Assembly: GCF_000736415.1 (NCBI RefSeq)
Contig: NZ_CP009043.1
Location: forward strand, 186,001 to 250,000
Direction of reading: 5' to 3'
From: Campylobacter iguaniorum
Lineage (GTDB): Bacteria > Campylobacterota > Campylobacteria > Campylobacterales > Campylobacteraceae
Length of the DNA stretch: 64,000 nucleotides
Of the stretch, positions 1 to 64,000 are shown piece after piece. Made by a program: the position numbers and the translations under genes. The notes beneath the pieces are model-generated. The model was not told where the DNA came from, ran no database searches, and saw nothing but the letters and a program-made list of their open reading frames with translations. Each line of letters starts with the position of its first letter. Position 1 is the stretch's first letter.

Positions 1-1
1 C

Positions 2-610
2 GAGAAAAAACAGCTCATACCGACCGAAATCGCATTTAGCATCACAGATATGCTTGAAAAGCACTTTAACGATATAGTTGATAGCGAATTTACTTCAAAA
101 ATGGAAGAAAAACTCGACGATATAGCCGAAAATAAAGCCGACTGGCAAGAGGTTTTGTCTAAATTTTATCATCCATTTATAGAAAAAATTGATGATGGCA
201 AAAAAAATATCAAAAGCCAAAAAACAGCTGAGCCAATAGGTGAAAAATGCCCTGATTGTGGTGGTGAGCTTGTCAAAAGAAAAGGTAGATTTGGCGAGTT
301 TATAGCTTGTTTAAATTTCCCAAAATGCAAATACTCAAGAAACCTAAATAATGAGGTTAAATTTGAGAAAAAAGAGCCGCAAAAAATAGGTGTCAAATGC
401 CCTGATTGTGGCGGAGAGATCGTGGAGAGATTTGGTAAAAAGGGCAAATTTTTTGGTTGTTTAAACTACCCAAAATGCAACTTCATAAGCAAATACGCTC
501 CGACAAATATCCCATGCCCACAATGTGGCAAAATGATGGTGCTAAAAGAGCTTAAAAAAGGCAATTTCCACGAGTGCTTGGAGTGCAAATTTAAAGAAGA
601 GGCGAAATAA
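2..610 (+). CDS. topA: DNA topoisomerase I, C-terminal part (5' end outside window)
   Basis: The reading frame is open from the first bases of the window, so this is the 3' end of a longer gene; 202 residues are visible. They hold three successive four-cysteine zinc ribbons: CPDCGGEL with CLNFPKC, CPDCGGEI with CLNYPKC, and CPQCGK with CLEC. This is the usual tail of bacterial type IA topoisomerases, which relax negatively supercoiled DNA; the ribbons bind single-stranded DNA and RNA polymerase in the family. The catalytic toprim and tyrosine domains lie upstream and cannot be checked. The stop codon shares one base with the bioB start, suggesting co-transcription. Confidence 0.93.
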   Translation, partial: EKKQLIPTEIAFSITDMLEKHFNDIVDSEFTSKMEEKLDDIAENKADWQEVLSKFYHPFIEKIDDGKKNIKSQKTAEPIGEKCPDCGGELVKRKGRFGEFIACLNFPKCKYSRNLNNEVKFEKKEPQKIGVKCPDCGGEIVERFGKKGKFFGCLNYPKCNFISKYAPTNIPCPQCGKMMVLKELKKGNFHECLECKFKEEAK

Positions 611-1452
611 TGAATAAAGTAGTAATGCTATGTGCGATTTGTAATGTAAGTAGTGGAAACTGCGCTGAAGACTGTGCTTATTGCACTCAAAGCGCACACG
701 TCAAAGCCGATATAACCAAATTTAAGAAAAAAGAACTTGAGCAAATTTTGCTTGAAGCAAAGATGGCTAGAGCAAACCATGCGCTTGGATTTTGTCTTGT
801 GACAAGTGGTAGGAGCTTGGATGATAAAAAGCTTGATTTTATCTGTGAAACTGCAAAAATGCTTCAAAAAGAAACACCCGAACTTATGCTAATTGCATGT
901 AATGGAAGTGCGAGCTATGAGAGTTTAAAAGAGCTTAAAAAAGCTGGAGTCTTTAGCTATAATCACAATCTTGAAACAAGCCGCGAATACTTCCCAAAAA
1001 TCTGCTCAACTCACACTTGGGATGAGAGATATGAGACAAATTTAAACGCCAAAAAAGCTGGACTTGAGCTTTGCTGCGGTGGGATTTATGGTCTTGGAGA
1101 AAGCGAGGCTGATAGAGTTAGCTTTAGAAGCTCACTTAGAGAGCTTGAGCCTTTTACAAGCCCAGTAAATTTCTTCATCCCAAATCCAGCACTCAAAATC
1201 AAAGAGCCAAAACTAAGTGTAGATGAGGCTTTAAAAATCCTAAATGACACTGCTAAAGCCCTGCCAAATACTCGTATAATGGTAGCTGGCGGTAGAGAGG
1301 TCGTGCTTGGCGACAGACAATATGAAATCTTGCAAAACGGCGCTAGCGCTATCGTGGTTGGGGATTATCTTACTACAAGTGGAGAGGTCGCTAGCAAGGA
1401 CATAGAAGCGCTTAGACAAAGAGGTTTTGAGTTTGCATCAAAGTGCCACTAA
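610..1452 (+). CDS. bioB: Biotin synthase (radical SAM)
   Basis: A 280-residue radical SAM protein that inserts sulfur into dethiobiotin to give biotin. The SAM cluster motif CAEDCAYC is at residues 18-25, only 17 residues from the start, and the protein ends soon after the conserved barrel, so it is the short epsilonproteobacterial form compared with about 346 residues in E. coli. Later blocks such as the stretch with GGIYGLGE and the MVAGGREV segment fit BioB. The ATG overlaps the topA stop by one base. The 3' end overlaps the antiporter gene. No other bio gene is nearby. Confidence 0.93.
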   Translation: MNKVVMLCAICNVSSGNCAEDCAYCTQSAHVKADITKFKKKELEQILLEAKMARANHALGFCLVTSGRSLDDKKLDFICETAKMLQKETPELMLIACNGSASYESLKELKKAGVFSYNHNLETSREYFPKICSTHTWDERYETNLNAKKAGLELCCGGIYGLGESEADRVSFRSSLRELEPFTSPVNFFIPNPALKIKEPKLSVDEALKILNDTAKALPNTRIMVAGGREVVLGDRQYEILQNGASAIVVGDYLTTSGEVASKDIEALRQRGFEFASKCH

Positions 1453-2608
1453 CGAACTTTCGATCCTTTTAGTTCTAGCATTTATTATCTTCTTGTCGCC
1501 TTATTTTTCTAAGGTGACAAAGATCCCTGTGGCTCCAGTAGAGATTATTTTAGGTATTTTGTTTGGCTATTTTGGGCTTTTGCCAGATAGCAATCTTTTT
1601 AAAATAGTAGCCGAGGTTGGATTTTTTTACCTTATGTTTTTAGCTGGAACCGAAATCGATCTAAAATCGTTTTTTAAAATTGATAAATCTATCTTAAAAC
1701 TTATATTATCTTATATTGCTTTATTATACGTCATCGCAACTATCTTAGGAGCTTGGATAGAGCCTGCATTTTTGGTCTTTATAGTCGTGCCACTTATGAG
1801 CGTGGGCGTGCTTTCGACACTTTTTAAAGAGTATGGCAAGGATGAGCCTTGGCTAAATTTAGCTATGATTACTGGAAGTGTGGGCGAGGTTTTTAGCATC
1901 GTTATTCTTACTTTGGTTGGTGCATATGTGGAGTTTGGTAACAGTGGAGAGTTTTATACTAGTATAAATTATCTTATTTTGTTTATTGTGCTTTGTGTGC
2001 TTGGATTTAAGGGGCTTGAAGTGCTGTTTTGGTGGTATCCAAATCTCAAAGTCCATCTCATGCCACACTCTGATAAAGATGAAAAAGACATTAGGCTTTC
2101 TATGGCACTGTTTTTTGCCACTGTCGCTGTGATGATATATCTGAATTTAGAAATAGCCTTTGGGGCATTCATCGCTGGAAGCTTCATTGCGACGTTTTTT
2201 GATCACAAAAAAGACCTGCCACACAAGCTTGGAAGCTTTGGATTTGGCTTTTTGGTGCCGACGTTTTTTGTCTATATAGGCTCGACTGTAGATCTTAGAT
2301 ATATTTTTGTGCCTGGAGTGCTTGACAATGCCCTTTTAATGCTGGTTTTTATGACGCTTATTCGCGTGCTGGCTTCATTCATACTTATAAAAAAACTTGG
2401 TGGATATGGAAGCGTTTTATTTGGGCTTTCTTTATCTATGCCACTAACTCTTCTTATCGCGACCGCGACTATCGCATATAATGCTAAAAACATCACTCAA
2501 GAGCTGTATTTTGCATTTATTTTGGCTAGTTTATTTGAAGCAATTGTTTCTATGGTAATGATAAAAATTATCTTCTATTTTAAAAATAGACTTAAAAGCT
2601 CAAGTTAG
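1433..2608 (+). CDS. CPA2-family cation:proton antiporter
   Basis: A polytopic membrane protein of about 391 residues with roughly 11-12 hydrophobic segments, including APVEIILGILFG and the LAGTEIDLKSF block typical of the Na+/H+ exchanger (KefB/NapA) fold. It has no C-terminal RCK/TrkA-N domain, so it is the transporter core alone; substrate (Na+ or K+ against H+) cannot be told. Start is uncertain: TTG at 1427 lies only 2 nt after the AAAGAGG ribosome site (1418-1424), while TTG at 1433 has 8-nt spacing and is preferred. The gene overlaps bioB by 20 nt in another frame. Confidence 0.85.
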   Translation: MHQSATNELSILLVLAFIIFLSPYFSKVTKIPVAPVEIILGILFGYFGLLPDSNLFKIVAEVGFFYLMFLAGTEIDLKSFFKIDKSILKLILSYIALLYVIATILGAWIEPAFLVFIVVPLMSVGVLSTLFKEYGKDEPWLNLAMITGSVGEVFSIVILTLVGAYVEFGNSGEFYTSINYLILFIVLCVLGFKGLEVLFWWYPNLKVHLMPHSDKDEKDIRLSMALFFATVAVMIYLNLEIAFGAFIAGSFIATFFDHKKDLPHKLGSFGFGFLVPTFFVYIGSTVDLRYIFVPGVLDNALLMLVFMTLIRVLASFILIKKLGGYGSVLFGLSLSMPLTLLIATATIAYNAKNITQELYFAFILASLFEAIVSMVMIKIIFYFKNRLKSSS

Positions 2609-2643
2609 TATTTGATAATGATTTTTTTTAAATAAATTTTAGG

Positions 2644-2649
2644 TAGAAT
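2644..2649 (+). promoter_or_regulatory. Probable -10 element of gltA
   Basis: TAGAAT lies 29 nt before the gltA start, preceded by a T-run and AT-rich DNA as is usual for Campylobacter sigma-70 promoters, which lack a clear -35 box. An AAAGGA ribosome site follows just before the ATG. Confidence 0.5.
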
Positions 2650-2677
2650 GTGGATAAATTTATGATAAAGGATAAAA

Positions 2678-3952
2678 ATGAGTAACACAGTAACACTTAC
2701 AGACAATAGAAATGGCAAAAGTTATGAGTTTCCTATACTAGATGGAACAAAAGGTCCTAGCGTTATTGATATTTCGAGTCTTTACAAAGATACTGGAATG
2801 TTTACATTTGATAGAGGGTATACAAGCACAGCTATGTGTCGCTCAGCAATCACCTATATAGATGGTGAAAAAGGCGAACTTATGCATAGAGGCTATGATA
2901 TAGCTTGGCTTGCTAAAAACAAAATGTACCTTGATTTGGTCTATTTGTTGTTTTACAAACACTTGCCAAGTCAAGATGAATTTGTTTCATTCAAAAAAGA
3001 TCTAAAAGAGAGAAGCTATCTAAATGAAAAGATGCTAAAACTTTTTGATTGTTTTCCAGACAAGGCTCATCCAATGGCAGTTTTGCAAGCCTGCGTGGCT
3101 ACAATGAGTGCATACTATAAAAGAGATATGAACTTTGATGATATGCATGATTATATGGAGCTTGCTAAACGTTTGGTCGCCAAAATCCCTACTTTTATAG
3201 CGTTTCATTATCGCCATACTAGAGGTTTTCCGACTATTTATCCAGATTTGGATCGTGGATTTACTGAAAATTTCTTGTATATGCTAAGAGCCTTTCCACA
3301 CAATAAAGTAGAGCTTCGTCCAATTGAAGCAAAGGCTTTTGACACTGTGCTTATGCTTCATGCTGACCACGAGCAAAATGCTTCAACAACTACAGTTAGA
3401 ACAGTTGGCTCAACTCACGCTCATCCATATTCTTGTATAAGTGCAGGTATCGGTGCACTTTGGGGTCACGCACATGGCGGGGCAAACGAAGGCGTTATCA
3501 GACAGCTTGAGATGATAGGTTCAGTTGATAGAGTAGATGAGTTTATCAAAAGAGCAAAAGACCACAACGATCCATTCCGTTTAATGGGCTTTGGACACAG
3601 AGTTTATAAAAACTTTGATCCAAGAGCAAAGGTTCTAAAAGGTCTTAGAGATCAGCTTATAAATGAAATAGGAATCGACAGCAATCTTATAAAAGTTGCA
3701 ACAAGAATAGAAGAGATAGCACTAAATGATGAGTATTTCATCTCAAGAAATCTATATCCAAACGTCGATTTCCACTCAGGTCTAATCCTAAAAGCTTTAG
3801 GTATTCCAAATGAGATGTTTGCGGCTATCTTTGTCATGGGTAGGGTTCCAGGTTGGCTTAGCCAATGGATGGAGCTAAAAGCTCAAGACACTATAAAAAT
3901 AGTTCGCCCAAGACAACTTTACGTAGGGCCAACTTGTCCTCCAGAGGCTTAA
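2678..3952 (+). CDS. gltA: Citrate synthase
   Basis: A 424-residue type II (hexameric) citrate synthase, which condenses oxaloacetate and acetyl-CoA at entry to the TCA cycle. The active-site segments are clear: AHGGANEGV around the first catalytic histidine, GFGHRVYKNFDPR around the second, and PNVDFHSG with the catalytic aspartate. Length and N-terminal beta domain match the Gram-negative family. The ATG at 2678 has an AAAGGA site. It is followed without a gap by cysQ (stop and start share one base). Confidence 0.97.
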   Translation: MSNTVTLTDNRNGKSYEFPILDGTKGPSVIDISSLYKDTGMFTFDRGYTSTAMCRSAITYIDGEKGELMHRGYDIAWLAKNKMYLDLVYLLFYKHLPSQDEFVSFKKDLKERSYLNEKMLKLFDCFPDKAHPMAVLQACVATMSAYYKRDMNFDDMHDYMELAKRLVAKIPTFIAFHYRHTRGFPTIYPDLDRGFTENFLYMLRAFPHNKVELRPIEAKAFDTVLMLHADHEQNASTTTVRTVGSTHAHPYSCISAGIGALWGHAHGGANEGVIRQLEMIGSVDRVDEFIKRAKDHNDPFRLMGFGHRVYKNFDPRAKVLKGLRDQLINEIGIDSNLIKVATRIEEIALNDEYFISRNLYPNVDFHSGLILKALGIPNEMFAAIFVMGRVPGWLSQWMELKAQDTIKIVRPRQLYVGPTCPPEA

Positions 3953-4728
3953 TGAACGAACTTCTTGATTTAGCTCTCCTGGCTGCTAAGGCAGCTGGAG
4001 CGGCTATCTTAAAACACTACGAAAAATACGAAATAACTTACAAAAGTGACCACTCTCCACTCACTAGTGCAGATCTTGCGGCCAATGAAGTGATTTTTAA
4101 AATCCTTGAAAAATCAAATATTCCAGTTTGCTCAGAAGAGCAAATTTTAGACTTCAAATTTAGGGATTTTAACTCCAAATTTTGGCTTATAGATCCGCTT
4201 GATGGGACAAAAGAATTTATAGCCAAAAATGGTCAGTTTTGCGTCTGCATTGCTTTAATAGAGTTTGGCAGACCAGTTCTTGGCGTGATTTATGCGCCTT
4301 GCACGGACGAGATTTTTTATAGCGTGGGCGAGGGCAAAGTTTATAAAAACGGCGAACAAATTTCAACCAAACCAAACTCAAAAAATATCATTTCAGGCAA
4401 CTCAAGCTATTCAAAAAGGAACGAGCTAATAGCGGCTAAATTTGGGCTAAATATCATAAAATGCGGTTCTGCGATTAAATTTTGTCGTTTGGCTGAGGGC
4501 GGGGCAAGTGTGTATGCTAGGTTTTGTGCTTCTTGCCTTTGGGACACGGGCGCTGGGGAGTTTTTGCTAGAGCAAAGTGGCGGCGTGATGGTGTCTTTAA
4601 ATGATTTTAAGCCGTTAAATTATGCTAAGTCAGAGACAAAAAACGACTATTTTTTGGCATTAAATAGCTCACAAGCTCCAAATTTAGATGAGTATTTGAA
4701 ATTTATAAAACCTCTCATTAAATTATAA
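3952..4728 (+). CDS. cysQ: 3'(2'),5'-bisphosphate nucleotidase CysQ
   Basis: A 258-residue inositol-monophosphatase-fold enzyme. The metal-binding motif appears as DPLDGTKEFI, the variant typical of CysQ, with the upstream SEEQ glutamate and the later WDTGAGE block. CysQ converts 3'-phosphoadenosine 5'-phosphate to AMP and recycles the by-product of sulfate activation. The frame is open further upstream inside gltA (to 3865), but the ATG at 3952, overlapping the gltA stop, gives the conventional N-terminus beginning MNELLDLALLAAK. Probably one transcript with gltA. Confidence 0.9.
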   Translation: MNELLDLALLAAKAAGAAILKHYEKYEITYKSDHSPLTSADLAANEVIFKILEKSNIPVCSEEQILDFKFRDFNSKFWLIDPLDGTKEFIAKNGQFCVCIALIEFGRPVLGVIYAPCTDEIFYSVGEGKVYKNGEQISTKPNSKNIISGNSSYSKRNELIAAKFGLNIIKCGSAIKFCRLAEGGASVYARFCASCLWDTGAGEFLLEQSGGVMVSLNDFKPLNYAKSETKNDYFLALNSSQAPNLDEYLKFIKPLIKL

Positions 4729-4768
4729 TAAATTTTATTTTTCAGTGTAAATTTTGTATGCTATTCCC

Positions 4769-4813
4769 AAATTTCTGCCAAAAATCCATTCGGATTTTTT
4801 GTAGCAGAAATTT
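4769..4813 (+). terminator. Long hairpin between cysQ and pstS, likely terminator
   Basis: A 10-bp outer stem (AAATTTCTGC with GCAGAAATTT) and an 8-bp inner stem (AAAAATCC with GGATTTTT) enclose an ATTC loop, with a 1/4-nt internal bulge. It starts 40 nt after the cysQ stop and is followed by a short T-run, so it probably ends the gltA-cysQ transcript; being nearly symmetric it could work in both directions. Confidence 0.65.
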
Positions 4814-4814
4814 T

Positions 4815-4846
4815 GTTTCCATCTTGTTTCCAAGTGTGGTTAAAAT
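4815..4846 (+). promoter_or_regulatory. pst promoter with paired GTTTC repeats (putative PhosR box)
   Basis: Two GTTTC direct repeats at 4815-4819 and 4826-4830 are 11 bp apart start to start, one helical turn, followed by a possible -10 TAAAAT at 4841-4846 and the AAAAGGAG ribosome site of pstS. GTTTC repeats are, as I recall, the core of the phosphate-starvation box bound by PhosR in Campylobacter; the exact spacing there may differ. The placement just upstream of a weak -10 is what an activator site would need. Confidence 0.55.
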
Positions 4847-4873
4847 GCCACAAAACATTCAAAAGGAGACAAA

Positions 4874-5896
4874 ATGTTAAAAAAAATCGCACTGTTTACA
4901 GCTACAAGCATATTGGCACTAAATTTAAGTGCAAGTGACAAAATCATAGGTCAAGGCGCTACATTCCCACTTCCAGTATATAAAGAGTGGAGCAAACTTT
5001 ACTACCAAGCAACAAAAAATCAAGTTACTTACAATGGCGGTGGCAGCGGCAAGGGCATCTCAGCTATCACAGATAGAAACGGCGAGTTTGGCGGAAGCGA
5101 TTCACCGCTTAAAAATGCTGAGTTGCAAGAGAAAAAACTTCTTCAATTCCCAGCCATCATCGGTAGCGTGGTACTTGCTTATAATCTAGATGGCGTAAAA
5201 GATGGTGAGCTAAAATTAAGCTCAGACGTGGTTGCTGGGATATTTTCAGGTAAAATCACAAAATGGAGCGACGCGCTTATCAAAAAAGACAATCCAAATT
5301 TAAGCTTACCAGATGCAGATATTGTCCCAGTAGTCAGAAGTGATTCAAGCGGAACTACATTTAACTTCACAAGCTACCTATCAAAAGCAAATGAGGAATG
5401 GGCTACAAAATACGGCGCAAACAAAAGCATAAACTGGGGAGCAAAAGTCACTCCAGCAGCAGGAAATCCACTAGTAGCTAGCACAATAAAACAAATCCCA
5501 AATTCAATCGGCTACATAGAATATGCTTATAAGCTTTCAACAAGATTAAACGCTGCAACCTTGCAAACTAAAAGTGGTGACTGGGCAGAGCCAACTCCTG
5601 AGAACTTTGCAAGAGCTGCCGCAAACTCAAATTTCAAAATCTCTGAGAACTTTTACGATGTCTTAGCTTACGCAAATGGAGCAAAAAGCTATCCTATCGT
5701 CGCAGCTACATTTATCTTAGTACCAAGCGACAAAGCTGAAAATACAAAAAAAGTTACTAAGTTTTTCAAATGGGCATTTAGTGATGCAAAAGCTTTAGAC
5801 GCAGCTAAAAAACTTGGTTATGAACCGCTTCCAAAAGTCACAACTGATATGATTGAAGAGTATTGGAACAAAAACGGTATTAACCCAAAAAACTAA
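4874..5896 (+). CDS. pstS: Periplasmic phosphate-binding protein PstS
   Basis: A 340-residue protein with a signal peptide (lysines, then a hydrophobic stretch ending near LNLSASDK). IGQGATFPLPVY, the GGGSGKG loop and RSDSSGTTFNFT are the phosphate-coordinating segments of PstS. It captures inorganic phosphate in the periplasm for the PstCAB importer encoded immediately downstream. Strong AAAAGGAG ribosome site. First gene of the operon; control by phosphate limitation is inferred from the GTTTC repeats upstream. Confidence 0.96.
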   Translation: MLKKIALFTATSILALNLSASDKIIGQGATFPLPVYKEWSKLYYQATKNQVTYNGGGSGKGISAITDRNGEFGGSDSPLKNAELQEKKLLQFPAIIGSVVLAYNLDGVKDGELKLSSDVVAGIFSGKITKWSDALIKKDNPNLSLPDADIVPVVRSDSSGTTFNFTSYLSKANEEWATKYGANKSINWGAKVTPAAGNPLVASTIKQIPNSIGYIEYAYKLSTRLNAATLQTKSGDWAEPTPENFARAAANSNFKISENFYDVLAYANGAKSYPIVAATFILVPSDKAENTKKVTKFFKWAFSDAKALDAAKKLGYEPLPKVTTDMIEEYWNKNGINPKN

Positions 5897-5911
5897 TCCA
5901 AAGAAAACAAT

Positions 5912-6784
5912 ATGAATAGAGCAAAAAACAAGGTTGCCGAGATTATATTTTTTAACGCCACTAGAGTATCAGTAACGCTGGTTTTAGTGGCGCTTCTAGC
6001 TATTTTTGTATCTTTGCTTTATAAGGCCTATCCAGCTTTTAGTGAGTTTGGATTTGGCTTTATTACAAGCTCAGCTTGGGATACAAATAAAGGTGAATTT
6101 GGCGCACTTTCTAGCATTTATGGAACTGTCGTTTCGACCTTTATTGCTATGCTTCTTGCAACTCCAGTTGCCATAGGCATAGCAATATTTTTAACACAAA
6201 TCGCACCACACAAAATAAGAAACTTTTTTAGCATAAATATTGAACTACTTGCTGCGATTCCTAGCATAGTTTATGGAATGTGGGGTTTTATATATTTTGT
6301 TCCGTTAGTCAGAGATGTTTTTGGCGGGACTGGATTTGGCTTGCTCACTGGCGGTATGGTGCTAGCTGTTATGATACTTCCATTTATCGCTTCAGTTTCA
6401 AGAGATGCTATGGCGACAACTCCTGAAATCCTAAAAGAATCAGCCTACGCTCTTGGTGCTACTAGATTTGACACCATAAAAGACGTTGTTTTTCCATACG
6501 CTAAATCTGGCATCATAGGTTCAGTTATTTTAGCTCTTGGTAGGGCTTTTGGTGAGACTATGGCTGTTGCGTTTTTGATAGGTGGGATTTCAAAGCTGCC
6601 AGAGTCTATAACAGACCCAGCCACGTCGATACCGGTGGCTTTGGCAACCCAGTTTGGTGAGGCTATGGGAAATGAAATTTACGAAAGTAGCTTGTTTTAT
6701 CTAGCGCTTATTTTATTTGTGATTAGCTTTGCTAGTATTGCTGTGGCTAAATTCGTCTTTTTACGAAGAAGGGATACAAAATGA
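5912..6784 (+). CDS. pstC: Phosphate ABC transporter permease PstC
   Basis: A 290-residue inner-membrane permease with six predicted membrane segments. The cytoplasmic coupling loop SAYALGATRFDTI contains the EAA-like ALGA motif that docks on the PstB ATPase. It lies 15 nt after pstS and overlaps pstA by 4 nt. With PstA it forms the channel for phosphate import. Confidence 0.95.
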   Translation: MNRAKNKVAEIIFFNATRVSVTLVLVALLAIFVSLLYKAYPAFSEFGFGFITSSAWDTNKGEFGALSSIYGTVVSTFIAMLLATPVAIGIAIFLTQIAPHKIRNFFSINIELLAAIPSIVYGMWGFIYFVPLVRDVFGGTGFGLLTGGMVLAVMILPFIASVSRDAMATTPEILKESAYALGATRFDTIKDVVFPYAKSGIIGSVILALGRAFGETMAVAFLIGGISKLPESITDPATSIPVALATQFGEAMGNEIYESSLFYLALILFVISFASIAVAKFVFLRRRDTK

Positions 6785-7614
6785 ATAAGCAAACCCTCCA
6801 AAAAATGGCAAGAAAAAGAGTAATGATAGATAATCTTGTCAAATTTGTAAGCATAACTTTTACTGTATTTGGACTATGCTTTTTGTTTTGGATTATTGCG
6901 ACTGTTATCGTAAAAGGAATGGCTGGATTTAGCCTTAGCTTATTTACTGATGTGAGTGCGTTTGGTGGGCTTGGCAACGCCTTTTTGGGGCAACTGCAAT
7001 TAGTTGGCGTGGCGTGCATTGTCGGTATTCCAGTTGGGCTCTTAGCAGGAACTTATATAAGCGAATATGGAACAAACCAAAAAACTCTAAATTTTATCAG
7101 AAATATCAGTGATATTATGATGAGTACTCCAAGTATCGTAATAGGTGCTTTTGCTTATGCACTTTTGGTGCGTCCATTTAACTCATATAGTGGCTGGGCT
7201 GGAAGCTTTGCGCTGGCTATCATGATGATACCTGTGATTTTAAAAACAACTGATGATATGCTAGCCCTCGTACCAAAAACCCTAAGAGAAGCTAGCTTCG
7301 CTCTTGGTGCGACTAAATTTAAATGTATCACAAGTGTGGTTTTTAGAGCTGCTAAAAATGGACTTCTAACTGGGGTTATACTCTCCATAGCAAGAGTGGC
7401 GGGCGAGACTGCGCCTTTGCTTTTTACAAGCTCAAACTCAAACTTTTTCTCATTTGATATGAGCTCAGCTGTGCCGTCTTTGACTGTTAGTATTTATGAT
7501 TTTTCTCAGCTTCCTGATGAGAGTTTAAACGCAGTAGCATGGGCTGGAGCGCTTGTTTTAGCAGTGTTTGTTCTAGGTGTAAATATCCTAGGAAGATTTT
7601 TGATAAGAAAATAA
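6781..7614 (+). CDS. pstA: Phosphate ABC transporter permease PstA
   Basis: A 277-residue six-helix permease, partner of PstC. The coupling loop reads EASFALGATKFKCI, and the GETAPLLFTS segment after it is characteristic of PstA. Its ATG overlaps the pstC stop (ATGA), pointing to translational coupling. pstB follows after 9 nt. Confidence 0.95.
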   Translation: MNKQTLQKMARKRVMIDNLVKFVSITFTVFGLCFLFWIIATVIVKGMAGFSLSLFTDVSAFGGLGNAFLGQLQLVGVACIVGIPVGLLAGTYISEYGTNQKTLNFIRNISDIMMSTPSIVIGAFAYALLVRPFNSYSGWAGSFALAIMMIPVILKTTDDMLALVPKTLREASFALGATKFKCITSVVFRAAKNGLLTGVILSIARVAGETAPLLFTSSNSNFFSFDMSSAVPSLTVSIYDFSQLPDESLNAVAWAGALVLAVFVLGVNILGRFLIRK

Positions 7615-7623
7615 AGGAAAAAT

Positions 7624-8388
7624 ATGTCAAATTTAGCATTAGATATAAAAGATTTTTCATTTTGGTATGCAAAATCACAAAGTCCAAGTCTAAAAAATAT
7701 AAATTTACCAATCCAAAAAGGCAAAGTAACAGCTCTCATTGGCCCAAGCGGTTGTGGCAAATCCACGCTTTTACGCTCTATAAACCGCATTCACGATCTC
7801 TATCCTGGCAACAAATATGAAGGCGAGATTAAATTTGATGGCAAAAATATTTTAAGCCAAAAGACCGATCTAATAGATCTAAGGATAAAAATCGGTATGA
7901 TATTTCAGCAGCCAACAGCATTCCCGATGAGCATAAAAGACAATGTCGAGTATGGGCTCAAACTTGCAGGGCTAAAAGATAAGAAAAAATTATCTCAAAT
8001 AGTCGAACGCTCATTAAAAGGAGCAAATATATGGGATGAGGTCAAAGATAGGCTAGATGACGACGCAAATGGTCTAAGTGGCGGTCAAAGACAAAGGCTT
8101 TGTATCGCTAGAGCTATCGCGGTAAATCCTGAAATCTTGCTTTTTGATGAGCCAACAAGCGCGCTTGATCCGATTTCAACGATCGCAATCGAAGAGCTAA
8201 TACACAGCTTAAAAGATCATTACACAGTCGTGATAGTCACTCATAATATGGCTCAAGCCACAAGAGTTAGCGACTATACAGCGTTTATGTATCTTGGGGA
8301 TTTGATAGAATATGGTGAAACCAAACAGATATTTGAAGCCCCAAAAACCAAGCTTTTAAAAGAGTATGTAGGTGGAAAATTTGGTTAA
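7624..8388 (+). CDS. pstB: Phosphate ABC transporter ATPase PstB
   Basis: A 254-residue ABC ATPase: Walker [11 protein letters not shown]-loop in [13 protein letters not shown] (the PTAFPMSI run is typical of PstB), signature LSGGQRQR, Walker [13 protein letters not shown] and the switch histidine in VTHNM. It powers phosphate import through PstCA. No phoU follows; instead a nucleotidyltransferase-fold gene overlaps its 3' end. Confidence 0.96.
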
Positions 8389-8815
8389 TTTACCGCCAAA
8401 AACAAAAGATGAGCTAGTAAGCAAGCTAAAAGAGTTGAAGCCTTTAGAGATTTGGCTATTTGGTAGCTACGCTAAAGGCGTGCCAACAAGTTCTAGCGAT
8501 ATGGATCTGTTTTTGGTCAAAAAAAAGATAAAAGATGGCTTCAGCGATGAGCTTATAAGGCTGAGGCATGAGCTTAATGAGTTTCAAAACAAATATGGAA
8601 TCGAAATAGATCTTTTTGTCGATACCAAATCAAACATAAGGCAAAAAATAGCTTTGGGCGATGAGTTTTATAGCTCAGTTTTCAAAACAGCTCAAAAAAT
8701 TTACACTAAAAAGGGCAAGCAATACATTTGGCTAAATAAAATGGGTAAATTTGATAATCTAATATCAAAAGTCGCAAGGTGGCTTGTTTTAGTAGAGAAA
8801 AATTATCCGATTTAA
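8381..8815 (+). CDS. Orphan nucleotidyltransferase-domain (MNT-like) protein
   Basis: A small protein of about 144 residues with the polymerase-beta-type nucleotidyltransferase core: LFGSYAKG, then DMDLFLV supplying two metal-binding aspartates, and IEIDLFVD supplying the third. All three carboxylates are present, so it is probably active. Such domains often transfer AMP to proteins or RNA and usually pair with a HEPN toxin, but no HEPN gene adjoins it. Start: TTG at 8381 sits 5 nt after AGGTGG; GTG at 8372 is the alternative. It overlaps the pstB stop and so is probably expressed with the pst operon. The substrate is unknown. Confidence 0.75.
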
Positions 8816-8866
8816 CCTAGAAAAAAACAAATTTATGATAAAATTCCCGTTTTTACGAGGAAAAAT

Positions 8867-10159
8867 ATGATAAAAACAGTATTGCCACTTAGTTTTATAA
8901 CTGCTTCAAGATTTTTTGGGCTTTTTATAGTTTTGCCTGTTCTTAGTTTGTACGCTCTAAATTTAAAAGGCGCAAACGAGCTTTTAGTCGGGTTTTTGGT
9001 CGGTGGATACGCTATTACGCAGATGATTTTGCAAGTGCCTTTTGGGGCTTTGAGCGATAAATTTGGTAGAAAAAACACAATGACTTTTGGGCTTGTGATT
9101 TTCATCATTGGCTCACTGGTTTGTGCCGAAGCGAGCGATATTTATACGATGATAATCGGACGCTTGATACAAGGAAGTGGCGCTGTGGGAGCGGTGGCGA
9201 CTGCGATGATAAGTGACTTCACTCCTGAAGAAAAAAGAGGCCACGCAATGGCGATAATGGGAGGAATGATAGGAATTGCGTTTAGCATTTCTATGGTTTT
9301 AAGTCCTATTTTAAGCTCCAAATTTGGTCTAGCTAGCCTTTTTTATCTCTCAGCTTTGCTTTCTGTTTTTTGTATAATCTTGCTCTATACTGTAGTGCCA
9401 AAAGAGCCAAAATTTCATCATCACGATGCAAAAGTAGCGTTCAAAACTCTAATAATCCAAAAAAATCTTCTAATCATGAATATAACAAATTTAATGCAAA
9501 AAATGCTGATGAGTGCGGCATTTGTGGCGATTCCTTTGACTTTAGTCAAAACGCTTGGATACGCAAGCGATAAGCTGTGGATAGTTTACGCTGCGTCTAT
9601 GGTTTTTGGATTTGTGGCGATGGGCTTGGCTGGATTTTTGGGTGATGGCAAGGGACAGAGCAAAAATCTACTTTTGGTTGGAGTTGTGCTTTTTATCATT
9701 GCTTACATGGGGTTTGCTTTTAGTGGTTCGGTGGTTTGGTTTATTGTTTTTGTGGTTGTGTTTTTTGTGGGATTTAATCTTCATGAGCCTATCATGCAAA
9801 GCTGCGCGTCTAAATTTGCTCTAAGCAGCCAAAAGGGTGCCGCACTTGGCGTGTTTAATGCTTTTGGATACGGGGGAAGCTTTCTTGGCGGCGTGCTTGG
9901 CGGATACTTTTTGCATAAATTTGATATAGGTATTTTGGCTCTTGCTTTTGGGATTTTATCTGTTTTGTGGTTTGTGCTTTTGTGGTTTTTGACAGACCCA
10001 AAAATATTTAAAAATCTATATCTAAAAACTGCAAATTTAGACGCTTTGGACGGTGTTTGTGGCATAGTCGAGAGATACAAAAATCAAAGCGGATTTGTAG
10101 TCAAATATAACTCAACTTTGATAGATGAAAATGAGATCAAAAGGCGTCTTGGGCTTTAG
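8867..10159 (+). CDS. MFS transporter, YajR-like with C-terminal ferredoxin-fold domain
   Basis: A 430-residue major facilitator with about 12 membrane helices. Motif A appears as GALSDKFGRK in the loop after helix 2, and RLIQGSGAVGAV resembles the antiporter motif C region. After the last helix (near residue 378) a soluble tail of about 50 residues, with LDGVCGIVERY and a pattern of alternating strands and helix, resembles the YAM/HMA-like domain of E. coli YajR. It is probably a proton-driven exporter of unknown substrate. A GATAAAAT -10 and a GAGGAAA site precede it. Its last 23 nt overlap rimI, which runs the other way. Confidence 0.82.
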   Translation: MIKTVLPLSFITASRFFGLFIVLPVLSLYALNLKGANELLVGFLVGGYAITQMILQVPFGALSDKFGRKNTMTFGLVIFIIGSLVCAEASDIYTMIIGRLIQGSGAVGAVATAMISDFTPEEKRGHAMAIMGGMIGIAFSISMVLSPILSSKFGLASLFYLSALLSVFCIILLYTVVPKEPKFHHHDAKVAFKTLIIQKNLLIMNITNLMQKMLMSAAFVAIPLTLVKTLGYASDKLWIVYAASMVFGFVAMGLAGFLGDGKGQSKNLLLVGVVLFIIAYMGFAFSGSVVWFIVFVVVFFVGFNLHEPIMQSCASKFALSSQKGAALGVFNAFGYGGSFLGGVLGGYFLHKFDIGILALAFGILSVLWFVLLWFLTDPKIFKNLYLKTANLDALDGVCGIVERYKNQSGFVVKYNSTLIDENEIKRRLGL

Positions 10160-10568
10160 TCATTTCTAGTGCGTCGCATGAGTCTGGGTAGTAGTTTTTG
10201 ATGATTTTTTGGGTTTTGAAGCCAAATTTTTCATACAAGCTTATGGCGTTTTGATTATCCGCTCTAACTTCTAGTCTAAGCCTTACAAAATCATCGCAAA
10301 CCTTTTGTATAAGGGCTTTTCCTACGCCTTTGCCTCTTGCTTTGTTTGATACTGCTAAAGAGTAAATTCTAGGCACTTTAAATTTAATCAAAACCAAAAT
10401 ATAACCCCAAATTTGCTCATCGTAAACTGCTTTTATGAGATAGTTTTTTTGGATATGATACCTAAAATTTGCCTTTGAAAGTGGGAAATTAAACTCATCA
10501 AAAACGCTATTTTCAAGCTCGCAAAGCTCACTTATATCGCTCAAATTTGCTTGTTGTAAATTTAACAT
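10137..10568 (-). CDS. rimI: GNAT acetyltransferase, probable RimI
   Basis: A 143-residue GNAT protein. The acetyl-CoA P-loop is ARGKGVGKALIQ, followed by LEVRADNQNAISLYEKFGF, the N-x-x-A-x-x-L-Y block typical of RimI, which acetylates the N-terminal alanine of ribosomal protein S18. Another protein N-acetyltransferase role cannot be excluded. Transcribed after the DUF2156 gene with a 7-nt overlap; the 3' end overlaps the convergent MFS gene. Confidence 0.78.
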   Translation of the reverse strand: MLNLQQANLSDISELCELENSVFDEFNFPLSKANFRYHIQKNYLIKAVYDEQIWGYILVLIKFKVPRIYSLAVSNKARGKGVGKALIQKVCDDFVRLRLEVRADNQNAISLYEKFGFKTQKIIKNYYPDSCDALEMTKAQDAF

Positions 10569-11554
10569 TTTTGGTAGATTGAGTATTTTATCTCTAAGTG
10601 ATTTGGGCGGTAGCTCATCTTGACTTTTTTGAGATTTTCAAATCCCATATCATCGCCGACATTGATAAAATCGCAATTATATTCGTTTTTAAGAACCTTT
10701 GAAAACTCTCTAAATATAAACTGAGCCGATCCAAGCACCTTAAAATCAGTTTTTTCGATGATGACGCTTGCCACGCCGTCATTTATCTTTTCTCCGACGC
10801 TAAAGCCCTTTAATTCATCATCTATAAACAAAACTATACCTATCAAATTTAGCTTTTCATAGTGGTCTAGCATTCTTTTTATGGCTGCTTTTTCTTGATA
10901 CATTCCTTCTAAAAACTCATCTACGTTTTGTTGTGGCATATATTTTATGCGTTCAGTAGCCCATTCGTTGGCTAAATTTATTATGCTTTGTCTGTGGATT
11001 TGTGGATCTAGGGTTTGGATTTGGAAGTTTGGATATGTGTTTTTAAATTTATTTATTTCTGTGCGTTTGGTGTGGTATGAGTTGCCTTTTAATTCAATCA
11101 AATCATCTGTTTTGTAGATGTAATCCACAAGCTGCTTCTCAAAAATATACTCCTCAAATGCATCAAAGATATCAGCTCCACTCTCAAGCTCGTTTGCGAA
11201 CTTCTCAAGCATCACTCCAGCTACGTAATCGATCCTTGCGTAATGCGTTTTTGCGTTGTTTTCGTTCATTATGGCAAAGCATTTTTCTATAGCTCTTTTG
11301 AGATTTTCTATCTTACCAAGTGGCGGCAAGAGCATACTTAGTTCACTTCCAGCCATGGCAAAAAGGCAAAAGCTATCTTCTATAATAGCGTAAAATCCAC
11401 TGGCGTTTTCAAGCCAGATGTAGTTTGCTCCAAATGTGTAATCGCTGATGTCTACTTCGACTTCTTTGCCAAGCTCGCATAGATATTTTTCCATGATTTC
11501 TTTGGATTTTATATCAAATTTATGAAACTCAACTCCATTTATGATAAATTGCAT
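10562..11554 (-). CDS. DUF2156 family protein (acyltransferase-like fold)
   Basis: A 330-residue soluble protein. The layout (an N-terminal half with DYTFGANYIWL, a central KTDDLIELKGNSYHTKRTEI segment, a C-terminal GNAT-like half with FSVGEKI) matches DUF2156, related to the C-terminal domain of phosphatidylglycerol lysyltransferases (MprF). It lacks the membrane flippase part of MprF, so it is a stand-alone aminoacyl/acyltransferase-like protein of unknown substrate. It precedes rimI in the same unit (overlap 7 nt), which may mean shared expression rather than shared function. Confidence 0.72.
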   Translation of the reverse strand: MQFIINGVEFHKFDIKSKEIMEKYLCELGKEVEVDISDYTFGANYIWLENASGFYAIIEDSFCLFAMAGSELSMLLPPLGKIENLKRAIEKCFAIMNENNAKTHYARIDYVAGVMLEKFANELESGADIFDAFEEYIFEKQLVDYIYKTDDLIELKGNSYHTKRTEINKFKNTYPNFQIQTLDPQIHRQSIINLANEWATERIKYMPQQNVDEFLEGMYQEKAAIKRMLDHYEKLNLIGIVLFIDDELKGFSVGEKINDGVASVIIEKTDFKVLGSAQFIFREFSKVLKNEYNCDFINVGDDMGFENLKKVKMSYRPNHLEIKYSIYQKC

Positions 11555-11618
11555 TTTAGCCTCAACCTTTAAATTTGGCTGGAATTATACTACTAAAATT
11601 TGCTTTTGTATCATAAAT

Positions 11619-12818
11619 TTACATCATTACTAAATATTCTACTACTTGACCTTTTTTTAGCATGGTTTGATCCATTTTGCAGTTTAGCAAAACAGCGTTA
11701 TTATTGAGGTTTGAGACTATTGCAGATGAGCCTGATTTTTTAGTAGAAGTTGAAATTTTCATAACTCCATTATCGTTTCTCACGCTAGCTGCTCCAAACT
11801 CTTCAAAATTTGATTTTTTGGTAAAATCCTCATCGAGAATTGCTTTAAATCTATAGTTTTCGTTTGTGTTTAAAATTTTGTTTATAAACTCTCTAAAAAA
11901 CAGAGCGCAAGTCACCATCGCAGAATACGGAAATCCAGGAAGCGCAAAGATAAATTTGTCACCTATTTTTGCTATTTTGATGTGGCGACCTGGCTTGATG
12001 GCTGCTCCATTTACGACTAGTTCAAACTCGCTTTTTAAAATATCTCTGATAAAATCAAAATCCCCGACGCTCACTCCGCCAGTCGTGATGAGAAAATCGC
12101 AGCTTTTAAGCGTGTTTAAGATAGTGTTTTTGATGAGTTCTAAATCATCTTTGATAACTGGAAGTATGACGGCTTCACAGTTTAGAAGTGATACCATATT
12201 TGCTATTGCGATGTGATTTGAGCTGTGGATTTGGGCTTTGTGGGTTGGGGCTTCTCCGATATCTACTATCTCGCTGCCTGTGCTAAGGACTGCGACTTTT
12301 GGCCTGATATAGACATTTACATAGCTTTGTCCAAGCTCGGCTAAGAGTGCTAGCTCAGAGTAGCCAAGTTTGGTGCCTTTTTTAAGTAGAACGTCGCCTT
12401 TTTTGTAGCTTTCGCCGATTTGTCTGAGCGCAAAGCCCAAATTTACTGGCTTGTTTATGGTGATAAGATCGTTTTCTACCGTGACATTTTCTATTGGGAT
12501 TAGCGTGTCGGCATCTTCGCAAAGAAGTGAGCCAGTAAATGTTTTAACACATTCTTTGTCTTTAAGAGACGTTTTATCGTCGCTTCCAGCTGGAATGGCG
12601 CCTACTACGCGTAGTTTGCCAGAGCTTAAATCCGCAAATCTGCAAGCGTATCCGTCCATCGCAGCAGTTGCGAACTCTGGGTAGTTTTTGCTAGCTATCA
12701 CGTCGCTGCTTACGATTCTGCCAAGCGCTGAGCTTAGGGCTATTCTTTCGACTCTATCCCAAATTTGAGCCGATTTTAAAAGATTATCAAGTGCTTCATT
12801 ATAAGTTTTAAAATCCAT
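11619..12818 (-). CDS. moeA: Molybdopterin molybdenumtransferase MoeA
   Basis: A 399-residue MoeA, which inserts molybdate into adenylated molybdopterin. Visible landmarks: AAMDGYA near the N-terminus, TGGVSVGDFDFI in the central MoCF-binding domain, and PGRHIKIAKIGDKFIFALPG; the usual PGNP reads PGFP here. The frame is open 24 codons further, but the ATG at 12818 begins the conserved MDFKTYNEAL and has an AAGG ribosome site 8 nt before it. One of several molybdenum cofactor genes scattered through the window (moaE, moaD, mobA, moaA). Confidence 0.93.
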   Translation of the reverse strand: MDFKTYNEALDNLLKSAQIWDRVERIALSSALGRIVSSDVIASKNYPEFATAAMDGYACRFADLSSGKLRVVGAIPAGSDDKTSLKDKECVKTFTGSLLCEDADTLIPIENVTVENDLITINKPVNLGFALRQIGESYKKGDVLLKKGTKLGYSELALLAELGQSYVNVYIRPKVAVLSTGSEIVDIGEAPTHKAQIHSSNHIAIANMVSLLNCEAVILPVIKDDLELIKNTILNTLKSCDFLITTGGVSVGDFDFIRDILKSEFELVVNGAAIKPGRHIKIAKIGDKFIFALPGFPYSAMVTCALFFREFINKILNTNENYRFKAILDEDFTKKSNFEEFGAASVRNDNGVMKISTSTKKSGSSAIVSNLNNNAVLLNCKMDQTMLKKGQVVEYLVMM

Positions 12819-12977
12819 TGTTTGCCTTAAATTTTCTTGTATTTTAGCTTGTTTTGTTTTAAAATCAAATTTAAATAATGAACTTTGCAAAATCTATAAT
12901 TTTTATATATTTTTTATTTAAAATCTGTTAAAATGCACGCAAAGTCAGTTTGACTTATACAAATGCAAGGAATTCTT

Positions 12978-14036
12978 ATGAATACAAAATGGTTTATCAT
13001 TTCAGGTGCGGTTTTGGGTATAGTCGCAGCGTTGCTGGTATATGCTGGAAATCCAGGAAATATGGGCGTTTGCGCGGCTTGCTTTTTGCGTGATACAACA
13101 GGAGCTTTGGGCTTTCATAAAGCAGCTGTGGTTCAATACATCAGACCAGAGATCGTCGGGCTTGTGCTTGGCGGATTTATCGCTAGCGTTTTTTGGACTA
13201 AAGAATTTGCACCAAAATCAAACTCATCAGCGTTTTCTAGCCTGTTTTTGGGTATGTTTGCGATGATTGGAACTTTGGTTTTCTTAGGTTGCCCGTGGCG
13301 TGCATTTTTGCGTCTTGGCGGTGGAGATATGACTGCGATCGCTGGAGTTTTGGGGCTTGGAGCTGGAGTTTTTATCGGCACAATTTTCAAAAAAAGAGGT
13401 TACGCGGTTTCTGAGAGCGTGAGCGTATCAAAGATGGCTGGAGCTTTGCCTATTATTTTTAGCGTTGTTTTGCTTTTGGCTTTAGTTTTTGGACTAAAAC
13501 TTGGCGAAAATGGCCCAATATTTAGCTCTGTCAAAGGCCCTGGCAGCCAACACGCAGCCATTATTTTATCGCTTCTTGGCGGTGCTTTGATCGGCGTTGT
13601 TATGCATAAAAGCAAATTTTGCTCAGTAGGGGCTTTTGCAAGAGCGTTTAGGGGCGATTTTTCTATGTTTATGGGCGTGGTTAGTGTTGTTGTTTTTGCT
13701 GGCGTTGTGAACTTGGCTCTTGGTCAATTCAAGCTTGGATTTGAAGGTCAGCCTATCGCCCACAATGATTTTGTATGGAACTTTTTGGGTATGGTTTTGG
13801 CTGGTCTTTGCTTTAGCCTTAGTGAGGGATGTCCTGGCAAACACTTAGTTCAGATAGGTACAGGCAATCTTGGCTCAGTAATTTTCGTCATCGGAATGAT
13901 GGCTGGTGGCGCTATAGCTCACAACTTCTTGTTAGCTAGCTCAGCAGCTGGAATCACTGCTTACGCGCCTTATGCTGTTGGCTTTGGATTTTTGGCAGCT
14001 TTTTATATAGGTATTTCAAATTTAAAGAAAGCTTGA
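12978..14036 (+). CDS. yedE: YedE-type putative selenium/thiosulfate transporter
   Basis: A 352-residue membrane protein with about nine or ten hydrophobic segments. NMGVCAACFLRDTTGALGFH near the N-terminus and the later cysteine blocks (FLGCPWRAFLRLGGGD, SKFCSVGAFARAFRGD, SEGCPGKHL) are the hallmark of the YeeE/YedE family, proposed to import sulfur or selenium compounds. The ATG at 12978 follows AAGGAA by 6 nt and is preferred over ATG at 12963. No TusA-like yedF or selenophosphate gene adjoins it, unlike the usual arrangement. Convergent with moaE across a hairpin. Confidence 0.85.
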   Translation: MNTKWFIISGAVLGIVAALLVYAGNPGNMGVCAACFLRDTTGALGFHKAAVVQYIRPEIVGLVLGGFIASVFWTKEFAPKSNSSAFSSLFLGMFAMIGTLVFLGCPWRAFLRLGGGDMTAIAGVLGLGAGVFIGTIFKKRGYAVSESVSVSKMAGALPIIFSVVLLLALVFGLKLGENGPIFSSVKGPGSQHAAIILSLLGGALIGVVMHKSKFCSVGAFARAFRGDFSMFMGVVSVVVFAGVVNLALGQFKLGFEGQPIAHNDFVWNFLGMVLAGLCFSLSEGCPGKHLVQIGTGNLGSVIFVIGMMAGGAIAHNFLLASSAAGITAYAPYAVGFGFLAAFYIGISNLKKA

Positions 14037-14081
14037 TTTATAGACTTGCAGTAAATTTGCTGTGAGTGTTAAATTTGGACT

Positions 14082-14111
14082 GGAATTTGGCTAAATTTAG
14101 CCTAAAATTCC
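14082..14111. terminator. Bidirectional terminator hairpin between yedE and moaE
   Basis: The perfect 14-bp palindrome GGCTAAATTTAGCC at the centre is extended by GGAATTT on the left and AAATTCC on the right. It lies between two convergent genes and covers the moaE stop codon, so it probably ends both transcripts. Confidence 0.65.
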
Positions 14112-14531
14112 AGCTCCAGCTATCTTTTGGCTTCTATCTTTTGCGTAAATTCTCTCACCGTTTTTCAGATCATATTTCCATATCGGAGCGTTTGCTTTGA
14201 AGTCCTCTACAAAGTCATTTATGAGCTTGAGAGCTACTTTTCTTTGCGGGCTAAGGACTCCAGCGATGAAGCTAGTTTCGTGGTTTGGGACGTCGCCGAT
14301 GGAGTGAGCCATAAGGATTTTGGCGTTTTGGCTTAGAGCCTTTTGCTGCCACGTATCAAACCACTTGCGTAAAAGCGGCTCATACACATCAAAGCTAAGC
14401 CCGTCAATGCCATGCTCATCACGCACGACGCCCACAAAGCTCATGATTGCGCCATAATTTTTGGTTTTATTCTCATCATACCAGCGGTTTGTGATTTCGT
14501 TTGCTTTTAGGCTTCCATGGTGTAGCTCCAT
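14097..14531 (-). CDS. moaE: Molybdopterin synthase catalytic subunit MoaE
   Basis: A 144-residue protein that, with the MoaD thiocarboxylate, adds the dithiolene sulfurs to precursor Z. GAIMSFVGVVRDEH, SIGDVPNHETSF and the final basic KYDLKNGERIYAKDRS match MoaE, including the family's conserved lysines. The ATG at 14531 has a GGAGG site and starts one base after the moaD stop; the longer frame upstream overlaps moaD and is unlikely. Expressed with moaD. Confidence 0.95.
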   Translation of the reverse strand: MELHHGSLKANEITNRWYDENKTKNYGAIMSFVGVVRDEHGIDGLSFDVYEPLLRKWFDTWQQKALSQNAKILMAHSIGDVPNHETSFIAGVLSPQRKVALKLINDFVEDFKANAPIWKYDLKNGERIYAKDRSQKIAGAGILG

Positions 14532-14532
14532 T

Positions 14533-14754
14533 TTAGCCTCCGCAAACTGGCGGCAAAATGCAAATTTTATCACCGTCTTTTAGCGTAGTTTCAAGGTTAG
14601 TGACTATTTCGTCATTTAAGGCAACTGCACTTAGGCTAAGCCACTCTTTTAGGCTCTCATCTTGAGCTAAAATCTCTTTTAGCTGACCTAAATTACGAGC
14701 GTCAAGCTCTAAAATATCTCTTTTTATCGGACCCAAAAACTCGACTCTAACCAT
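14533..14754 (-). CDS. moaD: Molybdopterin synthase sulfur carrier MoaD
   Basis: A 73-residue ubiquitin-fold sulfur carrier ending in the required Gly-Gly (ILPPVCGG), whose C-terminal thiocarboxylate donates sulfur within the MoaD-MoaE complex. The gene directly precedes moaE. Confidence 0.95.
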   Translation of the reverse strand: MVRVEFLGPIKRDILELDARNLGQLKEILAQDESLKEWLSLSAVALNDEIVTNLETTLKDGDKICILPPVCGG

Positions 14755-14766
14755 GCTTTATCCTTA

Positions 14767-16080
14767 TTAAATTTTTATTCCAACGCTTTTGTAATTTACG
14801 TAATTCACAAAGGCGCCATTTACGACCTTTACGTTTTGCTTTTTCGTGTAATCCACGACGTAACTTCCACGCTCGCTGGTGCTAAATGTCACACAAAGTT
14901 TTGCTGCAAAGTTTATCAAATCTTCACTCAAATTTTGCTTATTTGTCTTTAGCAAGACGTGTGAGCTTGGGATGTCTTTTAAATGAAACCAAAAATCATC
15001 TTTTTTGGCCTCTTTTAGGAGCAAGGCGTTGCCTTTTTCGTTTTTGCCGACGCTGATTTTGAACTCGCCTATGTAGAAGTTTTCGATCAGATCTATGTTT
15101 TTGACATTGGCTTTGCTTTTGCTTTTTTTAGGGAGTAAAGTGTTTATTTCGTTTGTGTCACGGCTTAGCAAAATGGCGTTTTTAAGCTTTGAGAGAAACT
15201 CTATTTTCTGGGTTAAATTTTGCCTTTGAAGCTCAATGCCAGCTGCTTTTTGCTTTAGTTTTTTGCTCTCTTTAAACATCTCGTTTGCTGAGATTTTTGG
15301 TGAGTTTTGCAAGCTTAAATTTAGCATTTCACCGTTCGCGCCCTTTAGACTGATATCTCTATCATAGTCGTTTAAAAGGTATAAATTTGCAATGAGTAAA
15401 TTTGCCCTTAAAGCTAGATCTTTGCTTTTTAGCTCAAGCTCATCTTTGCTTTCAAGCGAGTTTAGGTTTTCATTTAAAAGAGCGATTTTTTTGTCTAAAT
15501 TTGCTATTTTTATAGCTCTTAGCTCTTCTAATTTTTTGTTTTTTAGCTTGTCAAATTCACCCTCAAAAAACTTATCAAAATCAGTGATTATCGGCGACTC
15601 ATTTTCTTTTATATTAAACGGCTCAAGTTCTATGAGTTTTTTGCCGACTTTTATGGCTCTTAAATCGTTTTCAAAATGCCTTAAAGCCTCCAAAATAACG
15701 CCGTTTTCATCAGTCAAAATAATATTTGTAAAACGCCCTGTAAACTCAAGATAAAGTATTGATTTGATTAGCTTATATGAGCCACTAAGCGTGGTTTGGA
15801 TTTTAAGAATTCTGTTGTTTGGCAAGACTTCTATTTTGTCGATTTTAGCTGAGTTTAGACGCTTTTTAAGTGTCACGTCAAAAGGAGCTTTATACTCCTT
15901 AGTTTGGAGATTTGAGCTAGATTTATATATGTTTGAGTTTGTTTTATTTAGGTCAAAAACCAGCTCATATTTTGGCTCAAAAGATATACAAAGCGCGCAG
16001 TCTTCAACTCTTTTTATATTTGTAATTTTTTTAAATTTAGACAAAAACTCTGAAATTTGGGTTAGGATTTTATACTTCAT
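14767..16080 (-). CDS. NFACT family protein (RqcH/Tae2-like)
   Basis: A 437-residue protein with an NFACT-N domain (LEFTGRFTNIILTDENG at 111-127), a charged coiled coil from about 180 to 330, and an NFACT-R domain near the C-terminus (DFWFHLKDIPSSHVLLK). RqcH proteins bind stalled 50S subunits and add alanine tails to the nascent chain. It is much shorter than B. subtilis RqcH (about 570 residues), and the Asp-Arg pair needed for tailing reads Asn-Arg here (89-90). The ATG at 16080 is chosen because TATAAT ends 7 nt before it and no ribosome site is seen, suggesting a leaderless mRNA. Older annotation of such genes is fibronectin-binding protein. Confidence 0.85.
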   Translation of the reverse strand: MKYKILTQISEFLSKFKKITNIKRVEDCALCISFEPKYELVFDLNKTNSNIYKSSSNLQTKEYKAPFDVTLKKRLNSAKIDKIEVLPNNRILKIQTTLSGSYKLIKSILYLEFTGRFTNIILTDENGVILEALRHFENDLRAIKVGKKLIELEPFNIKENESPIITDFDKFFEGEFDKLKNKKLEELRAIKIANLDKKIALLNENLNSLESKDELELKSKDLALRANLLIANLYLLNDYDRDISLKGANGEMLNLSLQNSPKISANEMFKESKKLKQKAAGIELQRQNLTQKIEFLSKLKNAILLSRDTNEINTLLPKKSKSKANVKNIDLIENFYIGEFKISVGKNEKGNALLLKEAKKDDFWFHLKDIPSSHVLLKTNKQNLSEDLINFAAKLCVTFSTSERGSYVVDYTKKQNVKVVNGAFVNYVNYKSVGIKI

Positions 16081-16087
16081 AAGCACG

Positions 16088-16093
16088 ATTATA
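16088..16093 (-). promoter_or_regulatory. TATAAT 7 nt before the NFACT start (leaderless promoter)
   Basis: On the minus strand a perfect TATAAT (16093 to 16088) is followed by only 7 nt and then the ATG at 16080. Transcription would begin at or next to the start codon. No Shine-Dalgarno sequence is present. Confidence 0.6.
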
Positions 16094-16105
16094 CCAAAAA
16101 TTTGA

Positions 16106-16140
16106 TACAATAGCCCAAATTTAGACTAAAAATCAAGGGA
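16106..16140 (+). promoter_or_regulatory. leuC promoter and ribosome site
   Basis: TACAAT at 16106-16111 is a likely -10 and AAGGGA at 16135-16140 the ribosome site, 4 nt before the leuC ATG. The promoter is back to back with that of the NFACT gene. Confidence 0.5.
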
Positions 16141-16144
16141 AACC

Positions 16145-17410
16145 ATGAAACAAACCATTACCGAAAAAATATTTAGTGAGCATGTAGGCAAAGAAGTAAG
16201 CGCTGGTCAAATCGTAGAAACAAACATCGATATGGTCATAGGAAACGACATCACAACGCCTATTTCAATCAGAGCTTTTAAAGAAAGTGGCGCCAAAAAA
16301 TTAGCCAATCCTGACGGCTTTGCTATCGTGATGGATCACTACATTCCAGCTAAAGACATTGCAAGTGCTAATCAAGCTAAAATTAGTCGTGATTTTGCTG
16401 CCGAGCATGATCTTAAAAACTTTTTTGATGAAAAAGATATGGGAATCGAGCATGCTTTGATGCCAGAAAAAGGTCTTGTCGTGCCAGGCGATGTCATCAT
16501 CGGAGCCGACTCTCACACCTGTACGCACGGCGCACTTGGGGCATTTAGCACAGGAATGGGCTCAACTGACCTAGCGTACGCTATGATAACTGGCAAAAAT
16601 TGGTTTAAAATCCCACAAACCATAAAAGTCGAGTTCGTCGGCAAACCAGCTGCTTGTATATATGGCAAGGATTTGATACTTGAAGTTATCCGCCAAATCG
16701 GCGTGGACGGAGCCTTGTATAAAGCGCTTGAGTTTAGCGGCGAAGCGATGAAATATCTTGACATGGATAGTAGATTTAGTCTTTGTAATATGGCTATCGA
16801 AGCTGGTGGCAAAAGCGGTATAATCGCAGTCGATGAGATCACAAAAGAGTTTTTAGCTAGTAAAAATTTACGCTCAGAGCCAAAATATCACTACAGCGAT
16901 GAGGGCGCGAACTATGAGCAAATTTTACGTATAGATGTAAGCAAGCTTGATCCAGTTATCGCTTATCCATTTTTGCCAAGCAACGGCAGGAGCATAAATG
17001 AAGCTCTAAAAGATGATCTAAAAATAGACCAAGTTTTCATCGGAAGCTGTACAAATGGACGTCTAAGTGACTTAAGAATTGCAGCAAATATCCTAAAAGG
17101 CAAAAGAGTGGCAAAGCACACTAGACTTATCATCACTCCAGCCACTCAAAAAATCGCTCTAGCAGCGCAAAAAGAGGGCTTAATGGATATATTTGTAGAA
17201 GCTGGCGCGGTCGTTTCTAACCCAACATGTGGAGCTTGTCTTGGCGGATACATGGGGATTTTGGGAGCTGGCGAGAGATGTGTGAGCACCACAAACCGCA
17301 ACTTCGTTGGCAGAATGGGAGACCGCACAAGTGAAGTTTATCTTGCTAACTCAGCAGTCGCCGCAGCTACTGCAATAGCTGGTAAAATCGCAGATCCAAG
17401 AGAACTATAA
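16145..17410 (+). CDS. leuC: 3-isopropylmalate dehydratase large subunit (short LeuC type)
   Basis: A 421-residue aconitase-family large subunit. The three iron-sulfur ligand cysteines are in GSCTNGR and NPTCGACLGG; the substrate histidine region ADSHTCTHGALGAF is present. At about 420 residues it belongs to the shorter LeuC/homoaconitase-like group rather than the 465-residue enterobacterial type. LeuC works with LeuD in leucine biosynthesis; no leuD, leuA or leuB lies in this window. Leucine biosynthesis is the likeliest role, but a homologous 2-oxoacid pathway cannot be excluded from sequence. Confidence 0.87.
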   Translation: MKQTITEKIFSEHVGKEVSAGQIVETNIDMVIGNDITTPISIRAFKESGAKKLANPDGFAIVMDHYIPAKDIASANQAKISRDFAAEHDLKNFFDEKDMGIEHALMPEKGLVVPGDVIIGADSHTCTHGALGAFSTGMGSTDLAYAMITGKNWFKIPQTIKVEFVGKPAACIYGKDLILEVIRQIGVDGALYKALEFSGEAMKYLDMDSRFSLCNMAIEAGGKSGIIAVDEITKEFLASKNLRSEPKYHYSDEGANYEQILRIDVSKLDPVIAYPFLPSNGRSINEALKDDLKIDQVFIGSCTNGRLSDLRIAANILKGKRVAKHTRLIITPATQKIALAAQKEGLMDIFVEAGAVVSNPTCGACLGGYMGILGAGERCVSTTNRNFVGRMGDRTSEVYLANSAVAAATAIAGKIADPREL

Positions 17411-17413
17411 AAT

Positions 17414-17419
17414 TATAAT
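17414..17419 (+). promoter_or_regulatory. TATAAT upstream of mobA
   Basis: A perfect TATAAT begins 4 nt after the leuC stop and 27 nt before the mobA start, predicting a leader of about 14 nt without a clear ribosome site. mobA is probably transcribed from here. Confidence 0.5.
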
Positions 17420-17440
17420 TTAGCTATATCAAGATAAACC

Positions 17441-17983
17441 ATGAAATACGCTCTTATTTTAGCAGGTGGCAAAAGCTCAAGAATGGGCGTTGATAAGACT
17501 TTGCTGCCGTACAAAAATTATGCGAGCTTGACGCATTTTTTATTTGATAAGTTAAATTTGATTTTTGAAGATGTCAAAATCGGTGCTAAAAGTGATAAAT
17601 TTAGTCCAAATTTGCCAGTTTTAAAAGATGAATTTGATGATTTTATGCCCTTAAAAGTCATAGCAAATTTGGATAAGCATTTTGATGAGCCAGTTTTTAT
17701 AATCGCAGCAGATACGCCGTTTGTGAAAGCTGGGACGATAAAAACTCTTTTTGATAATCTTAATGGTGGCGAAATTTCTTTGCCAAGTGATGGAGAGTTT
17801 GTGCATAGGCTTTGTGGATTTTACTCACCAAAAGCGAGCCAAAAAGCTAGAAATTTAATAGCTGGTGGTGATTTTGCCCTGCGTTCTTTAAACCAAATTT
17901 GCACTACAAAAATCACTAAATTTGATAAAAAAGAGCAGTTTTTAAATATCAATACGCCAAGCGATTATGAGCTGATAAAATGA
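17441..17983 (+). CDS. mobA: Molybdenum cofactor guanylyltransferase MobA
   Basis: A 180-residue nucleotidyltransferase that attaches GMP to molybdopterin to make the MGD cofactor. The GTP-binding signature LAGGKSSRMGVDK at residues 7-19 and the metal-binding IIAADTPFV segment are present. Its stop overlaps the pldA start (ATGA), but PldA is unrelated in function. The cofactor would serve periplasmic molybdoenzymes such as nitrate or formate enzymes encoded elsewhere. Confidence 0.93.
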   Translation: MKYALILAGGKSSRMGVDKTLLPYKNYASLTHFLFDKLNLIFEDVKIGAKSDKFSPNLPVLKDEFDDFMPLKVIANLDKHFDEPVFIIAADTPFVKAGTIKTLFDNLNGGEISLPSDGEFVHRLCGFYSPKASQKARNLIAGGDFALRSLNQICTTKITKFDKKEQFLNINTPSDYELIK

Positions 17984-18948
17984 AAAAGCTTATCGTTTTA
18001 TCTTTGGGGGTTTGCCTAGCATATGCCAATGAAGCTTTGGAGCTTTATCAAAGAGCAGTCCAGTTTGAAAAAGCTGGCGACACGCAAAACGCACTTTTAT
18101 ACTATAAAAAAGCTGCGGCAAACTCATTAAATTTGAGCGATGAAAATGGTAATAAATCACTAAATTTAGACAACAAAATAGCCCTAAATGAGCCAGAAAT
18201 TATAGAAAATAGCACCACAAAACAAGCCGAAAATAGCGATGATACGCCTTATAATCTTTTAAATATTTCTCCTTTGTATGACAATTATATTTTGCCGTTC
18301 ACTTACGCTTCTAAAGTGCCAAATGGTGGGAGTAAAAACAAAGAAACCAAATTTCAAATAAGTGTTAAAAAGCCACTTTTAGAAGATTTTTTGGGCTTAA
18401 AAGAGAGCTTGTATTTTGGGTATACCCAAACGTCTTGGTGGCAAACCACTGAAGAGTCCACGCCTTTTAGGGAGAGCAACTATCAGCCTGAGTTTTTTGT
18501 GGATTTTCCACTAAATTTTGGTAGTCTTAAATCAGCTCAGATAGGTATTTTACACACTTCAAACGGACAAGGCGGAGAAAAATCAAGGTCGTGGAATAGG
18601 ATTTATGCTAGAGGTGAGTTTGTTTATGGGGATTTAAGTATTTATCCAAGACTTTGGTGGCGAATCCCTGAAAGCGATGATGACAATCCAGACATTAGAG
18701 ATTACGCTGGAAATGGCGATATAAACTTTGTTTACAAGATAAACAAGCACTATTTGAATGCTAAATTTACAAATAATTTGCACCTTGATAAGACAAACCG
18801 TGGCTCGCTTGAGCTTGGCTGGGTCTTTCCTATTTTTTCTAGTGGGCTTTATGGATACGTGCAGTATTTTAATGGATACGCCCAGAGCCTAATCGAGTAT
18901 GACAAGCATACAAACAAAATAGGCGTTGGATTTTTGCTATTTAGATAG
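17980..18948 (+). CDS. pldA: Outer-membrane phospholipase A
   Basis: A 322-residue protein with signal peptide (cleavage near AYANEA). The active site of OMPLA is intact: His192 and Ser194 in LHTSNG and Asn206 in RSWNR, with the same spacing as His142, Ser144 and Asn156 of the E. coli enzyme. The C-terminal 200 residues have alternating beta-barrel strands and end in aromatic/hydrophobic GFLLFR. Before the barrel (residues 18-90) is a TPR-like helix pair (ALELYQRAVQFEKAGD...ALLYYKKAA) and an Asn-rich linker. It hydrolyses outer-membrane phospholipids and needs calcium and dimerisation in the family. Confidence 0.93.
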   Translation: MKKLIVLSLGVCLAYANEALELYQRAVQFEKAGDTQNALLYYKKAAANSLNLSDENGNKSLNLDNKIALNEPEIIENSTTKQAENSDDTPYNLLNISPLYDNYILPFTYASKVPNGGSKNKETKFQISVKKPLLEDFLGLKESLYFGYTQTSWWQTTEESTPFRESNYQPEFFVDFPLNFGSLKSAQIGILHTSNGQGGEKSRSWNRIYARGEFVYGDLSIYPRLWWRIPESDDDNPDIRDYAGNGDINFVYKINKHYLNAKFTNNLHLDKTNRGSLELGWVFPIFSSGLYGYVQYFNGYAQSLIEYDKHTNKIGVGFLLFR

Positions 18949-18949
18949 C

Positions 18950-19662
18950 TTATTTTATGGTTACGCTATAGCCGTTGCCAGTTTGTCTAACGTCGTAGTT
19001 GTAATCACCATCTAGCCAAATAACTGCTCTATAGTATCCCTCATGTGAGCCAAATACCACTTTTTTGACTGAGCCTTTATCAATTTTGAAGCTTTTGGTA
19101 TTGAAGCTTGTGCCTGTTTTTTGAAAATCTATGATGATTTTGCTTGGTTTATCCATCGTAAAATCACGTATTTTTTTGTCTTTTGTATTTATATTAATTT
19201 TTGAATTATAAATGTCAAATTTAACTAAATCCATAAAATTAAATGTCTTTAGTGGCGGTTCTATTTTTGGTGCTATTGTTGGATTGGCTGCTGTTTTTGC
19301 CACTACTGCTTGATTTGGATTTTCGTTTGGTTTGATGCTTGTGACTGAGACATCAAGTATTTTTGTGGCTGTTTTGTTGGGTGAAATTTGGTTTTTGATG
19401 AGTATTTCATCGTGCCAGTCAAAGCTAGCATTGATATCTACTACCTTTTGTTTGATACTTCCATCTATGCTTTTATAATAAAAAACTACATGCGAAATTT
19501 CTCTGGCATCGCTTGGGAATTTGACTATTTGAGTATCAAGTGGTGGAGCAATTTTTGTGATGTTTGTGGTAATTATATCTGTACTGTTTATATCGCTTGG
19601 TAAAAATGGATTTTCTCTACCATTTAATACACACGCAAGAGCTAAAAAAGCTAGTATTTGTC

Positions 19663-19666
<4 letters not shown>
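18950..19666 (-). CDS. AMIN domain-containing periplasmic protein
   Basis: A 238-residue exported protein (signal peptide to about residue 16). The last 90 residues, with KIRDFTMDKPSKIIIDF and FGSHEGYYRAVIWLDG, form an AMIN domain, which in other proteins binds peptidoglycan or targets amidases and secretins. No amidase domain is attached. It is the last gene of recA-eno-ftsB-like-AMIN and overlaps the preceding gene by 4 nt, so a cell-wall or division role is a reasonable guess. Convergent with pldA one base away. Confidence 0.8.
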
Positions 19667-22236
<2,570 letters not shown>

Positions 22237-22335
22237 ATTTTACCTTTATAGAATTTGGCTTATTTTATCTTAAAAGTATTAAAAATTAAGTAAAATTTGA
22301 CTAAACTAAAAGAAAAAGTTTAAAAAGGTAAAATT

Positions 22336-23202
22336 TTGAAAAATATAAGCGTGGCTCACTCTCCTGATGCAGATGATATTTTTATGTATCAAGCTATCAA
22401 ATTTGGCTGGATTGGTAGCAAAATACTGAGTTTTTCAAACACTGCAGCTGATATCCAAACGCTAAATTACGAAGCCTTAAAAGGCACTTATGATGCGACT
22501 GCTATTAGCTTTGGGCTTTATCCGCTCATATATGAAGATTACGCACTTTTGCGTACCGCGGTGAGTTTTGGGGAGGGTTATGGACCAAAACTTATTAAGA
22601 AAAATGGCGCAGTTTTAAAGCCAAATTTCAAAGTCGCTTTGAGTGGAGAGCATACGACAAACGCCATGCTTTTTAGGCTTGCATATCCAAAAGCAAGGAT
22701 AGTTTATAAAAACTTTTTAGAGATAGAAAGCGCAGTTTTGAGCGGCGAAGTGGACGCTGGAGTGCTGATACATGAGAGCATTTTGAGCTTTAGCAGTGAG
22801 CTTTGCGTAGAGCGTGAGCTTTGGGATATTTGGTGCGAGTTTAGAGGAGATGAGAGTTTGCCTTTGCCACTTGGTGGAATGGCGGTGCGTAGAAGCCTGC
22901 CACTAAGTGATGCTATAGAGTGCGAAAGAGTGCTCACAAAGGCTGTTGAAGTCGCAAACTCAAACAAAAAATTACTCTCAAAAATGCTAATCGAGCGAAA
23001 TTTAGTCCGTGTGGATGACAAAAAACTTGATGTTTATCTAAATTTATATGCGAACGATAATTCTATAAATATGAGTGAAATCCAGCTAAAGGCTGTAAAT
23101 AGAGTGTTTGAGCTTGGATTTGAAGCAGGATTTTACCCAAATCTTATAAAAGCTGAGCCAAATCTTATTCCGACTGAATATTTAGAAAGCAGAAACGCCT
23201 AA
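22336..23202 (+). CDS. mqnD: Menaquinone biosynthesis protein, MqnD-like (futalosine pathway)
   Basis: A 288-residue periplasmic-binding-protein-fold enzyme of the MqnA/MqnD group. The opening VAHSPDADDIFMYQAI and the later GVLIHESILSF fit MqnD, which forms 1,4-dihydroxy-6-naphthoate; MqnA is the alternative. It starts with TTG at 22336, 7 nt after an AAAAAGG site. The futalosine route is the only menaquinone route in Campylobacter, and mqnP lies at 35.4 kb. Directly upstream of fliQ with one base of overlap. Confidence 0.82.
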   Translation: MKNISVAHSPDADDIFMYQAIKFGWIGSKILSFSNTAADIQTLNYEALKGTYDATAISFGLYPLIYEDYALLRTAVSFGEGYGPKLIKKNGAVLKPNFKVALSGEHTTNAMLFRLAYPKARIVYKNFLEIESAVLSGEVDAGVLIHESILSFSSELCVERELWDIWCEFRGDESLPLPLGGMAVRRSLPLSDAIECERVLTKAVEVANSNKKLLSKMLIERNLVRVDDKKLDVYLNLYANDNSINMSEIQLKAVNRVFELGFEAGFYPNLIKAEPNLIPTEYLESRNA

Positions 23203-23468
23203 TGCAAAGCGATTTAATCGGGCTTGGAGTGGAGACCTTTAAGCTCGCTTTGATGATAAGCTTGCCCATGCTTTTAGCTGGACTTATTGCTGGACTTATC
23301 ATCAGTATATTTCAAGCTACAACTCAGATCAATGAAATGACCCTAAGCTTTGTGCCAAAAATCATCTTAGTCGTCGTGATAATCATATTTTTGATGCCTT
23401 GGATGATGAATCAAATGATAGATTTCACGGCTAGAATCCTAAATATGATACCGACATTTATCCAATGA
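23202..23468 (+). CDS. fliQ: Flagellar export apparatus protein FliQ
   Basis: An 88-residue protein with two membrane helices and the GLIISIFQATTQINEMTLSF core of FliQ/SctS proteins, part of the export gate (FliPQR) of the flagellar type III system. It overlaps both neighbours, mqnD and murB, so it sits in a housekeeping transcript rather than a flagellar one. Confidence 0.95.
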   Translation: MQSDLIGLGVETFKLALMISLPMLLAGLIAGLIISIFQATTQINEMTLSFVPKIILVVVIIIFLMPWMMNQMIDFTARILNMIPTFIQ

Positions 23469-24226
23469 AAATAGACTTTTCTAAATTTAGCTCTGTGAAG
23501 ATCGGTGGCGTTTTTGATGTCGAGATGATAGATGAAATGTGTGAATTTGATGGAGTGATGATAGGTGGAGCAAATAATATTTTGATTTCACCAAACCCAC
23601 CAAAAATGGGGATTTTGAGTCCTAAATTTGACTATATTAAATTTGAAAATGGGATTTTGAGCGTTGGAGCAAAAACAAGTGCGGCAAAGCTGTTTAAATT
23701 CGCCAAAGAGCAAAATCTTGGCGGATTTGAGTTTGTCAAAAAAATACCAGGCACGATTGGTGGGCTAATCACGATGAATGCAGGGCTAAAAGAGCATGAA
23801 ATAAGCCAAAGCTTAAAAAGCATAATCACAAGTTATGGCGAATTTGACAAAAACGAGTGTGATTTTGCCTATCGTCACTCAAATATAAAAGGCGTGATTT
23901 ATGAGGCTAGATTTGAGATTTTGCGTGAGTTTGACGATGATTTAAGTGAGATTTTAAACGCTAAAAGGGCTAATCAGCCCAAAGGGGCAAGTTTTGGAAG
24001 CTGCTTTGCAAATCCTAAAGCTGCCCCAGCTGGCAAACTGCTTGAAGAAGTAGGGCTAAAGGGATTTCGCATCGGCAGATGCGGATTTAGCGAAATTCAT
24101 GCAAATTTTTTGATAAATTATGGCGGTGGGACTTTTAGCGATGCGATTGCCTTAATAAATTTAGCCAAAGAGCGAGTAATGGATAAATTTAAAATAGAGC
24201 TAAAAAGCGAAGTTGTGGTGCTGTGA
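23465..24226 (+). CDS. murB: UDP-N-acetylenolpyruvoylglucosamine reductase MurB
   Basis: A 253-residue flavoprotein completing UDP-MurNAc synthesis for peptidoglycan. FAD-binding GGANNILIS, KIPGTIGGLITMNAG and the active-site block GASFGSCFANP are visible, as is the C-terminal EIHANFLIN. It is shorter than the E. coli form, as usual for type II MurB proteins. ATG overlaps the fliQ stop by 4 nt. Confidence 0.95.
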   Translation: MKIDFSKFSSVKIGGVFDVEMIDEMCEFDGVMIGGANNILISPNPPKMGILSPKFDYIKFENGILSVGAKTSAAKLFKFAKEQNLGGFEFVKKIPGTIGGLITMNAGLKEHEISQSLKSIITSYGEFDKNECDFAYRHSNIKGVIYEARFEILREFDDDLSEILNAKRANQPKGASFGSCFANPKAAPAGKLLEEVGLKGFRIGRCGFSEIHANFLINYGGGTFSDAIALINLAKERVMDKFKIELKSEVVVL

Positions 24227-24256
24227 GCTAAATTTAAAACAAATTTGCCTAAATTA

Positions 24257-24285
24257 TTGACAAATAATAAACTTTTGTGTATAAT
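24257..24285 (+). promoter_or_regulatory. Full-consensus sigma-70 promoter of tRNA-Asn
   Basis: TTGACA at 24257-24262 and TATAAT at 24280-24285 are separated by exactly 17 bp. The expected start near 24292 is about 10 nt before the tRNA. A true -35 box is uncommon in Campylobacter, so this is probably a very strong promoter. Confidence 0.85.
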
Positions 24286-24301
24286 TGCAACTCTTTTTTA
24301 T

Positions 24302-24376
24302 TCCGGATTAGCTCAGCGGTAGAGTAGTCGGCTGTTAACCGATTGGTCGCTGGTTCGAATCCAGCATCCGGAGCCA
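24302..24376 (+). tRNA. tRNA-Asn(GTT)
   Basis: A complete 75-nt cloverleaf: acceptor arms TCCGGAT and ATCCGGA, D arm with AGCGGTA, anticodon stem GTCGG/CCGAT enclosing CTGTTAA (anticodon GTT), T arm GCTGG-TTCGAAT-CCAGC, discriminator G and an encoded CCA. Its 3' end abuts the stop codon of the next minus-strand gene at 24377. Confidence 0.97.
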
Positions 24377-24784
24377 CTAATCCTTAGATTTTTTATCCAT
24401 CAAAATTTCAGTTTTGCTTCTTATTTTTTTATTTAAGAATGATTTTTCACGCTCACTTAGATCACTACTTTTTATCTTATTTTTAGGTTTTGGCTCTGGT
24501 ATTTTGGCGTTTATCGCTTCATCTTTTTTTGAGTTTTTTGCATTAAAAATATTAAAAACCAAAGCAACAATCACAAACAAAGAAGATAGCACAATCACCC
24601 ATTTTGTGATAAGTGCGTATTTGATAAGCTCAGTTTGTGAGGTTAAATTTAGATAATTTACCACGTCAGAATATATAAAATTTGAGAAAAATATCACCAA
24701 AACTAAAGCTAAGATAAGCAAAACTTTTTTTCTAAATTTGTAAAGCAAAGTCCAAAAAATGGTTGATTTAATGAGTTTAAACAT
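24377..24784 (-). CDS. Hypothetical two-helix membrane protein
   Basis: A 135-residue protein I do not recognise. A short basic N-terminus is followed by two membrane helices (about 20-38 and 62-82) and a charged, lysine-rich cytoplasmic tail of about 50 residues (KNSKKDEAI...KNKIKSSDLSEREKSFLNKK). It follows the 24788-25090 gene by 3 nt and is probably co-transcribed with it. Its stop is immediately next to the tRNA-Asn gene. Confidence 0.65.
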   Translation of the reverse strand: MFKLIKSTIFWTLLYKFRKKVLLILALVLVIFFSNFIYSDVVNYLNLTSQTELIKYALITKWVIVLSSLFVIVALVFNIFNAKNSKKDEAINAKIPEPKPKNKIKSSDLSEREKSFLNKKIRSKTEILMDKKSKD

Positions 24785-24787
24785 ATT

Positions 24788-25090
24788 TTATACCAAAAAA
24801 TCCAGTCCAAGCACGGCTAGAGCTGCGATTAGGGTTTTGTTTTTGAGTGAGTCAATTACGCTAGCTCTTGCGTCGCTTAGCATGATTTCTATCTCCTCAT
24901 CGCTAAAATCATCAAAGCTTTGGTGGTTCATCGCAAGCCTTACTTTGAGGTTTAAAACCGCCTTTTCTTGGATTTTGAAATCTATCTTTTGCTTTAGCTT
25001 TCCGCCGCCTAATTTGGCGTAGTCAAATGTCTTTGAAATTTGGGATTTTGTGATGTTTATAGCTGATTTTGTTTTGTCTTTTATACTCAA
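24788..25090 (-). CDS. Hypothetical small protein
   Basis: A protein of about 100 residues, not recognised. It has a lysine-rich N-terminal half, an acidic patch (DDFSDEEIEIMLSDAR) and a hydrophobic C-terminal end (TLIAALAVLGLDFLV) that could be a membrane anchor. The start is set at TTG 25090 because GGAG lies 6 nt before it and a TATAAT (25120-25115) lies between this codon and a more upstream TTG at 25138, so a transcript from that promoter would not contain the upstream codon. Confidence 0.6.
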   Translation of the reverse strand: MSIKDKTKSAINITKSQISKTFDYAKLGGGKLKQKIDFKIQEKAVLNLKVRLAMNHQSFDDFSDEEIEIMLSDARASVIDSLKNKTLIAALAVLGLDFLV

Positions 25091-25114
25091 ATTTAACTCC
25101 AAAAATTTTGGGTA

Positions 25115-25120
25115 ATTATA
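25115..25120 (-). promoter_or_regulatory. TATAAT for the 24.4-25.1 kb gene pair
   Basis: A perfect TATAAT on the minus strand about 25 nt before the TTG start at 25090, with the ribosome site GGAG between them. Confidence 0.55.
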
Positions 25121-25144
25121 ATAAATTTGATTAAACAATTAAAT

Positions 25145-25160
25145 TGGAGTGAAATTTGCT
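25145..25160 (+). promoter_or_regulatory. Putative sigma-54 (-24/-12) promoter
   Basis: TGGAGTG, four bases, then TTGCT: the invariant GG (25146-25147) and GC (25158-25159) are separated by exactly 10 bp, matching the consensus TGGCACG-N4-TTGCW at the critical positions. It would start transcription near 25171, before the acidic small gene. A TAGAAT at 25182-25187 is a possible alternative sigma-70 -10. In Campylobacter, sigma-54 mainly drives middle flagellar genes. Confidence 0.6.
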
Positions 25161-25208
25161 TTATATTGTCTAAATTTTAGATAGAATGAAAAAAACAAAG
25201 GAGATCTG

Positions 25209-25520
25209 ATGGCTATAACTCCAGTAAGTGGCAACATATATGTCAATCAAAACACTCCAGCAGCAGCCAGTGTGCAGAGCGATTTTCAATCCAAACTTGA
25301 GCTTCAATCTTTAGCCGCAAGCACTCTTGCAGAGCAGAAGAAAAAAGAAATCGAAGAGATAAGACCGACTGAAGAAACATACAAAATCGACCCACAAAAC
25401 GAGCACGAAAAGCAAAAAAGCAAAGAAGAGCTAAAAGAGATGGAAGATGACGAAAAAGAAGAAAAAGATGAGAGCGAAGAAGAAGATTTAAGCGGACACA
25501 GGCTAAATATCGTGGTATAA
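25209..25520 (+). CDS. Small acidic, highly charged protein of unknown function
   Basis: 103 residues with no signal peptide or membrane segment. The first 40 residues are polar (YVNQNTPAAASVQSDFQSKL); from about residue 42 to 95 it is almost entirely Glu, Asp and Lys, probably an extended or coiled helix, ending in LSGHRLNIVV. A good AAAGGAGA ribosome site precedes the ATG. The sigma-54-like promoter upstream suggests co-regulation with flagellar genes, but nothing in the protein itself shows a flagellar role. Confidence 0.75.
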   Translation: MAITPVSGNIYVNQNTPAAASVQSDFQSKLELQSLAASTLAEQKKKEIEEIRPTEETYKIDPQNEHEKQKSKEELKEMEDDEKEEKDESEEEDLSGHRLNIVV

Positions 25521-25528
25521 AATTAAAT

Positions 25529-25843
25529 ATGAAAACTCTGATTTTTCTAGCGATTTTTTGTGTCACTGGGGCTTACGCGATAAATAAAATAGAGATAATA
25601 ACTACGCAAAATAGAACTCTAAAAGCCGAAATTTGGGGCAAAGATACAACTTCACTTTTAGTCATTTATAATAATTCAAACTTAACTCCAAACTGCACTT
25701 TAACCAAAATAGGCAAAAGTTTTGATGGTGTAGTGCGAAAATGGGAGCTAAAATGCAAACTCCCAAAAAGCTCAGGCAGACTTATCATCAAATACCAAAA
25801 CCCACGCAACCAAAATCTAGAGATAAATAAATTTATCGAGTAA
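25529..25843 (+). CDS. Hypothetical exported protein
   Basis: A 104-residue protein with a signal peptide (MKTLIFLAIFCVTGAYA) and a predicted small beta-rich domain carrying two cysteines (NCTLTKIG and LKCKLPKS) that could form a periplasmic disulfide. Not recognised. It follows the acidic gene by 8 nt, so may share its promoter. Confidence 0.65.
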   Translation: MKTLIFLAIFCVTGAYAINKIEIITTQNRTLKAEIWGKDTTSLLVIYNNSNLTPNCTLTKIGKSFDGVVRKWELKCKLPKSSGRLIIKYQNPRNQNLEINKFIE

Positions 25844-25921
25844 ATTTAAAATAAACATAGAGCCAAATTTAAAGTAAGCTTTTATCTGAATTTGGATAAA
25901 ATCCCACGCAAAGGAAAATAA

Positions 25922-26665
25922 ATGAAAAATCGTATAATAACTGGCGTATCGCTATTTGTGGTTTTTTTGGTCGTTGCTTTGGCTGATATATTTTGGCTAA
26001 ATTTTTTAATATTTGGTGGGATTTTGGCGATTTCATTTTTGGAGAGCTTAAAACTGTTTAAAATCGAGCAAAAAAGCCTTGTTTTTATCGCCTTAGCCTT
26101 TTTTGCTATTTTGCCATTTTTAGGTGGAATAAACGATATTTTTAAGGTTATTTTATTAAATTTAATCGTGATAGCTTCGGTTTTAGCTTACACAAAATCA
26201 GATAATATCAACTTTTTGCTTCCATTTTTGTATCCGACAGTGCCTGTTTTTATGATGTTTGCACTTTATCAAAATTACGGCATGGCGTGCTTGTTTTGGC
26301 TGATTTTTACAGTGATTTTAAGCGATAGTGGCGCGTATTTTTGTGGCAAAGCCTTTGGCAAACACAGCTTCTCAGCTTCAAGCCCAAACAAGACCTTAGA
26401 AGGCGTGCTTGGTGGCTTTGTTTTGGGTAGCGTTTTGGGTAGCGTTTTTGCTTTGATATTTATCGATATTGATCTTATTATGGCAGTTTTTTGCTCCGTT
26501 TTAGTTAGTTTACTTGGTGTTTTTGGAGATCTGTTTGAAAGCTACTTAAAAAGAAGAGCTGATGTCAAAGATAGCGGGACATTGCTTGGCGAGCAAGGCG
26601 GTTTGCTTGATAGAATGGACGGCTATTTATTTGGCGTTGTGGCTATGTTTTTGGTGCTTGCATGA
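25922..26665 (+). CDS. cdsA: Phosphatidate cytidylyltransferase CdsA
   Basis: A 247-residue polytopic enzyme making CDP-diacylglycerol from phosphatidate and CTP. The family signature near the C-terminus is clear: YLKRRADVKDSG, then GGLLDRMDGY. A GATAAAAT -10 and AAAGGAA site precede the ATG. Overlaps dxr by 4 nt; the cdsA-dxr order is common in epsilonproteobacteria. Confidence 0.95.
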   Translation: MKNRIITGVSLFVVFLVVALADIFWLNFLIFGGILAISFLESLKLFKIEQKSLVFIALAFFAILPFLGGINDIFKVILLNLIVIASVLAYTKSDNINFLLPFLYPTVPVFMMFALYQNYGMACLFWLIFTVILSDSGAYFCGKAFGKHSFSASSPNKTLEGVLGGFVLGSVLGSVFALIFIDIDLIMAVFCSVLVSLLGVFGDLFESYLKRRADVKDSGTLLGEQGGLLDRMDGYLFGVVAMFLVLA

Positions 26666-27744
26666 TAATACTTGGAAGCACAGGAAGCATCGGCAAAAAC
26701 GCCTGTTTGCTTGCTGGCGAGCATGGGATAAAAATAAATGCACTGGCTTGCTATAAAAACTATAAAGAGCTAAACGAACAAATAGCTAAATTTAACCCAA
26801 AACTCGTCTATATAAAAGATGAAAATCTAAAAAAATATATAAATCACAAGCATGTTTTTACACAAATTGATGGCATGGTGGAGTTTTTGAAAGCTTGTAA
26901 GAGTGAGTTTGAAGGCGATTTGCTTATCAATTCTTTAGTAGGATTTGACGGGCTTGAGCCAAGCTATCACGCTCAAAAGCTTGGCTTCAAACTAGCTTTA
27001 GCCAATAAAGAAAGCCTTGTAGCTGGTGGGAAATTTCTTGATACTGAGGCGATAAATCCTATTGATAGCGAGCATTTTGGGCTTAAATTTTTGCTAAAAT
27101 CTAGCCCCAAAATCAAAAAACTAATCATCACTGCAAGTGGCGGGGCATTTTATAATCTTAGCCAAAAAGAGCTAAAAACAGCTACCCCACAAATGGCTTT
27201 AAAGCACCCAAATTGGGATATGGGAGCTAAAATCACGATAGATAGTGCGACCATGGCAAACAAGCTTTTTGAGGTGCTTGAAGCGTATTATCTGTATTCT
27301 ACCAAATCCATAGACGCTTGCATAGAGCGAACTTCAAGCATTCATGCGCTTATCGATTTTGTAGACGGCTCAAGCACAGCGCACCTCTCAAAAACAGATA
27401 TGAAACTAGCAATCGCCCACGCCATTGGTCTTGGGGAAAAAGAGATTTTGGAAAATGTAAATTTGCTAGAGCTTAAAAGCATTAAATTTAGACCAATAAA
27501 TTTGAATAAATATAGGATTTTTGCTCTAAAAGATGAAGTGCTAAAAAATCCAGATCTTGGCGTGATAATAAATGCTGCAAATGATGAGACTGTTTATAAA
27601 TTTTTAGAAGGCAAGGCTGGATTTTTGGATATTTCGGAAAATATCTTTAAGGCTTTGGATAAATTTGGCTCAAGCAGTATAAAATCCATAGAAGATGTAT
27701 TTGAAATCAATCAAAAAGTTAGAGAGTTTTGTAAAGGAATTTAA
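26662..27744 (+). CDS. dxr: 1-deoxy-D-xylulose 5-phosphate reductoisomerase
   Basis: A 360-residue enzyme of the MEP isoprenoid pathway. The NADPH-binding GSTGSIGKNA opens the protein; ALANKESLVAGG, the metal-binding DSEHFG, TASGGAF and the substrate loop HPNWDMGAKITIDSATM are all intact. Overlaps cdsA by 4 nt and uraA by one base. Confidence 0.96.
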   Translation: MIILGSTGSIGKNACLLAGEHGIKINALACYKNYKELNEQIAKFNPKLVYIKDENLKKYINHKHVFTQIDGMVEFLKACKSEFEGDLLINSLVGFDGLEPSYHAQKLGFKLALANKESLVAGGKFLDTEAINPIDSEHFGLKFLLKSSPKIKKLIITASGGAFYNLSQKELKTATPQMALKHPNWDMGAKITIDSATMANKLFEVLEAYYLYSTKSIDACIERTSSIHALIDFVDGSSTAHLSKTDMKLAIAHAIGLGEKEILENVNLLELKSIKFRPINLNKYRIFALKDEVLKNPDLGVIINAANDETVYKFLEGKAGFLDISENIFKALDKFGSSSIKSIEDVFEINQKVREFCKGI

Positions 27745-28997
27745 TGAAAGAAGAAGGTATATACGACGGTTATCACTTTAGGACGAGCGAGGCTTTGTTT
27801 GGTGTACAGTTTTTGTTTGTGGCGTTTGGCGCGCTTGTTTTGATGCCGATTTTAACAGGACTTGATATAAATGTAGCACTTTTTACAGCTGGTATCGGGA
27901 CGCTGATTTTTCAGCTTTGCACGAAAAGGCGTGTTGTACCGATATTTTTGGCAAGTAGCTTTGCATTTATTGCTCCAATTACCTTTAGCGTCGGTCAGTG
28001 GGGGCTTAGCGCTACTATGGGTGGGCTTGTCGCAGCTGGACTGTTTTACGTTGTTTTAAGCTTCATCGTGCGTTTTAAGGGACAAGATTTTATATACAAG
28101 CTCTTGCCGCCAGTCGTGGTGGGGCCTGTCATCATAACAATCGGACTCATACTCTCACCAAGTGCAGTTAATATGGCGATGGGTAAAGGCGCTGTTTATA
28201 GTAGTGAAGTCTCTTTAACGATCGCTGGAATAACGCTTTTAACGACTATTATGGCTATTGTTTTTGGTCGTGGGATGATGAAACTAATCCCGATCATAAT
28301 AGGCGTTGGCGTGGGATACGTGGTTTCTATATTTTATGGAATTGTTGATTTTTCTATTATTTCAAAGGCTAGTTGGTTTGCCTTGCCGAACTTCACAGCC
28401 CCTACATTTGAGCTAAATGCAATGCTTTATATGATACCAGTGGCTATCGCTCCTACAATCGAGCATATAGGAAATATTTTGGCTATTGGAAACGTGACAA
28501 AGACTGATTTTATCAAAAATCCAGGACTTAAAAACACACTTTTGGGCGACGGCTTAGCAACTAGTGCGGCTGCACTTTTTGGTGGTCCGCCAAATACGAC
28601 TTATTCAGAAGTCACTGGAGCAGTTCGCCTAACAAAAGCTTATAATCCAGGTATTATGACTTGGACTGCGATAACTGCGATTTTGCTTGCATTTGTTGGG
28701 AAGCTTGGGGCGTTCATCGCCACTATCCCAGCTTGCGTAATTGGCGGAATTATGGTTTTGCTTTTTGGAATTATCGCTAGCGTGGGCATGGAAACGCTAA
28801 TCAAACACAAAGTTGATCTTGCAGATCCTAGAAATATGATAATCGTTTCGCTCATTTTGGTTTTTGCCATTGGCGGAATGGTGTTTGATTTTGGTTTTGC
28901 TAGTTTTAGCGGAATTGGACTTGGTGCTATCATGGGTGTTTTATTAAATTTAGTGCTTCCAAAAACAGATAAATTTCAAGGTTATGACGGATACTAA
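27744..28997 (+). CDS. uraA: Uracil/xanthine permease (NCS2 family)
   Basis: A 417-residue protein with about 14 hydrophobic segments. The NCS2 signature is in the region with IAPTIEHIGNI (the proton-linked glutamate and histidine) and GGPPNTTYSEVTGAV, where PPNTTY with SE matches uracil permeases. It imports nucleobases with protons. It lies inside an otherwise cell-envelope/isoprenoid transcript, overlapping dxr and the peptidase gene by one base each. Confidence 0.9.
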   Translation: MKEEGIYDGYHFRTSEALFGVQFLFVAFGALVLMPILTGLDINVALFTAGIGTLIFQLCTKRRVVPIFLASSFAFIAPITFSVGQWGLSATMGGLVAAGLFYVVLSFIVRFKGQDFIYKLLPPVVVGPVIITIGLILSPSAVNMAMGKGAVYSSEVSLTIAGITLLTTIMAIVFGRGMMKLIPIIIGVGVGYVVSIFYGIVDFSIISKASWFALPNFTAPTFELNAMLYMIPVAIAPTIEHIGNILAIGNVTKTDFIKNPGLKNTLLGDGLATSAAALFGGPPNTTYSEVTGAVRLTKAYNPGIMTWTAITAILLAFVGKLGAFIATIPACVIGGIMVLLFGIIASVGMETLIKHKVDLADPRNMIIVSLILVFAIGGMVFDFGFASFSGIGLGAIMGVLLNLVLPKTDKFQGYDGY

Positions 28998-29746
28998 TGC
29001 GTAGGCGTGAGTTTATAAAAGATAGTTTTTTGGCTTTAGTTGGAGCTGGTTTGTTGCCAAATTTAGCTTTTGGAAGTAGTGATGAATTTGTCGCTAGCGA
29101 TGAAATTGCTACTTTTAATAGCGTTTTTGCGAAGCTAAAATCAGTCCAAAATGAAGTTGGTTTTGGTAAATTTAATATCATAAGTTTTGATGAGGTTTTA
29201 GTAGCTGCAAAATACTCTTCAAGGATAGAAAAATTCAGCCAAGTTGAGCTAAATTTGATAGAAAAGCTTTATGGAGAAGATCCGTCAAAATATGGATTTT
29301 ACGGCAATAAAACTTGCAGTAGCCTAACTGAAGCAATAAATCAAAAAGACATTATCAAGATACCTTTAACAGGGCATTATCTCTTTAAAGGTTTAGCTCA
29401 TCAAGCTTACGAAAATCTCTTGCGAGATGTCGGAAGCTCACTATTTTTAACAAGTGGGGTAAGAAGCGTTTCTAAGCAACTATTTTTGTATATGAATAAG
29501 ATAAAAAATAGTGGCTACAACATAACAAAAGCTAGCAAATCCTTAGCCCCGCCAGCTCATAGTTATCATAGCATAGGCGATTTTGACGTTGGCAAAAAGG
29601 GCTTTGGAGCCTTGAACTTTACAGAGGAATTCATAAGAACAGAAGAGTTTAAAAAACTTATTTCTTTAAAATATGTATCCATAAGATATACAAAAAAGAA
29701 CTTAGATGGAGTTAGATTTGAACCGTGGCATGTACAAGTTGTTTAA
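28997..29746 (+). CDS. Tat-exported M15-family carboxypeptidase (VanY-like)
   Basis: A 249-residue protein beginning MRRREFIKDSF, a twin-arginine signal followed by a hydrophobic stretch ending near LAFGSS. The C-terminal half has the M15 zinc-peptidase pattern: TSGVRSVSKQLFLYM, then HSYHSIGDFDVG, and EPWHVQ at the extreme C-terminus. In VanY the spacing is HxxxxxxD; here the likely aspartate falls one residue earlier, so ligand assignment is uncertain. It probably trims D-Ala or related stem-peptide bonds in peptidoglycan; it directly precedes and overlaps pgp1, another peptidoglycan carboxypeptidase. Confidence 0.78.
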   Translation: MRRREFIKDSFLALVGAGLLPNLAFGSSDEFVASDEIATFNSVFAKLKSVQNEVGFGKFNIISFDEVLVAAKYSSRIEKFSQVELNLIEKLYGEDPSKYGFYGNKTCSSLTEAINQKDIIKIPLTGHYLFKGLAHQAYENLLRDVGSSLFLTSGVRSVSKQLFLYMNKIKNSGYNITKASKSLAPPAHSYHSIGDFDVGKKGFGALNFTEEFIRTEEFKKLISLKYVSIRYTKKNLDGVRFEPWHVQVV

Positions 29747-31052
29747 AGTTTTATTGATTGGTGTTTTTTGCGTAAATTTATATGCAAACGACCTGACGTA
29801 TTCTTTCATCAAAAAGGGCGTGGATGACAATAACACAGTCCTTTTGATAGGCGGGATTCAAGGCGATGAGCCAGGTGGATTTCTAGCTGCTAGCTTGGTG
29901 GCTACTGAATACAACGTGACAAAAGGCTCGCTTTGGGTTGTGCCAAATTTAAATTTTGATAGCATTATCAAAAACGACCGCGGGGCTTTTGGCGATATGA
30001 ACCGTAAATTTGCTAGTATTAGTCCAGATGATCCAGATATAAAAAGTGTAAATGGTATCAAAAAGCTACTTTTGGATCAAAACGTTTCTATGGTGATTCA
30101 TCTGCATGACGGAAGTGGCTTTTACAGACCGACATACATAAACGAGATGAAAAATCCGCGTCGTTGGGGCAATAGCGCGATAATTGATCAAGAAAAACTA
30201 GAATTTCCAAGCCCGTATTCAAATTTAAAAGCCATTGCCACTCAAGTCATAGAAAAAGTAAATCAAAACGCCATAGATGACGAGCATAAGTATTATTTAC
30301 GCAACACAAACACAGCTTTGGGCGATAAAGAGATGCTAAAATCCTTAACATATTTTGCTATCACAAACGCAAAACCAGCCTTTGCAAATGAAGCTAGCAA
30401 ATCTTTAGCTAGTCATGAGAGAGTTTATTATCATCTTTTGGCTATCGAAGAGTATCTTAAAATCGCTGGAATAGAGTTTCAAAGGGGATTTGAGCTAAAT
30501 CCAAAAAGCATTAAAAAAGAAATAGAAAAAGAGATAGAAATCGTTTTGTTTAACAACAAATTCTACCTAAGCCTGAATAATCCAAGAGCCAAAATCGGCT
30601 ATGTTCCTATCCCAAAAGACACAGCTTTGGAGTATAATTGCACAAGCCCGCTTGCAGCACTTATCAAAGATAAAAACGGATATACGGTCCATTATGGCAA
30701 CAAAATTTTGACAAAACTCGTGCCTGAGTTTATTGATTATTCAAATTTAACAAGCAGTATCGAAATAGAAGTAGATGACAAAAAAGAGCAGATAGAACTC
30801 GGCTCAAAGATAGAAGTAAGCTCATATATAAAGGTATTGAAAAAAGATAAAATCAGAGTAAATGTCATAGGATACGGCTCCAAGCCAGTTGATGAATCAA
30901 ATATAAAAATAAGTAAAAAAGATATAAAAAAAAGCTTTTCTATAGATAAAAAAGGAAATATTTTTCGGGTTGAATTATACGAGCAAAGCAAGGACGGCGA
31001 TAAATTTATCGGTATGTTTTTGGTCGAGTTTAAAGACGGTAAAAGCTCATGA
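29730..31052 (+). CDS. pgp1: Peptidoglycan DL-carboxypeptidase Pgp1 (Csd4-like, M14)
   Basis: A protein of about 440 residues with a signal peptide (FKVLLIGVFCVNLYAND). The zinc motif of M14 peptidases, normally HxxE, reads QGDE in LLIGGIQGDEPGG; this glutamine replacement is the known signature of Campylobacter Pgp1 and Helicobacter Csd4. The partner histidine is in MVIHLHDGSGFY. The enzyme trims tripeptides to dipeptides in peptidoglycan and is needed for helical cell shape. ATG 29730 is chosen over ATG 29706 for the cleaner signal peptide; both lack a strong ribosome site, suggesting coupling to the overlapping M15 gene. Confidence 0.9.
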   Translation: MYKLFKVLLIGVFCVNLYANDLTYSFIKKGVDDNNTVLLIGGIQGDEPGGFLAASLVATEYNVTKGSLWVVPNLNFDSIIKNDRGAFGDMNRKFASISPDDPDIKSVNGIKKLLLDQNVSMVIHLHDGSGFYRPTYINEMKNPRRWGNSAIIDQEKLEFPSPYSNLKAIATQVIEKVNQNAIDDEHKYYLRNTNTALGDKEMLKSLTYFAITNAKPAFANEASKSLASHERVYYHLLAIEEYLKIAGIEFQRGFELNPKSIKKEIEKEIEIVLFNNKFYLSLNNPRAKIGYVPIPKDTALEYNCTSPLAALIKDKNGYTVHYGNKILTKLVPEFIDYSNLTSSIEIEVDDKKEQIELGSKIEVSSYIKVLKKDKIRVNVIGYGSKPVDESNIKISKKDIKKSFSIDKKGNIFRVELYEQSKDGDKFIGMFLVEFKDGKSS

Positions 31053-32050
31053 TATTAGGTATTGAGAGTAGTTGCGATGATAGTTCAGTGGCTCTAATGG
31101 ACGCTCAAACTTATGAGCTAAAGTTTTACAAAAAAATCACCCAAGAAGCAGAGCATTCTAAATTTGGTGGCGTGGTGCCAGAGCTTGCAGCTCGTCTTCA
31201 CACGGCAGCTTTGCCAAATTTGATTGAAGAGATTAGCCCGTATTTTAAAGATATACAAGCAGTCGGCGTGACAAATGAGCCTGGACTTAGCGTTAGCTTG
31301 ATAGGTGGAGTAAGCGTGGCAAAGTCGCTTTGCGTCGCTCTTGGAGTGCCATTAATTGGCGTAAATCACTTAATCGGACATATTTATTCGCTATTTTTAG
31401 ATAGGCAAATCACGCTCCCACTTGGAGTATTGCTAGTAAGTGGCGGTCATACAATGGTGCTAAATATCGGTGAAAATGGCATCATAAAAGTCATTGCCAC
31501 CACGAGTGATGATAGCTTTGGGGAGAGTTTTGACAAGGTCGCAAAAATGATGAATCTAGGCTATCCAGGTGGTGCTATCATAGAAAAATTAGCCCAAAAT
31601 GGCGACGCAAAACGGTTTAAATTTACAGTTCCGCTCAAGCATGATAAACGCATAGAATATAGCTTTTCAGGGTTAAAAAACCAAGTCAGAGTAGAGATAG
31701 AAAAGCTTGGAGAGCTTAGTGAAGCTGATAAAAGCGATATTGCAGTATCTTTTCAAAACTCAGCCATAGAACACATTCTTGATAAGCTTGAAAAGATTTT
31801 TGGTGAGTATAAATTTAAAAACTTTGGCGTGGTCGGTGGGGCTAGTGCAAACTTGCTTCTTAGATCAAAACTTCAAATTTTATGTGATAAATTTGGCTCA
31901 AATTTGATGTATGCGCCGCTAAAATATTGCAGCGACAACGCAGCGATGATAGCAAGAGTAGCCACGTCTAAGTATCAAAACTCCAAATTTACCCAAGTTG
32001 GCGAGCTTGCCATAAAACCACGGGTAAATCTTGATGGTATGAGTGTTTAG
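31049..32050 (+). CDS. tsaD: tRNA N6-threonylcarbamoyladenosine transferase TsaD
   Basis: A 333-residue ASKHA-fold enzyme placing threonylcarbamoyl on A37 of ANN-decoding tRNAs. LGIESSCDDS at the N-terminus, the metal-binding HLIGHIYS histidines, VSGGHTMVL and the C-terminal CSDNAAMIA are all present. Overlaps pgp1 by 4 nt. pgp1-tsaD is, as I recall, also the C. jejuni order. Confidence 0.97.
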   Translation: MILGIESSCDDSSVALMDAQTYELKFYKKITQEAEHSKFGGVVPELAARLHTAALPNLIEEISPYFKDIQAVGVTNEPGLSVSLIGGVSVAKSLCVALGVPLIGVNHLIGHIYSLFLDRQITLPLGVLLVSGGHTMVLNIGENGIIKVIATTSDDSFGESFDKVAKMMNLGYPGGAIIEKLAQNGDAKRFKFTVPLKHDKRIEYSFSGLKNQVRVEIEKLGELSEADKSDIAVSFQNSAIEHILDKLEKIFGEYKFKNFGVVGGASANLLLRSKLQILCDKFGSNLMYAPLKYCSDNAAMIARVATSKYQNSKFTQVGELAIKPRVNLDGMSV

Positions 32051-32058
32051 TTTTATGA

Positions 32059-32064
32059 TATAAT
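32059..32064 (+). promoter_or_regulatory. TATAAT 6 nt before the pflA start (leaderless promoter)
   Basis: A perfect TATAAT, preceded by ATGA, begins 9 nt after the tsaD stop and is followed by 6 nt and the pflA ATG. Transcription should begin about at the start codon; no ribosome site is present. Confidence 0.6.
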
Positions 32065-32070
32065 TAAGCC

Positions 32071-34443
32071 ATGAAGTATTTTATCTTAGCTATTTTGACC
32101 GCTATTAATGTCTTTGCTTTCAGCCTTACCATAAATACTGGAAGTCGTAGTGGGAGCGAGTATTATATCATTCATTTAGAAGATGATAAAAACATGACTT
32201 GCAACAAAAAGCTAACTAAAGATAATCAAAATTTTTATATCTGCCATGTTGATGGTCTGTTAGATCCAAAAGTCTCAAATCAAAATCTGCCATTTATGAA
32301 TCTGTCTTTTGAAAAGCAAAAAAATGGCTATGATGTCATAATAGAGCCAAAAATCAGCTCTGAGATTTTAAATTTGAATAGAAGTTTGTATGAAAACTAC
32401 GACTCAAAAGTCCAAAATATACCAGAGTCTAAGCATTTTACTATCGTTCTTGATAAGACAATAGGTCAAGTCCCAAAAGAGATAAATGACGGTATAAATT
32501 TTCCTATATATTATCCAAATATGCTTTTGCCAACAGTTGGTGCTTTGGATCTGAACAAAGCCCCAATCACGTATGAAGAAAGTGGAGATATAGGGCTTTA
32601 TTTAGGTATCAAAAAAAGCTATGAAGACGGCGCTTATAATGAGACTTTGAGAGATTCAAGAAAAGCTATAAGTATGCACCCAAACAGCATTTTTGCTAGT
32701 GAGTTTTGGCTTTATGCGCTTAGATCGCTTGATAAAATATCTAAAAGATCTGATGACTATAGAGCAGCTGAAAAATACGCTAATGAGATAATAACAGACG
32801 CAAAATTATGGATGAAAAGCTTTGCTTCAGATAGGAATTATCCAGAGGTCTTGTACTTAGTAATGAACGCATATCTGACCCAAGAGATGCAAAGTGACGC
32901 CAACTATGCTTTAGATATTTTGATGACAGAGCATCCTGGTTCTGCTTGGACTAAGATGGCGATACTTACTTACGCTGATAAGCTACTTGTAAAAGGCAAA
33001 ATCGATGACGCTTTAAATCTATACGAAGATATACTCTACTCATCAAAAGATATCGCCATAGTAAGCAGAGCAGCTATCAGACTCGCTGGAGCTAGTATAA
33101 CTCAGCAAAAATTCAACGAAGCAAACGCATATATACAAAAGGTCATAACCGCAAACAAAGAGTATCTACTAGAAGATATTGCTGATTCTATGGAGATAGC
33201 AAACGCCTTTAGAGATAAAAATATGCCTCAAACTGCCGCTCAAATCTATAAAATCATCTTTGAAAACTCCAAAAGAGGCGATAATTACTATGAAGTATCT
33301 CTAAGAAATCTAGCCCTTGCCTTGTCTAAAACAGATGAGAAAAAAGCAGCTTATGAATATCTCGTAAAATATCAAAAAGAGTTTAATACAAGCGAATATA
33401 TGAGCCAAATCTCAGCTGGAGTTGATAGATTGTTTTTTGATATCAATCAAACTGCTCCAAATCTCCACGAGCATTATGCAAATTTGATGAGCAAATATAC
33501 TGGCTTAGATATTGGCAAAAAGGCTATGCTACAAGATATTAAGCTCTATTATGATGAGAAAAAATATCCAAAGGTGCTAAGCTACAAAGAGCAAATTTTA
33601 GATTTAAATAGTAGTGAAGTTAGTCAAATTTTACATAATTCAGCACTTATCTTAGCAAACAGTGCAAACCAAAATGGCGATTGCAAACTAAGCGTAAGGC
33701 TAGTAAAAGAGTATGATCTAAAAGAAGATATAAAAGATAAATTTAAACTATATGGCTGCTACATGCGAACAGCTCAGTATGAAGACGCCTTAAATTTAGC
33801 CTTGCCACACATCAAAGATGATGATCTGCACGACCGCGTAGAATGGCTAGCAAGAGTGAGTAGGACGCTATTTGAGCTTGGTCGGTATGAGGATTGTATA
33901 CGGGCTTGTGATGAGGCTCTAAGCATTGCTTCAACTATCAAATATTCAGATCCGACTGAGGCGATTTTTTACCGTTTTTATTCGTTTATCAAGCTAAATA
34001 AATTTGAAGACGCAATCTCTAGTATAAACGCTCTTGAAAGCCTTAGAGGCAATGATATAAGACTAGTTGAGATCTATGATATAGCAGCAAAATACGCAAG
34101 TCTAAAGGGCTTTGATAGCGCAGCACTAAACTACGCTAAAAAAGCAGTAGATATGCAAGAAAAGCTCAAAATTACTACTTTTAGCCCAGAAATCGACTTC
34201 ATATATATAGGTGCTTTGATGAAAATCTCAAGGCAAAATGAAGCCCTAAACGTCGCCAAATCCTTGCTTGAAATCCGCCTAAATCCAGAGCAAAGACAAA
34301 GAGCCTTGTATCAAGTGGGCGAAATTTACATCAACCAAAACGACTTCACTTCAGCCAAACCTTATGTGAGTGAGTGCGTCAGCTCAAACTTTAGCTCGCC
34401 TTGGAAAGAGCTTTGCAAAGAGCAAAATAAGCTTATAAATTAG
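32071..34443 (+). CDS. pflA: Probable PflA, periplasmic TPR flagellar motor protein
   Basis: A 790-residue exported protein: signal peptide (MKYFILAILTAINVFAFS), a beta-rich N-terminal domain of about 150 residues, then many helical hairpins with TPR spacing and composition (for example ALNLYEDILYSSKD, YEDCIRACDEALSIAS, DSAALNYAKKAVDMQ). Length and layout match PflA of C. jejuni (about 788 residues), which scaffolds the motor disc with PflB and recruits MotAB stators; mutants are flagellated but paralysed. motAB lie at 48.7 kb. Identity rests on architecture and length. Its 3' end overlaps miaA (opposite strand) by 11 nt. Confidence 0.75.
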   Translation: MKYFILAILTAINVFAFSLTINTGSRSGSEYYIIHLEDDKNMTCNKKLTKDNQNFYICHVDGLLDPKVSNQNLPFMNLSFEKQKNGYDVIIEPKISSEILNLNRSLYENYDSKVQNIPESKHFTIVLDKTIGQVPKEINDGINFPIYYPNMLLPTVGALDLNKAPITYEESGDIGLYLGIKKSYEDGAYNETLRDSRKAISMHPNSIFASEFWLYALRSLDKISKRSDDYRAAEKYANEIITDAKLWMKSFASDRNYPEVLYLVMNAYLTQEMQSDANYALDILMTEHPGSAWTKMAILTYADKLLVKGKIDDALNLYEDILYSSKDIAIVSRAAIRLAGASITQQKFNEANAYIQKVITANKEYLLEDIADSMEIANAFRDKNMPQTAAQIYKIIFENSKRGDNYYEVSLRNLALALSKTDEKKAAYEYLVKYQKEFNTSEYMSQISAGVDRLFFDINQTAPNLHEHYANLMSKYTGLDIGKKAMLQDIKLYYDEKKYPKVLSYKEQILDLNSSEVSQILHNSALILANSANQNGDCKLSVRLVKEYDLKEDIKDKFKLYGCYMRTAQYEDALNLALPHIKDDDLHDRVEWLARVSRTLFELGRYEDCIRACDEALSIASTIKYSDPTEAIFYRFYSFIKLNKFEDAISSINALESLRGNDIRLVEIYDIAAKYASLKGFDSAALNYAKKAVDMQEKLKITTFSPEIDFIYIGALMKISRQNEALNVAKSLLEIRLNPEQRQRALYQVGEIYINQNDFTSAKPYVSECVSSNFSSPWKELCKEQNKLIN

Positions 34444-35353
34444 CTAAAATTTGCTCAAATCCACTCTCAAAACTCACATTTATTTTGTCTTTAAATTTAG
34501 ACGCATTAAAAGTGCGTTGGCGTTTGGCAAGCTGTGCTGTATGCGTGGAAATTAGTTCAAAAAGCTTGTAGTAAGACGATTTTTTGTCGTTTAAATTTAA
34601 GCTATTTAAGCTTGGATCAATATCGCCAAGCTCGCCATTTAGAAACTCTTTGGACTCTTTTAAACCTATGCAGTTTAGGGCTTTTACGTCATTTGGATAC
34701 TTAGCAAACAAGCCCTTTGCTTCATCTATTAGCCCGCTTTCTAGCATGGCTTTTGTCCTTTGGGCTATGCGAGATCTTAGCTCATCTTTATCCCAAACAA
34801 TATCAAATATTTTTAGATTTTTGATGATTGGCTCAGTTGTGTTTTGCTTCAGCCATAAACTTGGGATCTGGCTAGTTTGGGTGTAAATTTGATACCATTT
34901 TTGCATTCTAAAAGTATCGTTTTGGCTAAATTTGGCTGCGAATTCTGGGTCGTTTTGAAGCACAAGTTCCCAAATTTGGCTATTGCTAAGCGAGTTTGGG
35001 CTATCATCCAGCTTTGGACTAAGCCCACCCAGCATGGCTGAGAGATAAAATCCGCTTCCGCCAGTGATAATGAGTGGAATATCATTAGACATGGCAAACT
35101 CTCTAGCCTTGAAATACTCTTTGATAAAATCCCCCACGCAAAAATGCTCATCAGGATAGACCAAATTTATTCCAAAATGCCTGATTTGGCTTAGTTCATC
35201 AGCGTTTGGTTTGGCGCTTGCGATGTCTATTTCTTTGTAAAGACAAAGCGAATCAAGGCTAAGAATCACGCCACCAAGCCTGCTAGCTAGCTTGATAGCT
35301 AGAGCACTTTTGCCACTTGCTGTAGTTCCGATAAGCCCAAATTCATAAAACAT
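34433..35353 (-). CDS. miaA: tRNA dimethylallyltransferase MiaA
   Basis: A 306-residue prenyltransferase modifying A37 of UNN-decoding tRNAs. P-loop GTTASGKSALA, LSLDSLCLYKEIDIASAKP (usual D-S-x-Q-x-Y replaced by DSLCLYKE), ITGGSGFYLSAML and the C-terminal LAKRQRTFN are present. The product of the MEP pathway (dxr in this window) supplies its substrate. Confidence 0.95.
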   Translation of the reverse strand: MFYEFGLIGTTASGKSALAIKLASRLGGVILSLDSLCLYKEIDIASAKPNADELSQIRHFGINLVYPDEHFCVGDFIKEYFKAREFAMSNDIPLIITGGSGFYLSAMLGGLSPKLDDSPNSLSNSQIWELVLQNDPEFAAKFSQNDTFRMQKWYQIYTQTSQIPSLWLKQNTTEPIIKNLKIFDIVWDKDELRSRIAQRTKAMLESGLIDEAKGLFAKYPNDVKALNCIGLKESKEFLNGELGDIDPSLNSLNLNDKKSSYYKLFELISTHTAQLAKRQRTFNASKFKDKINVSFESGFEQILANL

Positions 35354-35437
35354 TTCTAGCCTTTTTTTAGTGTGATTTTATCAAAAAAAGCTAAATTTAG
35401 TAAAAATTGGATAAAATAAACGATTTAAAGGAAAATA

Positions 35438-36307
35438 ATGGCTAAATTTATACAAATTTTAAAAGATATTAATGAGCTTATCGTGTTTAAGCACTCTGTT
35501 TTTGCCTTGCCGTTTATCTTCATAGCGATGATTGTAGCTAGCAAGAGTGGAAGCGGCTCTATGTGGTTTGGGTTTGGGCTTTTGGTGCTTGGCGTGCTTT
35601 GCGCTGTAAGTGCTAGAAACTACGCTATGGCGATGAATAGATTGCTTGATGAGGACATCGATAGACCAAATCCACGCTGCTCATCTCGCCCAAGCGTCGA
35701 TGGACGTATCGGCAGAGCAAATTTAAAAGCCTTTATCATAGCAAACGCTGTTATATTCGTGGTCGTAGCGTTTTTCATCAACTCTTTGGCATTTTGGCTT
35801 AGTTTTGTATTTTTGGCTATTCTTGGTGGATATTCTTATGTGAAGAGATTTTCTAGCCTAGCTCACGTGGTGCTTGGATTTTGTCTTGGATTAGCTCCTA
35901 TTGCCGGGGTTATTGCAGTGAGTGGAGAAGTGCCTTTGTGGTCAGTGCTGCTTTGCCTTGGCGTGGTTTTTTGGGTTGGCGGATTTGACGTGTTGTATTC
36001 GCTCCAAGACATTGATTATGACAAAGGTGCTGGACTTTTTAGCATTCCAGCTATTTATGGACAAAAATCATCGATGTTTATTTCAGCCCTTTTTCACGGG
36101 CTTTGCGTTATTTTTTGGACTTTGTTTGTGTGGGCTGGCGGGCTTGGTTTTTGGGCGTATTTGGCTGTTTTGCTCTCAGCTTTTATACTTTATAAAGAAC
36201 ACACGATAGTAAGAGCAGATTTTAATAAGATAGACAAGGCATTTTTCACGCTAAATGGATATTTGGGGATTATGTTTTTTATCTTGGTTTGGATAGATTT
36301 ATGGTAG
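35438..36307 (+). CDS. mqnP: Menaquinone biosynthesis prenyltransferase MqnP (UbiA family)
   Basis: A 289-residue membrane prenyltransferase with eight to nine helices. The two polyprenyl-diphosphate/metal motifs are NRLLDEDIDRPNPR and LQDIDYDKGAG. Given the futalosine-type mqnD in the window, it most likely prenylates the naphthoate intermediate. A GATAAAAT -10 and AAAGGAA site precede the ATG. Overlaps the next gene by 7 nt. Confidence 0.9.
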   Translation: MAKFIQILKDINELIVFKHSVFALPFIFIAMIVASKSGSGSMWFGFGLLVLGVLCAVSARNYAMAMNRLLDEDIDRPNPRCSSRPSVDGRIGRANLKAFIIANAVIFVVVAFFINSLAFWLSFVFLAILGGYSYVKRFSSLAHVVLGFCLGLAPIAGVIAVSGEVPLWSVLLCLGVVFWVGGFDVLYSLQDIDYDKGAGLFSIPAIYGQKSSMFISALFHGLCVIFWTLFVWAGGLGFWAYLAVLLSAFILYKEHTIVRADFNKIDKAFFTLNGYLGIMFFILVWIDLW

Positions 36308-36807
36308 ATTTTAGACTTATAGCCTCTAGGGTTTTGGTGCAGTTTCAAAAGGATTTAAACGGTGAATTTGAGCTTGAATTTAGCCAAAGTAGATCTAGCA
36401 TAGATGAGTGGCTAAGCCTAGAAAAAGCACGTGGCGAGAGTGCGAACTCAGATCCGCTTACCGTAAAACTCCTAGTCGAACTCTACAAAAAAGTCGATGA
36501 GCTTTCAAATTTAATCAAAAATGAAAAATCTCCACAAATCCCACTTGAGAGTCTGGAAACTGCGACTCATATAGGCTTTGAAGGGTTTAAATTTGGCGTC
36601 CAGTGCTTAGAAGAGGGTGAGATATATTTTGCAAGGATTTTGCTTCCGACATTTATCAAAAAAGAGATTTTAGTATATTTCAGAGCTTTAGATACAAACA
36701 CAGCTAAGATATTTAGGGTCTCAAAGGGCGATGAGAGAGAGTGGAGCGCGTACGTAGCTGAAAGCGAAAGACTAGAGATAAGGAGAGCAAAAAACGATGA
36801 GCAATGA
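36301..36807 (+). CDS. Hypothetical protein, conserved position between mqnP and moaA
   Basis: A soluble protein of about 168 residues, not recognised. The N-terminal part (VLVQFQKDLNGEFELEF) and a coiled LLVELYKKVDELSNLI segment precede a beta-rich half (IGFEGFKFGVQCLEEGEIYFARILLP) that recalls PilZ-type small barrels without their arginine motif. ATG 36301 is preferred over the upstream TTG 36289. It overlaps mqnP and the following gene. Confidence 0.65.
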   Translation: MVDFRLIASRVLVQFQKDLNGEFELEFSQSRSSIDEWLSLEKARGESANSDPLTVKLLVELYKKVDELSNLIKNEKSPQIPLESLETATHIGFEGFKFGVQCLEEGEIYFARILLPTFIKKEILVYFRALDTNTAKIFRVSKGDEREWSAYVAESERLEIRRAKNDEQ

Positions 36808-37315
36808 CATACTCATATATCTATGTTTTGGTGTGATTTTGGCAGTTTTGTTTGCTCTTATGTTAGCAAAAGATAGTCAAACAGCCAAGAAATTTGCTAA
36901 ATTTGAAATCATCTTAGAAAGCTTGATAAGAGAGAATTACGAGCTAAAAAAAGAGCTAAAAAATATGCAGATCCCGCCAGCTCCTAGCGAGCCTTTGGAT
37001 ATGCAAGAAGTTGCAAGAAGTATTGAGTTTAGCGTAAATGAAGCAGTAAATGCGAAAGTAATTCCTATCATCGAAAGCCTAAAAACTATGGAAAATGCCA
37101 TAGGTAGCTTCAAAGATGACCAACAAAACAGAATGTATAATCTAGAAGAGCGAACAAGAACGATAAATAAGCTCACGCCACCTGATTTTGACATAGAAGA
37201 AAATCGCATAGTAGAGCTGTATAATTCTGGAAAAAGTATAGAGAGCATAGCAAGGGATCTCAGGCTTAGCGTGGGTAGGGTGAGTATGGTTTTAAAAGTT
37301 CATAAGGTGATTTGA
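36797..37315 (+). CDS. DUF6115-like membrane-anchored coiled-coil protein
   Basis: A 172-residue protein with one N-terminal membrane helix ([19 protein letters not shown]), a long charged coiled coil (residues 35-115) and a C-terminal helix-turn-helix-like segment ([24 protein letters not shown]). The combination of membrane anchor, coiled coil and HTH-like tail is known in epsilonproteobacteria but has no assigned role. Its TGA overlaps the moaA ATG. Confidence 0.65.
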
Positions 37316-38283
37316 TGCTAATAGATAGCTATGGTAGAGTTGTTGATTATTTGAGGGTTTCAGTTACTGAGAGGTGCAATTTTCGTTGTCGCTACTGCAT
37401 GCCAGAAGAGGGCATAGAAAACTTAGGTCATCAAAGCGTTTTAAGCTATGAAGAGATGTTTGAGTTTATTAAAATTTGCCTTGATAATGGCGTCACAAAG
37501 ATACGTCTGACTGGTGGCGAACCTCTTGTCAGAAGTGGCATAGAAAACTTCATAGCCATGATAAATGGCTACAAGCCAGGTCTTGATCTAGCTATGACCA
37601 CAAACGGCTTTTTACTTGCTAAAAAAGCCCAAGCACTCAAAGACGCTGGGCTAAAACGCCTAAACATCTCTCTTGACAGCCTTGATCCAAAAAAAGCTAA
37701 TTTTTTGGCTAGAAAAGATGTGCTAGAACACGTCTTAGAGGGCATAAAAACAGCTTGCGAGCTTGGATTTGGTGTGAAGCTAAACACTGTGGCTTTAAAA
37801 GGCGTAAATGACGCTGAATTAGTGGAGCTTATGGACTTTGCCAAGTCTTGCAACGCTCAAATCCGCTATATAGAGTTTATGGAAAACAGCCACGCAAGTG
37901 GAGAGCTAAAAGGTCTAAGAAAAGATGATATTCTAGGTATTATATGCCAAAAATACAATCTAAAAGAGATAACAAAAAGCCCAAATAGCCCATCAAGTCT
38001 TTTTAAGCTTGAAGATGGGTATAAATTTGGTATCATCGATCCACATAAGCATGATTTTTGCGCTACTTGCAACCGCCTAAGGCTGAGTGCTGAGGGCTTG
38101 CTGATACCTTGTCTTTACTATGAAGATGGCAAAAGCATAAGAGAGGCCATGAGAGCTGGAGATATCAAAAAAGCTTGCGAAATCCTACGTGAAGTCATCG
38201 CCAACAAACCAGAAAAAAACAAATGGGAAAATGACGGCAAGGGCGAGATATCAAGTAGGGCGTTTTACCAAACAGGCGGCTGA
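37315..38283 (+). CDS. moaA: GTP 3',8-cyclase MoaA
   Basis: A 322-residue radical SAM enzyme, first step of molybdenum cofactor synthesis. The N-terminal cluster motif is CNFRCRYC, the second cluster is held by cysteines in [18 protein letters not shown], and the protein ends in the functionally needed Gly-Gly (FYQTGG). ATG 37315 gives the standard start and overlaps the upstream stop. Confidence 0.96.
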
Positions 38284-38285
38284 TA

Positions 38286-39011
38286 GTGATAAGCGTGGTC
38301 GAGCATTTCGCCAGCATCCAAGGCGAGGGGAAATTCCAAGGTAGATACTCATTTTTTATCCGTTTGGCTGGGTGCAATCTGTCTTGCAAAGGCTTTGGCT
38401 GTGAGATGAAATCACCTAAAACTGGCGAGATTTTGGTCGGGTGCGACACGATAAGAGCAGTTGCTATCAAGCATTTTGATTATCCTAAATTTGACTTTGT
38501 GGGTTTAAAAAATTTAGTAGAAAATCTCAAATTTAAGCCTATCATCGTCCTAACTGGCGGAGAACCTCTTCTTTGGCATAAAGACGTTGATTTGCAAAAA
38601 TTCATAGCGTGGCTTTTGGAGCGTGAGTATGAAGTACATTTTGAGACAAACGGCACTGTTTTTGTGGATTTTAATCAGTTTGAAATCTATAAAAAATGCA
38701 AATTTGCTATCAGTCCCAAACTAGCCATAAGTGGCGAACCAAAATCAAAAAGATTAAATCAAAAAGCCTTAAAATCGCTATTTGCAAATGCTAGTGCGTT
38801 TTATAAATTTGTAGTGCGTGGGGACGAGCTTGATGAGATAAGAGAGATTTTAGCCTTGCAAAACGGCGAAGTGTGGTGCATGCCTCTTGGCAAAAATATC
38901 TCCGAGCTAAACGCAAACGCCATAAATGTGGCAAACTTTTGCATAAATCACGGCTTTAATTACAGCGATAGACTTCATATCAGGCTTTGGAATGACAAAG
39001 AGGGTGTGTAG
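38286..39011 (+). CDS. queE: 7-carboxy-7-deazaguanine synthase QueE
   Basis: A 241-residue radical SAM enzyme of the queuosine/preQ0 pathway acting after QueD. EHFASIQGEGKFQGR and RLAGCNLSC match QueE. Cysteines are at 30, 34, 39 and 53, so the motif is CNLSC then GFGC and GCDT rather than the simple CxxxCxxC. GTG start at 38286, two bases after the moaA stop. Its pathway partner queD lies nearly 5 kb downstream, separated by the restriction-modification and yqhD genes. Confidence 0.88.
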   Translation: MISVVEHFASIQGEGKFQGRYSFFIRLAGCNLSCKGFGCEMKSPKTGEILVGCDTIRAVAIKHFDYPKFDFVGLKNLVENLKFKPIIVLTGGEPLLWHKDVDLQKFIAWLLEREYEVHFETNGTVFVDFNQFEIYKKCKFAISPKLAISGEPKSKRLNQKALKSLFANASAFYKFVVRGDELDEIREILALQNGEVWCMPLGKNISELNANAINVANFCINHGFNYSDRLHIRLWNDKEGV

Positions 39012-39020
39012 ATTTAGCCT

Positions 39021-40628
39021 TTAAATACTATTTAAACACATATCAAAAAGCTCATCGGTATTTTCAAGTTTCTTTATGAAGTCATCTGAGCTAAAACACA
39101 AGATATCAATATTTTTATCAAATTTTGAAAAATCCACGTAACGTTTGACATCATCGTGAATTTGTGGTGCTACAAAAATACTGAATTTAATTTTTTTGTT
39201 TTGGGAATTTTCTATGTTTTTGAGTAAATGACGTTCTATTGGTATTATTTCATTTGCCACTTGTATACGACCAGCCATCAAAGAAACTTCAATATAGCTT
39301 TCGCATTTTTTATCATTTGCGATAATATCGGCTTTGTTTCCACTGGCAAATCTTATAGGAATTCCCTCATCATCACAGATATAATTTGGCAAAATCTCAG
39401 CATTTTTAAAAGCTTGTTTTAAAATTATGGATGTTAAAAACTCAAATCTAAGTGGTTTATCAATCAATTTTAGAACCATATCATCTGATTTTTTGTTTTT
39501 AGAACAGGTTATTAGTAGTTCGTCTTTAATGAAGTTTTTATCATAGTTTAATGCAAATTTTTCAAGACTTTGTAGCTTTATATTTTGGCTAGTTTCTTCT
39601 GTTTCTTGTCTTTGAGTGAAATTTTCATCTATTTGGGACATATATTTATAAAATTCAAAAGCCTTTTCATCGTTATCGTTTAGGAAATTTTCATATTGTG
39701 GTATTGGCTTGGATAAAATGTAGTTAATTTTTACCATTTCATTTTTATTAAAATCTAAAAACCTGCCATTTCCACGAAGTGAAATAAGTCCAGTGATACG
39801 CATTTTTCTAATATATTCATCAATTGCCTCACCTGTAATTTGGCTTATTTTAAATCTTGTTTCATTTGTTGAATTTAATAATTTTAAACATTTTTCGTAA
39901 ATGAACTCATCGCTGTATCCAAAATTTAGTTTTGAAATTTTATAAATTTCATTTCGTAAGTTTAAAATAGTCGCAAAAAGTTCGTTAACATTGTTGTTTG
40001 GGTAGCATAAAAGTATGCTTATCTCATCTCTATAAATCCCAGTTGAATTTGGGTCGCAAGTATGAAGTTTTTCTATTAATTTTAGGAGCAAAACAAATGG
40101 CGTTGTTAGATTTGAATTTTTCTTAAAAGGATTGCCTACTTGATACCTTGACATTGCATTTAAAAAAACATTCGATACAATTTCATCATCGATACTGTTA
40201 TCATCTTTTATACTATTGATGAGCATTTTGCCAGTATTGCTTATTAGTATCTTTTTATTTTTTTGATAATAACAAAATCCAAATTCTTTCATCAATTTAT
40301 ACCAAGTATCAAACCTGCTTTCCCAGCCTTTTTCAAAGCCTTTTTCCTTGTGATTTTGTTCTGAGTTTTGGACTATAAATTCTAGTTCATCATCACTAAA
40401 ACCATCTTCGCTTTGAAAAATATCTTTTAAATTTGGATGTAGATTCATAAGTTGTTGTGGATAGTAAATTTTAGCATTTATCACATTTTTTACGATTTTA
40501 AGTATAATTTCATTTGTTAAAATTTGGTTTTCAAAAATAGATAAAATTTTTAAAAAATTTGGTATTCTTTTTGGATTTCTTATGGTGGTAGAAAAACTCA
40601 AAATTTTTTGTTCAAATTTGCGTGCCAT
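39021..40628 (-). CDS. Type IIS restriction endonuclease, AlwI/N.BspD6I family
   Basis: A 535-residue protein. The N-terminal two thirds (FDTWYKLMKEFGF, TGKMLINSI, TTPFVLLLKLIEKL, RITGLISLRGNGRFL) follow the recognition and linker layout of N.BspD6I as I remember it. The C-terminal nuclease domain has Glu396, Asp434 (GNKADIIA), Glu447 (YIEVSL) and Glu460 (ANEIIPIERHLL); these spacings (38, 13, 13) equal those of the catalytic Glu418, Asp456, Glu469 and Glu482 of N.BspD6I from memory. Known relatives recognise GGATC (AlwI) or GAGTC (BstNBI, PleI) and cut outside the site or nick one strand. Specificity here is unknown. No small-subunit gene adjoins it. Confidence 0.85.
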   Translation of the reverse strand: MARKFEQKILSFSTTIRNPKRIPNFLKILSIFENQILTNEIILKIVKNVINAKIYYPQQLMNLHPNLKDIFQSEDGFSDDELEFIVQNSEQNHKEKGFEKGWESRFDTWYKLMKEFGFCYYQKNKKILISNTGKMLINSIKDDNSIDDEIVSNVFLNAMSRYQVGNPFKKNSNLTTPFVLLLKLIEKLHTCDPNSTGIYRDEISILLCYPNNNVNELFATILNLRNEIYKISKLNFGYSDEFIYEKCLKLLNSTNETRFKISQITGEAIDEYIRKMRITGLISLRGNGRFLDFNKNEMVKINYILSKPIPQYENFLNDNDEKAFEFYKYMSQIDENFTQRQETEETSQNIKLQSLEKFALNYDKNFIKDELLITCSKNKKSDDMVLKLIDKPLRFEFLTSIILKQAFKNAEILPNYICDDEGIPIRFASGNKADIIANDKKCESYIEVSLMAGRIQVANEIIPIERHLLKNIENSQNKKIKFSIFVAPQIHDDVKRYVDFSKFDKNIDILCFSSDDFIKKLENTDELFDMCLNSI

Positions 40629-40642
40629 TTTATTTGCCTTGT

Positions 40643-41536
40643 TTATAAATTTATTACAAAAAGTTCTTTGCTATCTGCTTTTATTGTGTTATCGTTAAAG
40701 CTTATGTAATTACTTTTTATGTTGTAAATTTTGTATTTTTGAGACCATTTTTCAAAAATTGTATTTGTTTTGCCTTTATGATGGAGTAAATTTGTAATAC
40801 CAAATTTAATATTTTTCTTATCTAGTTCATCAAGTTTTTGATAAAGTAAAATTTCACTCATTTCATTCCAATTTTTGCAATATTGTGAATTTGATATGAG
40901 ATATGGTGGGTCGCAATATACAAAATCGCTTTTTCTGAAATCAATTTTATTTAAAAAATCACAGTAATCTTGTGAAAAAAATTCGCATTTTTTGTCTTTT
41001 ATAAAATTTAGATAATCATTTATGGCTTTATAAACATTTTTATTGAAATCCACATTGCCAACAGGGAGATTGAAATCGCCTAATTTATTAAATCTAATCA
41101 TATGATTAAAACCATAAATAAGCAAAATATATAATAATAAAATTTGGTTTTTATTTTTGTTGAAATCGTTTTTTAGATTTTGGTATGATTGTTTGTTAAA
41201 TTTGGCATAGTATGTTTTTATATACATTTTTTTCATATCATCTGGAGCAGTTTTGCCAAGATAAGAACAGCTTAAATCATAGCTATTTATCATAGCAAAT
41301 ATATCATCAAAAAGTTTATTTGGCTGGTTTGCAAAAGATAGTAGAAATTTATGGATTTTGATTATATTTTGATCTATATCATTGAGTAAATATACATTGG
41401 CTTGCGTGTTTAAAAAAGCACTTCCACCACCGACAAATGGCTCAATAAATCTATCTATTTTTTTAGGAAAAAGTTTTTGCAACTCTTCCATAAGCTTATA
41501 TTTGTCGCCTACGTAAAAAAGTGGTGAGCGTATCAA
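40643..41536 (-). CDS. D12-class DNA adenine methyltransferase (second)
   Basis: A 297-residue Dam-like N6-adenine methyltransferase: N-terminal PLFYVGDKYKLM, SAM-binding FIEPFVGGGSAF (30-41), catalytic DPPY at 209-212. It probably methylates one strand of the asymmetric site read by the adjacent endonuclease. ATG overlaps the stop of the first methyltransferase (4 nt). It differs clearly in sequence from the first one, so they are not a recent duplication. Confidence 0.9.
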   Translation of the reverse strand: MIRSPLFYVGDKYKLMEELQKLFPKKIDRFIEPFVGGGSAFLNTQANVYLLNDIDQNIIKIHKFLLSFANQPNKLFDDIFAMINSYDLSCSYLGKTAPDDMKKMYIKTYYAKFNKQSYQNLKNDFNKNKNQILLLYILLIYGFNHMIRFNKLGDFNLPVGNVDFNKNVYKAINDYLNFIKDKKCEFFSQDYCDFLNKIDFRKSDFVYCDPPYLISNSQYCKNWNEMSEILLYQKLDELDKKNIKFGITNLLHHKGKTNTIFEKWSQKYKIYNIKSNYISFNDNTIKADSKELFVINL

Positions 41537-42534
41537 TTCTTAACCTTTACTAGAAATAAAAATTCTTTGTGGTTGCCAAAATCTGTTTTACCAGCATTAA
41601 AAAAAATATGAGTTTGCTCTTTTATACTCAAATCGCCTTTTTTGGATAAAATTTCTACGATTTGGTCATAACTTATTTTGTTTTTTGATGAACTAGACTT
41701 TGAATTGTATGTATTGTTGTAAGTAAGAGCTATAAATTTAGTATTGAGATTTTGTATCAAATCATCAAGTATTTTTGGTGCATTTGAGCGACAATATTCA
41801 CTCATATTTTGCTCTTTTGGTTTTAAGGCTATGCCAAATAACTCAGGTTTTTTCCATTGTGCTAAGTTTTCATAAATATGATAAAAACGACTATATTGAC
41901 GACTATTGTATGGTGGGTCGATAAATATCAAATCAGCCTTTATCTCTTTTGCTAATTCATTGCTGTCTTTTTGATATATAATTATATTTTTTTTTGTTGA
42001 TATTGGTTTGATAAGTTCAAATTTAAAGCAGTCATTAAATTGTACTTTTTTACGATACGCCTCAAAATGCCCCACAGTATTTGCAACTCTATCACAAGAA
42101 TAAATTAAGCTGGCTAAAATAATACTTCTCTCTTTATCGTTTAACTCCAAGTTGTCTAAATTTTCCCTAATAAAGCCGATTTTTTTGGCATCATTTTGAC
42201 TAAAAAATTTATTTCCAAAATTTAGTGAAAAATAATTTTCTTCTAAATTTTTTATTGAATTAAAATAATTTGAAATTTTGGCAAGTTTATCTTTATTAAA
42301 ATTACTTTGGTTAAAAAAAGCATTGTAAATTGTCTGATTTGAATATAAAAAATCGTTGATTATAATTGTTTTTGCGTCCGTGTCTTTAATGATAAATTCT
42401 GATACGACGCCAGTTCCAGCAAAAATATCAGCAAAACTATCAAATTTTATATCTAGTATTTGGCTTTTTATAAAGTCCAAAAGCTTTGCTTTGCTACCTA
42501 TATAACGCCTATTTTTTAATTCAAATTCTCTCAT
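41533..42534 (-). CDS. D12-class DNA adenine methyltransferase (first)
   Basis: A 333-residue N6-adenine methyltransferase: RRYIGSKAKLLDFI, SAM-binding FADIFAGTGVVSEF (34-47) and DPPYNSRQYSRFYHIYENLA with the catalytic DPPY at 206-209. The DPPYNSRQYS form is typical of methyltransferases of type IIS systems such as one half of the FokI enzyme. First gene of the cassette, so methylation would be expressed ahead of cleavage. The AT-rich 95-bp gap upstream (42535-42629) must hold its promoter; TATATT-like stretches are too many to choose one. Confidence 0.9.
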   Translation of the reverse strand: MREFELKNRRYIGSKAKLLDFIKSQILDIKFDSFADIFAGTGVVSEFIIKDTDAKTIIINDFLYSNQTIYNAFFNQSNFNKDKLAKISNYFNSIKNLEENYFSLNFGNKFFSQNDAKKIGFIRENLDNLELNDKERSIILASLIYSCDRVANTVGHFEAYRKKVQFNDCFKFELIKPISTKKNIIIYQKDSNELAKEIKADLIFIDPPYNSRQYSRFYHIYENLAQWKKPELFGIALKPKEQNMSEYCRSNAPKILDDLIQNLNTKFIALTYNNTYNSKSSSSKNKISYDQIVEILSKKGDLSIKEQTHIFFNAGKTDFGNHKEFLFLVKVKN

Positions 42535-42629
42535 TGATTGGCTGTATTTCTCACTTATAGTTTAATTGTGTTAGTGATTATATTAAATATTATATTAAAA
42601 ACTATTTTATTTATTAAAAAACTATATAC

Positions 42630-43778
42630 CTAACACTCCAAAAGTATCTGTCTAACTGCTTTGTAATCGATATTTGCATGTTCTCCAGCCACTAAATTTC
42701 GTTCTTTAAATCTATTTGATATTTGCTCTGCCACTTCAAATTTATCCAGCCCAAGCTCAGCCAAGCTCGTAGCTATGCCAGTAGAGGCGAAAAGCTCTTC
42801 TATCTTGTGCGTGCAAGCCATCGCCACGCTCATTTCATCACCATTTAGAGCGAATAGCTCACGCCCCATTTTGGCTAGTTTGGTGGATTTAAATTTGATA
42901 TTGTATCTCAAAAGTCTAGTCGTGACCACTGCAAGGCTTAGTCCATGATCTATTCCATACGCCGCACTTAGCTCGTGTCCGATTGCGTGGCTTGACCAGT
43001 CTTGAACACACCCAAGAGATGCCCAGCCATTTAGCGCGCAAGTCGCCGCCCAGCATAAATTTGCCCTGACGTCGTAGTTTTGCGGCTCGCTTTCTAGTGC
43101 TTTTGCATTTTGTATCACGGCTTTTAATACGCTCAAGCAAAATCCATCTTGCACATCTGTGCTTAAATCTTGCGTGGCGTACTGCTCCAAAACATGCACG
43201 AAAGTATCGACAATACCGTTTCTAAGCTGTCTTAATGGCAGGCTAAAGGTGGTTTGTGGGTCGATGATGCTAAAGCGTGGATAGACGAGTGGATTTTTAA
43301 AGCTTTTTTTGATTTTTAAAGCCCCGTTTGATATAACTGAAGCACAGTTCATCTCGCTGCCAGTCGCTGGCAAGGTCATCACGCAGCCAAGTGGCATGGC
43401 GTCACTAAATTTAGCTCTAAGCCCCACTATATCCCAAATCTCACCGTCAAATTTAGCTGCCGCGGCGATGAATTTCGTAGCGTCCAAAACGCTTCCACCA
43501 CCCACACTAAGCAAAAAATCTATCTCATGCTCTTTTATCAAATTTAGAGCTTTTTGGCAAGTTTCAAGTCTAGGATTTGGCTCCACGCCCCAAAACTCAC
43601 GCACAAAAAATCCTTCTAAAGCCTGAGTGACTTGCTCATAAACTCCGTTTGTTTTCACGCTTCCACCGCCAAAAATCGCCAAGACTTTGGCGTTTTTTGG
43701 TATTTCGTTTTTTATTTCTTTTATGGAATTTTTGCCAAATATAACTTTTGTTGGACATTGGTAGGTAAAATTATTCAT
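42630..43778 (-). CDS. Iron-containing alcohol dehydrogenase, YqhD-like
   Basis: A 382-residue group III dehydrogenase. NAD(P)-binding GGGSVKTNG and SVGGGSVLDATKF, and metal ligands in DTFVHVLEQY and HAIGHELSAAYGIDHG, are intact. The opening MNNFTYQCPTKVIFGK resembles YqhD, an NADPH-dependent aldehyde reductase that detoxifies short aldehydes; a butanol-dehydrogenase role is the alternative. Less AT-rich than the adjacent restriction genes. Divergent from queD. Confidence 0.88.
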   Translation of the reverse strand: MNNFTYQCPTKVIFGKNSIKEIKNEIPKNAKVLAIFGGGSVKTNGVYEQVTQALEGFFVREFWGVEPNPRLETCQKALNLIKEHEIDFLLSVGGGSVLDATKFIAAAAKFDGEIWDIVGLRAKFSDAMPLGCVMTLPATGSEMNCASVISNGALKIKKSFKNPLVYPRFSIIDPQTTFSLPLRQLRNGIVDTFVHVLEQYATQDLSTDVQDGFCLSVLKAVIQNAKALESEPQNYDVRANLCWAATCALNGWASLGCVQDWSSHAIGHELSAAYGIDHGLSLAVVTTRLLRYNIKFKSTKLAKMGRELFALNGDEMSVAMACTHKIEELFASTGIATSLAELGLDKFEVAEQISNRFKERNLVAGEHANIDYKAVRQILLEC

Positions 43779-43862
43779 AAGAAACTGCCTTTATTTTTTG
43801 GCAATTCTATCTTAAATTTAATAAAATATTAGATAAAATAAAACAAAAACAAAGAGAAATTT

Positions 43863-44444
43863 ATGATTATTAGAAAACTTTATGATTACGAAAACGCCCA
43901 TATAGTTAGGTTTTGTAGCTCCAAAAGGTGCCGTGAAAGTATCCACGGACACAGCTATAAATGCGAAGTTTTGCTAAGCTCAAACTACCTTGATAACGCT
44001 GAGATGGTCTATGACTTTGGTCTGATGAAACAAGGAATTAAACAAATAATTGATAGTTTTGACCACACGACGACTTTATATGCAAAAGATAGCGATGAGT
44101 ACAAAAACGATATCAAAAAGCACTCCAAACGCTGGATAGAGCTGCCTTATAACCCAAGTGCTGAGCAGTTTAGCCGTGTGTTTTTTGTGCTAATTGACAG
44201 GCTTTTAAGCCTTACAAATATGCAAAATGGCGAACGAGATGTCACGCTTCATAGCATCATCGTGCATGAAACAGCCACAGGATACGCTCAATGCTTCAAA
44301 GAAGATGCTTATAACCGAAATATGGGCGTTATAAATCTTGATGAGGTTGTTTTCAGCGATGGGATCAAGGAAGAATGGGACGATTTTGGCTTTTACGAAA
44401 GGCTAAAAAATGCAGATAGATTTACAAATTTAAAGGATTGCTGA
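43863..44444 (+). CDS. queD: 6-carboxytetrahydropterin synthase QueD
   Basis: A 193-residue tunnel-fold enzyme converting dihydroneopterin triphosphate for queuosine synthesis. Zinc histidines are in YENAHIVRF and HGHSY, and the catalytic cysteine in KRCRESIHGH; FDHTTTL and the later HETATGYAQ block fit too. It is longer than E. coli QueD (about 120 residues) because of an insert around residues 75-115, the usual epsilonproteobacterial form. A TAAAAT -10 lies upstream. Its stop overlaps the lipoprotein start. Confidence 0.9.
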   Translation: MIIRKLYDYENAHIVRFCSSKRCRESIHGHSYKCEVLLSSNYLDNAEMVYDFGLMKQGIKQIIDSFDHTTTLYAKDSDEYKNDIKKHSKRWIELPYNPSAEQFSRVFFVLIDRLLSLTNMQNGERDVTLHSIIVHETATGYAQCFKEDAYNRNMGVINLDEVVFSDGIKEEWDDFGFYERLKNADRFTNLKDC

Positions 44445-44623
44445 TGAGATTTGCTATCATTTTGAGCGTTTTGGCTCTGTTTTTTGTGGCTTGCTCTGAA
44501 AAAAAAGAGCAAAAGATAGAAGTAACGCCAAACACCGTTGTCCCAGCTGATGTGCCGATTGCAAAAAGTGACGCAAATATCAGCATAGACAAGGATTTTC
44601 CGCCTATGCCTGTCGCGGAGTAG
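44444..44623 (+). CDS. Small lipoprotein
   Basis: 59 residues: a lipoprotein signal peptide with lipobox VACS (Cys19 the lipidated residue if the start is ATG 44444), then a short acidic/proline-rich tail with no fold apparent. Function unknown. The ATG overlaps the queD stop; the next gene begins 3 nt after its stop. Confidence 0.75.
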   Translation: MRFAIILSVLALFFVACSEKKEQKIEVTPNTVVPADVPIAKSDANISIDKDFPPMPVAE

Positions 44624-44626
44624 AGT

Positions 44627-45034
44627 ATGAATGAAACTTATTTGATGAGTCTTGGGCTTCATGTTTGGTTTGCTAAGGCACTTTTTTGGCTGCTTGGAGT
44701 GCATTTGGTGCTTGTTTTTGTAGGTGATACGAGCAAATTTGGCTATATCAAAAGGCTGATGTATTTCTTGCCAACTTATTATCTTTTTATGGCATTTGTG
44801 TTTTTTACTGGCATTTTAAATTTAGCCATTTTGCATTTTAGCTTAAGCTTAAGCGTTGTTTTGATGATGATTTGCTGGATTTTGCTTATTCCGCTTGGCG
44901 CAATTGGATTTAAAAGGCTCAAACAAGTCCGTATAAGTAAGGAATTTGGAGCGTTTAAACGCTTTATGCTGGTTAAGATTTGCACCGAGTTTGTGCTAGT
45001 TGGCGCGGCTACTATTTTTGGAGTGATGCTTTGA
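44627..45034 (+). CDS. Hypothetical integral membrane protein
   Basis: 135 residues, four predicted membrane helices (about 12-32, 42-64, 66-90, 112-134) joined by short basic loops. No recognised motif. It sits between a small lipoprotein and rsmE, in the order I recall for this group in C. jejuni; the rsmE start overlaps its stop. Confidence 0.75.
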   Translation: MNETYLMSLGLHVWFAKALFWLLGVHLVLVFVGDTSKFGYIKRLMYFLPTYYLFMAFVFFTGILNLAILHFSLSLSVVLMMICWILLIPLGAIGFKRLKQVRISKEFGAFKRFMLVKICTEFVLVGAATIFGVML

Positions 45035-45684
45035 GATTTTTATACGATATTAATGCTGGAAATGAGAGCTTGGAGATAAAGGGCGAGAGCTTCAATCATC
45101 TAAAAGCAAGGCGAGTAAAGCTAGGCGAACGCATCGAAATCAGAAATCTGCAAGATGGATATAGCTATCTTTACGAGATAAAAGAACTTGGTAGAAGTGC
45201 TGTTTGTGAGCTTGTTTTTCGCTCGCTACCAAAGAGCGAAGAGAGTGATTTTAGCGTGGTTTGGGCTGTGGTCGAGCCAAGCGTGATAGAAAAAACTCTG
45301 CCAAGTCTAAATGAGCTTGGCGTGGCTAAAATTATTTTTGTTTATACTGAATTTTCGCAAAAAAATATTAAGCTAGATTTGGCTAGATTTGAGCGGATTT
45401 TGATAAGCTCAAGCGAGCAATGCGGCAGAAATAGTATTATTAAATTTGAGATTTTTAAAAGCGTAGATGAGCTTTTGGAAGTTTATAAAAGCGTGGCTTT
45501 GGTGGATTTTGGCGGCGAGAGCTTGCAAAATGCAAACGCTGGCGAGCTACTTTTTGTAGGAGCTGAGGGTGGATTTAGTGATAGCGAAAGAGCGAAATTT
45601 GAGCGTAAATTTAGTCTAAAATGTAAAAATATACTTCGCTCAAATACAGCTATTATCAGCGTCGTTAGTAAATTTTTGGTGTGA
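45031..45684 (+). CDS. rsmE: 16S rRNA m3U1498 methyltransferase RsmE
   Basis: A 217-residue SPOUT methyltransferase. The knot motifs are FVGAEGGFSDSE and LRSNTAIISV; the N-terminal PUA-like part has HLKARRVKLGE. TTG 45031 is the start: GGAG lies 7 nt upstream and the codon overlaps the previous stop. A longer frame exists upstream inside the membrane protein gene but has no family-like sequence. Confidence 0.92.
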   Translation: MRFLYDINAGNESLEIKGESFNHLKARRVKLGERIEIRNLQDGYSYLYEIKELGRSAVCELVFRSLPKSEESDFSVVWAVVEPSVIEKTLPSLNELGVAKIIFVYTEFSQKNIKLDLARFERILISSSEQCGRNSIIKFEIFKSVDELLEVYKSVALVDFGGESLQNANAGELLFVGAEGGFSDSERAKFERKFSLKCKNILRSNTAIISVVSKFLV

Positions 45685-45992
45685 AAATGGCTGGAATATT
45701 TCTTATATTTATTTGTATGTTACACGCTTTTATCTGCTTGCTTCCAGGCTTCATCGTTGGATTTTTTTACGATATTGAGCGTTATAAAAAATGGATATTT
45801 TTAGTGCTGACAAGCTTGCTTTGCGTGGCTTTAAATTTGAGCAAAATTAGCGGATTTAGTGCTTTTGCTAGTGGATTTATGCTTGATTTTGTGGGAATTT
45901 ATTTTGGACTAATTATACTTATAGGATTTAGAAATATGGCAAAAAAAGCCGGACTTTGTAAGATTTGTGATAAATTTAGGAGAAAAAGTTGA
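45681..45992 (+). CDS. Hypothetical small membrane protein
   Basis: About 103 residues with three hydrophobic segments and a basic C-terminus containing a CKICDKF cysteine pair. Not recognised. Start GTG 45681 or ATG 45687; the former overlaps the rsmE stop. It overlaps polA by 4 nt. Confidence 0.65.
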   Translation: MKMAGIFLIFICMLHAFICLLPGFIVGFFYDIERYKKWIFLVLTSLLCVALNLSKISGFSAFASGFMLDFVGIYFGLIILIGFRNMAKKAGLCKICDKFRRKS

Positions 45993-48616
45993 AAAGCTTA
46001 ACTATTATTGATACATTTGGATTTTTTTTCAGGCTTTATTATGCTATGAGTGGGCTAAAGAACAAAGAGGGCAAGCCAAGCGGAATGGTGCATGGATTTG
46101 CCAATTTCATACATAATCTCAAAAATGATTTTCCAAGCGATTATATCGTTTTTGCCCTTGATAGTGGTGGTAAAACTTTTAGAAGTGAGATTGATCCAAA
46201 CTACAAAGCCAATCGTACCAGCCCGCCAGATGAGCTCAAAGCTCAGCTTCCAGTTTGTATAGAAATGATCGAAAAAATGGGGCTTTGCAGCCTTAGGCTT
46301 GAGGGCTATGAAGCTGATGATATCATAGCTAGCTTTGTCAAAAACAATAAAGATAAAGAGCTAGAAATCCGCGTCGTAACGCACGACAAAGACCTTTATC
46401 AGCTAATTAGCCCAAATGTTTTTATCTACAGCCCAGCCAAAAAAGAGCTATATGATAGAGCTGGTTGCTATGAAAAATACGGTGTTTATCCAGAACAAGT
46501 TAGGGATTTTCTCGCACTTTGTGGCGACAGTGCTGATAATATCCCAGGAGTCAAAGGCATCGGTGAAAAGGGCGCTAAAAAGCTGCTTGATGAGTTTGGA
46601 AGTATAGAAAATTTATATGAAAATTTGAGCCAAGTACGAAACGAACGCACAAAAAATATGCTTTTTGAGAGCAAAGAAAATGCCTTTATTTCCAAGCGTC
46701 TTGCGACTTTGTATGATGAGCTTGATACCCCAAATCTTGATAATGCCAAATTCCCGCAGACTAATCCTCTGCTAAAAATCACAGATATTTTGGAAGATTA
46801 CTCGCTAAATCGCCTCCTAACTCAGATCCAAAACACGAAAGATGAAAAAAAGCTAAGCTTCACTTCTGTGCTAATAACTGATGAAAATAAGCTTGTAAAT
46901 TTAGTAGAAAGTATCACAGAAGATACTTTGATCAGCTTCGATACAGAGACCACTGGCGTGGACGCAAAAAGTGCGAAAATAGTGGGCTTTAGCTTTTGTT
47001 TTAACGAGCAAATCAGCTACTATGTGCCACTAACTCACTCATATCTTGGCTGCCCAAAACAAATCAGTTTAGAGACTGCCAAATGGGCTATAAGCCAAAT
47101 TTACAAAGGCTTTGTCGTCGGACAAAATCTCAAATATGACTTTAGGATTATCAAAAATAACTTTGATCTAAATCCACCCAAAAACTACGCCGATACGATG
47201 ATTTTAGCGTGGCTTTATGACCCAAGCAGTGCTGTGGGTATGGACTCATTAGCTTTAAGACTTTATGATTATAAGACTATCAAATTTGAAGATGTGGTCG
47301 CTAAAGGTGAGACATTTGCGAGTGTGGAGTGCGAAAGTGCGGCTAAATATGCGAGTGAAGATGCGTGGATAACTTTGCGTTTTTATAAGACATTTTTGAA
47401 CTTACTTGAGCCAAATTTGCTAAAAATCGCTAGAGAAGTTGAGTTTGATTTTATTTTAACATTATTTGATATGGAAAGTAACGGAATTAGGCTAAATACT
47501 GATAAATTAAGAGAGCTGATTTCTAGTAATGAAGCGGCTTTAAAGAGTTTGACGAATGAAATTTACGAGCTTTGCGGGGAGAAATTTAATATAAATTCCA
47601 CCAAGCAGCTCGGCGTTGTGCTTTTTGAAAATCTCAAACTTCCAACCAAAAAAAAGACAAAAACAGGTTACAGCACTGATGAGAGTGTGCTTAGTGAGCT
47701 TTTGGAGACTCATCCAGTGATCCAAAAGTTGCTTGAATATAGGGAGCTTTATAAGCTTCAAAGCACATATTGTGAGCCACTTCTTGCACTAGCCCTAAAA
47801 GATCCAAATCAAAGAGTTTATACAAACTTTATCCACACAGGCACAGCCACAGGAAGGCTCTCAAGCAAAAATCCAAATCTCCAAAACATACCAGCGCGTG
47901 GAAGCCTAGCAAAGCAGATGAGAAGTGTGTTTGAAGCAAGAGATGGCTACAGTCTTATTTCTCTTGACTACTCTCAAATCGAGCTTAGACTTCTAGCTCA
48001 TTTTAGCAAGGATCCAGCTTTGCTAGAGGCGTTTAAAAATGGCGAAGATATTCACGCAAGAACGGCTATAAGTATATTTGGGACGAGCGATCCTAAAAAC
48101 AGAGCCATAGCCAAATCAATAAATTTCGGTCTTATTTATGGAATGGGAGCAAACAAGCTAAGTGGCGAGCTTGGCATTGATAAAAAAAGTGCAAAAGAGT
48201 ATATTGAGCTGTATTTCAAAGCGTTTTCAACCATAAAAGAGTTTTTGGAGAGCATAAAAGTAGGAGCCAAAAACGATGGTTTTGTGACGACTTTGCTTGG
48301 CAGAAAAAGGCTTTTTGACTTCTCTCACGCCACTCCTATGCAAGTAGCAATGTATGAAAGAGAAGCGGTAAATACGAAGTTTCAAGGCAGTGCGGCTGAT
48401 ATTATCAAGCTTGCCATGCTTGGCGTAAAAAGCTTATTAAGCGAAGATGCAAAACTGCTTTTGCAAATTCACGATGAGCTTATATTTGAAGTAAGAGATG
48501 ATCTGGCAAATGATTTTGCAAACAGAGTCAAAGAGCTTATGCAAAATGCAGTAAATTTAAATGTTCCTTTAATAGCAAATTCAACTATAGCTAAAAATTG
48601 GGGTGAGCTAAAGTAA
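45989..48616 (+). CDS. polA: DNA polymerase I
   Basis: An 875-residue Pol I with three domains. The 5' nuclease (residues 1-270) has ALDSGGKTFR, GYEADDIIAS and GDSADNIPGVKGIGEKGA. The 3'-5' exonuclease keeps its DEDD residues: SFDTETTG, LKYDFRI and YASEDAWITLRFY, so proofreading is probably active, unlike Taq. The polymerase has SLDYSQIELRLLAH, the O-helix with RAIAKSINFGLIYGMG and the catalytic LQIHDELIFEV. It starts with TTG 45989, with AGGAG upstream. Confidence 0.97.
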   Translation: MKSLTIIDTFGFFFRLYYAMSGLKNKEGKPSGMVHGFANFIHNLKNDFPSDYIVFALDSGGKTFRSEIDPNYKANRTSPPDELKAQLPVCIEMIEKMGLCSLRLEGYEADDIIASFVKNNKDKELEIRVVTHDKDLYQLISPNVFIYSPAKKELYDRAGCYEKYGVYPEQVRDFLALCGDSADNIPGVKGIGEKGAKKLLDEFGSIENLYENLSQVRNERTKNMLFESKENAFISKRLATLYDELDTPNLDNAKFPQTNPLLKITDILEDYSLNRLLTQIQNTKDEKKLSFTSVLITDENKLVNLVESITEDTLISFDTETTGVDAKSAKIVGFSFCFNEQISYYVPLTHSYLGCPKQISLETAKWAISQIYKGFVVGQNLKYDFRIIKNNFDLNPPKNYADTMILAWLYDPSSAVGMDSLALRLYDYKTIKFEDVVAKGETFASVECESAAKYASEDAWITLRFYKTFLNLLEPNLLKIAREVEFDFILTLFDMESNGIRLNTDKLRELISSNEAALKSLTNEIYELCGEKFNINSTKQLGVVLFENLKLPTKKKTKTGYSTDESVLSELLETHPVIQKLLEYRELYKLQSTYCEPLLALALKDPNQRVYTNFIHTGTATGRLSSKNPNLQNIPARGSLAKQMRSVFEARDGYSLISLDYSQIELRLLAHFSKDPALLEAFKNGEDIHARTAISIFGTSDPKNRAIAKSINFGLIYGMGANKLSGELGIDKKSAKEYIELYFKAFSTIKEFLESIKVGAKNDGFVTTLLGRKRLFDFSHATPMQVAMYEREAVNTKFQGSAADIIKLAMLGVKSLLSEDAKLLLQIHDELIFEVRDDLANDFANRVKELMQNAVNLNVPLIANSTIAKNWGELK

Positions 48617-48688
48617 GGATTTGTTTAAATTAAGTTAATTTTTTGCTTATTTATGCAATAATTAGCCATTTTACAACCTAGGATTTTT

Positions 48689-49459
48689 ATGGATTTATCT
48701 ACTATATTTGGTATGGTTTTAGCCGTTACAAGTATATCTGTGGGCGATATATTAGAGGGTGGAAATCCTCTTCACGTTATACACATTAGCTCACTACTTA
48801 TAGTTATTCCAACTGCGATGTTCTCAGCAGTAACAGCAACAAATAAAAAGTACGTAAAAGCAGCATTTAAAGAGCTAAAAGTAGCATTTAAAGGCTCTGG
48901 AATAGACCTTTCTAAACGTATAAATGAAATGGTAGAGTATAGCACTCTTGCTAGAAAAAACGGCATTCTTTCACTAGAGCAAAAGGCAGCTCAAATAGAC
49001 GATGAGTTTTTAAAAAGCGGTCTTAGTATGCTTGTAGATGGTCAGCCAATAGACGAAGTTAAAGAAAATCTTGAGCTTGCTATAGCAACTACTGAAGAGT
49101 ATTATCACGAGTGCGCACACTTTTGGATGAGAACTGGCGAGAGCTGTCCTACATTTGGTCTTGTTGGAGCCGTTATGGGTCTGATGCTAGCACTTCAGCT
49201 TCTTGATGATCCAGCAGCAATGGCAGCTGGTATTGCTGGAGCGTTTACGGCTACTGTTACTGGTATCATGGGAGCTTACGCATTTTTTGGTCCTTGGGGA
49301 ACAAAAATAATGGGAAATGCAAAAGATATCATAAAAGAAAAAGAGATGATAGTCGAGGCTCTTGTAGGTATCGCTGAGGGTTCAAATCCTAGAAGTTTGG
49401 AGTCAAAACTATTTAACTTCTTAGATAAAAACGAACCAAAAGTTTCTCAATTCAATTAA
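48689..49459 (+). CDS. motA: Flagellar stator protein MotA
   Basis: A 256-residue protein with four membrane helices and a large cytoplasmic loop. The C-terminal helices contain CPTFGLVGAVMGLMLALQ and GAFTATVTGIMGAYAFFGPWG, the proton-channel segments of MotA. With MotB it forms the proton-driven stator. A GCAATAAT -10-like element and an AGGA site precede it; it opens the motAB unit. Confidence 0.96.
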   Translation: MDLSTIFGMVLAVTSISVGDILEGGNPLHVIHISSLLIVIPTAMFSAVTATNKKYVKAAFKELKVAFKGSGIDLSKRINEMVEYSTLARKNGILSLEQKAAQIDDEFLKSGLSMLVDGQPIDEVKENLELAIATTEEYYHECAHFWMRTGESCPTFGLVGAVMGLMLALQLLDDPAAMAAGIAGAFTATVTGIMGAYAFFGPWGTKIMGNAKDIIKEKEMIVEALVGIAEGSNPRSLESKLFNFLDKNEPKVSQFN

Positions 49460-49467
49460 GGTAAAAA

Positions 49468-50184
49468 ATGGCAAAAAAAAAGAAGTGTCCGGAGTGTCCA
49501 GCTGGCGAAAAATGGGCTGTACCATACGCGGATTTCTTGTCGCTTTTGCTAGCACTTTTTATCGCTCTTTATGCTATTTCTGCTGTAAATACTGCAAAAG
49601 TTGAAGCTCTAAAAACTGAGTTAATAAAAGTATTTGACTTCCCAGATTCAAAAGGCGTCAAAGATAGCTCCAAAAACTCAAAAAATGAAAAACAGTTTGA
49701 TGGACCAGGTATCGCTATGCAAAATAGCGAAAGCGTAGCAAAAAAAGAAAACACAAATAATGAACGATATAGAGTTGCATTAGATCAAGCAGAAAACCAA
49801 ATAGCAATCGATCTCCCAACTGGTGTTAAATTTGATGAAAAAAGCTATGCAGTGTATAATCCAGATATGATAAATTTCATACATATTATTTCTATGATTA
49901 TCAAAAAAATGCCCGAATCAGTAGCCATTGAGGTTCGTGGATATGCAAATGATTATGGTAATTACGAGGCTGATTATAAGCTAGGAGCTGATAGGGCTTA
50001 TAGCGTTTTAAAAATGCTTATAGATAATGGAATAGATCCAAAAAGACTCAGGTACACTTCTTATGGTGATAGTGTGGTACTAAAAAACACAGATCCAAAG
50101 ATAGCTAAAGTATATTTTAAAGTTGATATAAGGGATAAAAAGGCTCAAAATTCAGTTTTAGACCTTATTAGCGAAATAAAATAA
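49468..50184 (+). CDS. motB: Flagellar stator protein MotB
   Basis: A 238-residue protein with one membrane helix after a short lysine-rich N-terminus; the proton-carrying aspartate is in PYADFLSLLLALF (Asp24). The periplasmic OmpA-like domain (VRGYANDYGNYEADYKLGADRAYSVLKML has the family pattern, given here by its ends at residues 153-181) anchors stators to peptidoglycan. Nine nt after motA, with a TAAGG ribosome site. Confidence 0.95.
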   Translation: MAKKKKCPECPAGEKWAVPYADFLSLLLALFIALYAISAVNTAKVEALKTELIKVFDFPDSKGVKDSSKNSKNEKQFDGPGIAMQNSESVAKKENTNNERYRVALDQAENQIAIDLPTGVKFDEKSYAVYNPDMINFIHIISMIIKKMPESVAIEVRGYANDYGNYEADYKLGADRAYSVLKMLIDNGIDPKRLRYTSYGDSVVLKNTDPKIAKVYFKVDIRDKKAQNSVLDLISEIK

Positions 50185-50260
50185 TAATAATTATTAAGTA
50201 TCATTTTAGTGAAATTTTGATAATCTTGTAAAATAAATTTAAAAATCCGAAGGAGTAAAT

Positions 50261-50545
50261 ATGGCAGTAAAAATTACTGATATTTGTATAAGTTGTGGTT
50301 CATGTATAGATGAATGCCCTGTTGAAGCTATAGTTGATGATAGCGATAACCCAACTGGCGAAGATACTTATTATGTATATGCAGACAAATGTGTTGAGTG
50401 TGTAGGTCATAATGATAGCCCAGCTTGCGCTGATGCCTGTCCGACTGATGGCTGTATCGTATGGAGTGATGTTGTTTCTGGGCAACCAAGCAGAAGCGAT
50501 ATCGGTGCTGATTTAAGAAGCTCTGGCACTCCAGTTGTAGCATAA
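50261..50545 (+). CDS. 2[4Fe-4S] ferredoxin
   Basis: A 94-residue ferredoxin. The first cluster set is CISCGSCIDECP, the second CVECVGHNDSPACADACP, where the eight-residue insert between cysteines marks the Allochromatium-type subgroup. It ends in an uncharged tail. Strong GAAGGAG site. An electron carrier, possibly for pyruvate or 2-oxoglutarate oxidoreductases. A second, related ferredoxin lies at 57.9 kb. Confidence 0.92.
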   Translation: MAVKITDICISCGSCIDECPVEAIVDDSDNPTGEDTYYVYADKCVECVGHNDSPACADACPTDGCIVWSDVVSGQPSRSDIGADLRSSGTPVVA

Positions 50546-50549
50546 ATTT

Positions 50550-50572
50550 ATAAGCCACACTTCGTGGCTTAT
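50550..50572 (+). terminator. Hairpin after the ferredoxin gene, likely terminator
   Basis: A perfect 9-bp inverted repeat (ATAAGCCAC and GTGGCTTAT) around an ACTTC loop, starting 4 nt after the ferredoxin stop. There is no immediate T-run, so termination strength is uncertain. Confidence 0.6.
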
Positions 50573-50642
50573 ACTATAATTAAATGTGTAAATTATATTT
50601 TTATCAAAAAATATGGCAATATTTCTTTAAGCTTATTTCTGA

Positions 50643-50648
50643 TATAAT
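50643..50648 (+). promoter_or_regulatory. -10 element of ndk
   Basis: Perfect TATAAT 43 nt before the ndk ATG, with T-rich DNA upstream and an AAGGAG ribosome site downstream. It probably drives ndk-yceD-rpmF-plsX-fabH. Confidence 0.65.
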
Positions 50649-50691
50649 CCCAATTCTGTAAAAAATTTCAACCATCATTTAAGGAGATTTA

Positions 50692-51105
50692 ATGGAGCAA
50701 ACATTATCTATAATCAAACCTGATGCCGTTAAAAAGGGCGTTATTGGTAAAATCATTGATAGATTTGAGAGCAACGGTTTAAGAATCGCAGCAGCAAAAA
50801 AATTACAACTAAGCACTGAAGATGCTAAGAAATTTTATGAAGTTCATGCAGCTAGACCATTTTATGGCGAGCTAGTTGAGTTTATGACAAGCGGTCCAGT
50901 TGTTGTTATGGTATTAGAAGGCGAAAACGCGGTTATGAAAAATCGTGAGCTTATGGGCGCTACAAATCCTAAAGAAGCTGCTCCTGGTACAATCAGAGCA
51001 GATTTTGCTGAGAGTATAGATGCAAATGCGGTTCACGGAAGTGACTGTTTAGAAAATGCAGCTATAGAAATCGCATTTTTCTTTGCAAAAAGAGAAATTT
51101 GCTAA
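50692..51105 (+). CDS. ndk: Nucleoside diphosphate kinase
   Basis: A 137-residue NDP kinase balancing nucleoside triphosphate pools. [10 protein letters not shown] at the start, [26 protein letters not shown] and the phosphorylated histidine in [12 protein letters not shown] are intact. Confidence 0.97.
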
Positions 51106-51112
51106 TTTAAAA

Positions 51113-51478
51113 ATGAAAATACCATTTGATAAATTGACATTTCCTGGCACTGAGTTTGAAGAGCTATTTGATGAGCTTAAATTTAGTGGAAAATTAGTAA
51201 AAGTTGATCTAAAAATGGCTAAATGTGAAGCTAAAATCACTGGAAATTTAAAACACTATTGCGATAGATGCGGTAAGAATATAAATTTAGCCCTAGATGA
51301 GGAAGTTTCACTGTTTTTAAGCAACGGAACATATAAAGATCACGAGAACGAACTCAGTGATACTATTGAATTTTATGATGGCGAAATTGACATCGATGAA
51401 ATTTTTCAAAGTGAAATAGAATCATATAAAAGTGACTATTTCTATTGTGATGAATGTAAAATTTTAGAAGGAGAATAA
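51113..51478 (+). CDS. yceD: YceD/DUF177 family protein
   Basis: A 121-residue protein with the DUF177 pattern: a beta-rich N-terminus, a zinc-ribbon-like cysteine pair CDRCGKNI, an acidic stretch with [18 protein letters not shown], and [10 protein letters not shown]. YceD lies directly before rpmF in most bacteria and, in plants and E. coli, has been linked to 23S rRNA maturation. The ATG at 51113 is chosen; the ribosome site is weak and the gene begins 8 nt after ndk. Confidence 0.85.
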
Positions 51479-51479
51479 A

Positions 51480-51626
51480 ATGGCAGTACCTAAACGTAGA
51501 GTGAGTCATACAAGAGCAGCAAAACGCAGAACTCACTATAAAGTAACTCTTCCTATGCCTGTAAAAGACAAAGATGGCAGCTGGAAAATGCCTCACCGTA
51601 TCAATAAAACAACTGGCGAATATTAA
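51480..51626 (+). CDS. rpmF: 50S ribosomal protein L32
   Basis: A 48-residue basic protein starting [20 protein letters not shown], the conserved L32 N-terminus, and ending [24 protein letters not shown] precedes the ATG, giving a strong ribosome site. It has no zinc-ligand cysteines, so it is the zinc-independent form. The yceD-rpmF-plsX-fabH order is the standard bacterial arrangement. Confidence 0.97.
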
Positions 51627-51634
51627 TATCTAAA

Positions 51635-52624
51635 ATGATTAGTATAGCAATAGACGCTATGGGTGGGGACTTTGGTCCAAAACCGATTATAGACGGCGTT
51701 ATCGATGCTTTAAATGTTAAAGAATTTAACGCCGTTTTAGTAGGTGATAGCAAAGAATTAAAGCCCCTTATACCAGATGAATATGCAAGATTTATAACAT
51801 ACGTCGAATCTAGCGAAGTATTTTCTATGGGCGAAAGTGCTACAGATGTTCTAAAAAGAAAAGAAAGTAGTATTTTTAAAGCTGTAGATTTGGTCAAAAA
51901 CAAAGAGTGTCAAGCTGTGGTTTCAGCAGGTCATAGTGGAGCTACTATGAGTCTAGCAACTCTGAGAATTGGACGCTTAAAAAATGTTTCTAGACCGGCA
52001 ATTGCTACTCTTATGCCAACTTCGGCAAACAAACAAACACTTGTTCTTGATGTTGGAGCCAATGTAGATTGCAAAGCTGAGCATTTGTTTCAGTTTGGAG
52101 TCATGGGCGAGGCTTACGCTAAGCAGATAATGAGAATCCAAAATCCAAAAATTGGTCTTTTAAGTAATGGCGAAGAAGATTGCAAGGGCAATGAAGTAAC
52201 AAAAGAGGCGTTTGAACTCCTATCAAAATTAGATAGTTTTGTTGGGAATGTAGAAGGTCATCAAATTTTTGATGGTAGTGTTGATGTGATTATTTGTGAT
52301 GGTTTTGTAGGAAATATACTTCTTAAAACCAGCGAAGGTGTCGCTAGTGCTATATCAAAAATCATAAAACAAAATATAAAAAAATCTCTTTTAACGATAA
52401 TGGGAGCATTATTGATGAAAGGTATTTTTAAAAATTTAAAAACACAAATAGATTATGATGAGTACGGTGGCGCTCCGCTCCTTGGCGTAAAAGATTGCGT
52501 TATTATCAGCCATGGAAAAAGTAGCCCAAAAGCTGTTAAAAACGCCATATTTCAAGCGTTGAAATTTGCTGGGTCAGATATAAATAAAGTCATAGAAGAC
52601 GAACTTTCTCATTTTGTCAGGTAA
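51635..52624 (+). CDS. plsX: Phosphate acyltransferase PlsX
   Basis: A 329-residue enzyme forming acyl-phosphate from acyl-ACP for phospholipid synthesis. [37 protein letters not shown] and the [18 protein letters not shown] block are characteristic. It feeds PlsY (54.8 kb). Starts 8 nt after rpmF. Confidence 0.97.
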
Positions 52625-52632
52625 TAACTAGT

Positions 52633-53619
52633 ATGAAAAAAGCATCATTGATTTCAGTTGGAGCATATACTCCCAAACATATCTTAACCAACTTTGATCT
52701 AGAAAAAATGGTCGATACGAGCAATGAATGGATTGTAAAAAGAACTGGAATCAATACTAGATGCATAGCCAAAGATGAGGTCACAAGCGACCTTGCAACC
52801 AAGGCTGCACTTGTTGCTTTGCAAAGATCTGGATTAGATAAAAGCGAGATTGATGCTCTTATTTGTGCTACTGTTACACCTGATTATTTTTGTATGCCAT
52901 CAACTGCTTGCAAAATTGCTTCAAATCTAAATTTAAATAATGTCACTGCTTTTGATATTAGTGCAGCTTGCACTGGTTTTATTTATCTTTTAGATATTGC
53001 AAAAAGTATGATAGAAAGTGGCTCTAAAAAAAATGTCTTAATAGTCGGCGCTGAGAAGTTCAGCTCTATTATTGATTGGAGCGATAGAAGTACTTGTGTG
53101 CTATTTGGCGATGGTGCAGGAGCTGCTGTAATAAGTGCTAGAGATGATAATGAGATAATCGATATACACACATCAAGTGATGGAAGCAAGGGTGATTTGC
53201 TTATAACTCCAGGATGTGGCACAGTAAATCCAGCTAGTCAAGAGGTCCTTGATAAAAAGCTAAATTTCTTACATATGGCTGGAAATGAAGTCTTTAAAGT
53301 AGCAGTTCAAACTCTTACAAAAGACGTCGTTGATATTTTAGAAAAAAATAAAATCGCTAGTGAACAAGTTGATCTTTTTATCCCGCACCAAGCAAATTTA
53401 AGAATCATAGAAGCAGTTAAGCAACGCTTAAATTTCACAGATGAACAATGCGTAGTAACTGTCTCAAAATATGGCAATACAAGCTCAGCATCAATCCCTA
53501 TGGCTATGAATGAAGCTTACGAAAGTGGTCGCTTAAAACAAGGCGATTTAATCTTGCTTGATGCATTTGGTGGTGGTTTTACTTGGGGCTCTGCTCTGCT
53601 TAAATTTGGCGGTAAATAA
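52633..53619 (+). CDS. fabH: 3-oxoacyl-ACP synthase III
   Basis: A 328-residue condensing enzyme that starts fatty acid chains from acetyl-CoA and malonyl-ACP. The catalytic triad is visible: Cys in [10 protein letters not shown], His in IPHQANLRI and Asn in [16 protein letters not shown] closes the protein. Eight nt after plsX. Confidence 0.97.
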
Positions 53620-53646
53620 CCAAACTCATTTTTAGAATTCTTATGT

Positions 53647-53652
53647 TATAAT
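53647..53652 (+). promoter_or_regulatory. -10 element of the PilZ gene
   Basis: Perfect TATAAT 30 nt before the ATG at 53682, with an AAGGAAG ribosome site between. It probably drives the PilZ gene, plsY and folB. Confidence 0.6.
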
Positions 53653-53681
53653 CTTACAAATATTATTTGTTAAGGAAGCCG

Positions 53682-54821
53682 ATGAGTTATGAGGGGCGAG
53701 AGCAACTTGTATTGAGCTGCATGGAAATTCTACAAAGTCTTAAACAAGATTATATAGATCAGACAAAACTTTTAGTCAAAGATAGTCAAAAATACATAGA
53801 TCTTTACGAGCTAGACGACACTTTGTCTTTGATATTTGATTCAATTTTCCAAAAAACATACGATGAAAATAATCTAAAAAAAAGCATATATAAGTGTTTT
53901 GAAAACGATGAAAACTACGCAAAATACATTGTGCTTTATTCGATGTTTCATTTGCTGCATAAATTTAGCATCACTCTTAAAGAAAAATATCCAAATTTGC
54001 TAGATCATATTGTCTATTTGCAAAACGCCATAGAGTCTTTTCAAGATATTTTTAGGATAAATAAAACTAAAAATAAAGATATTTCTTATTCAAGCTCAAA
54101 TTCTATTAAATTTAGCTCATCTGGTGGTGGCTTTGTATTTTTTGGAAATTTAATCGATGAATTAAAAAGAATGCATTCTCAAAATGAAGAGCTTTTGTTT
54201 TTGAATTTATACAATGGTGTTAATGTAGAATGCAAATCAAGAATAGTCAGTATAGATGATGACAAAGTGGTTTGCAAGGTAAATTTGATGCAAATTTTGG
54301 CTATGAAAGAAGAAGGAAATGCTTTTATAGTCAAAAGTGGAAGCATGGTTAGCAACATAAAAGCAGATATTGCAAGTATAAATTTGACAAATGATACAGT
54401 CACGATAAAAAACTTCACTCACATGGAAAAGATGTTTGCGAGCCAAAGAAAATATCCAAGAGTTCATCCAAATAAATTTACCAAAGTCATGCTCTCAAAC
54501 GGGGATGGTCTTGAGGTTCAAGGCAAACTTTTTGATATTTCTCAAGGCGGTATCGGCGTAGTCAGCATGGATAATCCAGGCTTTAAAAATGGCGAAAATA
54601 TAAGGGCTAAATTTAGTCTGATTATGCCAAAAAGTGATGAAAATATTGATGTGGATTTAGAGCTTAAACTAGTAGTTGCGCTAAATTATCAAGGCTCAAT
54701 GAGATATTGCTGCCAGATAATAAATGAGCAGCCAATCACCCAAAAAATAGTTGAATTTTCTAAGCTCAGAGTAGAAGAAACGCTCGAAGAGCTTAAAGAA
54801 AAAGTTGCTTTATATAAATAA
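53682..54821 (+). CDS. PilZ domain protein
   Basis: A 379-residue protein. The N-terminal 250 residues are mostly helical and not recognised, with a serine-rich stretch near residue 125. The C-terminal 120 residues form a PilZ domain: the arginine motif RKYPRVHP, then the D-x-S-x-x-G element in FDISQGGIGV. Such domains bind cyclic di-GMP, although many Campylobacter species have few enzymes for that nucleotide. ATG 53682 has an AAGGAAG site; the longer frame upstream would start before it without one. Confidence 0.8.
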   Translation: MSYEGREQLVLSCMEILQSLKQDYIDQTKLLVKDSQKYIDLYELDDTLSLIFDSIFQKTYDENNLKKSIYKCFENDENYAKYIVLYSMFHLLHKFSITLKEKYPNLLDHIVYLQNAIESFQDIFRINKTKNKDISYSSSNSIKFSSSGGGFVFFGNLIDELKRMHSQNEELLFLNLYNGVNVECKSRIVSIDDDKVVCKVNLMQILAMKEEGNAFIVKSGSMVSNIKADIASINLTNDTVTIKNFTHMEKMFASQRKYPRVHPNKFTKVMLSNGDGLEVQGKLFDISQGGIGVVSMDNPGFKNGENIRAKFSLIMPKSDENIDVDLELKLVVALNYQGSMRYCCQIINEQPITQKIVEFSKLRVEETLEELKEKVALYK

Positions 54822-54836
54822 AATAAAAGGTTAAAA

Positions 54837-55454
54837 ATGAATGAAAATATTATTGCTTACGCTGTAGCTTATCTTATCGGAGCTATACCATTTGGGCTTA
54901 TTTTGGCTATGGTTTTTGGCAAAACAAACATCGCAAAAGAAGGTAGCCACAGTATCGGGGCGACAAACGTGCTTAGGGTTATGAAAGAATCAAATCCAAA
55001 ACTTGCCAAAAGATTAGCAGTTTTGACAGTGGTTTGTGACGCTCTAAAAGGTCTTGTGCCAATGATTATAGCAAAGGCTTTTTTCGATCTTAGTGATCAA
55101 ACTATCTGGACAATGGCGGTTTTAGCCGTGCTTGGACACTGCTTTTCTCCTTATCTTAAATTCGAAGGCGGAAAAGGCATAGCTACTGGGGCTGGAGTTT
55201 TGGCTTATTTCTTGCCTATTGAATTAATCTGCGCTTTGGTCGTCTGGTTTATCGTAGGAAAAGTACTGAAAATATCAAGCTTAGCATCTTTGCTGGCTCT
55301 TCTTACTCTTATTGTGGCTTCTTTTGTGTTTCATTATGATATGCCAGTTATCAACACTCACGCTCCGATTTTTATCATCGCTTTTGTGGTTGTTTACAAG
55401 CATTTGCCAAATATCAAAAGGCTACTTTGTGGAGCTGAAAGAAGAGTTATTTGA
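54837..55454 (+). CDS. plsY: Glycerol-3-phosphate acyltransferase PlsY
   Basis: A 205-residue membrane enzyme with five helices that acylates glycerol 3-phosphate using the acyl-phosphate made by PlsX. Three conserved motifs are visible: SHSIGATNVLR, the second with KFEGGKGIATGAG, and the later HAPIFIIAF region. Overlaps folB by 4 nt. Confidence 0.96.
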   Translation: MNENIIAYAVAYLIGAIPFGLILAMVFGKTNIAKEGSHSIGATNVLRVMKESNPKLAKRLAVLTVVCDALKGLVPMIIAKAFFDLSDQTIWTMAVLAVLGHCFSPYLKFEGGKGIATGAGVLAYFLPIELICALVVWFIVGKVLKISSLASLLALLTLIVASFVFHYDMPVINTHAPIFIIAFVVVYKHLPNIKRLLCGAERRVI

Positions 55455-55768
55455 TAAGCGTATTCATAGAAAATTTGGAGTTTGAAACGATAATTGGGCT
55501 TTTGGATTTTGAAAGAATTGAGAAGCAAAAAATTACCGTGCAAGCTGAGTTTAGAGCTAAAGAATTTGTTGATTATGCTAAAACTTGCGAGTTTATACAG
55601 GCTAAATTTGACAAAAAGAAATTTGGAACTGTTGAGAGTGCACTAGAGTATTTTAAGACTAAATTTAAAAAGAAATTTCCGACTTTAGAGTATTTTTATA
55701 TGAAAATCTCTAAGGTTGATATTATCCCTAATGCCATTGTAGGTGCCAAAATTCAGAAGTTTTATTAA
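55451..55768 (+). CDS. folB: Dihydroneopterin aldolase-like protein
   Basis: A 105-residue tunnel-fold protein: IENLEFETIIGLLDFERIEKQ matches the FolB N-terminus (substrate glutamate, then G-x-x-x-x-E-R), and KISKVDIIPNA with a C-terminal lysine-containing strand fits the rest. FolB cleaves dihydroneopterin in folate synthesis. It starts with TTG over the plsY stop. The short length and divergent middle lower certainty. Confidence 0.72.
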   Translation: MISVFIENLEFETIIGLLDFERIEKQKITVQAEFRAKEFVDYAKTCEFIQAKFDKKKFGTVESALEYFKTKFKKKFPTLEYFYMKISKVDIIPNAIVGAKIQKFY

Positions 55769-55846
55769 ATTAAATTTAAAAAAACTTGAAATCTTGCTTA
55801 ATTTATGATACAATCACGATAAAATTTAAGCTTTAAGGAAAACATA

Positions 55847-56518
55847 ATGAGAATTTTGATAGTTGAAGATGAAGTTACTCTAAATAAAACAATTGCAGAA
55901 GGCTTGCAAGAGTTTGGCTACCAAACAGACAGTTCAGAGAGTTTTAAAGACGCTGAGTACTATATAGGCATCAGAAATTACGATTTAGTGCTTAGTGATT
56001 GGATGCTTCCTGATGGCGATGGCGTGGATCTTATAAACGTTATCAAACAAAAATCTCCTCGCACTTCAGCAGTTATAATTTCAGCAAAAGATGATAAAGA
56101 AAGCGAAATAAAAGCTCTAAGAGCTGGCGCTGATGATTATATCAAAAAACCATTTGATTTTGATGTTTTGGTCGCTCGTCTTGAGGCGCGTTTACGCTTT
56201 GGCGGAACAAATGTAATCAAAATAGATGATCTAATAATAGATCCAGATGAAGAAAAAATCACATATCTTGGTCAAGAAATCGAGCTTAAAGGCAAGCCGT
56301 TTGAGGTTTTAACTCACTTAGCACGTCATAGCGACCAAATCGTCAGCAAAGAGCAACTTCTTGATGCTATTTGGGAAGAGCCAGAGCTAGTAACTCCAAA
56401 CGTAATCGAAGTAGCAATCAACCAAATTCGCCAAAAAATGGATAAACCACTAAATATCTCTACAATAGAAACAGTAAGACGCCGCGGATATAGATTTTGC
56501 TTTCCCAAAAAAGCTTAA
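55847..56518 (+). CDS. cosR: CosR/HsrA-type response regulator with intact receiver
   Basis: A 223-residue OmpR/PhoB-type regulator. The C-terminal DNA-binding domain (ELKGKPFEVLTHLARHSDQ, then VEVAINQIRQKMDKP-like sequence and RRRGYRFCFPKKA at the end) is, from memory, nearly identical to C. jejuni CosR, the oxidative-stress regulator. CosR and Helicobacter HsrA are described as orphan, atypical regulators; here the receiver keeps Asp8, Asp51 (VLSDWMLPDGDG), Ser79 and Lys101 with Pro102, so phosphorylation is plausible. A histidine kinase gene overlaps its end. GATACAAT or GATAAAAT upstream may be the -10; AAGGAAA is the ribosome site. Confidence 0.87.
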   Translation: MRILIVEDEVTLNKTIAEGLQEFGYQTDSSESFKDAEYYIGIRNYDLVLSDWMLPDGDGVDLINVIKQKSPRTSAVIISAKDDKESEIKALRAGADDYIKKPFDFDVLVARLEARLRFGGTNVIKIDDLIIDPDEEKITYLGQEIELKGKPFEVLTHLARHSDQIVSKEQLLDAIWEEPELVTPNVIEVAINQIRQKMDKPLNISTIETVRRRGYRFCFPKKA

Positions 56519-57813
56519 GGGCTAAATTTACATTACAATTAGCAATAGCTGGAGCTATGCTGATTGTAATCTTTTCGGTGATGTTATACCACTATATAAA
56601 AATCACAATTTTTGAAAATATAGTCCAAAGCCTTACTTTGGAGGCTAAGAATATAATCTCGTCAAAAGAGTCTTTGGAAGTGGGTAATTTAGAGTTTTAT
56701 TACCCACAATCTGAGCATCTCTCAATACTTCAAATAAGTGAAAATGTTCATGGTTTAACTAGCCCTAAATTTATACAAAGCAAAGAAGATAACGACACAT
56801 TTTTAACTCTTTATTATCCATATAAAGACACTATGGTTTTAACTATCAAAAAAAATACCACAGAATACAGCAATGTTGTTGAGCAAATTTTGGTAGATAT
56901 TCTTATCATAAATGCAACTGCTATATTTTTGATACTGTTTTACGCTCTGTTTTTATCTAGAATGCTACTTTTACCTATTAAAATGCTTAGTTTAAAGCTT
57001 AGTAAGCTAAATGAGAGATTTTTGCAAGAGGTTAGCATTGATGAGCTTCCTGAAGAGTTTGAGCCTCTTGGCGATAGCGTAAATAGGCTAATAGCTAGGA
57101 TTCAAACATTCGTGCAATACCAAAAAGAGCTTTTCATCGGAGCAGCTCATGAGCTAAAAACTCCACTTGCAGTGATGAAAACAAAAAATGAAGTGACACT
57201 CATAAAGCCACGTGAGCAAGAAAAGTATATCGAAGCCTTAAAAAACAATAATGAATCAATAAATCAGATGAATAAAATGATAAGCTCCATCTTAGAAATC
57301 GGTAGGCAAGAGGGCGCGCAGTTTGAAAAACCAGTCAATATAGACATTATTGCTTACATAAACGAGATTGGAAATAACTTCTTAATACTAGCAAAAGGCG
57401 AAAATAAAAATATATCATTAAATTTAGAGCCGCAAAGTTTAAAGATGTTTTTGCAGCCGACTTTGTTTTTGCATGTGATACAAAACTTCGTCCAAAACGC
57501 TATCAAATTTTCACCAAGTGGAGCCACTGTCGAGATAAAAACTAGCTTACATGATGATGAGTTTGTAGTAGAAGTGATCGATCAAGGTCCAGGTATCGAT
57601 GAGGGAAAAGATCTATTTGCTCCGTTTAAAAGATATGGAGACAAAGGTGGTGCTGGGCTGGGTCTATTTTTAGCCAAAGGTGCAGCTCAAGCACTTGGTG
57701 GAAATGTGCAAATTACCAACAAACCAGATAAAAGTGGAGCAATAGCCACACTAAAAATTCCTATAAACACAAAAAACACGAAAAAGCTCATAAATTCAAA
57801 ATTTCTAAAGTAA
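56497..57813 (+). CDS. Sensor histidine kinase paired with the CosR-type regulator
   Basis: A protein of about 438 residues: membrane helix 1 (about 11-34), a periplasmic sensor of about 95 residues, helix 2 (about 131-154), a HAMP-like linker, dimerisation/H-box GAAHELKTPLAVMKTKNE with His218, N-box FVQNAIKFSP with Asn334, G1 DQGPGID and G2 GGAGLGLFLAKG. All catalytic motifs are intact. TTG 56497 overlaps cosR by 22 nt; no ATG or GTG lies before the first membrane helix. The overlap suggests translational coupling and a cognate pair. The signal is unknown. Confidence 0.88.
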   Translation: MLSQKSLRAKFTLQLAIAGAMLIVIFSVMLYHYIKITIFENIVQSLTLEAKNIISSKESLEVGNLEFYYPQSEHLSILQISENVHGLTSPKFIQSKEDNDTFLTLYYPYKDTMVLTIKKNTTEYSNVVEQILVDILIINATAIFLILFYALFLSRMLLLPIKMLSLKLSKLNERFLQEVSIDELPEEFEPLGDSVNRLIARIQTFVQYQKELFIGAAHELKTPLAVMKTKNEVTLIKPREQEKYIEALKNNNESINQMNKMISSILEIGRQEGAQFEKPVNIDIIAYINEIGNNFLILAKGENKNISLNLEPQSLKMFLQPTLFLHVIQNFVQNAIKFSPSGATVEIKTSLHDDEFVVEVIDQGPGIDEGKDLFAPFKRYGDKGGAGLGLFLAKGAAQALGGNVQITNKPDKSGAIATLKIPINTKNTKKLINSKFLK

Positions 57814-57865
57814 ATTTATAGTATAAAGTGGCTTTTAAAATATTATTCATTGTGAAAGGTTTGTT

Positions 57866-58117
57866 ATGTCTTTGATGATAACAAAAGATTGTATAAGCTG
57901 CGATGCGTGTCGCGAGGAATGCCCAGATGAGGCTATATACGAAGATGATCCAATATATATGATAGATCCAGATAGATGTAGTGAGTGCATTAGCGACTAT
58001 GCTGAGCCAGCGTGTATCATGGCGTGCCCTGTGGATTGTATCGTTCCAGATCCTGATAATATAGAGACGCCAGAAGAGCTTAAATTTAAACACGAACAAT
58101 ATCTAGAAGGTAATTAA
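57866..58117 (+). CDS. YfhL-type 2[4Fe-4S] ferredoxin
   Basis: An 83-residue ferredoxin with cluster motifs CISCDACREECP and CSECISDYAEPACIMACP, an eight-residue insert in the second, and an acidic C-terminal helix. Its stop overlaps the ppx start by one base. In C. jejuni a ferredoxin gene also lies between cosR and ppx, as I recall. The redox partner is unknown. Confidence 0.92.
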   Translation: MSLMITKDCISCDACREECPDEAIYEDDPIYMIDPDRCSECISDYAEPACIMACPVDCIVPDPDNIETPEELKFKHEQYLEGN

Positions 58118-59553
58118 TGCCTAGACGAGTAGCAGTAATTGATCTTGGTTCAAACTCAGCTAGAATGGCTATATTTGAGCGTACAAGCAGACTTGGATTT
58201 TTTATTTTAAGAGAGTATAAGATCAAAGTCAGGCTTGGAGAGGGAGCTTATGAGAATGGCGGAGTTTTGCAAGATGCTGCTATGGATAATGTCTTTTGTG
58301 CTTTTAGCGAATTTAAACACTTTATAAAGCTGTATAAAGTAAATAAAGTCCTTTGCGCAGGGACTTCAGCTCTTAGAGACGCACCAAATTCAAGCGTTTT
58401 TATCAACCGTATCAAAAATGAGCTTGGGCTTGGGCTTAAAATCATTGATGGTAAAATGGAGGCATTTTATGGTGGCGTTGCCGCTTTAAATTTGCTCTCT
58501 CCACTTAGCGAGGCTACTACGATAGACATAGGTGGTGGCTCGACTGAACTAGCCAAAATCAAAGATGGCAAAATCATTGATACAATATCGCTAAACATAG
58601 GTACCGTAAGACTAAAAGAGCTGTTTTTTGATAAAAAAGACATATCTGGAGCTGCTAAATTTATAGATGATATGCTTTCAAATTTGCCAAATGGATTTAA
58701 CTCAGCAAATATCATTGCGATTGGCGGAAGCCTAAGAGCCATCTCAAATGCAATAATGCAGATCAAAAAACACCCACTAAAACTAGTCCACAACTACTCT
58801 TATGAGTTAAAAGAACATAGCTCATTCATAGAAAAACTTGCCTTCGCAAATGTCTTTGATCTCAAAGATTTTCCAGTCAAAAAAGATAGATACGACACTA
58901 TAAGAGAAGGTGCGATGATATTTTCTAAGGTAGCAAAAAGGCTAGGTGGCAAAAAAATACATACAAGTGGTGCTGGTGTGCGAGAGGGGATATTTTTAAG
59001 CAATCTCTTAAGACCAGGCATTAAATTTCCACAAAATTTTAATCCAAGTTTAAGAAGTCTTCAAGATAGATTTATAGAGACGAGCAATCCAAATACGCCT
59101 AAATATGCAAAGATACTTTTTGACGTGTTAAAACCTCTGCATAAACTAGATGACAAGTACGCAAATGAGCTAGTTATCGCCTCAAAACTCTATAGTCTTG
59201 GTAGATTTTTAGGATTTTACTCAGAGCATGCTCATAGTAGCTACATAGTGCAAAACGGGCTAAATTACGGCTATACTCACGAGCAAAAAGCACTCATTTC
59301 GGCTATTATTTTTTATCAAGGAAAGCTTATTAGTGAGCTTGGAGAGTTTAAAGAGCTTTTGCCAAGTATCGATGAAGTAAGGTGGCTTTCGTTTTTGCTT
59401 GGGCTTGCAAAGGCTGTAAATATAAGCGATGAAATGGAGTTTAGCTTTGTCAATCACGCCTTGCATATAAAAGGTATAAAAAACTTTTTTATGGTTAAAG
59501 AGAGTATAAAAAAACTTGTCAAACCTAGCATTTTTGCGATAACTTTTGACTAA
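58117..59553 (+). CDS. ppx: Exopolyphosphatase / pppGpp phosphohydrolase
   Basis: A 478-residue Ppx/GppA phosphatase: VIDLGSNSARM and TIDIGGGSTELAKI form the two phosphate-binding loops of the ASKHA fold, and the C-terminal 180 residues form an HD-like helical domain (EHAHSSYIVQNG). It degrades polyphosphate and/or converts pppGpp to ppGpp. The polyphosphate role links loosely to the pst operon, but they are far apart. Overlaps the convergent recO by 4 nt. Confidence 0.92.
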   Translation: MPRRVAVIDLGSNSARMAIFERTSRLGFFILREYKIKVRLGEGAYENGGVLQDAAMDNVFCAFSEFKHFIKLYKVNKVLCAGTSALRDAPNSSVFINRIKNELGLGLKIIDGKMEAFYGGVAALNLLSPLSEATTIDIGGGSTELAKIKDGKIIDTISLNIGTVRLKELFFDKKDISGAAKFIDDMLSNLPNGFNSANIIAIGGSLRAISNAIMQIKKHPLKLVHNYSYELKEHSSFIEKLAFANVFDLKDFPVKKDRYDTIREGAMIFSKVAKRLGGKKIHTSGAGVREGIFLSNLLRPGIKFPQNFNPSLRSLQDRFIETSNPNTPKYAKILFDVLKPLHKLDDKYANELVIASKLYSLGRFLGFYSEHAHSSYIVQNGLNYGYTHEQKALISAIIFYQGKLISELGEFKELLPSIDEVRWLSFLLGLAKAVNISDEMEFSFVNHALHIKGIKNFFMVKESIKKLVKPSIFAITFD

Positions 59554-60164
59554 AGACCCTCTAAAATAATATAATATAGTTGATTTATAGCAAAATCGTC
59601 CAAATGAGCTGATTTTGCTGTTTCAAATAGTTCATTTATGGCTTTTGTATCAAATACAACTTTTGAAGTACAGTGCGGGTGAGCTGGTAAAAATCCTCTT
59701 AAAAGCGAAATTCGCCCACCTATTTGACCATCGCAAAACAAGCAATTCATCTCTTTATTTAGTCGCCCCTCAAACTCAAGCAATCTTACATAAGCTTCTA
59801 AAATAGTTCTTTTTGGATTTTGTTTTTCTAGCTTTAAAGCGCAATCTTCAAGCAGATCATAATAAAACTCATTGATCTCGCTAGCGTCTTTTAAATGCTC
59901 ATAAAGTAGTCGCATGAACTGTTGCCATGCAAGCAACCTATCTGTGTAAAATAGCCATTTAAAGCCAAGATGCATGGTTCCCCTAAGGTGTGGTAAGAAA
60001 TTTGAGTTTTCCACCAGCTCGAAGTCTAGTTTGAAACCTTGAGTGATGACTGGATGTCTTGCCCCATAAAATCTATAGCATTTTATGAGTTGTTCTTTTG
60101 ACAGTATGAAAACCAAGCAGTCCTCATCTCTGACTTTTTGGACGCGTAAGATATAGCCTTGCAT
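59550..60164 (-). CDS. recO: DNA repair protein RecO-like
   Basis: A 204-residue protein: an N-terminal OB-fold-like part (GYILRVQKVRDEDCLVFILS) and a helical C-terminal half with a degenerate zinc site (CLFCDGQIGG, then HPHC). RecO loads RecA with RecR. The short length and sequence match the epsilonproteobacterial RecO. It follows dusB with one base of overlap. Confidence 0.83.
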   Translation of the reverse strand: MQGYILRVQKVRDEDCLVFILSKEQLIKCYRFYGARHPVITQGFKLDFELVENSNFLPHLRGTMHLGFKWLFYTDRLLAWQQFMRLLYEHLKDASEINEFYYDLLEDCALKLEKQNPKRTILEAYVRLLEFEGRLNKEMNCLFCDGQIGGRISLLRGFLPAHPHCTSKVVFDTKAINELFETAKSAHLDDFAINQLYYIILEGL

Positions 60165-61084
60165 TATCTAAAAAAGTCTTTGACCTTTGATAGCATCAAA
60201 TTTGGATCAGTTATCAAATTTATCTCATTTCTAAAAGCGCTCGCACCATTTATTCCTTTTGAATATTCGTGCAAATGCTTTCTAAATACAGCCACGCCAT
60301 GCTCTTTGTAGTGAGCTATCATCTGCCTAAAATGCTCTATGATGATCTCTTTTTTTAGCTCATCACTGATTGTTCGTTTGTTTTTGATCTCATAAAATAT
60401 CCAAGGCTTTCCGATGCTAGCCCTTCCTATCATGGCTCCGTCGCAGTTTGTTATCTTTAAGACTTCATCTATGTTGTCTTTGTCAATGTCTCCATTTGCA
60501 ATGACTGGGATTTTGACATTTTGTTTGATACGAGCGATCGCCTCATAATCTACCTTTGAGCTATATCCGCCAGCTCTGGTTCTGCCATGAACTGCTAGAT
60601 AATCAGCCCCAGCATTTTCTATATCTTTTACTATTTTGTATGCGTTTTTTTCGCTAAATCCAAGTCTAATTTTGACTGATGTGTAGCGTTTGTTTGATAT
60701 GTTTTTGATAGTTTCTACTATATCGCAAAGCAAATTTGAATCATTTAAAAGTGCTGATCCAGCGTTTTGTTTTATGACTTTTGGCACAGGACAGCCGCAG
60801 TTTAGATCTATTCCATCAATCCCGTCAATATTATTTAGGATTTCAACAGCTTTTTTGATGATGTCTTTGTCGCTTCCAGCTAGCTGGACTATATATGGAG
60901 TTTCAAGAGCGTTTTTTTCTATCATAGTTAGAGTTTTGGCACTTTCATAGACAAGGGCATTTGAGCTTATCATCTCGCTGACTGTGACATCGCAGCCAAA
61001 TTTTTTGACAACGCCCCTTAAAGGCAGGTCAGAAAAACCTGCCAAAGGAGCTAAAAATAGTGGTTTTGAATTAAAATCGATCAT
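60164..61084 (-). CDS. dusB: tRNA-dihydrouridine synthase
   Basis: A 306-residue FMN-dependent TIM-barrel enzyme. LAPLAGFSDLPLRG at the start, LNCGCPVPKVIKQNAGSAL with the catalytic cysteine, VHGRTRAGGYSS, IANGDI and GAMIGRASIGKPW match the Dus family, DusB subgroup. Overlaps the next and previous genes by 1-4 nt. Confidence 0.93.
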   Translation of the reverse strand: MIDFNSKPLFLAPLAGFSDLPLRGVVKKFGCDVTVSEMISSNALVYESAKTLTMIEKNALETPYIVQLAGSDKDIIKKAVEILNNIDGIDGIDLNCGCPVPKVIKQNAGSALLNDSNLLCDIVETIKNISNKRYTSVKIRLGFSEKNAYKIVKDIENAGADYLAVHGRTRAGGYSSKVDYEAIARIKQNVKIPVIANGDIDKDNIDEVLKITNCDGAMIGRASIGKPWIFYEIKNKRTISDELKKEIIIEHFRQMIAHYKEHGVAVFRKHLHEYSKGINGASAFRNEINLITDPNLMLSKVKDFFR

Positions 61085-62082
61085 TTATAAAATAGTGAAG
61101 CAGGAGCTAGTTTGCCGTGTTCTCTTAAGAAAAGTAGAGTTTTTATCTTGTCAAATTCGCCGTCTTGTGATGAGGTTATTATCTCTCTTAGATTATCAAT
61201 CATTTGCAAATCATAAAGTATATACAAGTAGGCTTCATTTGCATTTGAATGCTCGTTTTTAAGACGGTCAAACACGCCCATTAGTTTATCTGGATCTAGT
61301 TTTGTTTTAAGGTGAGTTGCTAGGCTGATGTACTCATCAGTTTGGAATTCGTTTTTATTTATGAGATTAAATAGATCTTGACTAGATATCTCAAGAGTGC
61401 CATCTATGTATCTATTTATAAGCTTCATTGTATCTTCATTGCTATAGTCAAATCCAAATTTAGATAGCTCAAGATATGTTGCGTTATTTAGCGCTGAGCC
61501 AAATGCTTCTTGATACAAGCTATCAGAGGCATCTATTTTTGATGAAAGAATGGTTAGAGCGTATTTATAATCAGCTTTGATTTTGTTTTTTTCATTTTGT
61601 ATAAACAGTGGATTTGTTTTAAGTAGTTTGAATTTTTTCAAGTCACAAACTTCACCATTTTTTACTTTTTTTGACATTTCATAAGCAAGTTTTAGATCTT
61701 CATTTTTTAAATTTGGCTCACCTAAATTTAACCATGGAGATAGAGATTTTGTCACTTCACTAGGAATTTGAAAAAGATCAGTTTTAAAATCTTTGTTTGA
61801 TTCTAGACCTAAAAAAACCTCTTTTGCAAGGCTATTGTATAAATTTAGATCATTTTTAACAGCTCTTGCGTCTAAGAAATTTTTAAATCCATAGTAGCTG
61901 ATGTGAAAAATGCTAAGCAAAGCAAACAAAGCTATAGGAATAACCACCCACGAAGCAACTGGCAAGTCTAAAGTGTATTCTAATATGCTAAGACTGAAGT
62001 TTTGGTTGAAAAATGTGAATACAAATACCCAAATTAGGGCAACATAGATGATTGAATATAGCACGTAACGTCTTGCTTTCAT
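61081..62082 (-). CDS. Hypothetical membrane protein with long cytoplasmic helical domain
   Basis: A 333-residue protein with two N-terminal membrane helices (about 8-28 and 43-66), the arrangement of LapA-like proteins, followed by some 260 soluble, mainly helical residues. No enzyme motif is seen. It sits between dksA and dusB in a position I recall as conserved in Campylobacter, so it is a genuine gene, probably a membrane-anchored scaffold of unknown role. Confidence 0.75.
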   Translation of the reverse strand: MKARRYVLYSIIYVALIWVFVFTFFNQNFSLSILEYTLDLPVASWVVIPIALFALLSIFHISYYGFKNFLDARAVKNDLNLYNSLAKEVFLGLESNKDFKTDLFQIPSEVTKSLSPWLNLGEPNLKNEDLKLAYEMSKKVKNGEVCDLKKFKLLKTNPLFIQNEKNKIKADYKYALTILSSKIDASDSLYQEAFGSALNNATYLELSKFGFDYSNEDTMKLINRYIDGTLEISSQDLFNLINKNEFQTDEYISLATHLKTKLDPDKLMGVFDRLKNEHSNANEAYLYILYDLQMIDNLREIITSSQDGEFDKIKTLLFLREHGKLAPASLFYK

Positions 62083-62092
62083 TTCTAAATCC

Positions 62093-62449
62093 TTACTTTT
62101 TGTTATTTTTTTCGATAATTTCGCGACAAGTTATACAGTATCTCGCATGAGGTTTGACTTTCATGCGTTCTATATCTATCTCATCTTCACACATTTCGCA
62201 AATTCCATAGCTTCCATCGGCTATTTTTGATAATGATAGGTCGATTTCGGCTAGCTCTTGCTTTTGTTTTATAGATATTGATTGCTCTAAAATAGCGTCT
62301 GCATTGATATTTGCAAAATCAAATTCATCGCTAGCTCCACTCTCTCTTAATCCATTTATCTCGTTTGCTGAGTCTATGATATTTTTTTTGATTTGAACTT
62401 TGCGTTCTTCAAGGAGTTCTTTAAAAAAATCTAAATCACTCTTTTTCAT
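62093..62449 (-). CDS. dksA: DksA/TraR-type zinc-finger transcription factor
   Basis: A 118-residue protein: an N-terminal coiled coil, ESGASDEFDFANINAD at the tip region, and the four-cysteine zinc finger CEMCEDEIDIERMKV with CITC. DksA binds the secondary channel of RNA polymerase and acts with ppGpp in the stringent response; the ppx gene nearby may also touch ppGpp metabolism. Confidence 0.94.
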   Translation of the reverse strand: MKKSDLDFFKELLEERKVQIKKNIIDSANEINGLRESGASDEFDFANINADAILEQSISIKQKQELAEIDLSLSKIADGSYGICEMCEDEIDIERMKVKPHARYCITCREIIEKNNKK

Positions 62450-62458
62450 CGTTTTTCC

Positions 62459-62908
62459 TTATTTGTGGTATGGATGGTTTGCATTTATACAAAGCCCTCT
62501 AAAAATTTGCTCAAACAACATAAGTTTGGCTATTTTATGGGCTAAAGTAAGTCTGGAGAGACTGACTAACCTATCCATTTTTGATTTGAAATTTGAGCTT
62601 AAACCATAAGCTCCACCTATAAAAAATGAGATTTTTTGATTGTCTTTTAATAATTTTGCAAATTCAAAGCTATCTAGCTCTTCGCCTCTCTCATCAAGCC
62701 CTATGCAAAACCCGCCAAGACAAGGCATATAAGCGTTATCATAAGCGGTGTGGGATTGCTCTTTTGAGAGGCTTTGGGCTTTTGCGATTTGAGCGTTAAA
62801 TTTGTTTATTTCTTGGATATTAGCCCATTTTGATGACATTTTTATATAGTCTTTTAACTCTTCAAAATCATCATTACTTTTTTGTATGCAATGGACTAAA
62901 ATTTGCAT
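62459..62908 (-). CDS. rlmH: 23S rRNA pseudouridine-1915 N3-methyltransferase RlmH
   Basis: A 149-residue SPOUT methyltransferase. [19 protein letters not shown] contains the knot, [23 protein letters not shown]-type sequence follows (here [11 protein letters not shown]), and the ending [10 protein letters not shown] is the RlmH C-terminus that contacts the A-site. Overlaps the accD stop by one base. Confidence 0.95.
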
Positions 62909-63780
62909 TAGATAGCCTTAAATTTAATATCTTGCTCTTGTTTTTCGTTCATAAAAAATCTAATCATATCGCTAAGATATTTTTTATGCTCGTTTCTAGG
63001 AACGATTGCGTCAATTAGACCATGTTCTAGCAAGAACTCAGCTCTTTGGAAGCCTTCTGGCAAGCTAGCTTTTATAGTTTGTTCTATTACTCTTTGACCT
63101 GCAAAGCCGATCAACGCTCCTGGTTCAGCGATGATTAAGTCGCCAAGCCATGCAAAAGAAGCAGAAACGCCACCCATAGTAGGATCGGTTAAAACAGAGA
63201 TAAATGGCAGTTTTGCATCGCTTAAAAGCTTTAAGGCAGCACTTGTTTTGCTCATTTGCAAAAGGCTAAATGTGCTTTCTTGCATTCTAGCGCCACCACT
63301 TGCACTTACGATGATAAGAGCGCATCTTTTTTCAATAGCTCTTTTGACGGCTCTTGTGATTTTCTCACCCTCAACTGAGCTGAGACTTCCACCCATAAAG
63401 CCAAAGTCAAACACCACAAGCTCTACAGGCAAAGCATCTATAGTAGCTTCTCCTGATATAATTGAGCTTGATCTTTTACTTTTTTCTTCGCTTTCAGCAA
63501 TTCTTTTTTTATATGATTTTTTATCGACAAATTTAAGCGGATCAATTGGTTTTAAATTTGAATCAAACTCGACAAAGCTTCCTTCATCTACTATAAGCTC
63601 TATTCTTTTTTGTGGGTTTAGACGCATATGATAGCCGCATTTTGGGCATACATTATAACAAGCCTCAACCTCTTTATAATACATTAATGAATTACAGCTA
63701 TTGCACTTAATCCAGTGGCTTGGAGCCTCGCTTGGATTGGATTGTTTTCTTCTCATTTTTGAAAAAAAGTCAGCAAACAT
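62908..63780 (-). CDS. accD: Acetyl-CoA carboxylase carboxyltransferase subunit beta
   Basis: A 290-residue carboxyltransferase subunit making malonyl-CoA for fatty acids (used by fabH). The N-terminal zinc ribbon has [10 protein letters not shown] and [10 protein letters not shown]; the crotonase-fold part has [25 protein letters not shown] and [14 protein letters not shown] 63780 has an AAGGA site; the frame extends 13 codons further without one. Confidence 0.96.
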
Positions 63781-63808
63781 TTTTTTCCTTATTTTAAAAA
63801 ATTGGTCG

Positions 63809-63814
63809 ATTATA
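63809..63814 (-). promoter_or_regulatory. -10 element of accD
   Basis: TATAAT on the minus strand 28 nt before the accD ATG, likely the promoter of the accD-rlmH-dksA-hyp-dusB-recO unit. Confidence 0.6.
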
Positions 63815-63976
63815 GCCAAATTTAGCCAAATTTTTCTTTAAAGGATTTCTTGATATTTTTGTAAAATATTTTCAAATTTAATAGCGATTTGTTACGATAT
63901 TTCTAAGATATATTAAATTTATAGTATTTGATTAGATATTTTTTGTCTTATTTAGAATTGATTAAACTAACAGAGA

Positions 63977-63982
63977 TATAAT
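63977..63982 (+). promoter_or_regulatory. TATAAT near the window end, plus strand
   Basis: Perfect TATAAT preceded by GAGA in AT-rich DNA with no gene; it probably serves a gene beginning just outside the window. The rest of 63840-64000 is AT-rich with nothing else recognisable. Confidence 0.45.
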
Positions 63983-64000
63983 TTCGCTCATAATAAAAAT

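What the first reader, a model, noticed from the sequence alone, without database searches (positions are those of the whole stretch)
39021..42534. AlwI/N.BspD6I-like type IIS restriction system with two separate D12 adenine methyltransferases
Seen: Glu396, Asp434, Glu447 and Glu460 of the 535-residue nuclease have spacings 38, 13 and 13, the same as the catalytic residues I recall for N.BspD6I, and the upstream segments align in order. Two unlike D12 methyltransferases precede it. Known: this family reads asymmetric sites such as GGATC or GAGTC and includes natural nickases. Inference: the two methyltransferases each protect one strand, and the nuclease may cut or nick. The specificity and nicking behaviour are unknown.
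Basis: partly seen in the sequence, partly recalled or inferred. Interest (0 to 1): 0.75.

Follow-up and report, generated by a model that had tools for sequence, protein, structure and literature searches.

The report
AlwI-family type IIS restriction-modification operon
A Campylobacter-type bacterium carries a horizontally acquired three-gene DNA self-defence cassette (one enzyme that cuts foreign DNA, two that mark the two strands of the host's own sites); it is of a known kind, with close relatives in Helicobacter pylori-type genomes.

Summary
On the minus strand at 39021-42534 lie three genes in one compact operon: two unlike D12 adenine methyltransferases (M1, M2) and a 535-residue AlwI-family endonuclease (R). 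R matches Pfam RE_AlwI (118 bits); its predicted fold matches N.BspD6I best, and E396/D434/E447/E460 align with BspD6I's catalytic columns. The cassette is a low-GC (25-27%) insertion: same-genus genomes have 60-76 bp there instead of 3.6 kb. The same trio recurs in other Campylobacter, Helicobacter and Bacillota plasmids. The closest with published function are in H. pylori-type genomes (R 53-55%, M1 59-60%, M2 62-63% identical); literature describes an H. pylori CCATC(4/5) system with m6A on CCATC and on GATGG. Best call: an ordinary type IIS system cutting both strands, probably at CCATC/GATGG rather than GGATC or GAGTC. The CCATC link rests on clade, layout and literature, not on comparison with a sequence named HpyC1I. 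Nicking has no positive support: no small-subunit gene was found, and the likely orthologue is listed with cuts on both strands. Site avoidance does not settle specificity. New member of a known kind; low interest.

The parts
41533..42534 (-). M1: D12-class adenine DNA methyltransferase, 333 aa (DPPYNSRQYSR and DIFAGTG motifs)
   Evidence: MethyltransfD12 E=2e-29; PADLOC MTase_II 474 bits; motifs invariant in 16 homologues
40643..41536 (-). M2: Dam-like D12 adenine DNA methyltransferase, 297 aa, TTG start overlapping the M1 stop by 4 bp
   Evidence: MethyltransfD12 E=7e-30; TIGR00571 dam 138 bits, cut-off 115; T4 Dam in PDB E=3e-38; DPPY and GGG motifs invariant
39021..40628 (-). R: AlwI-family type IIS restriction endonuclease, 535 aa
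   Evidence: RE_AlwI E=5.4e-34; PADLOC 647 bits; N.BspD6I by profile E=2.6e-22 and by fold E=4e-19
39249..39443 (-). codons of the catalytic residues E396 to E460 of R
39011..42630 (.). acquired low-GC insertion between queE and an iron-type alcohol dehydrogenase gene
   Evidence: collinearity with three same-genus genomes breaks at 39010 and resumes at 42631; GC 0.25-0.27

Best explanation
A horizontally acquired type IIS restriction-modification system of the AlwI family, with the M1-M2-R layout seen in H. pylori-type genomes. M1 and M2 each put N6-methyladenine on one strand of a 5-bp asymmetric site. R recognises the unmethylated site with its N-terminal region and cuts a few bases downstream with its single catalytic region, most likely cutting both strands by bringing two copies together. 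The most likely site is CCATC/GATGG, cut 4/5 as listed for HpyC1I (my probability for this site about 0.6; for the system type about 0.97). Shown: gene content, family, fold, conserved catalytic residues, insertion, relatives. Inferred: site, which methyltransferase serves which strand, dimerisation, double-strand cutting, activity in this strain.
For: Families and PDB profile and fold matches. The M1-M2-R trio is conserved in Campylobacter portucalensis (R 67%), C. showae (55%), H. cetorum (56%) and H. pylori-type genomes (53-55%), M1 and M2 59-69%. R tree: window R lies in a 100/100 clade of eight with these. G178 is H. pylori-like: its TenA is nearly identical to chains 2rd3/3ibx, which I know to be H. 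pylori. H. pylori literature: HpyC1I CCATC(4/5) (PMC3849833); CCATC m6A with two adjacent methyltransferase tags and a split nuclease nearby (PMC6381644); GATGG m6A 99-100% in strain F16 (PMC3983042). L046 and L047 show the same layout with a broken R. One methyltransferase per strand is the rule for type IIS systems (PMC4081073).
Against: No sequence named HpyC1I could be compared; the link from the H. pylori-type loci to CCATC rests on layout and literature. At about 54% identity the site could have changed. In a sample of about 430 kb, GAGTC is the most avoided 5-mer (O/E 0.43) and CCATC only the 15th (0.71); but GAGTC and GAATC are low across the genus, and CCATC is not avoided in H. pylori. 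R matches the PADLOC nicking-endonuclease model weakly (101 bits).
Confidence: 0.8

Rival explanations
1. Same kind of system but reading GAGTC or GGATC.
For: GAGTC is the most avoided 5-mer in the sample, more so than in four same-genus genomes; R's family includes GAGTC and GGATC readers (PMC9799307).
Against: R is only about 20% identical to the GAGTC reader N.BspD6I in the fold alignment but 53-55% to the H. pylori-type proteins. GAATC is low too and both are low genus-wide, which points to a GANTC pressure. MlyI (GAGTC) has a single methyltransferase and AlwI (GGATC) a fused one (PMC4081073). GGATC is not avoided at all (O/E 1.12).
Confidence: 0.2
2. R is a natural nickase like Nt.BstNBI, cutting one strand only.
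For: Fold and catalytic residues of N.BspD6I; weak match to the PADLOC nicking model.
Against: In BspD6I the large subunit is one half of a restriction enzyme whose small subunit cuts the other strand; no such gene was found here. The likely orthologue is listed as CCATC(4/5), both strands. Nicks alone would protect poorly.
Confidence: 0.07
3. An inactive remnant: genes intact by reading frame but not restricting.
For: R is broken in several relatives (L041, L046, L047, L032).
Against: All three frames are open here and catalytic motifs are intact.
Confidence: 0.1

Closest known systems
HpyC1I system of Helicobacter pylori, CCATC(4/5)
   Same: H. pylori-type loci L042-L047 have the same M1-M2-R order and a 4-bp M1/M2 overlap (L042, L043 checked); R 53-55%, M1 59-60%, M2 62-63% identical
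   Different: other genus and insertion site; site not measured here; equating those loci with HpyC1I rests on layout and literature
AlwI (GGATC 4/5)
   Same: Pfam family RE_AlwI; two m6A methyltransferases, one per strand
   Different: in AlwI the two methyltransferases are joined in one chain (PMC4081073); here they are separate genes
BstNBI/BspD6I (GAGTC; large subunit nicks alone)
   Same: fold and catalytic residues of the large subunit
   Different: no small-subunit gene here; about 20% identity in the fold alignment
Caldicellulosiruptor Cal02329 (GCATC/GATGC)
   Same: AlwI-family R with two separate m6A methyltransferases (PMC9799307)
   Different: other site; sequences not compared here

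Membership tests
AlwI-family type IIS endonuclease (PF09491) | match to RE_AlwI over most of the model above the curated cut-off | tested here: met
   118.4 bits, cut-off 23.1, model 2-412 of 441
AlwI-family type IIS endonuclease (PF09491) | catalytic residues equivalent to BspD6I E418/D456/E469/E482 | tested here: met
   E396/D434/E447/E460 aligned, invariant in 21 homologues
AlwI-family type IIS endonuclease (PF09491) | cuts outside an asymmetric site | not testable with these tools
   needs purified enzyme
type IIS R-M with one methyltransferase per strand | two DNA adenine methyltransferases with intact AdoMet and DPPY motifs | tested here: met
type IIS R-M with one methyltransferase per strand | paired m6A motif on the two strands of one site | not testable with these tools
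   needs a methylome
HpyC1I-type system (CCATC) | same clade and gene layout as the H. pylori-type AlwI loci | tested here: met
HpyC1I-type system (CCATC) | reads CCATC | tested here: inconclusive
   CCATC O/E 0.71 here against 0.80-0.99 in four relatives; weak
HpyC1I-type system (CCATC) | direct sequence similarity to the protein published as HpyC1I | not testable with these tools
   no record named HpyC1I is held
BspD6I/BstNBI heterodimeric enzyme with nicking large subunit | separate small catalytic subunit encoded with the large one | tested here: not met
   no such ORF in the cassette; one match only in the genome

The most novel reading that the evidence does not exclude
R has a site not yet described for the AlwI family, or nicks one strand on its own without any small subunit, giving a new reagent enzyme.
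Probability: 0.1. Interest if true: 0.4.

Novelty: new member of a known kind. Interest (0 to 1): 0.15.

Why it matters
It adds a Campylobacter member to a set of mobile AlwI-type systems shared by Campylobacter, Helicobacter and Bacillota plasmids, with a concrete site prediction (CCATC/GATGG) that would help explain methylation patterns and transformation barriers in this species. It does not change understanding of the family.

Tried and rejected
Phage records hold no relative of R. phmmer of M1 against PDB gave nothing. A first marker ORF chosen to identify the Helicobacter genomes was the wrong gene (an acid phosphatase); replaced by TenA. Site avoidance was considered as a test of specificity and set aside as undecided: GAGTC, GGATG, GCATC and CCATC are all low, several across the genus. 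No RNA family near the cassette; promoter-like hits are at the chance level. A paper search for a Campylobacter methylome with CCATC found none.

Full report
Observation. M1 and M2 overlap by 4 bp (TTGA: the M1 stop and the TTG start of M2 share bases), and the relatives L037, L038, L042 and L043 also overlap by 4 bp. R starts 14 bp after M2 ends. The residues E396, D434, E447 and E460 are correct.

Identity of the parts. R matches Pfam RE_AlwI (E=5.4e-34) and a PADLOC type II nuclease model over almost its whole length (647 bits). A profile of 21 homologues finds N.BspD6I in the PDB in both the recognition and the catalytic region (E=2.6e-22) and also the BspD6I small subunit; the four acidic residues fall on the BspD6I columns and never vary in the set. 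The AlphaFold model is confident (mean pLDDT 89.8). Its best PDB fold is N.BspD6I (E=4e-19), followed by FokI and the BspD6I small subunit. The whole-chain TM-score to N.BspD6I is only about 0.48, so the domains are related but not placed identically. M1 and M2 are both D12 methyltransferases; M2 is Dam-like. M1 and M2 match, in order, the front and rear parts of single-chain double methyltransferases (PADLOC models of 646 and 722 positions).

Origin. The genes have GC 0.25-0.27 and GC3 about 0.22, against 0.38-0.43 and 0.35-0.42 for the neighbours. In three same-genus genomes queE and the alcohol dehydrogenase gene face each other with 60-76 bp between them; the alignment to our window breaks at 39010 and resumes at 42631. 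Only one of 15 other same-genus genomes has a relative of R, at 47%. This fits acquisition by horizontal transfer. No integrase lies in the cassette; its ends were only inspected by eye.

Relatives. The same trio is in Campylobacter portucalensis (R 67%), C. showae, H. cetorum, several H. pylori-type genomes, an S. epidermidis qacA plasmid, and Lactococcus, Leuconostoc and Macrococcoides plasmids. A second gene order, M2-R-M1, occurs in Helicobacter plasmids and some genomes (L031, L052, L063). The R tree puts the window protein in a fully supported clade of eight with Campylobacter and H. pylori-type proteins.

Specificity. G178, the source of L042, has a TenA almost identical to PDB chains 2rd3/3ibx, which I know to be from H. 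pylori; L043-L045 come from genomes of the same genus whose R is 94-97% identical to each other and to that of L042. H. pylori has a published enzyme HpyC1I, CCATC(4/5) (PMC3849833); strains UM032 and HP14039 have CCATC m6A (PMC4450513; PMC6381644), and F16 has GATGG m6A (PMC3983042). In HP14039 two methyltransferase tags and a split nuclease are nearly adjacent, as in L046 and L047 here. My memory that HpyC1I has two upstream adenine methyltransferases agrees but was not checked in the original paper. I therefore put CCATC/GATGG at about 0.6. Site counts are inconclusive: CCATC is mildly low and lowest in this genome of five sampled, but GAGTC and GGATG are lower.

Mechanism. By the rule for type IIS systems (PMC4081073), each methyltransferase protects one strand. 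R has one catalytic region, and no BspD6I-type small subunit was found, so double-strand cutting by a transient dimer, as for AlwI, is the natural reading. Nicking is not excluded by sequence but has no positive evidence.

Verdict. A sound observation and a correct family call, with too much weight on nicking and a probably different site. Ordinary; new member of a known kind.

Noticed in passing
L041 6001-7628; L046 4212-5831; L047 4274-5885; L032 5905-7822; L069 1489-3035: The nuclease gene is split into two or more frames in several Helicobacter and Campylobacter-family relatives, while both methyltransferase genes stay open in L041, L046, L047 and L032. This suggests repeated loss of cutting with methylation kept.
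   Followed up: partly
L031, L052, L063 against L037, L038, L042: Two gene orders exist in the family, M1-M2-R and M2-R-M1, with the same three genes.
   Followed up: no
L039 455-3989: A MAG labelled Bacilli carries a trio that falls inside the Campylobacter/Helicobacter clade: recent transfer or contig contamination.
   Followed up: no
L108-L126 and the window: GAGTC, GAATC, GGATG and GCATC are depleted here and in four same-genus genomes; CCGAG and GAGTC are the most depleted in this genome relative to the others. Other restriction pressures are likely.
   Followed up: partly
window 41987-41995: A run of nine A on the coding strand inside M1, a possible slippage site.
   Followed up: no
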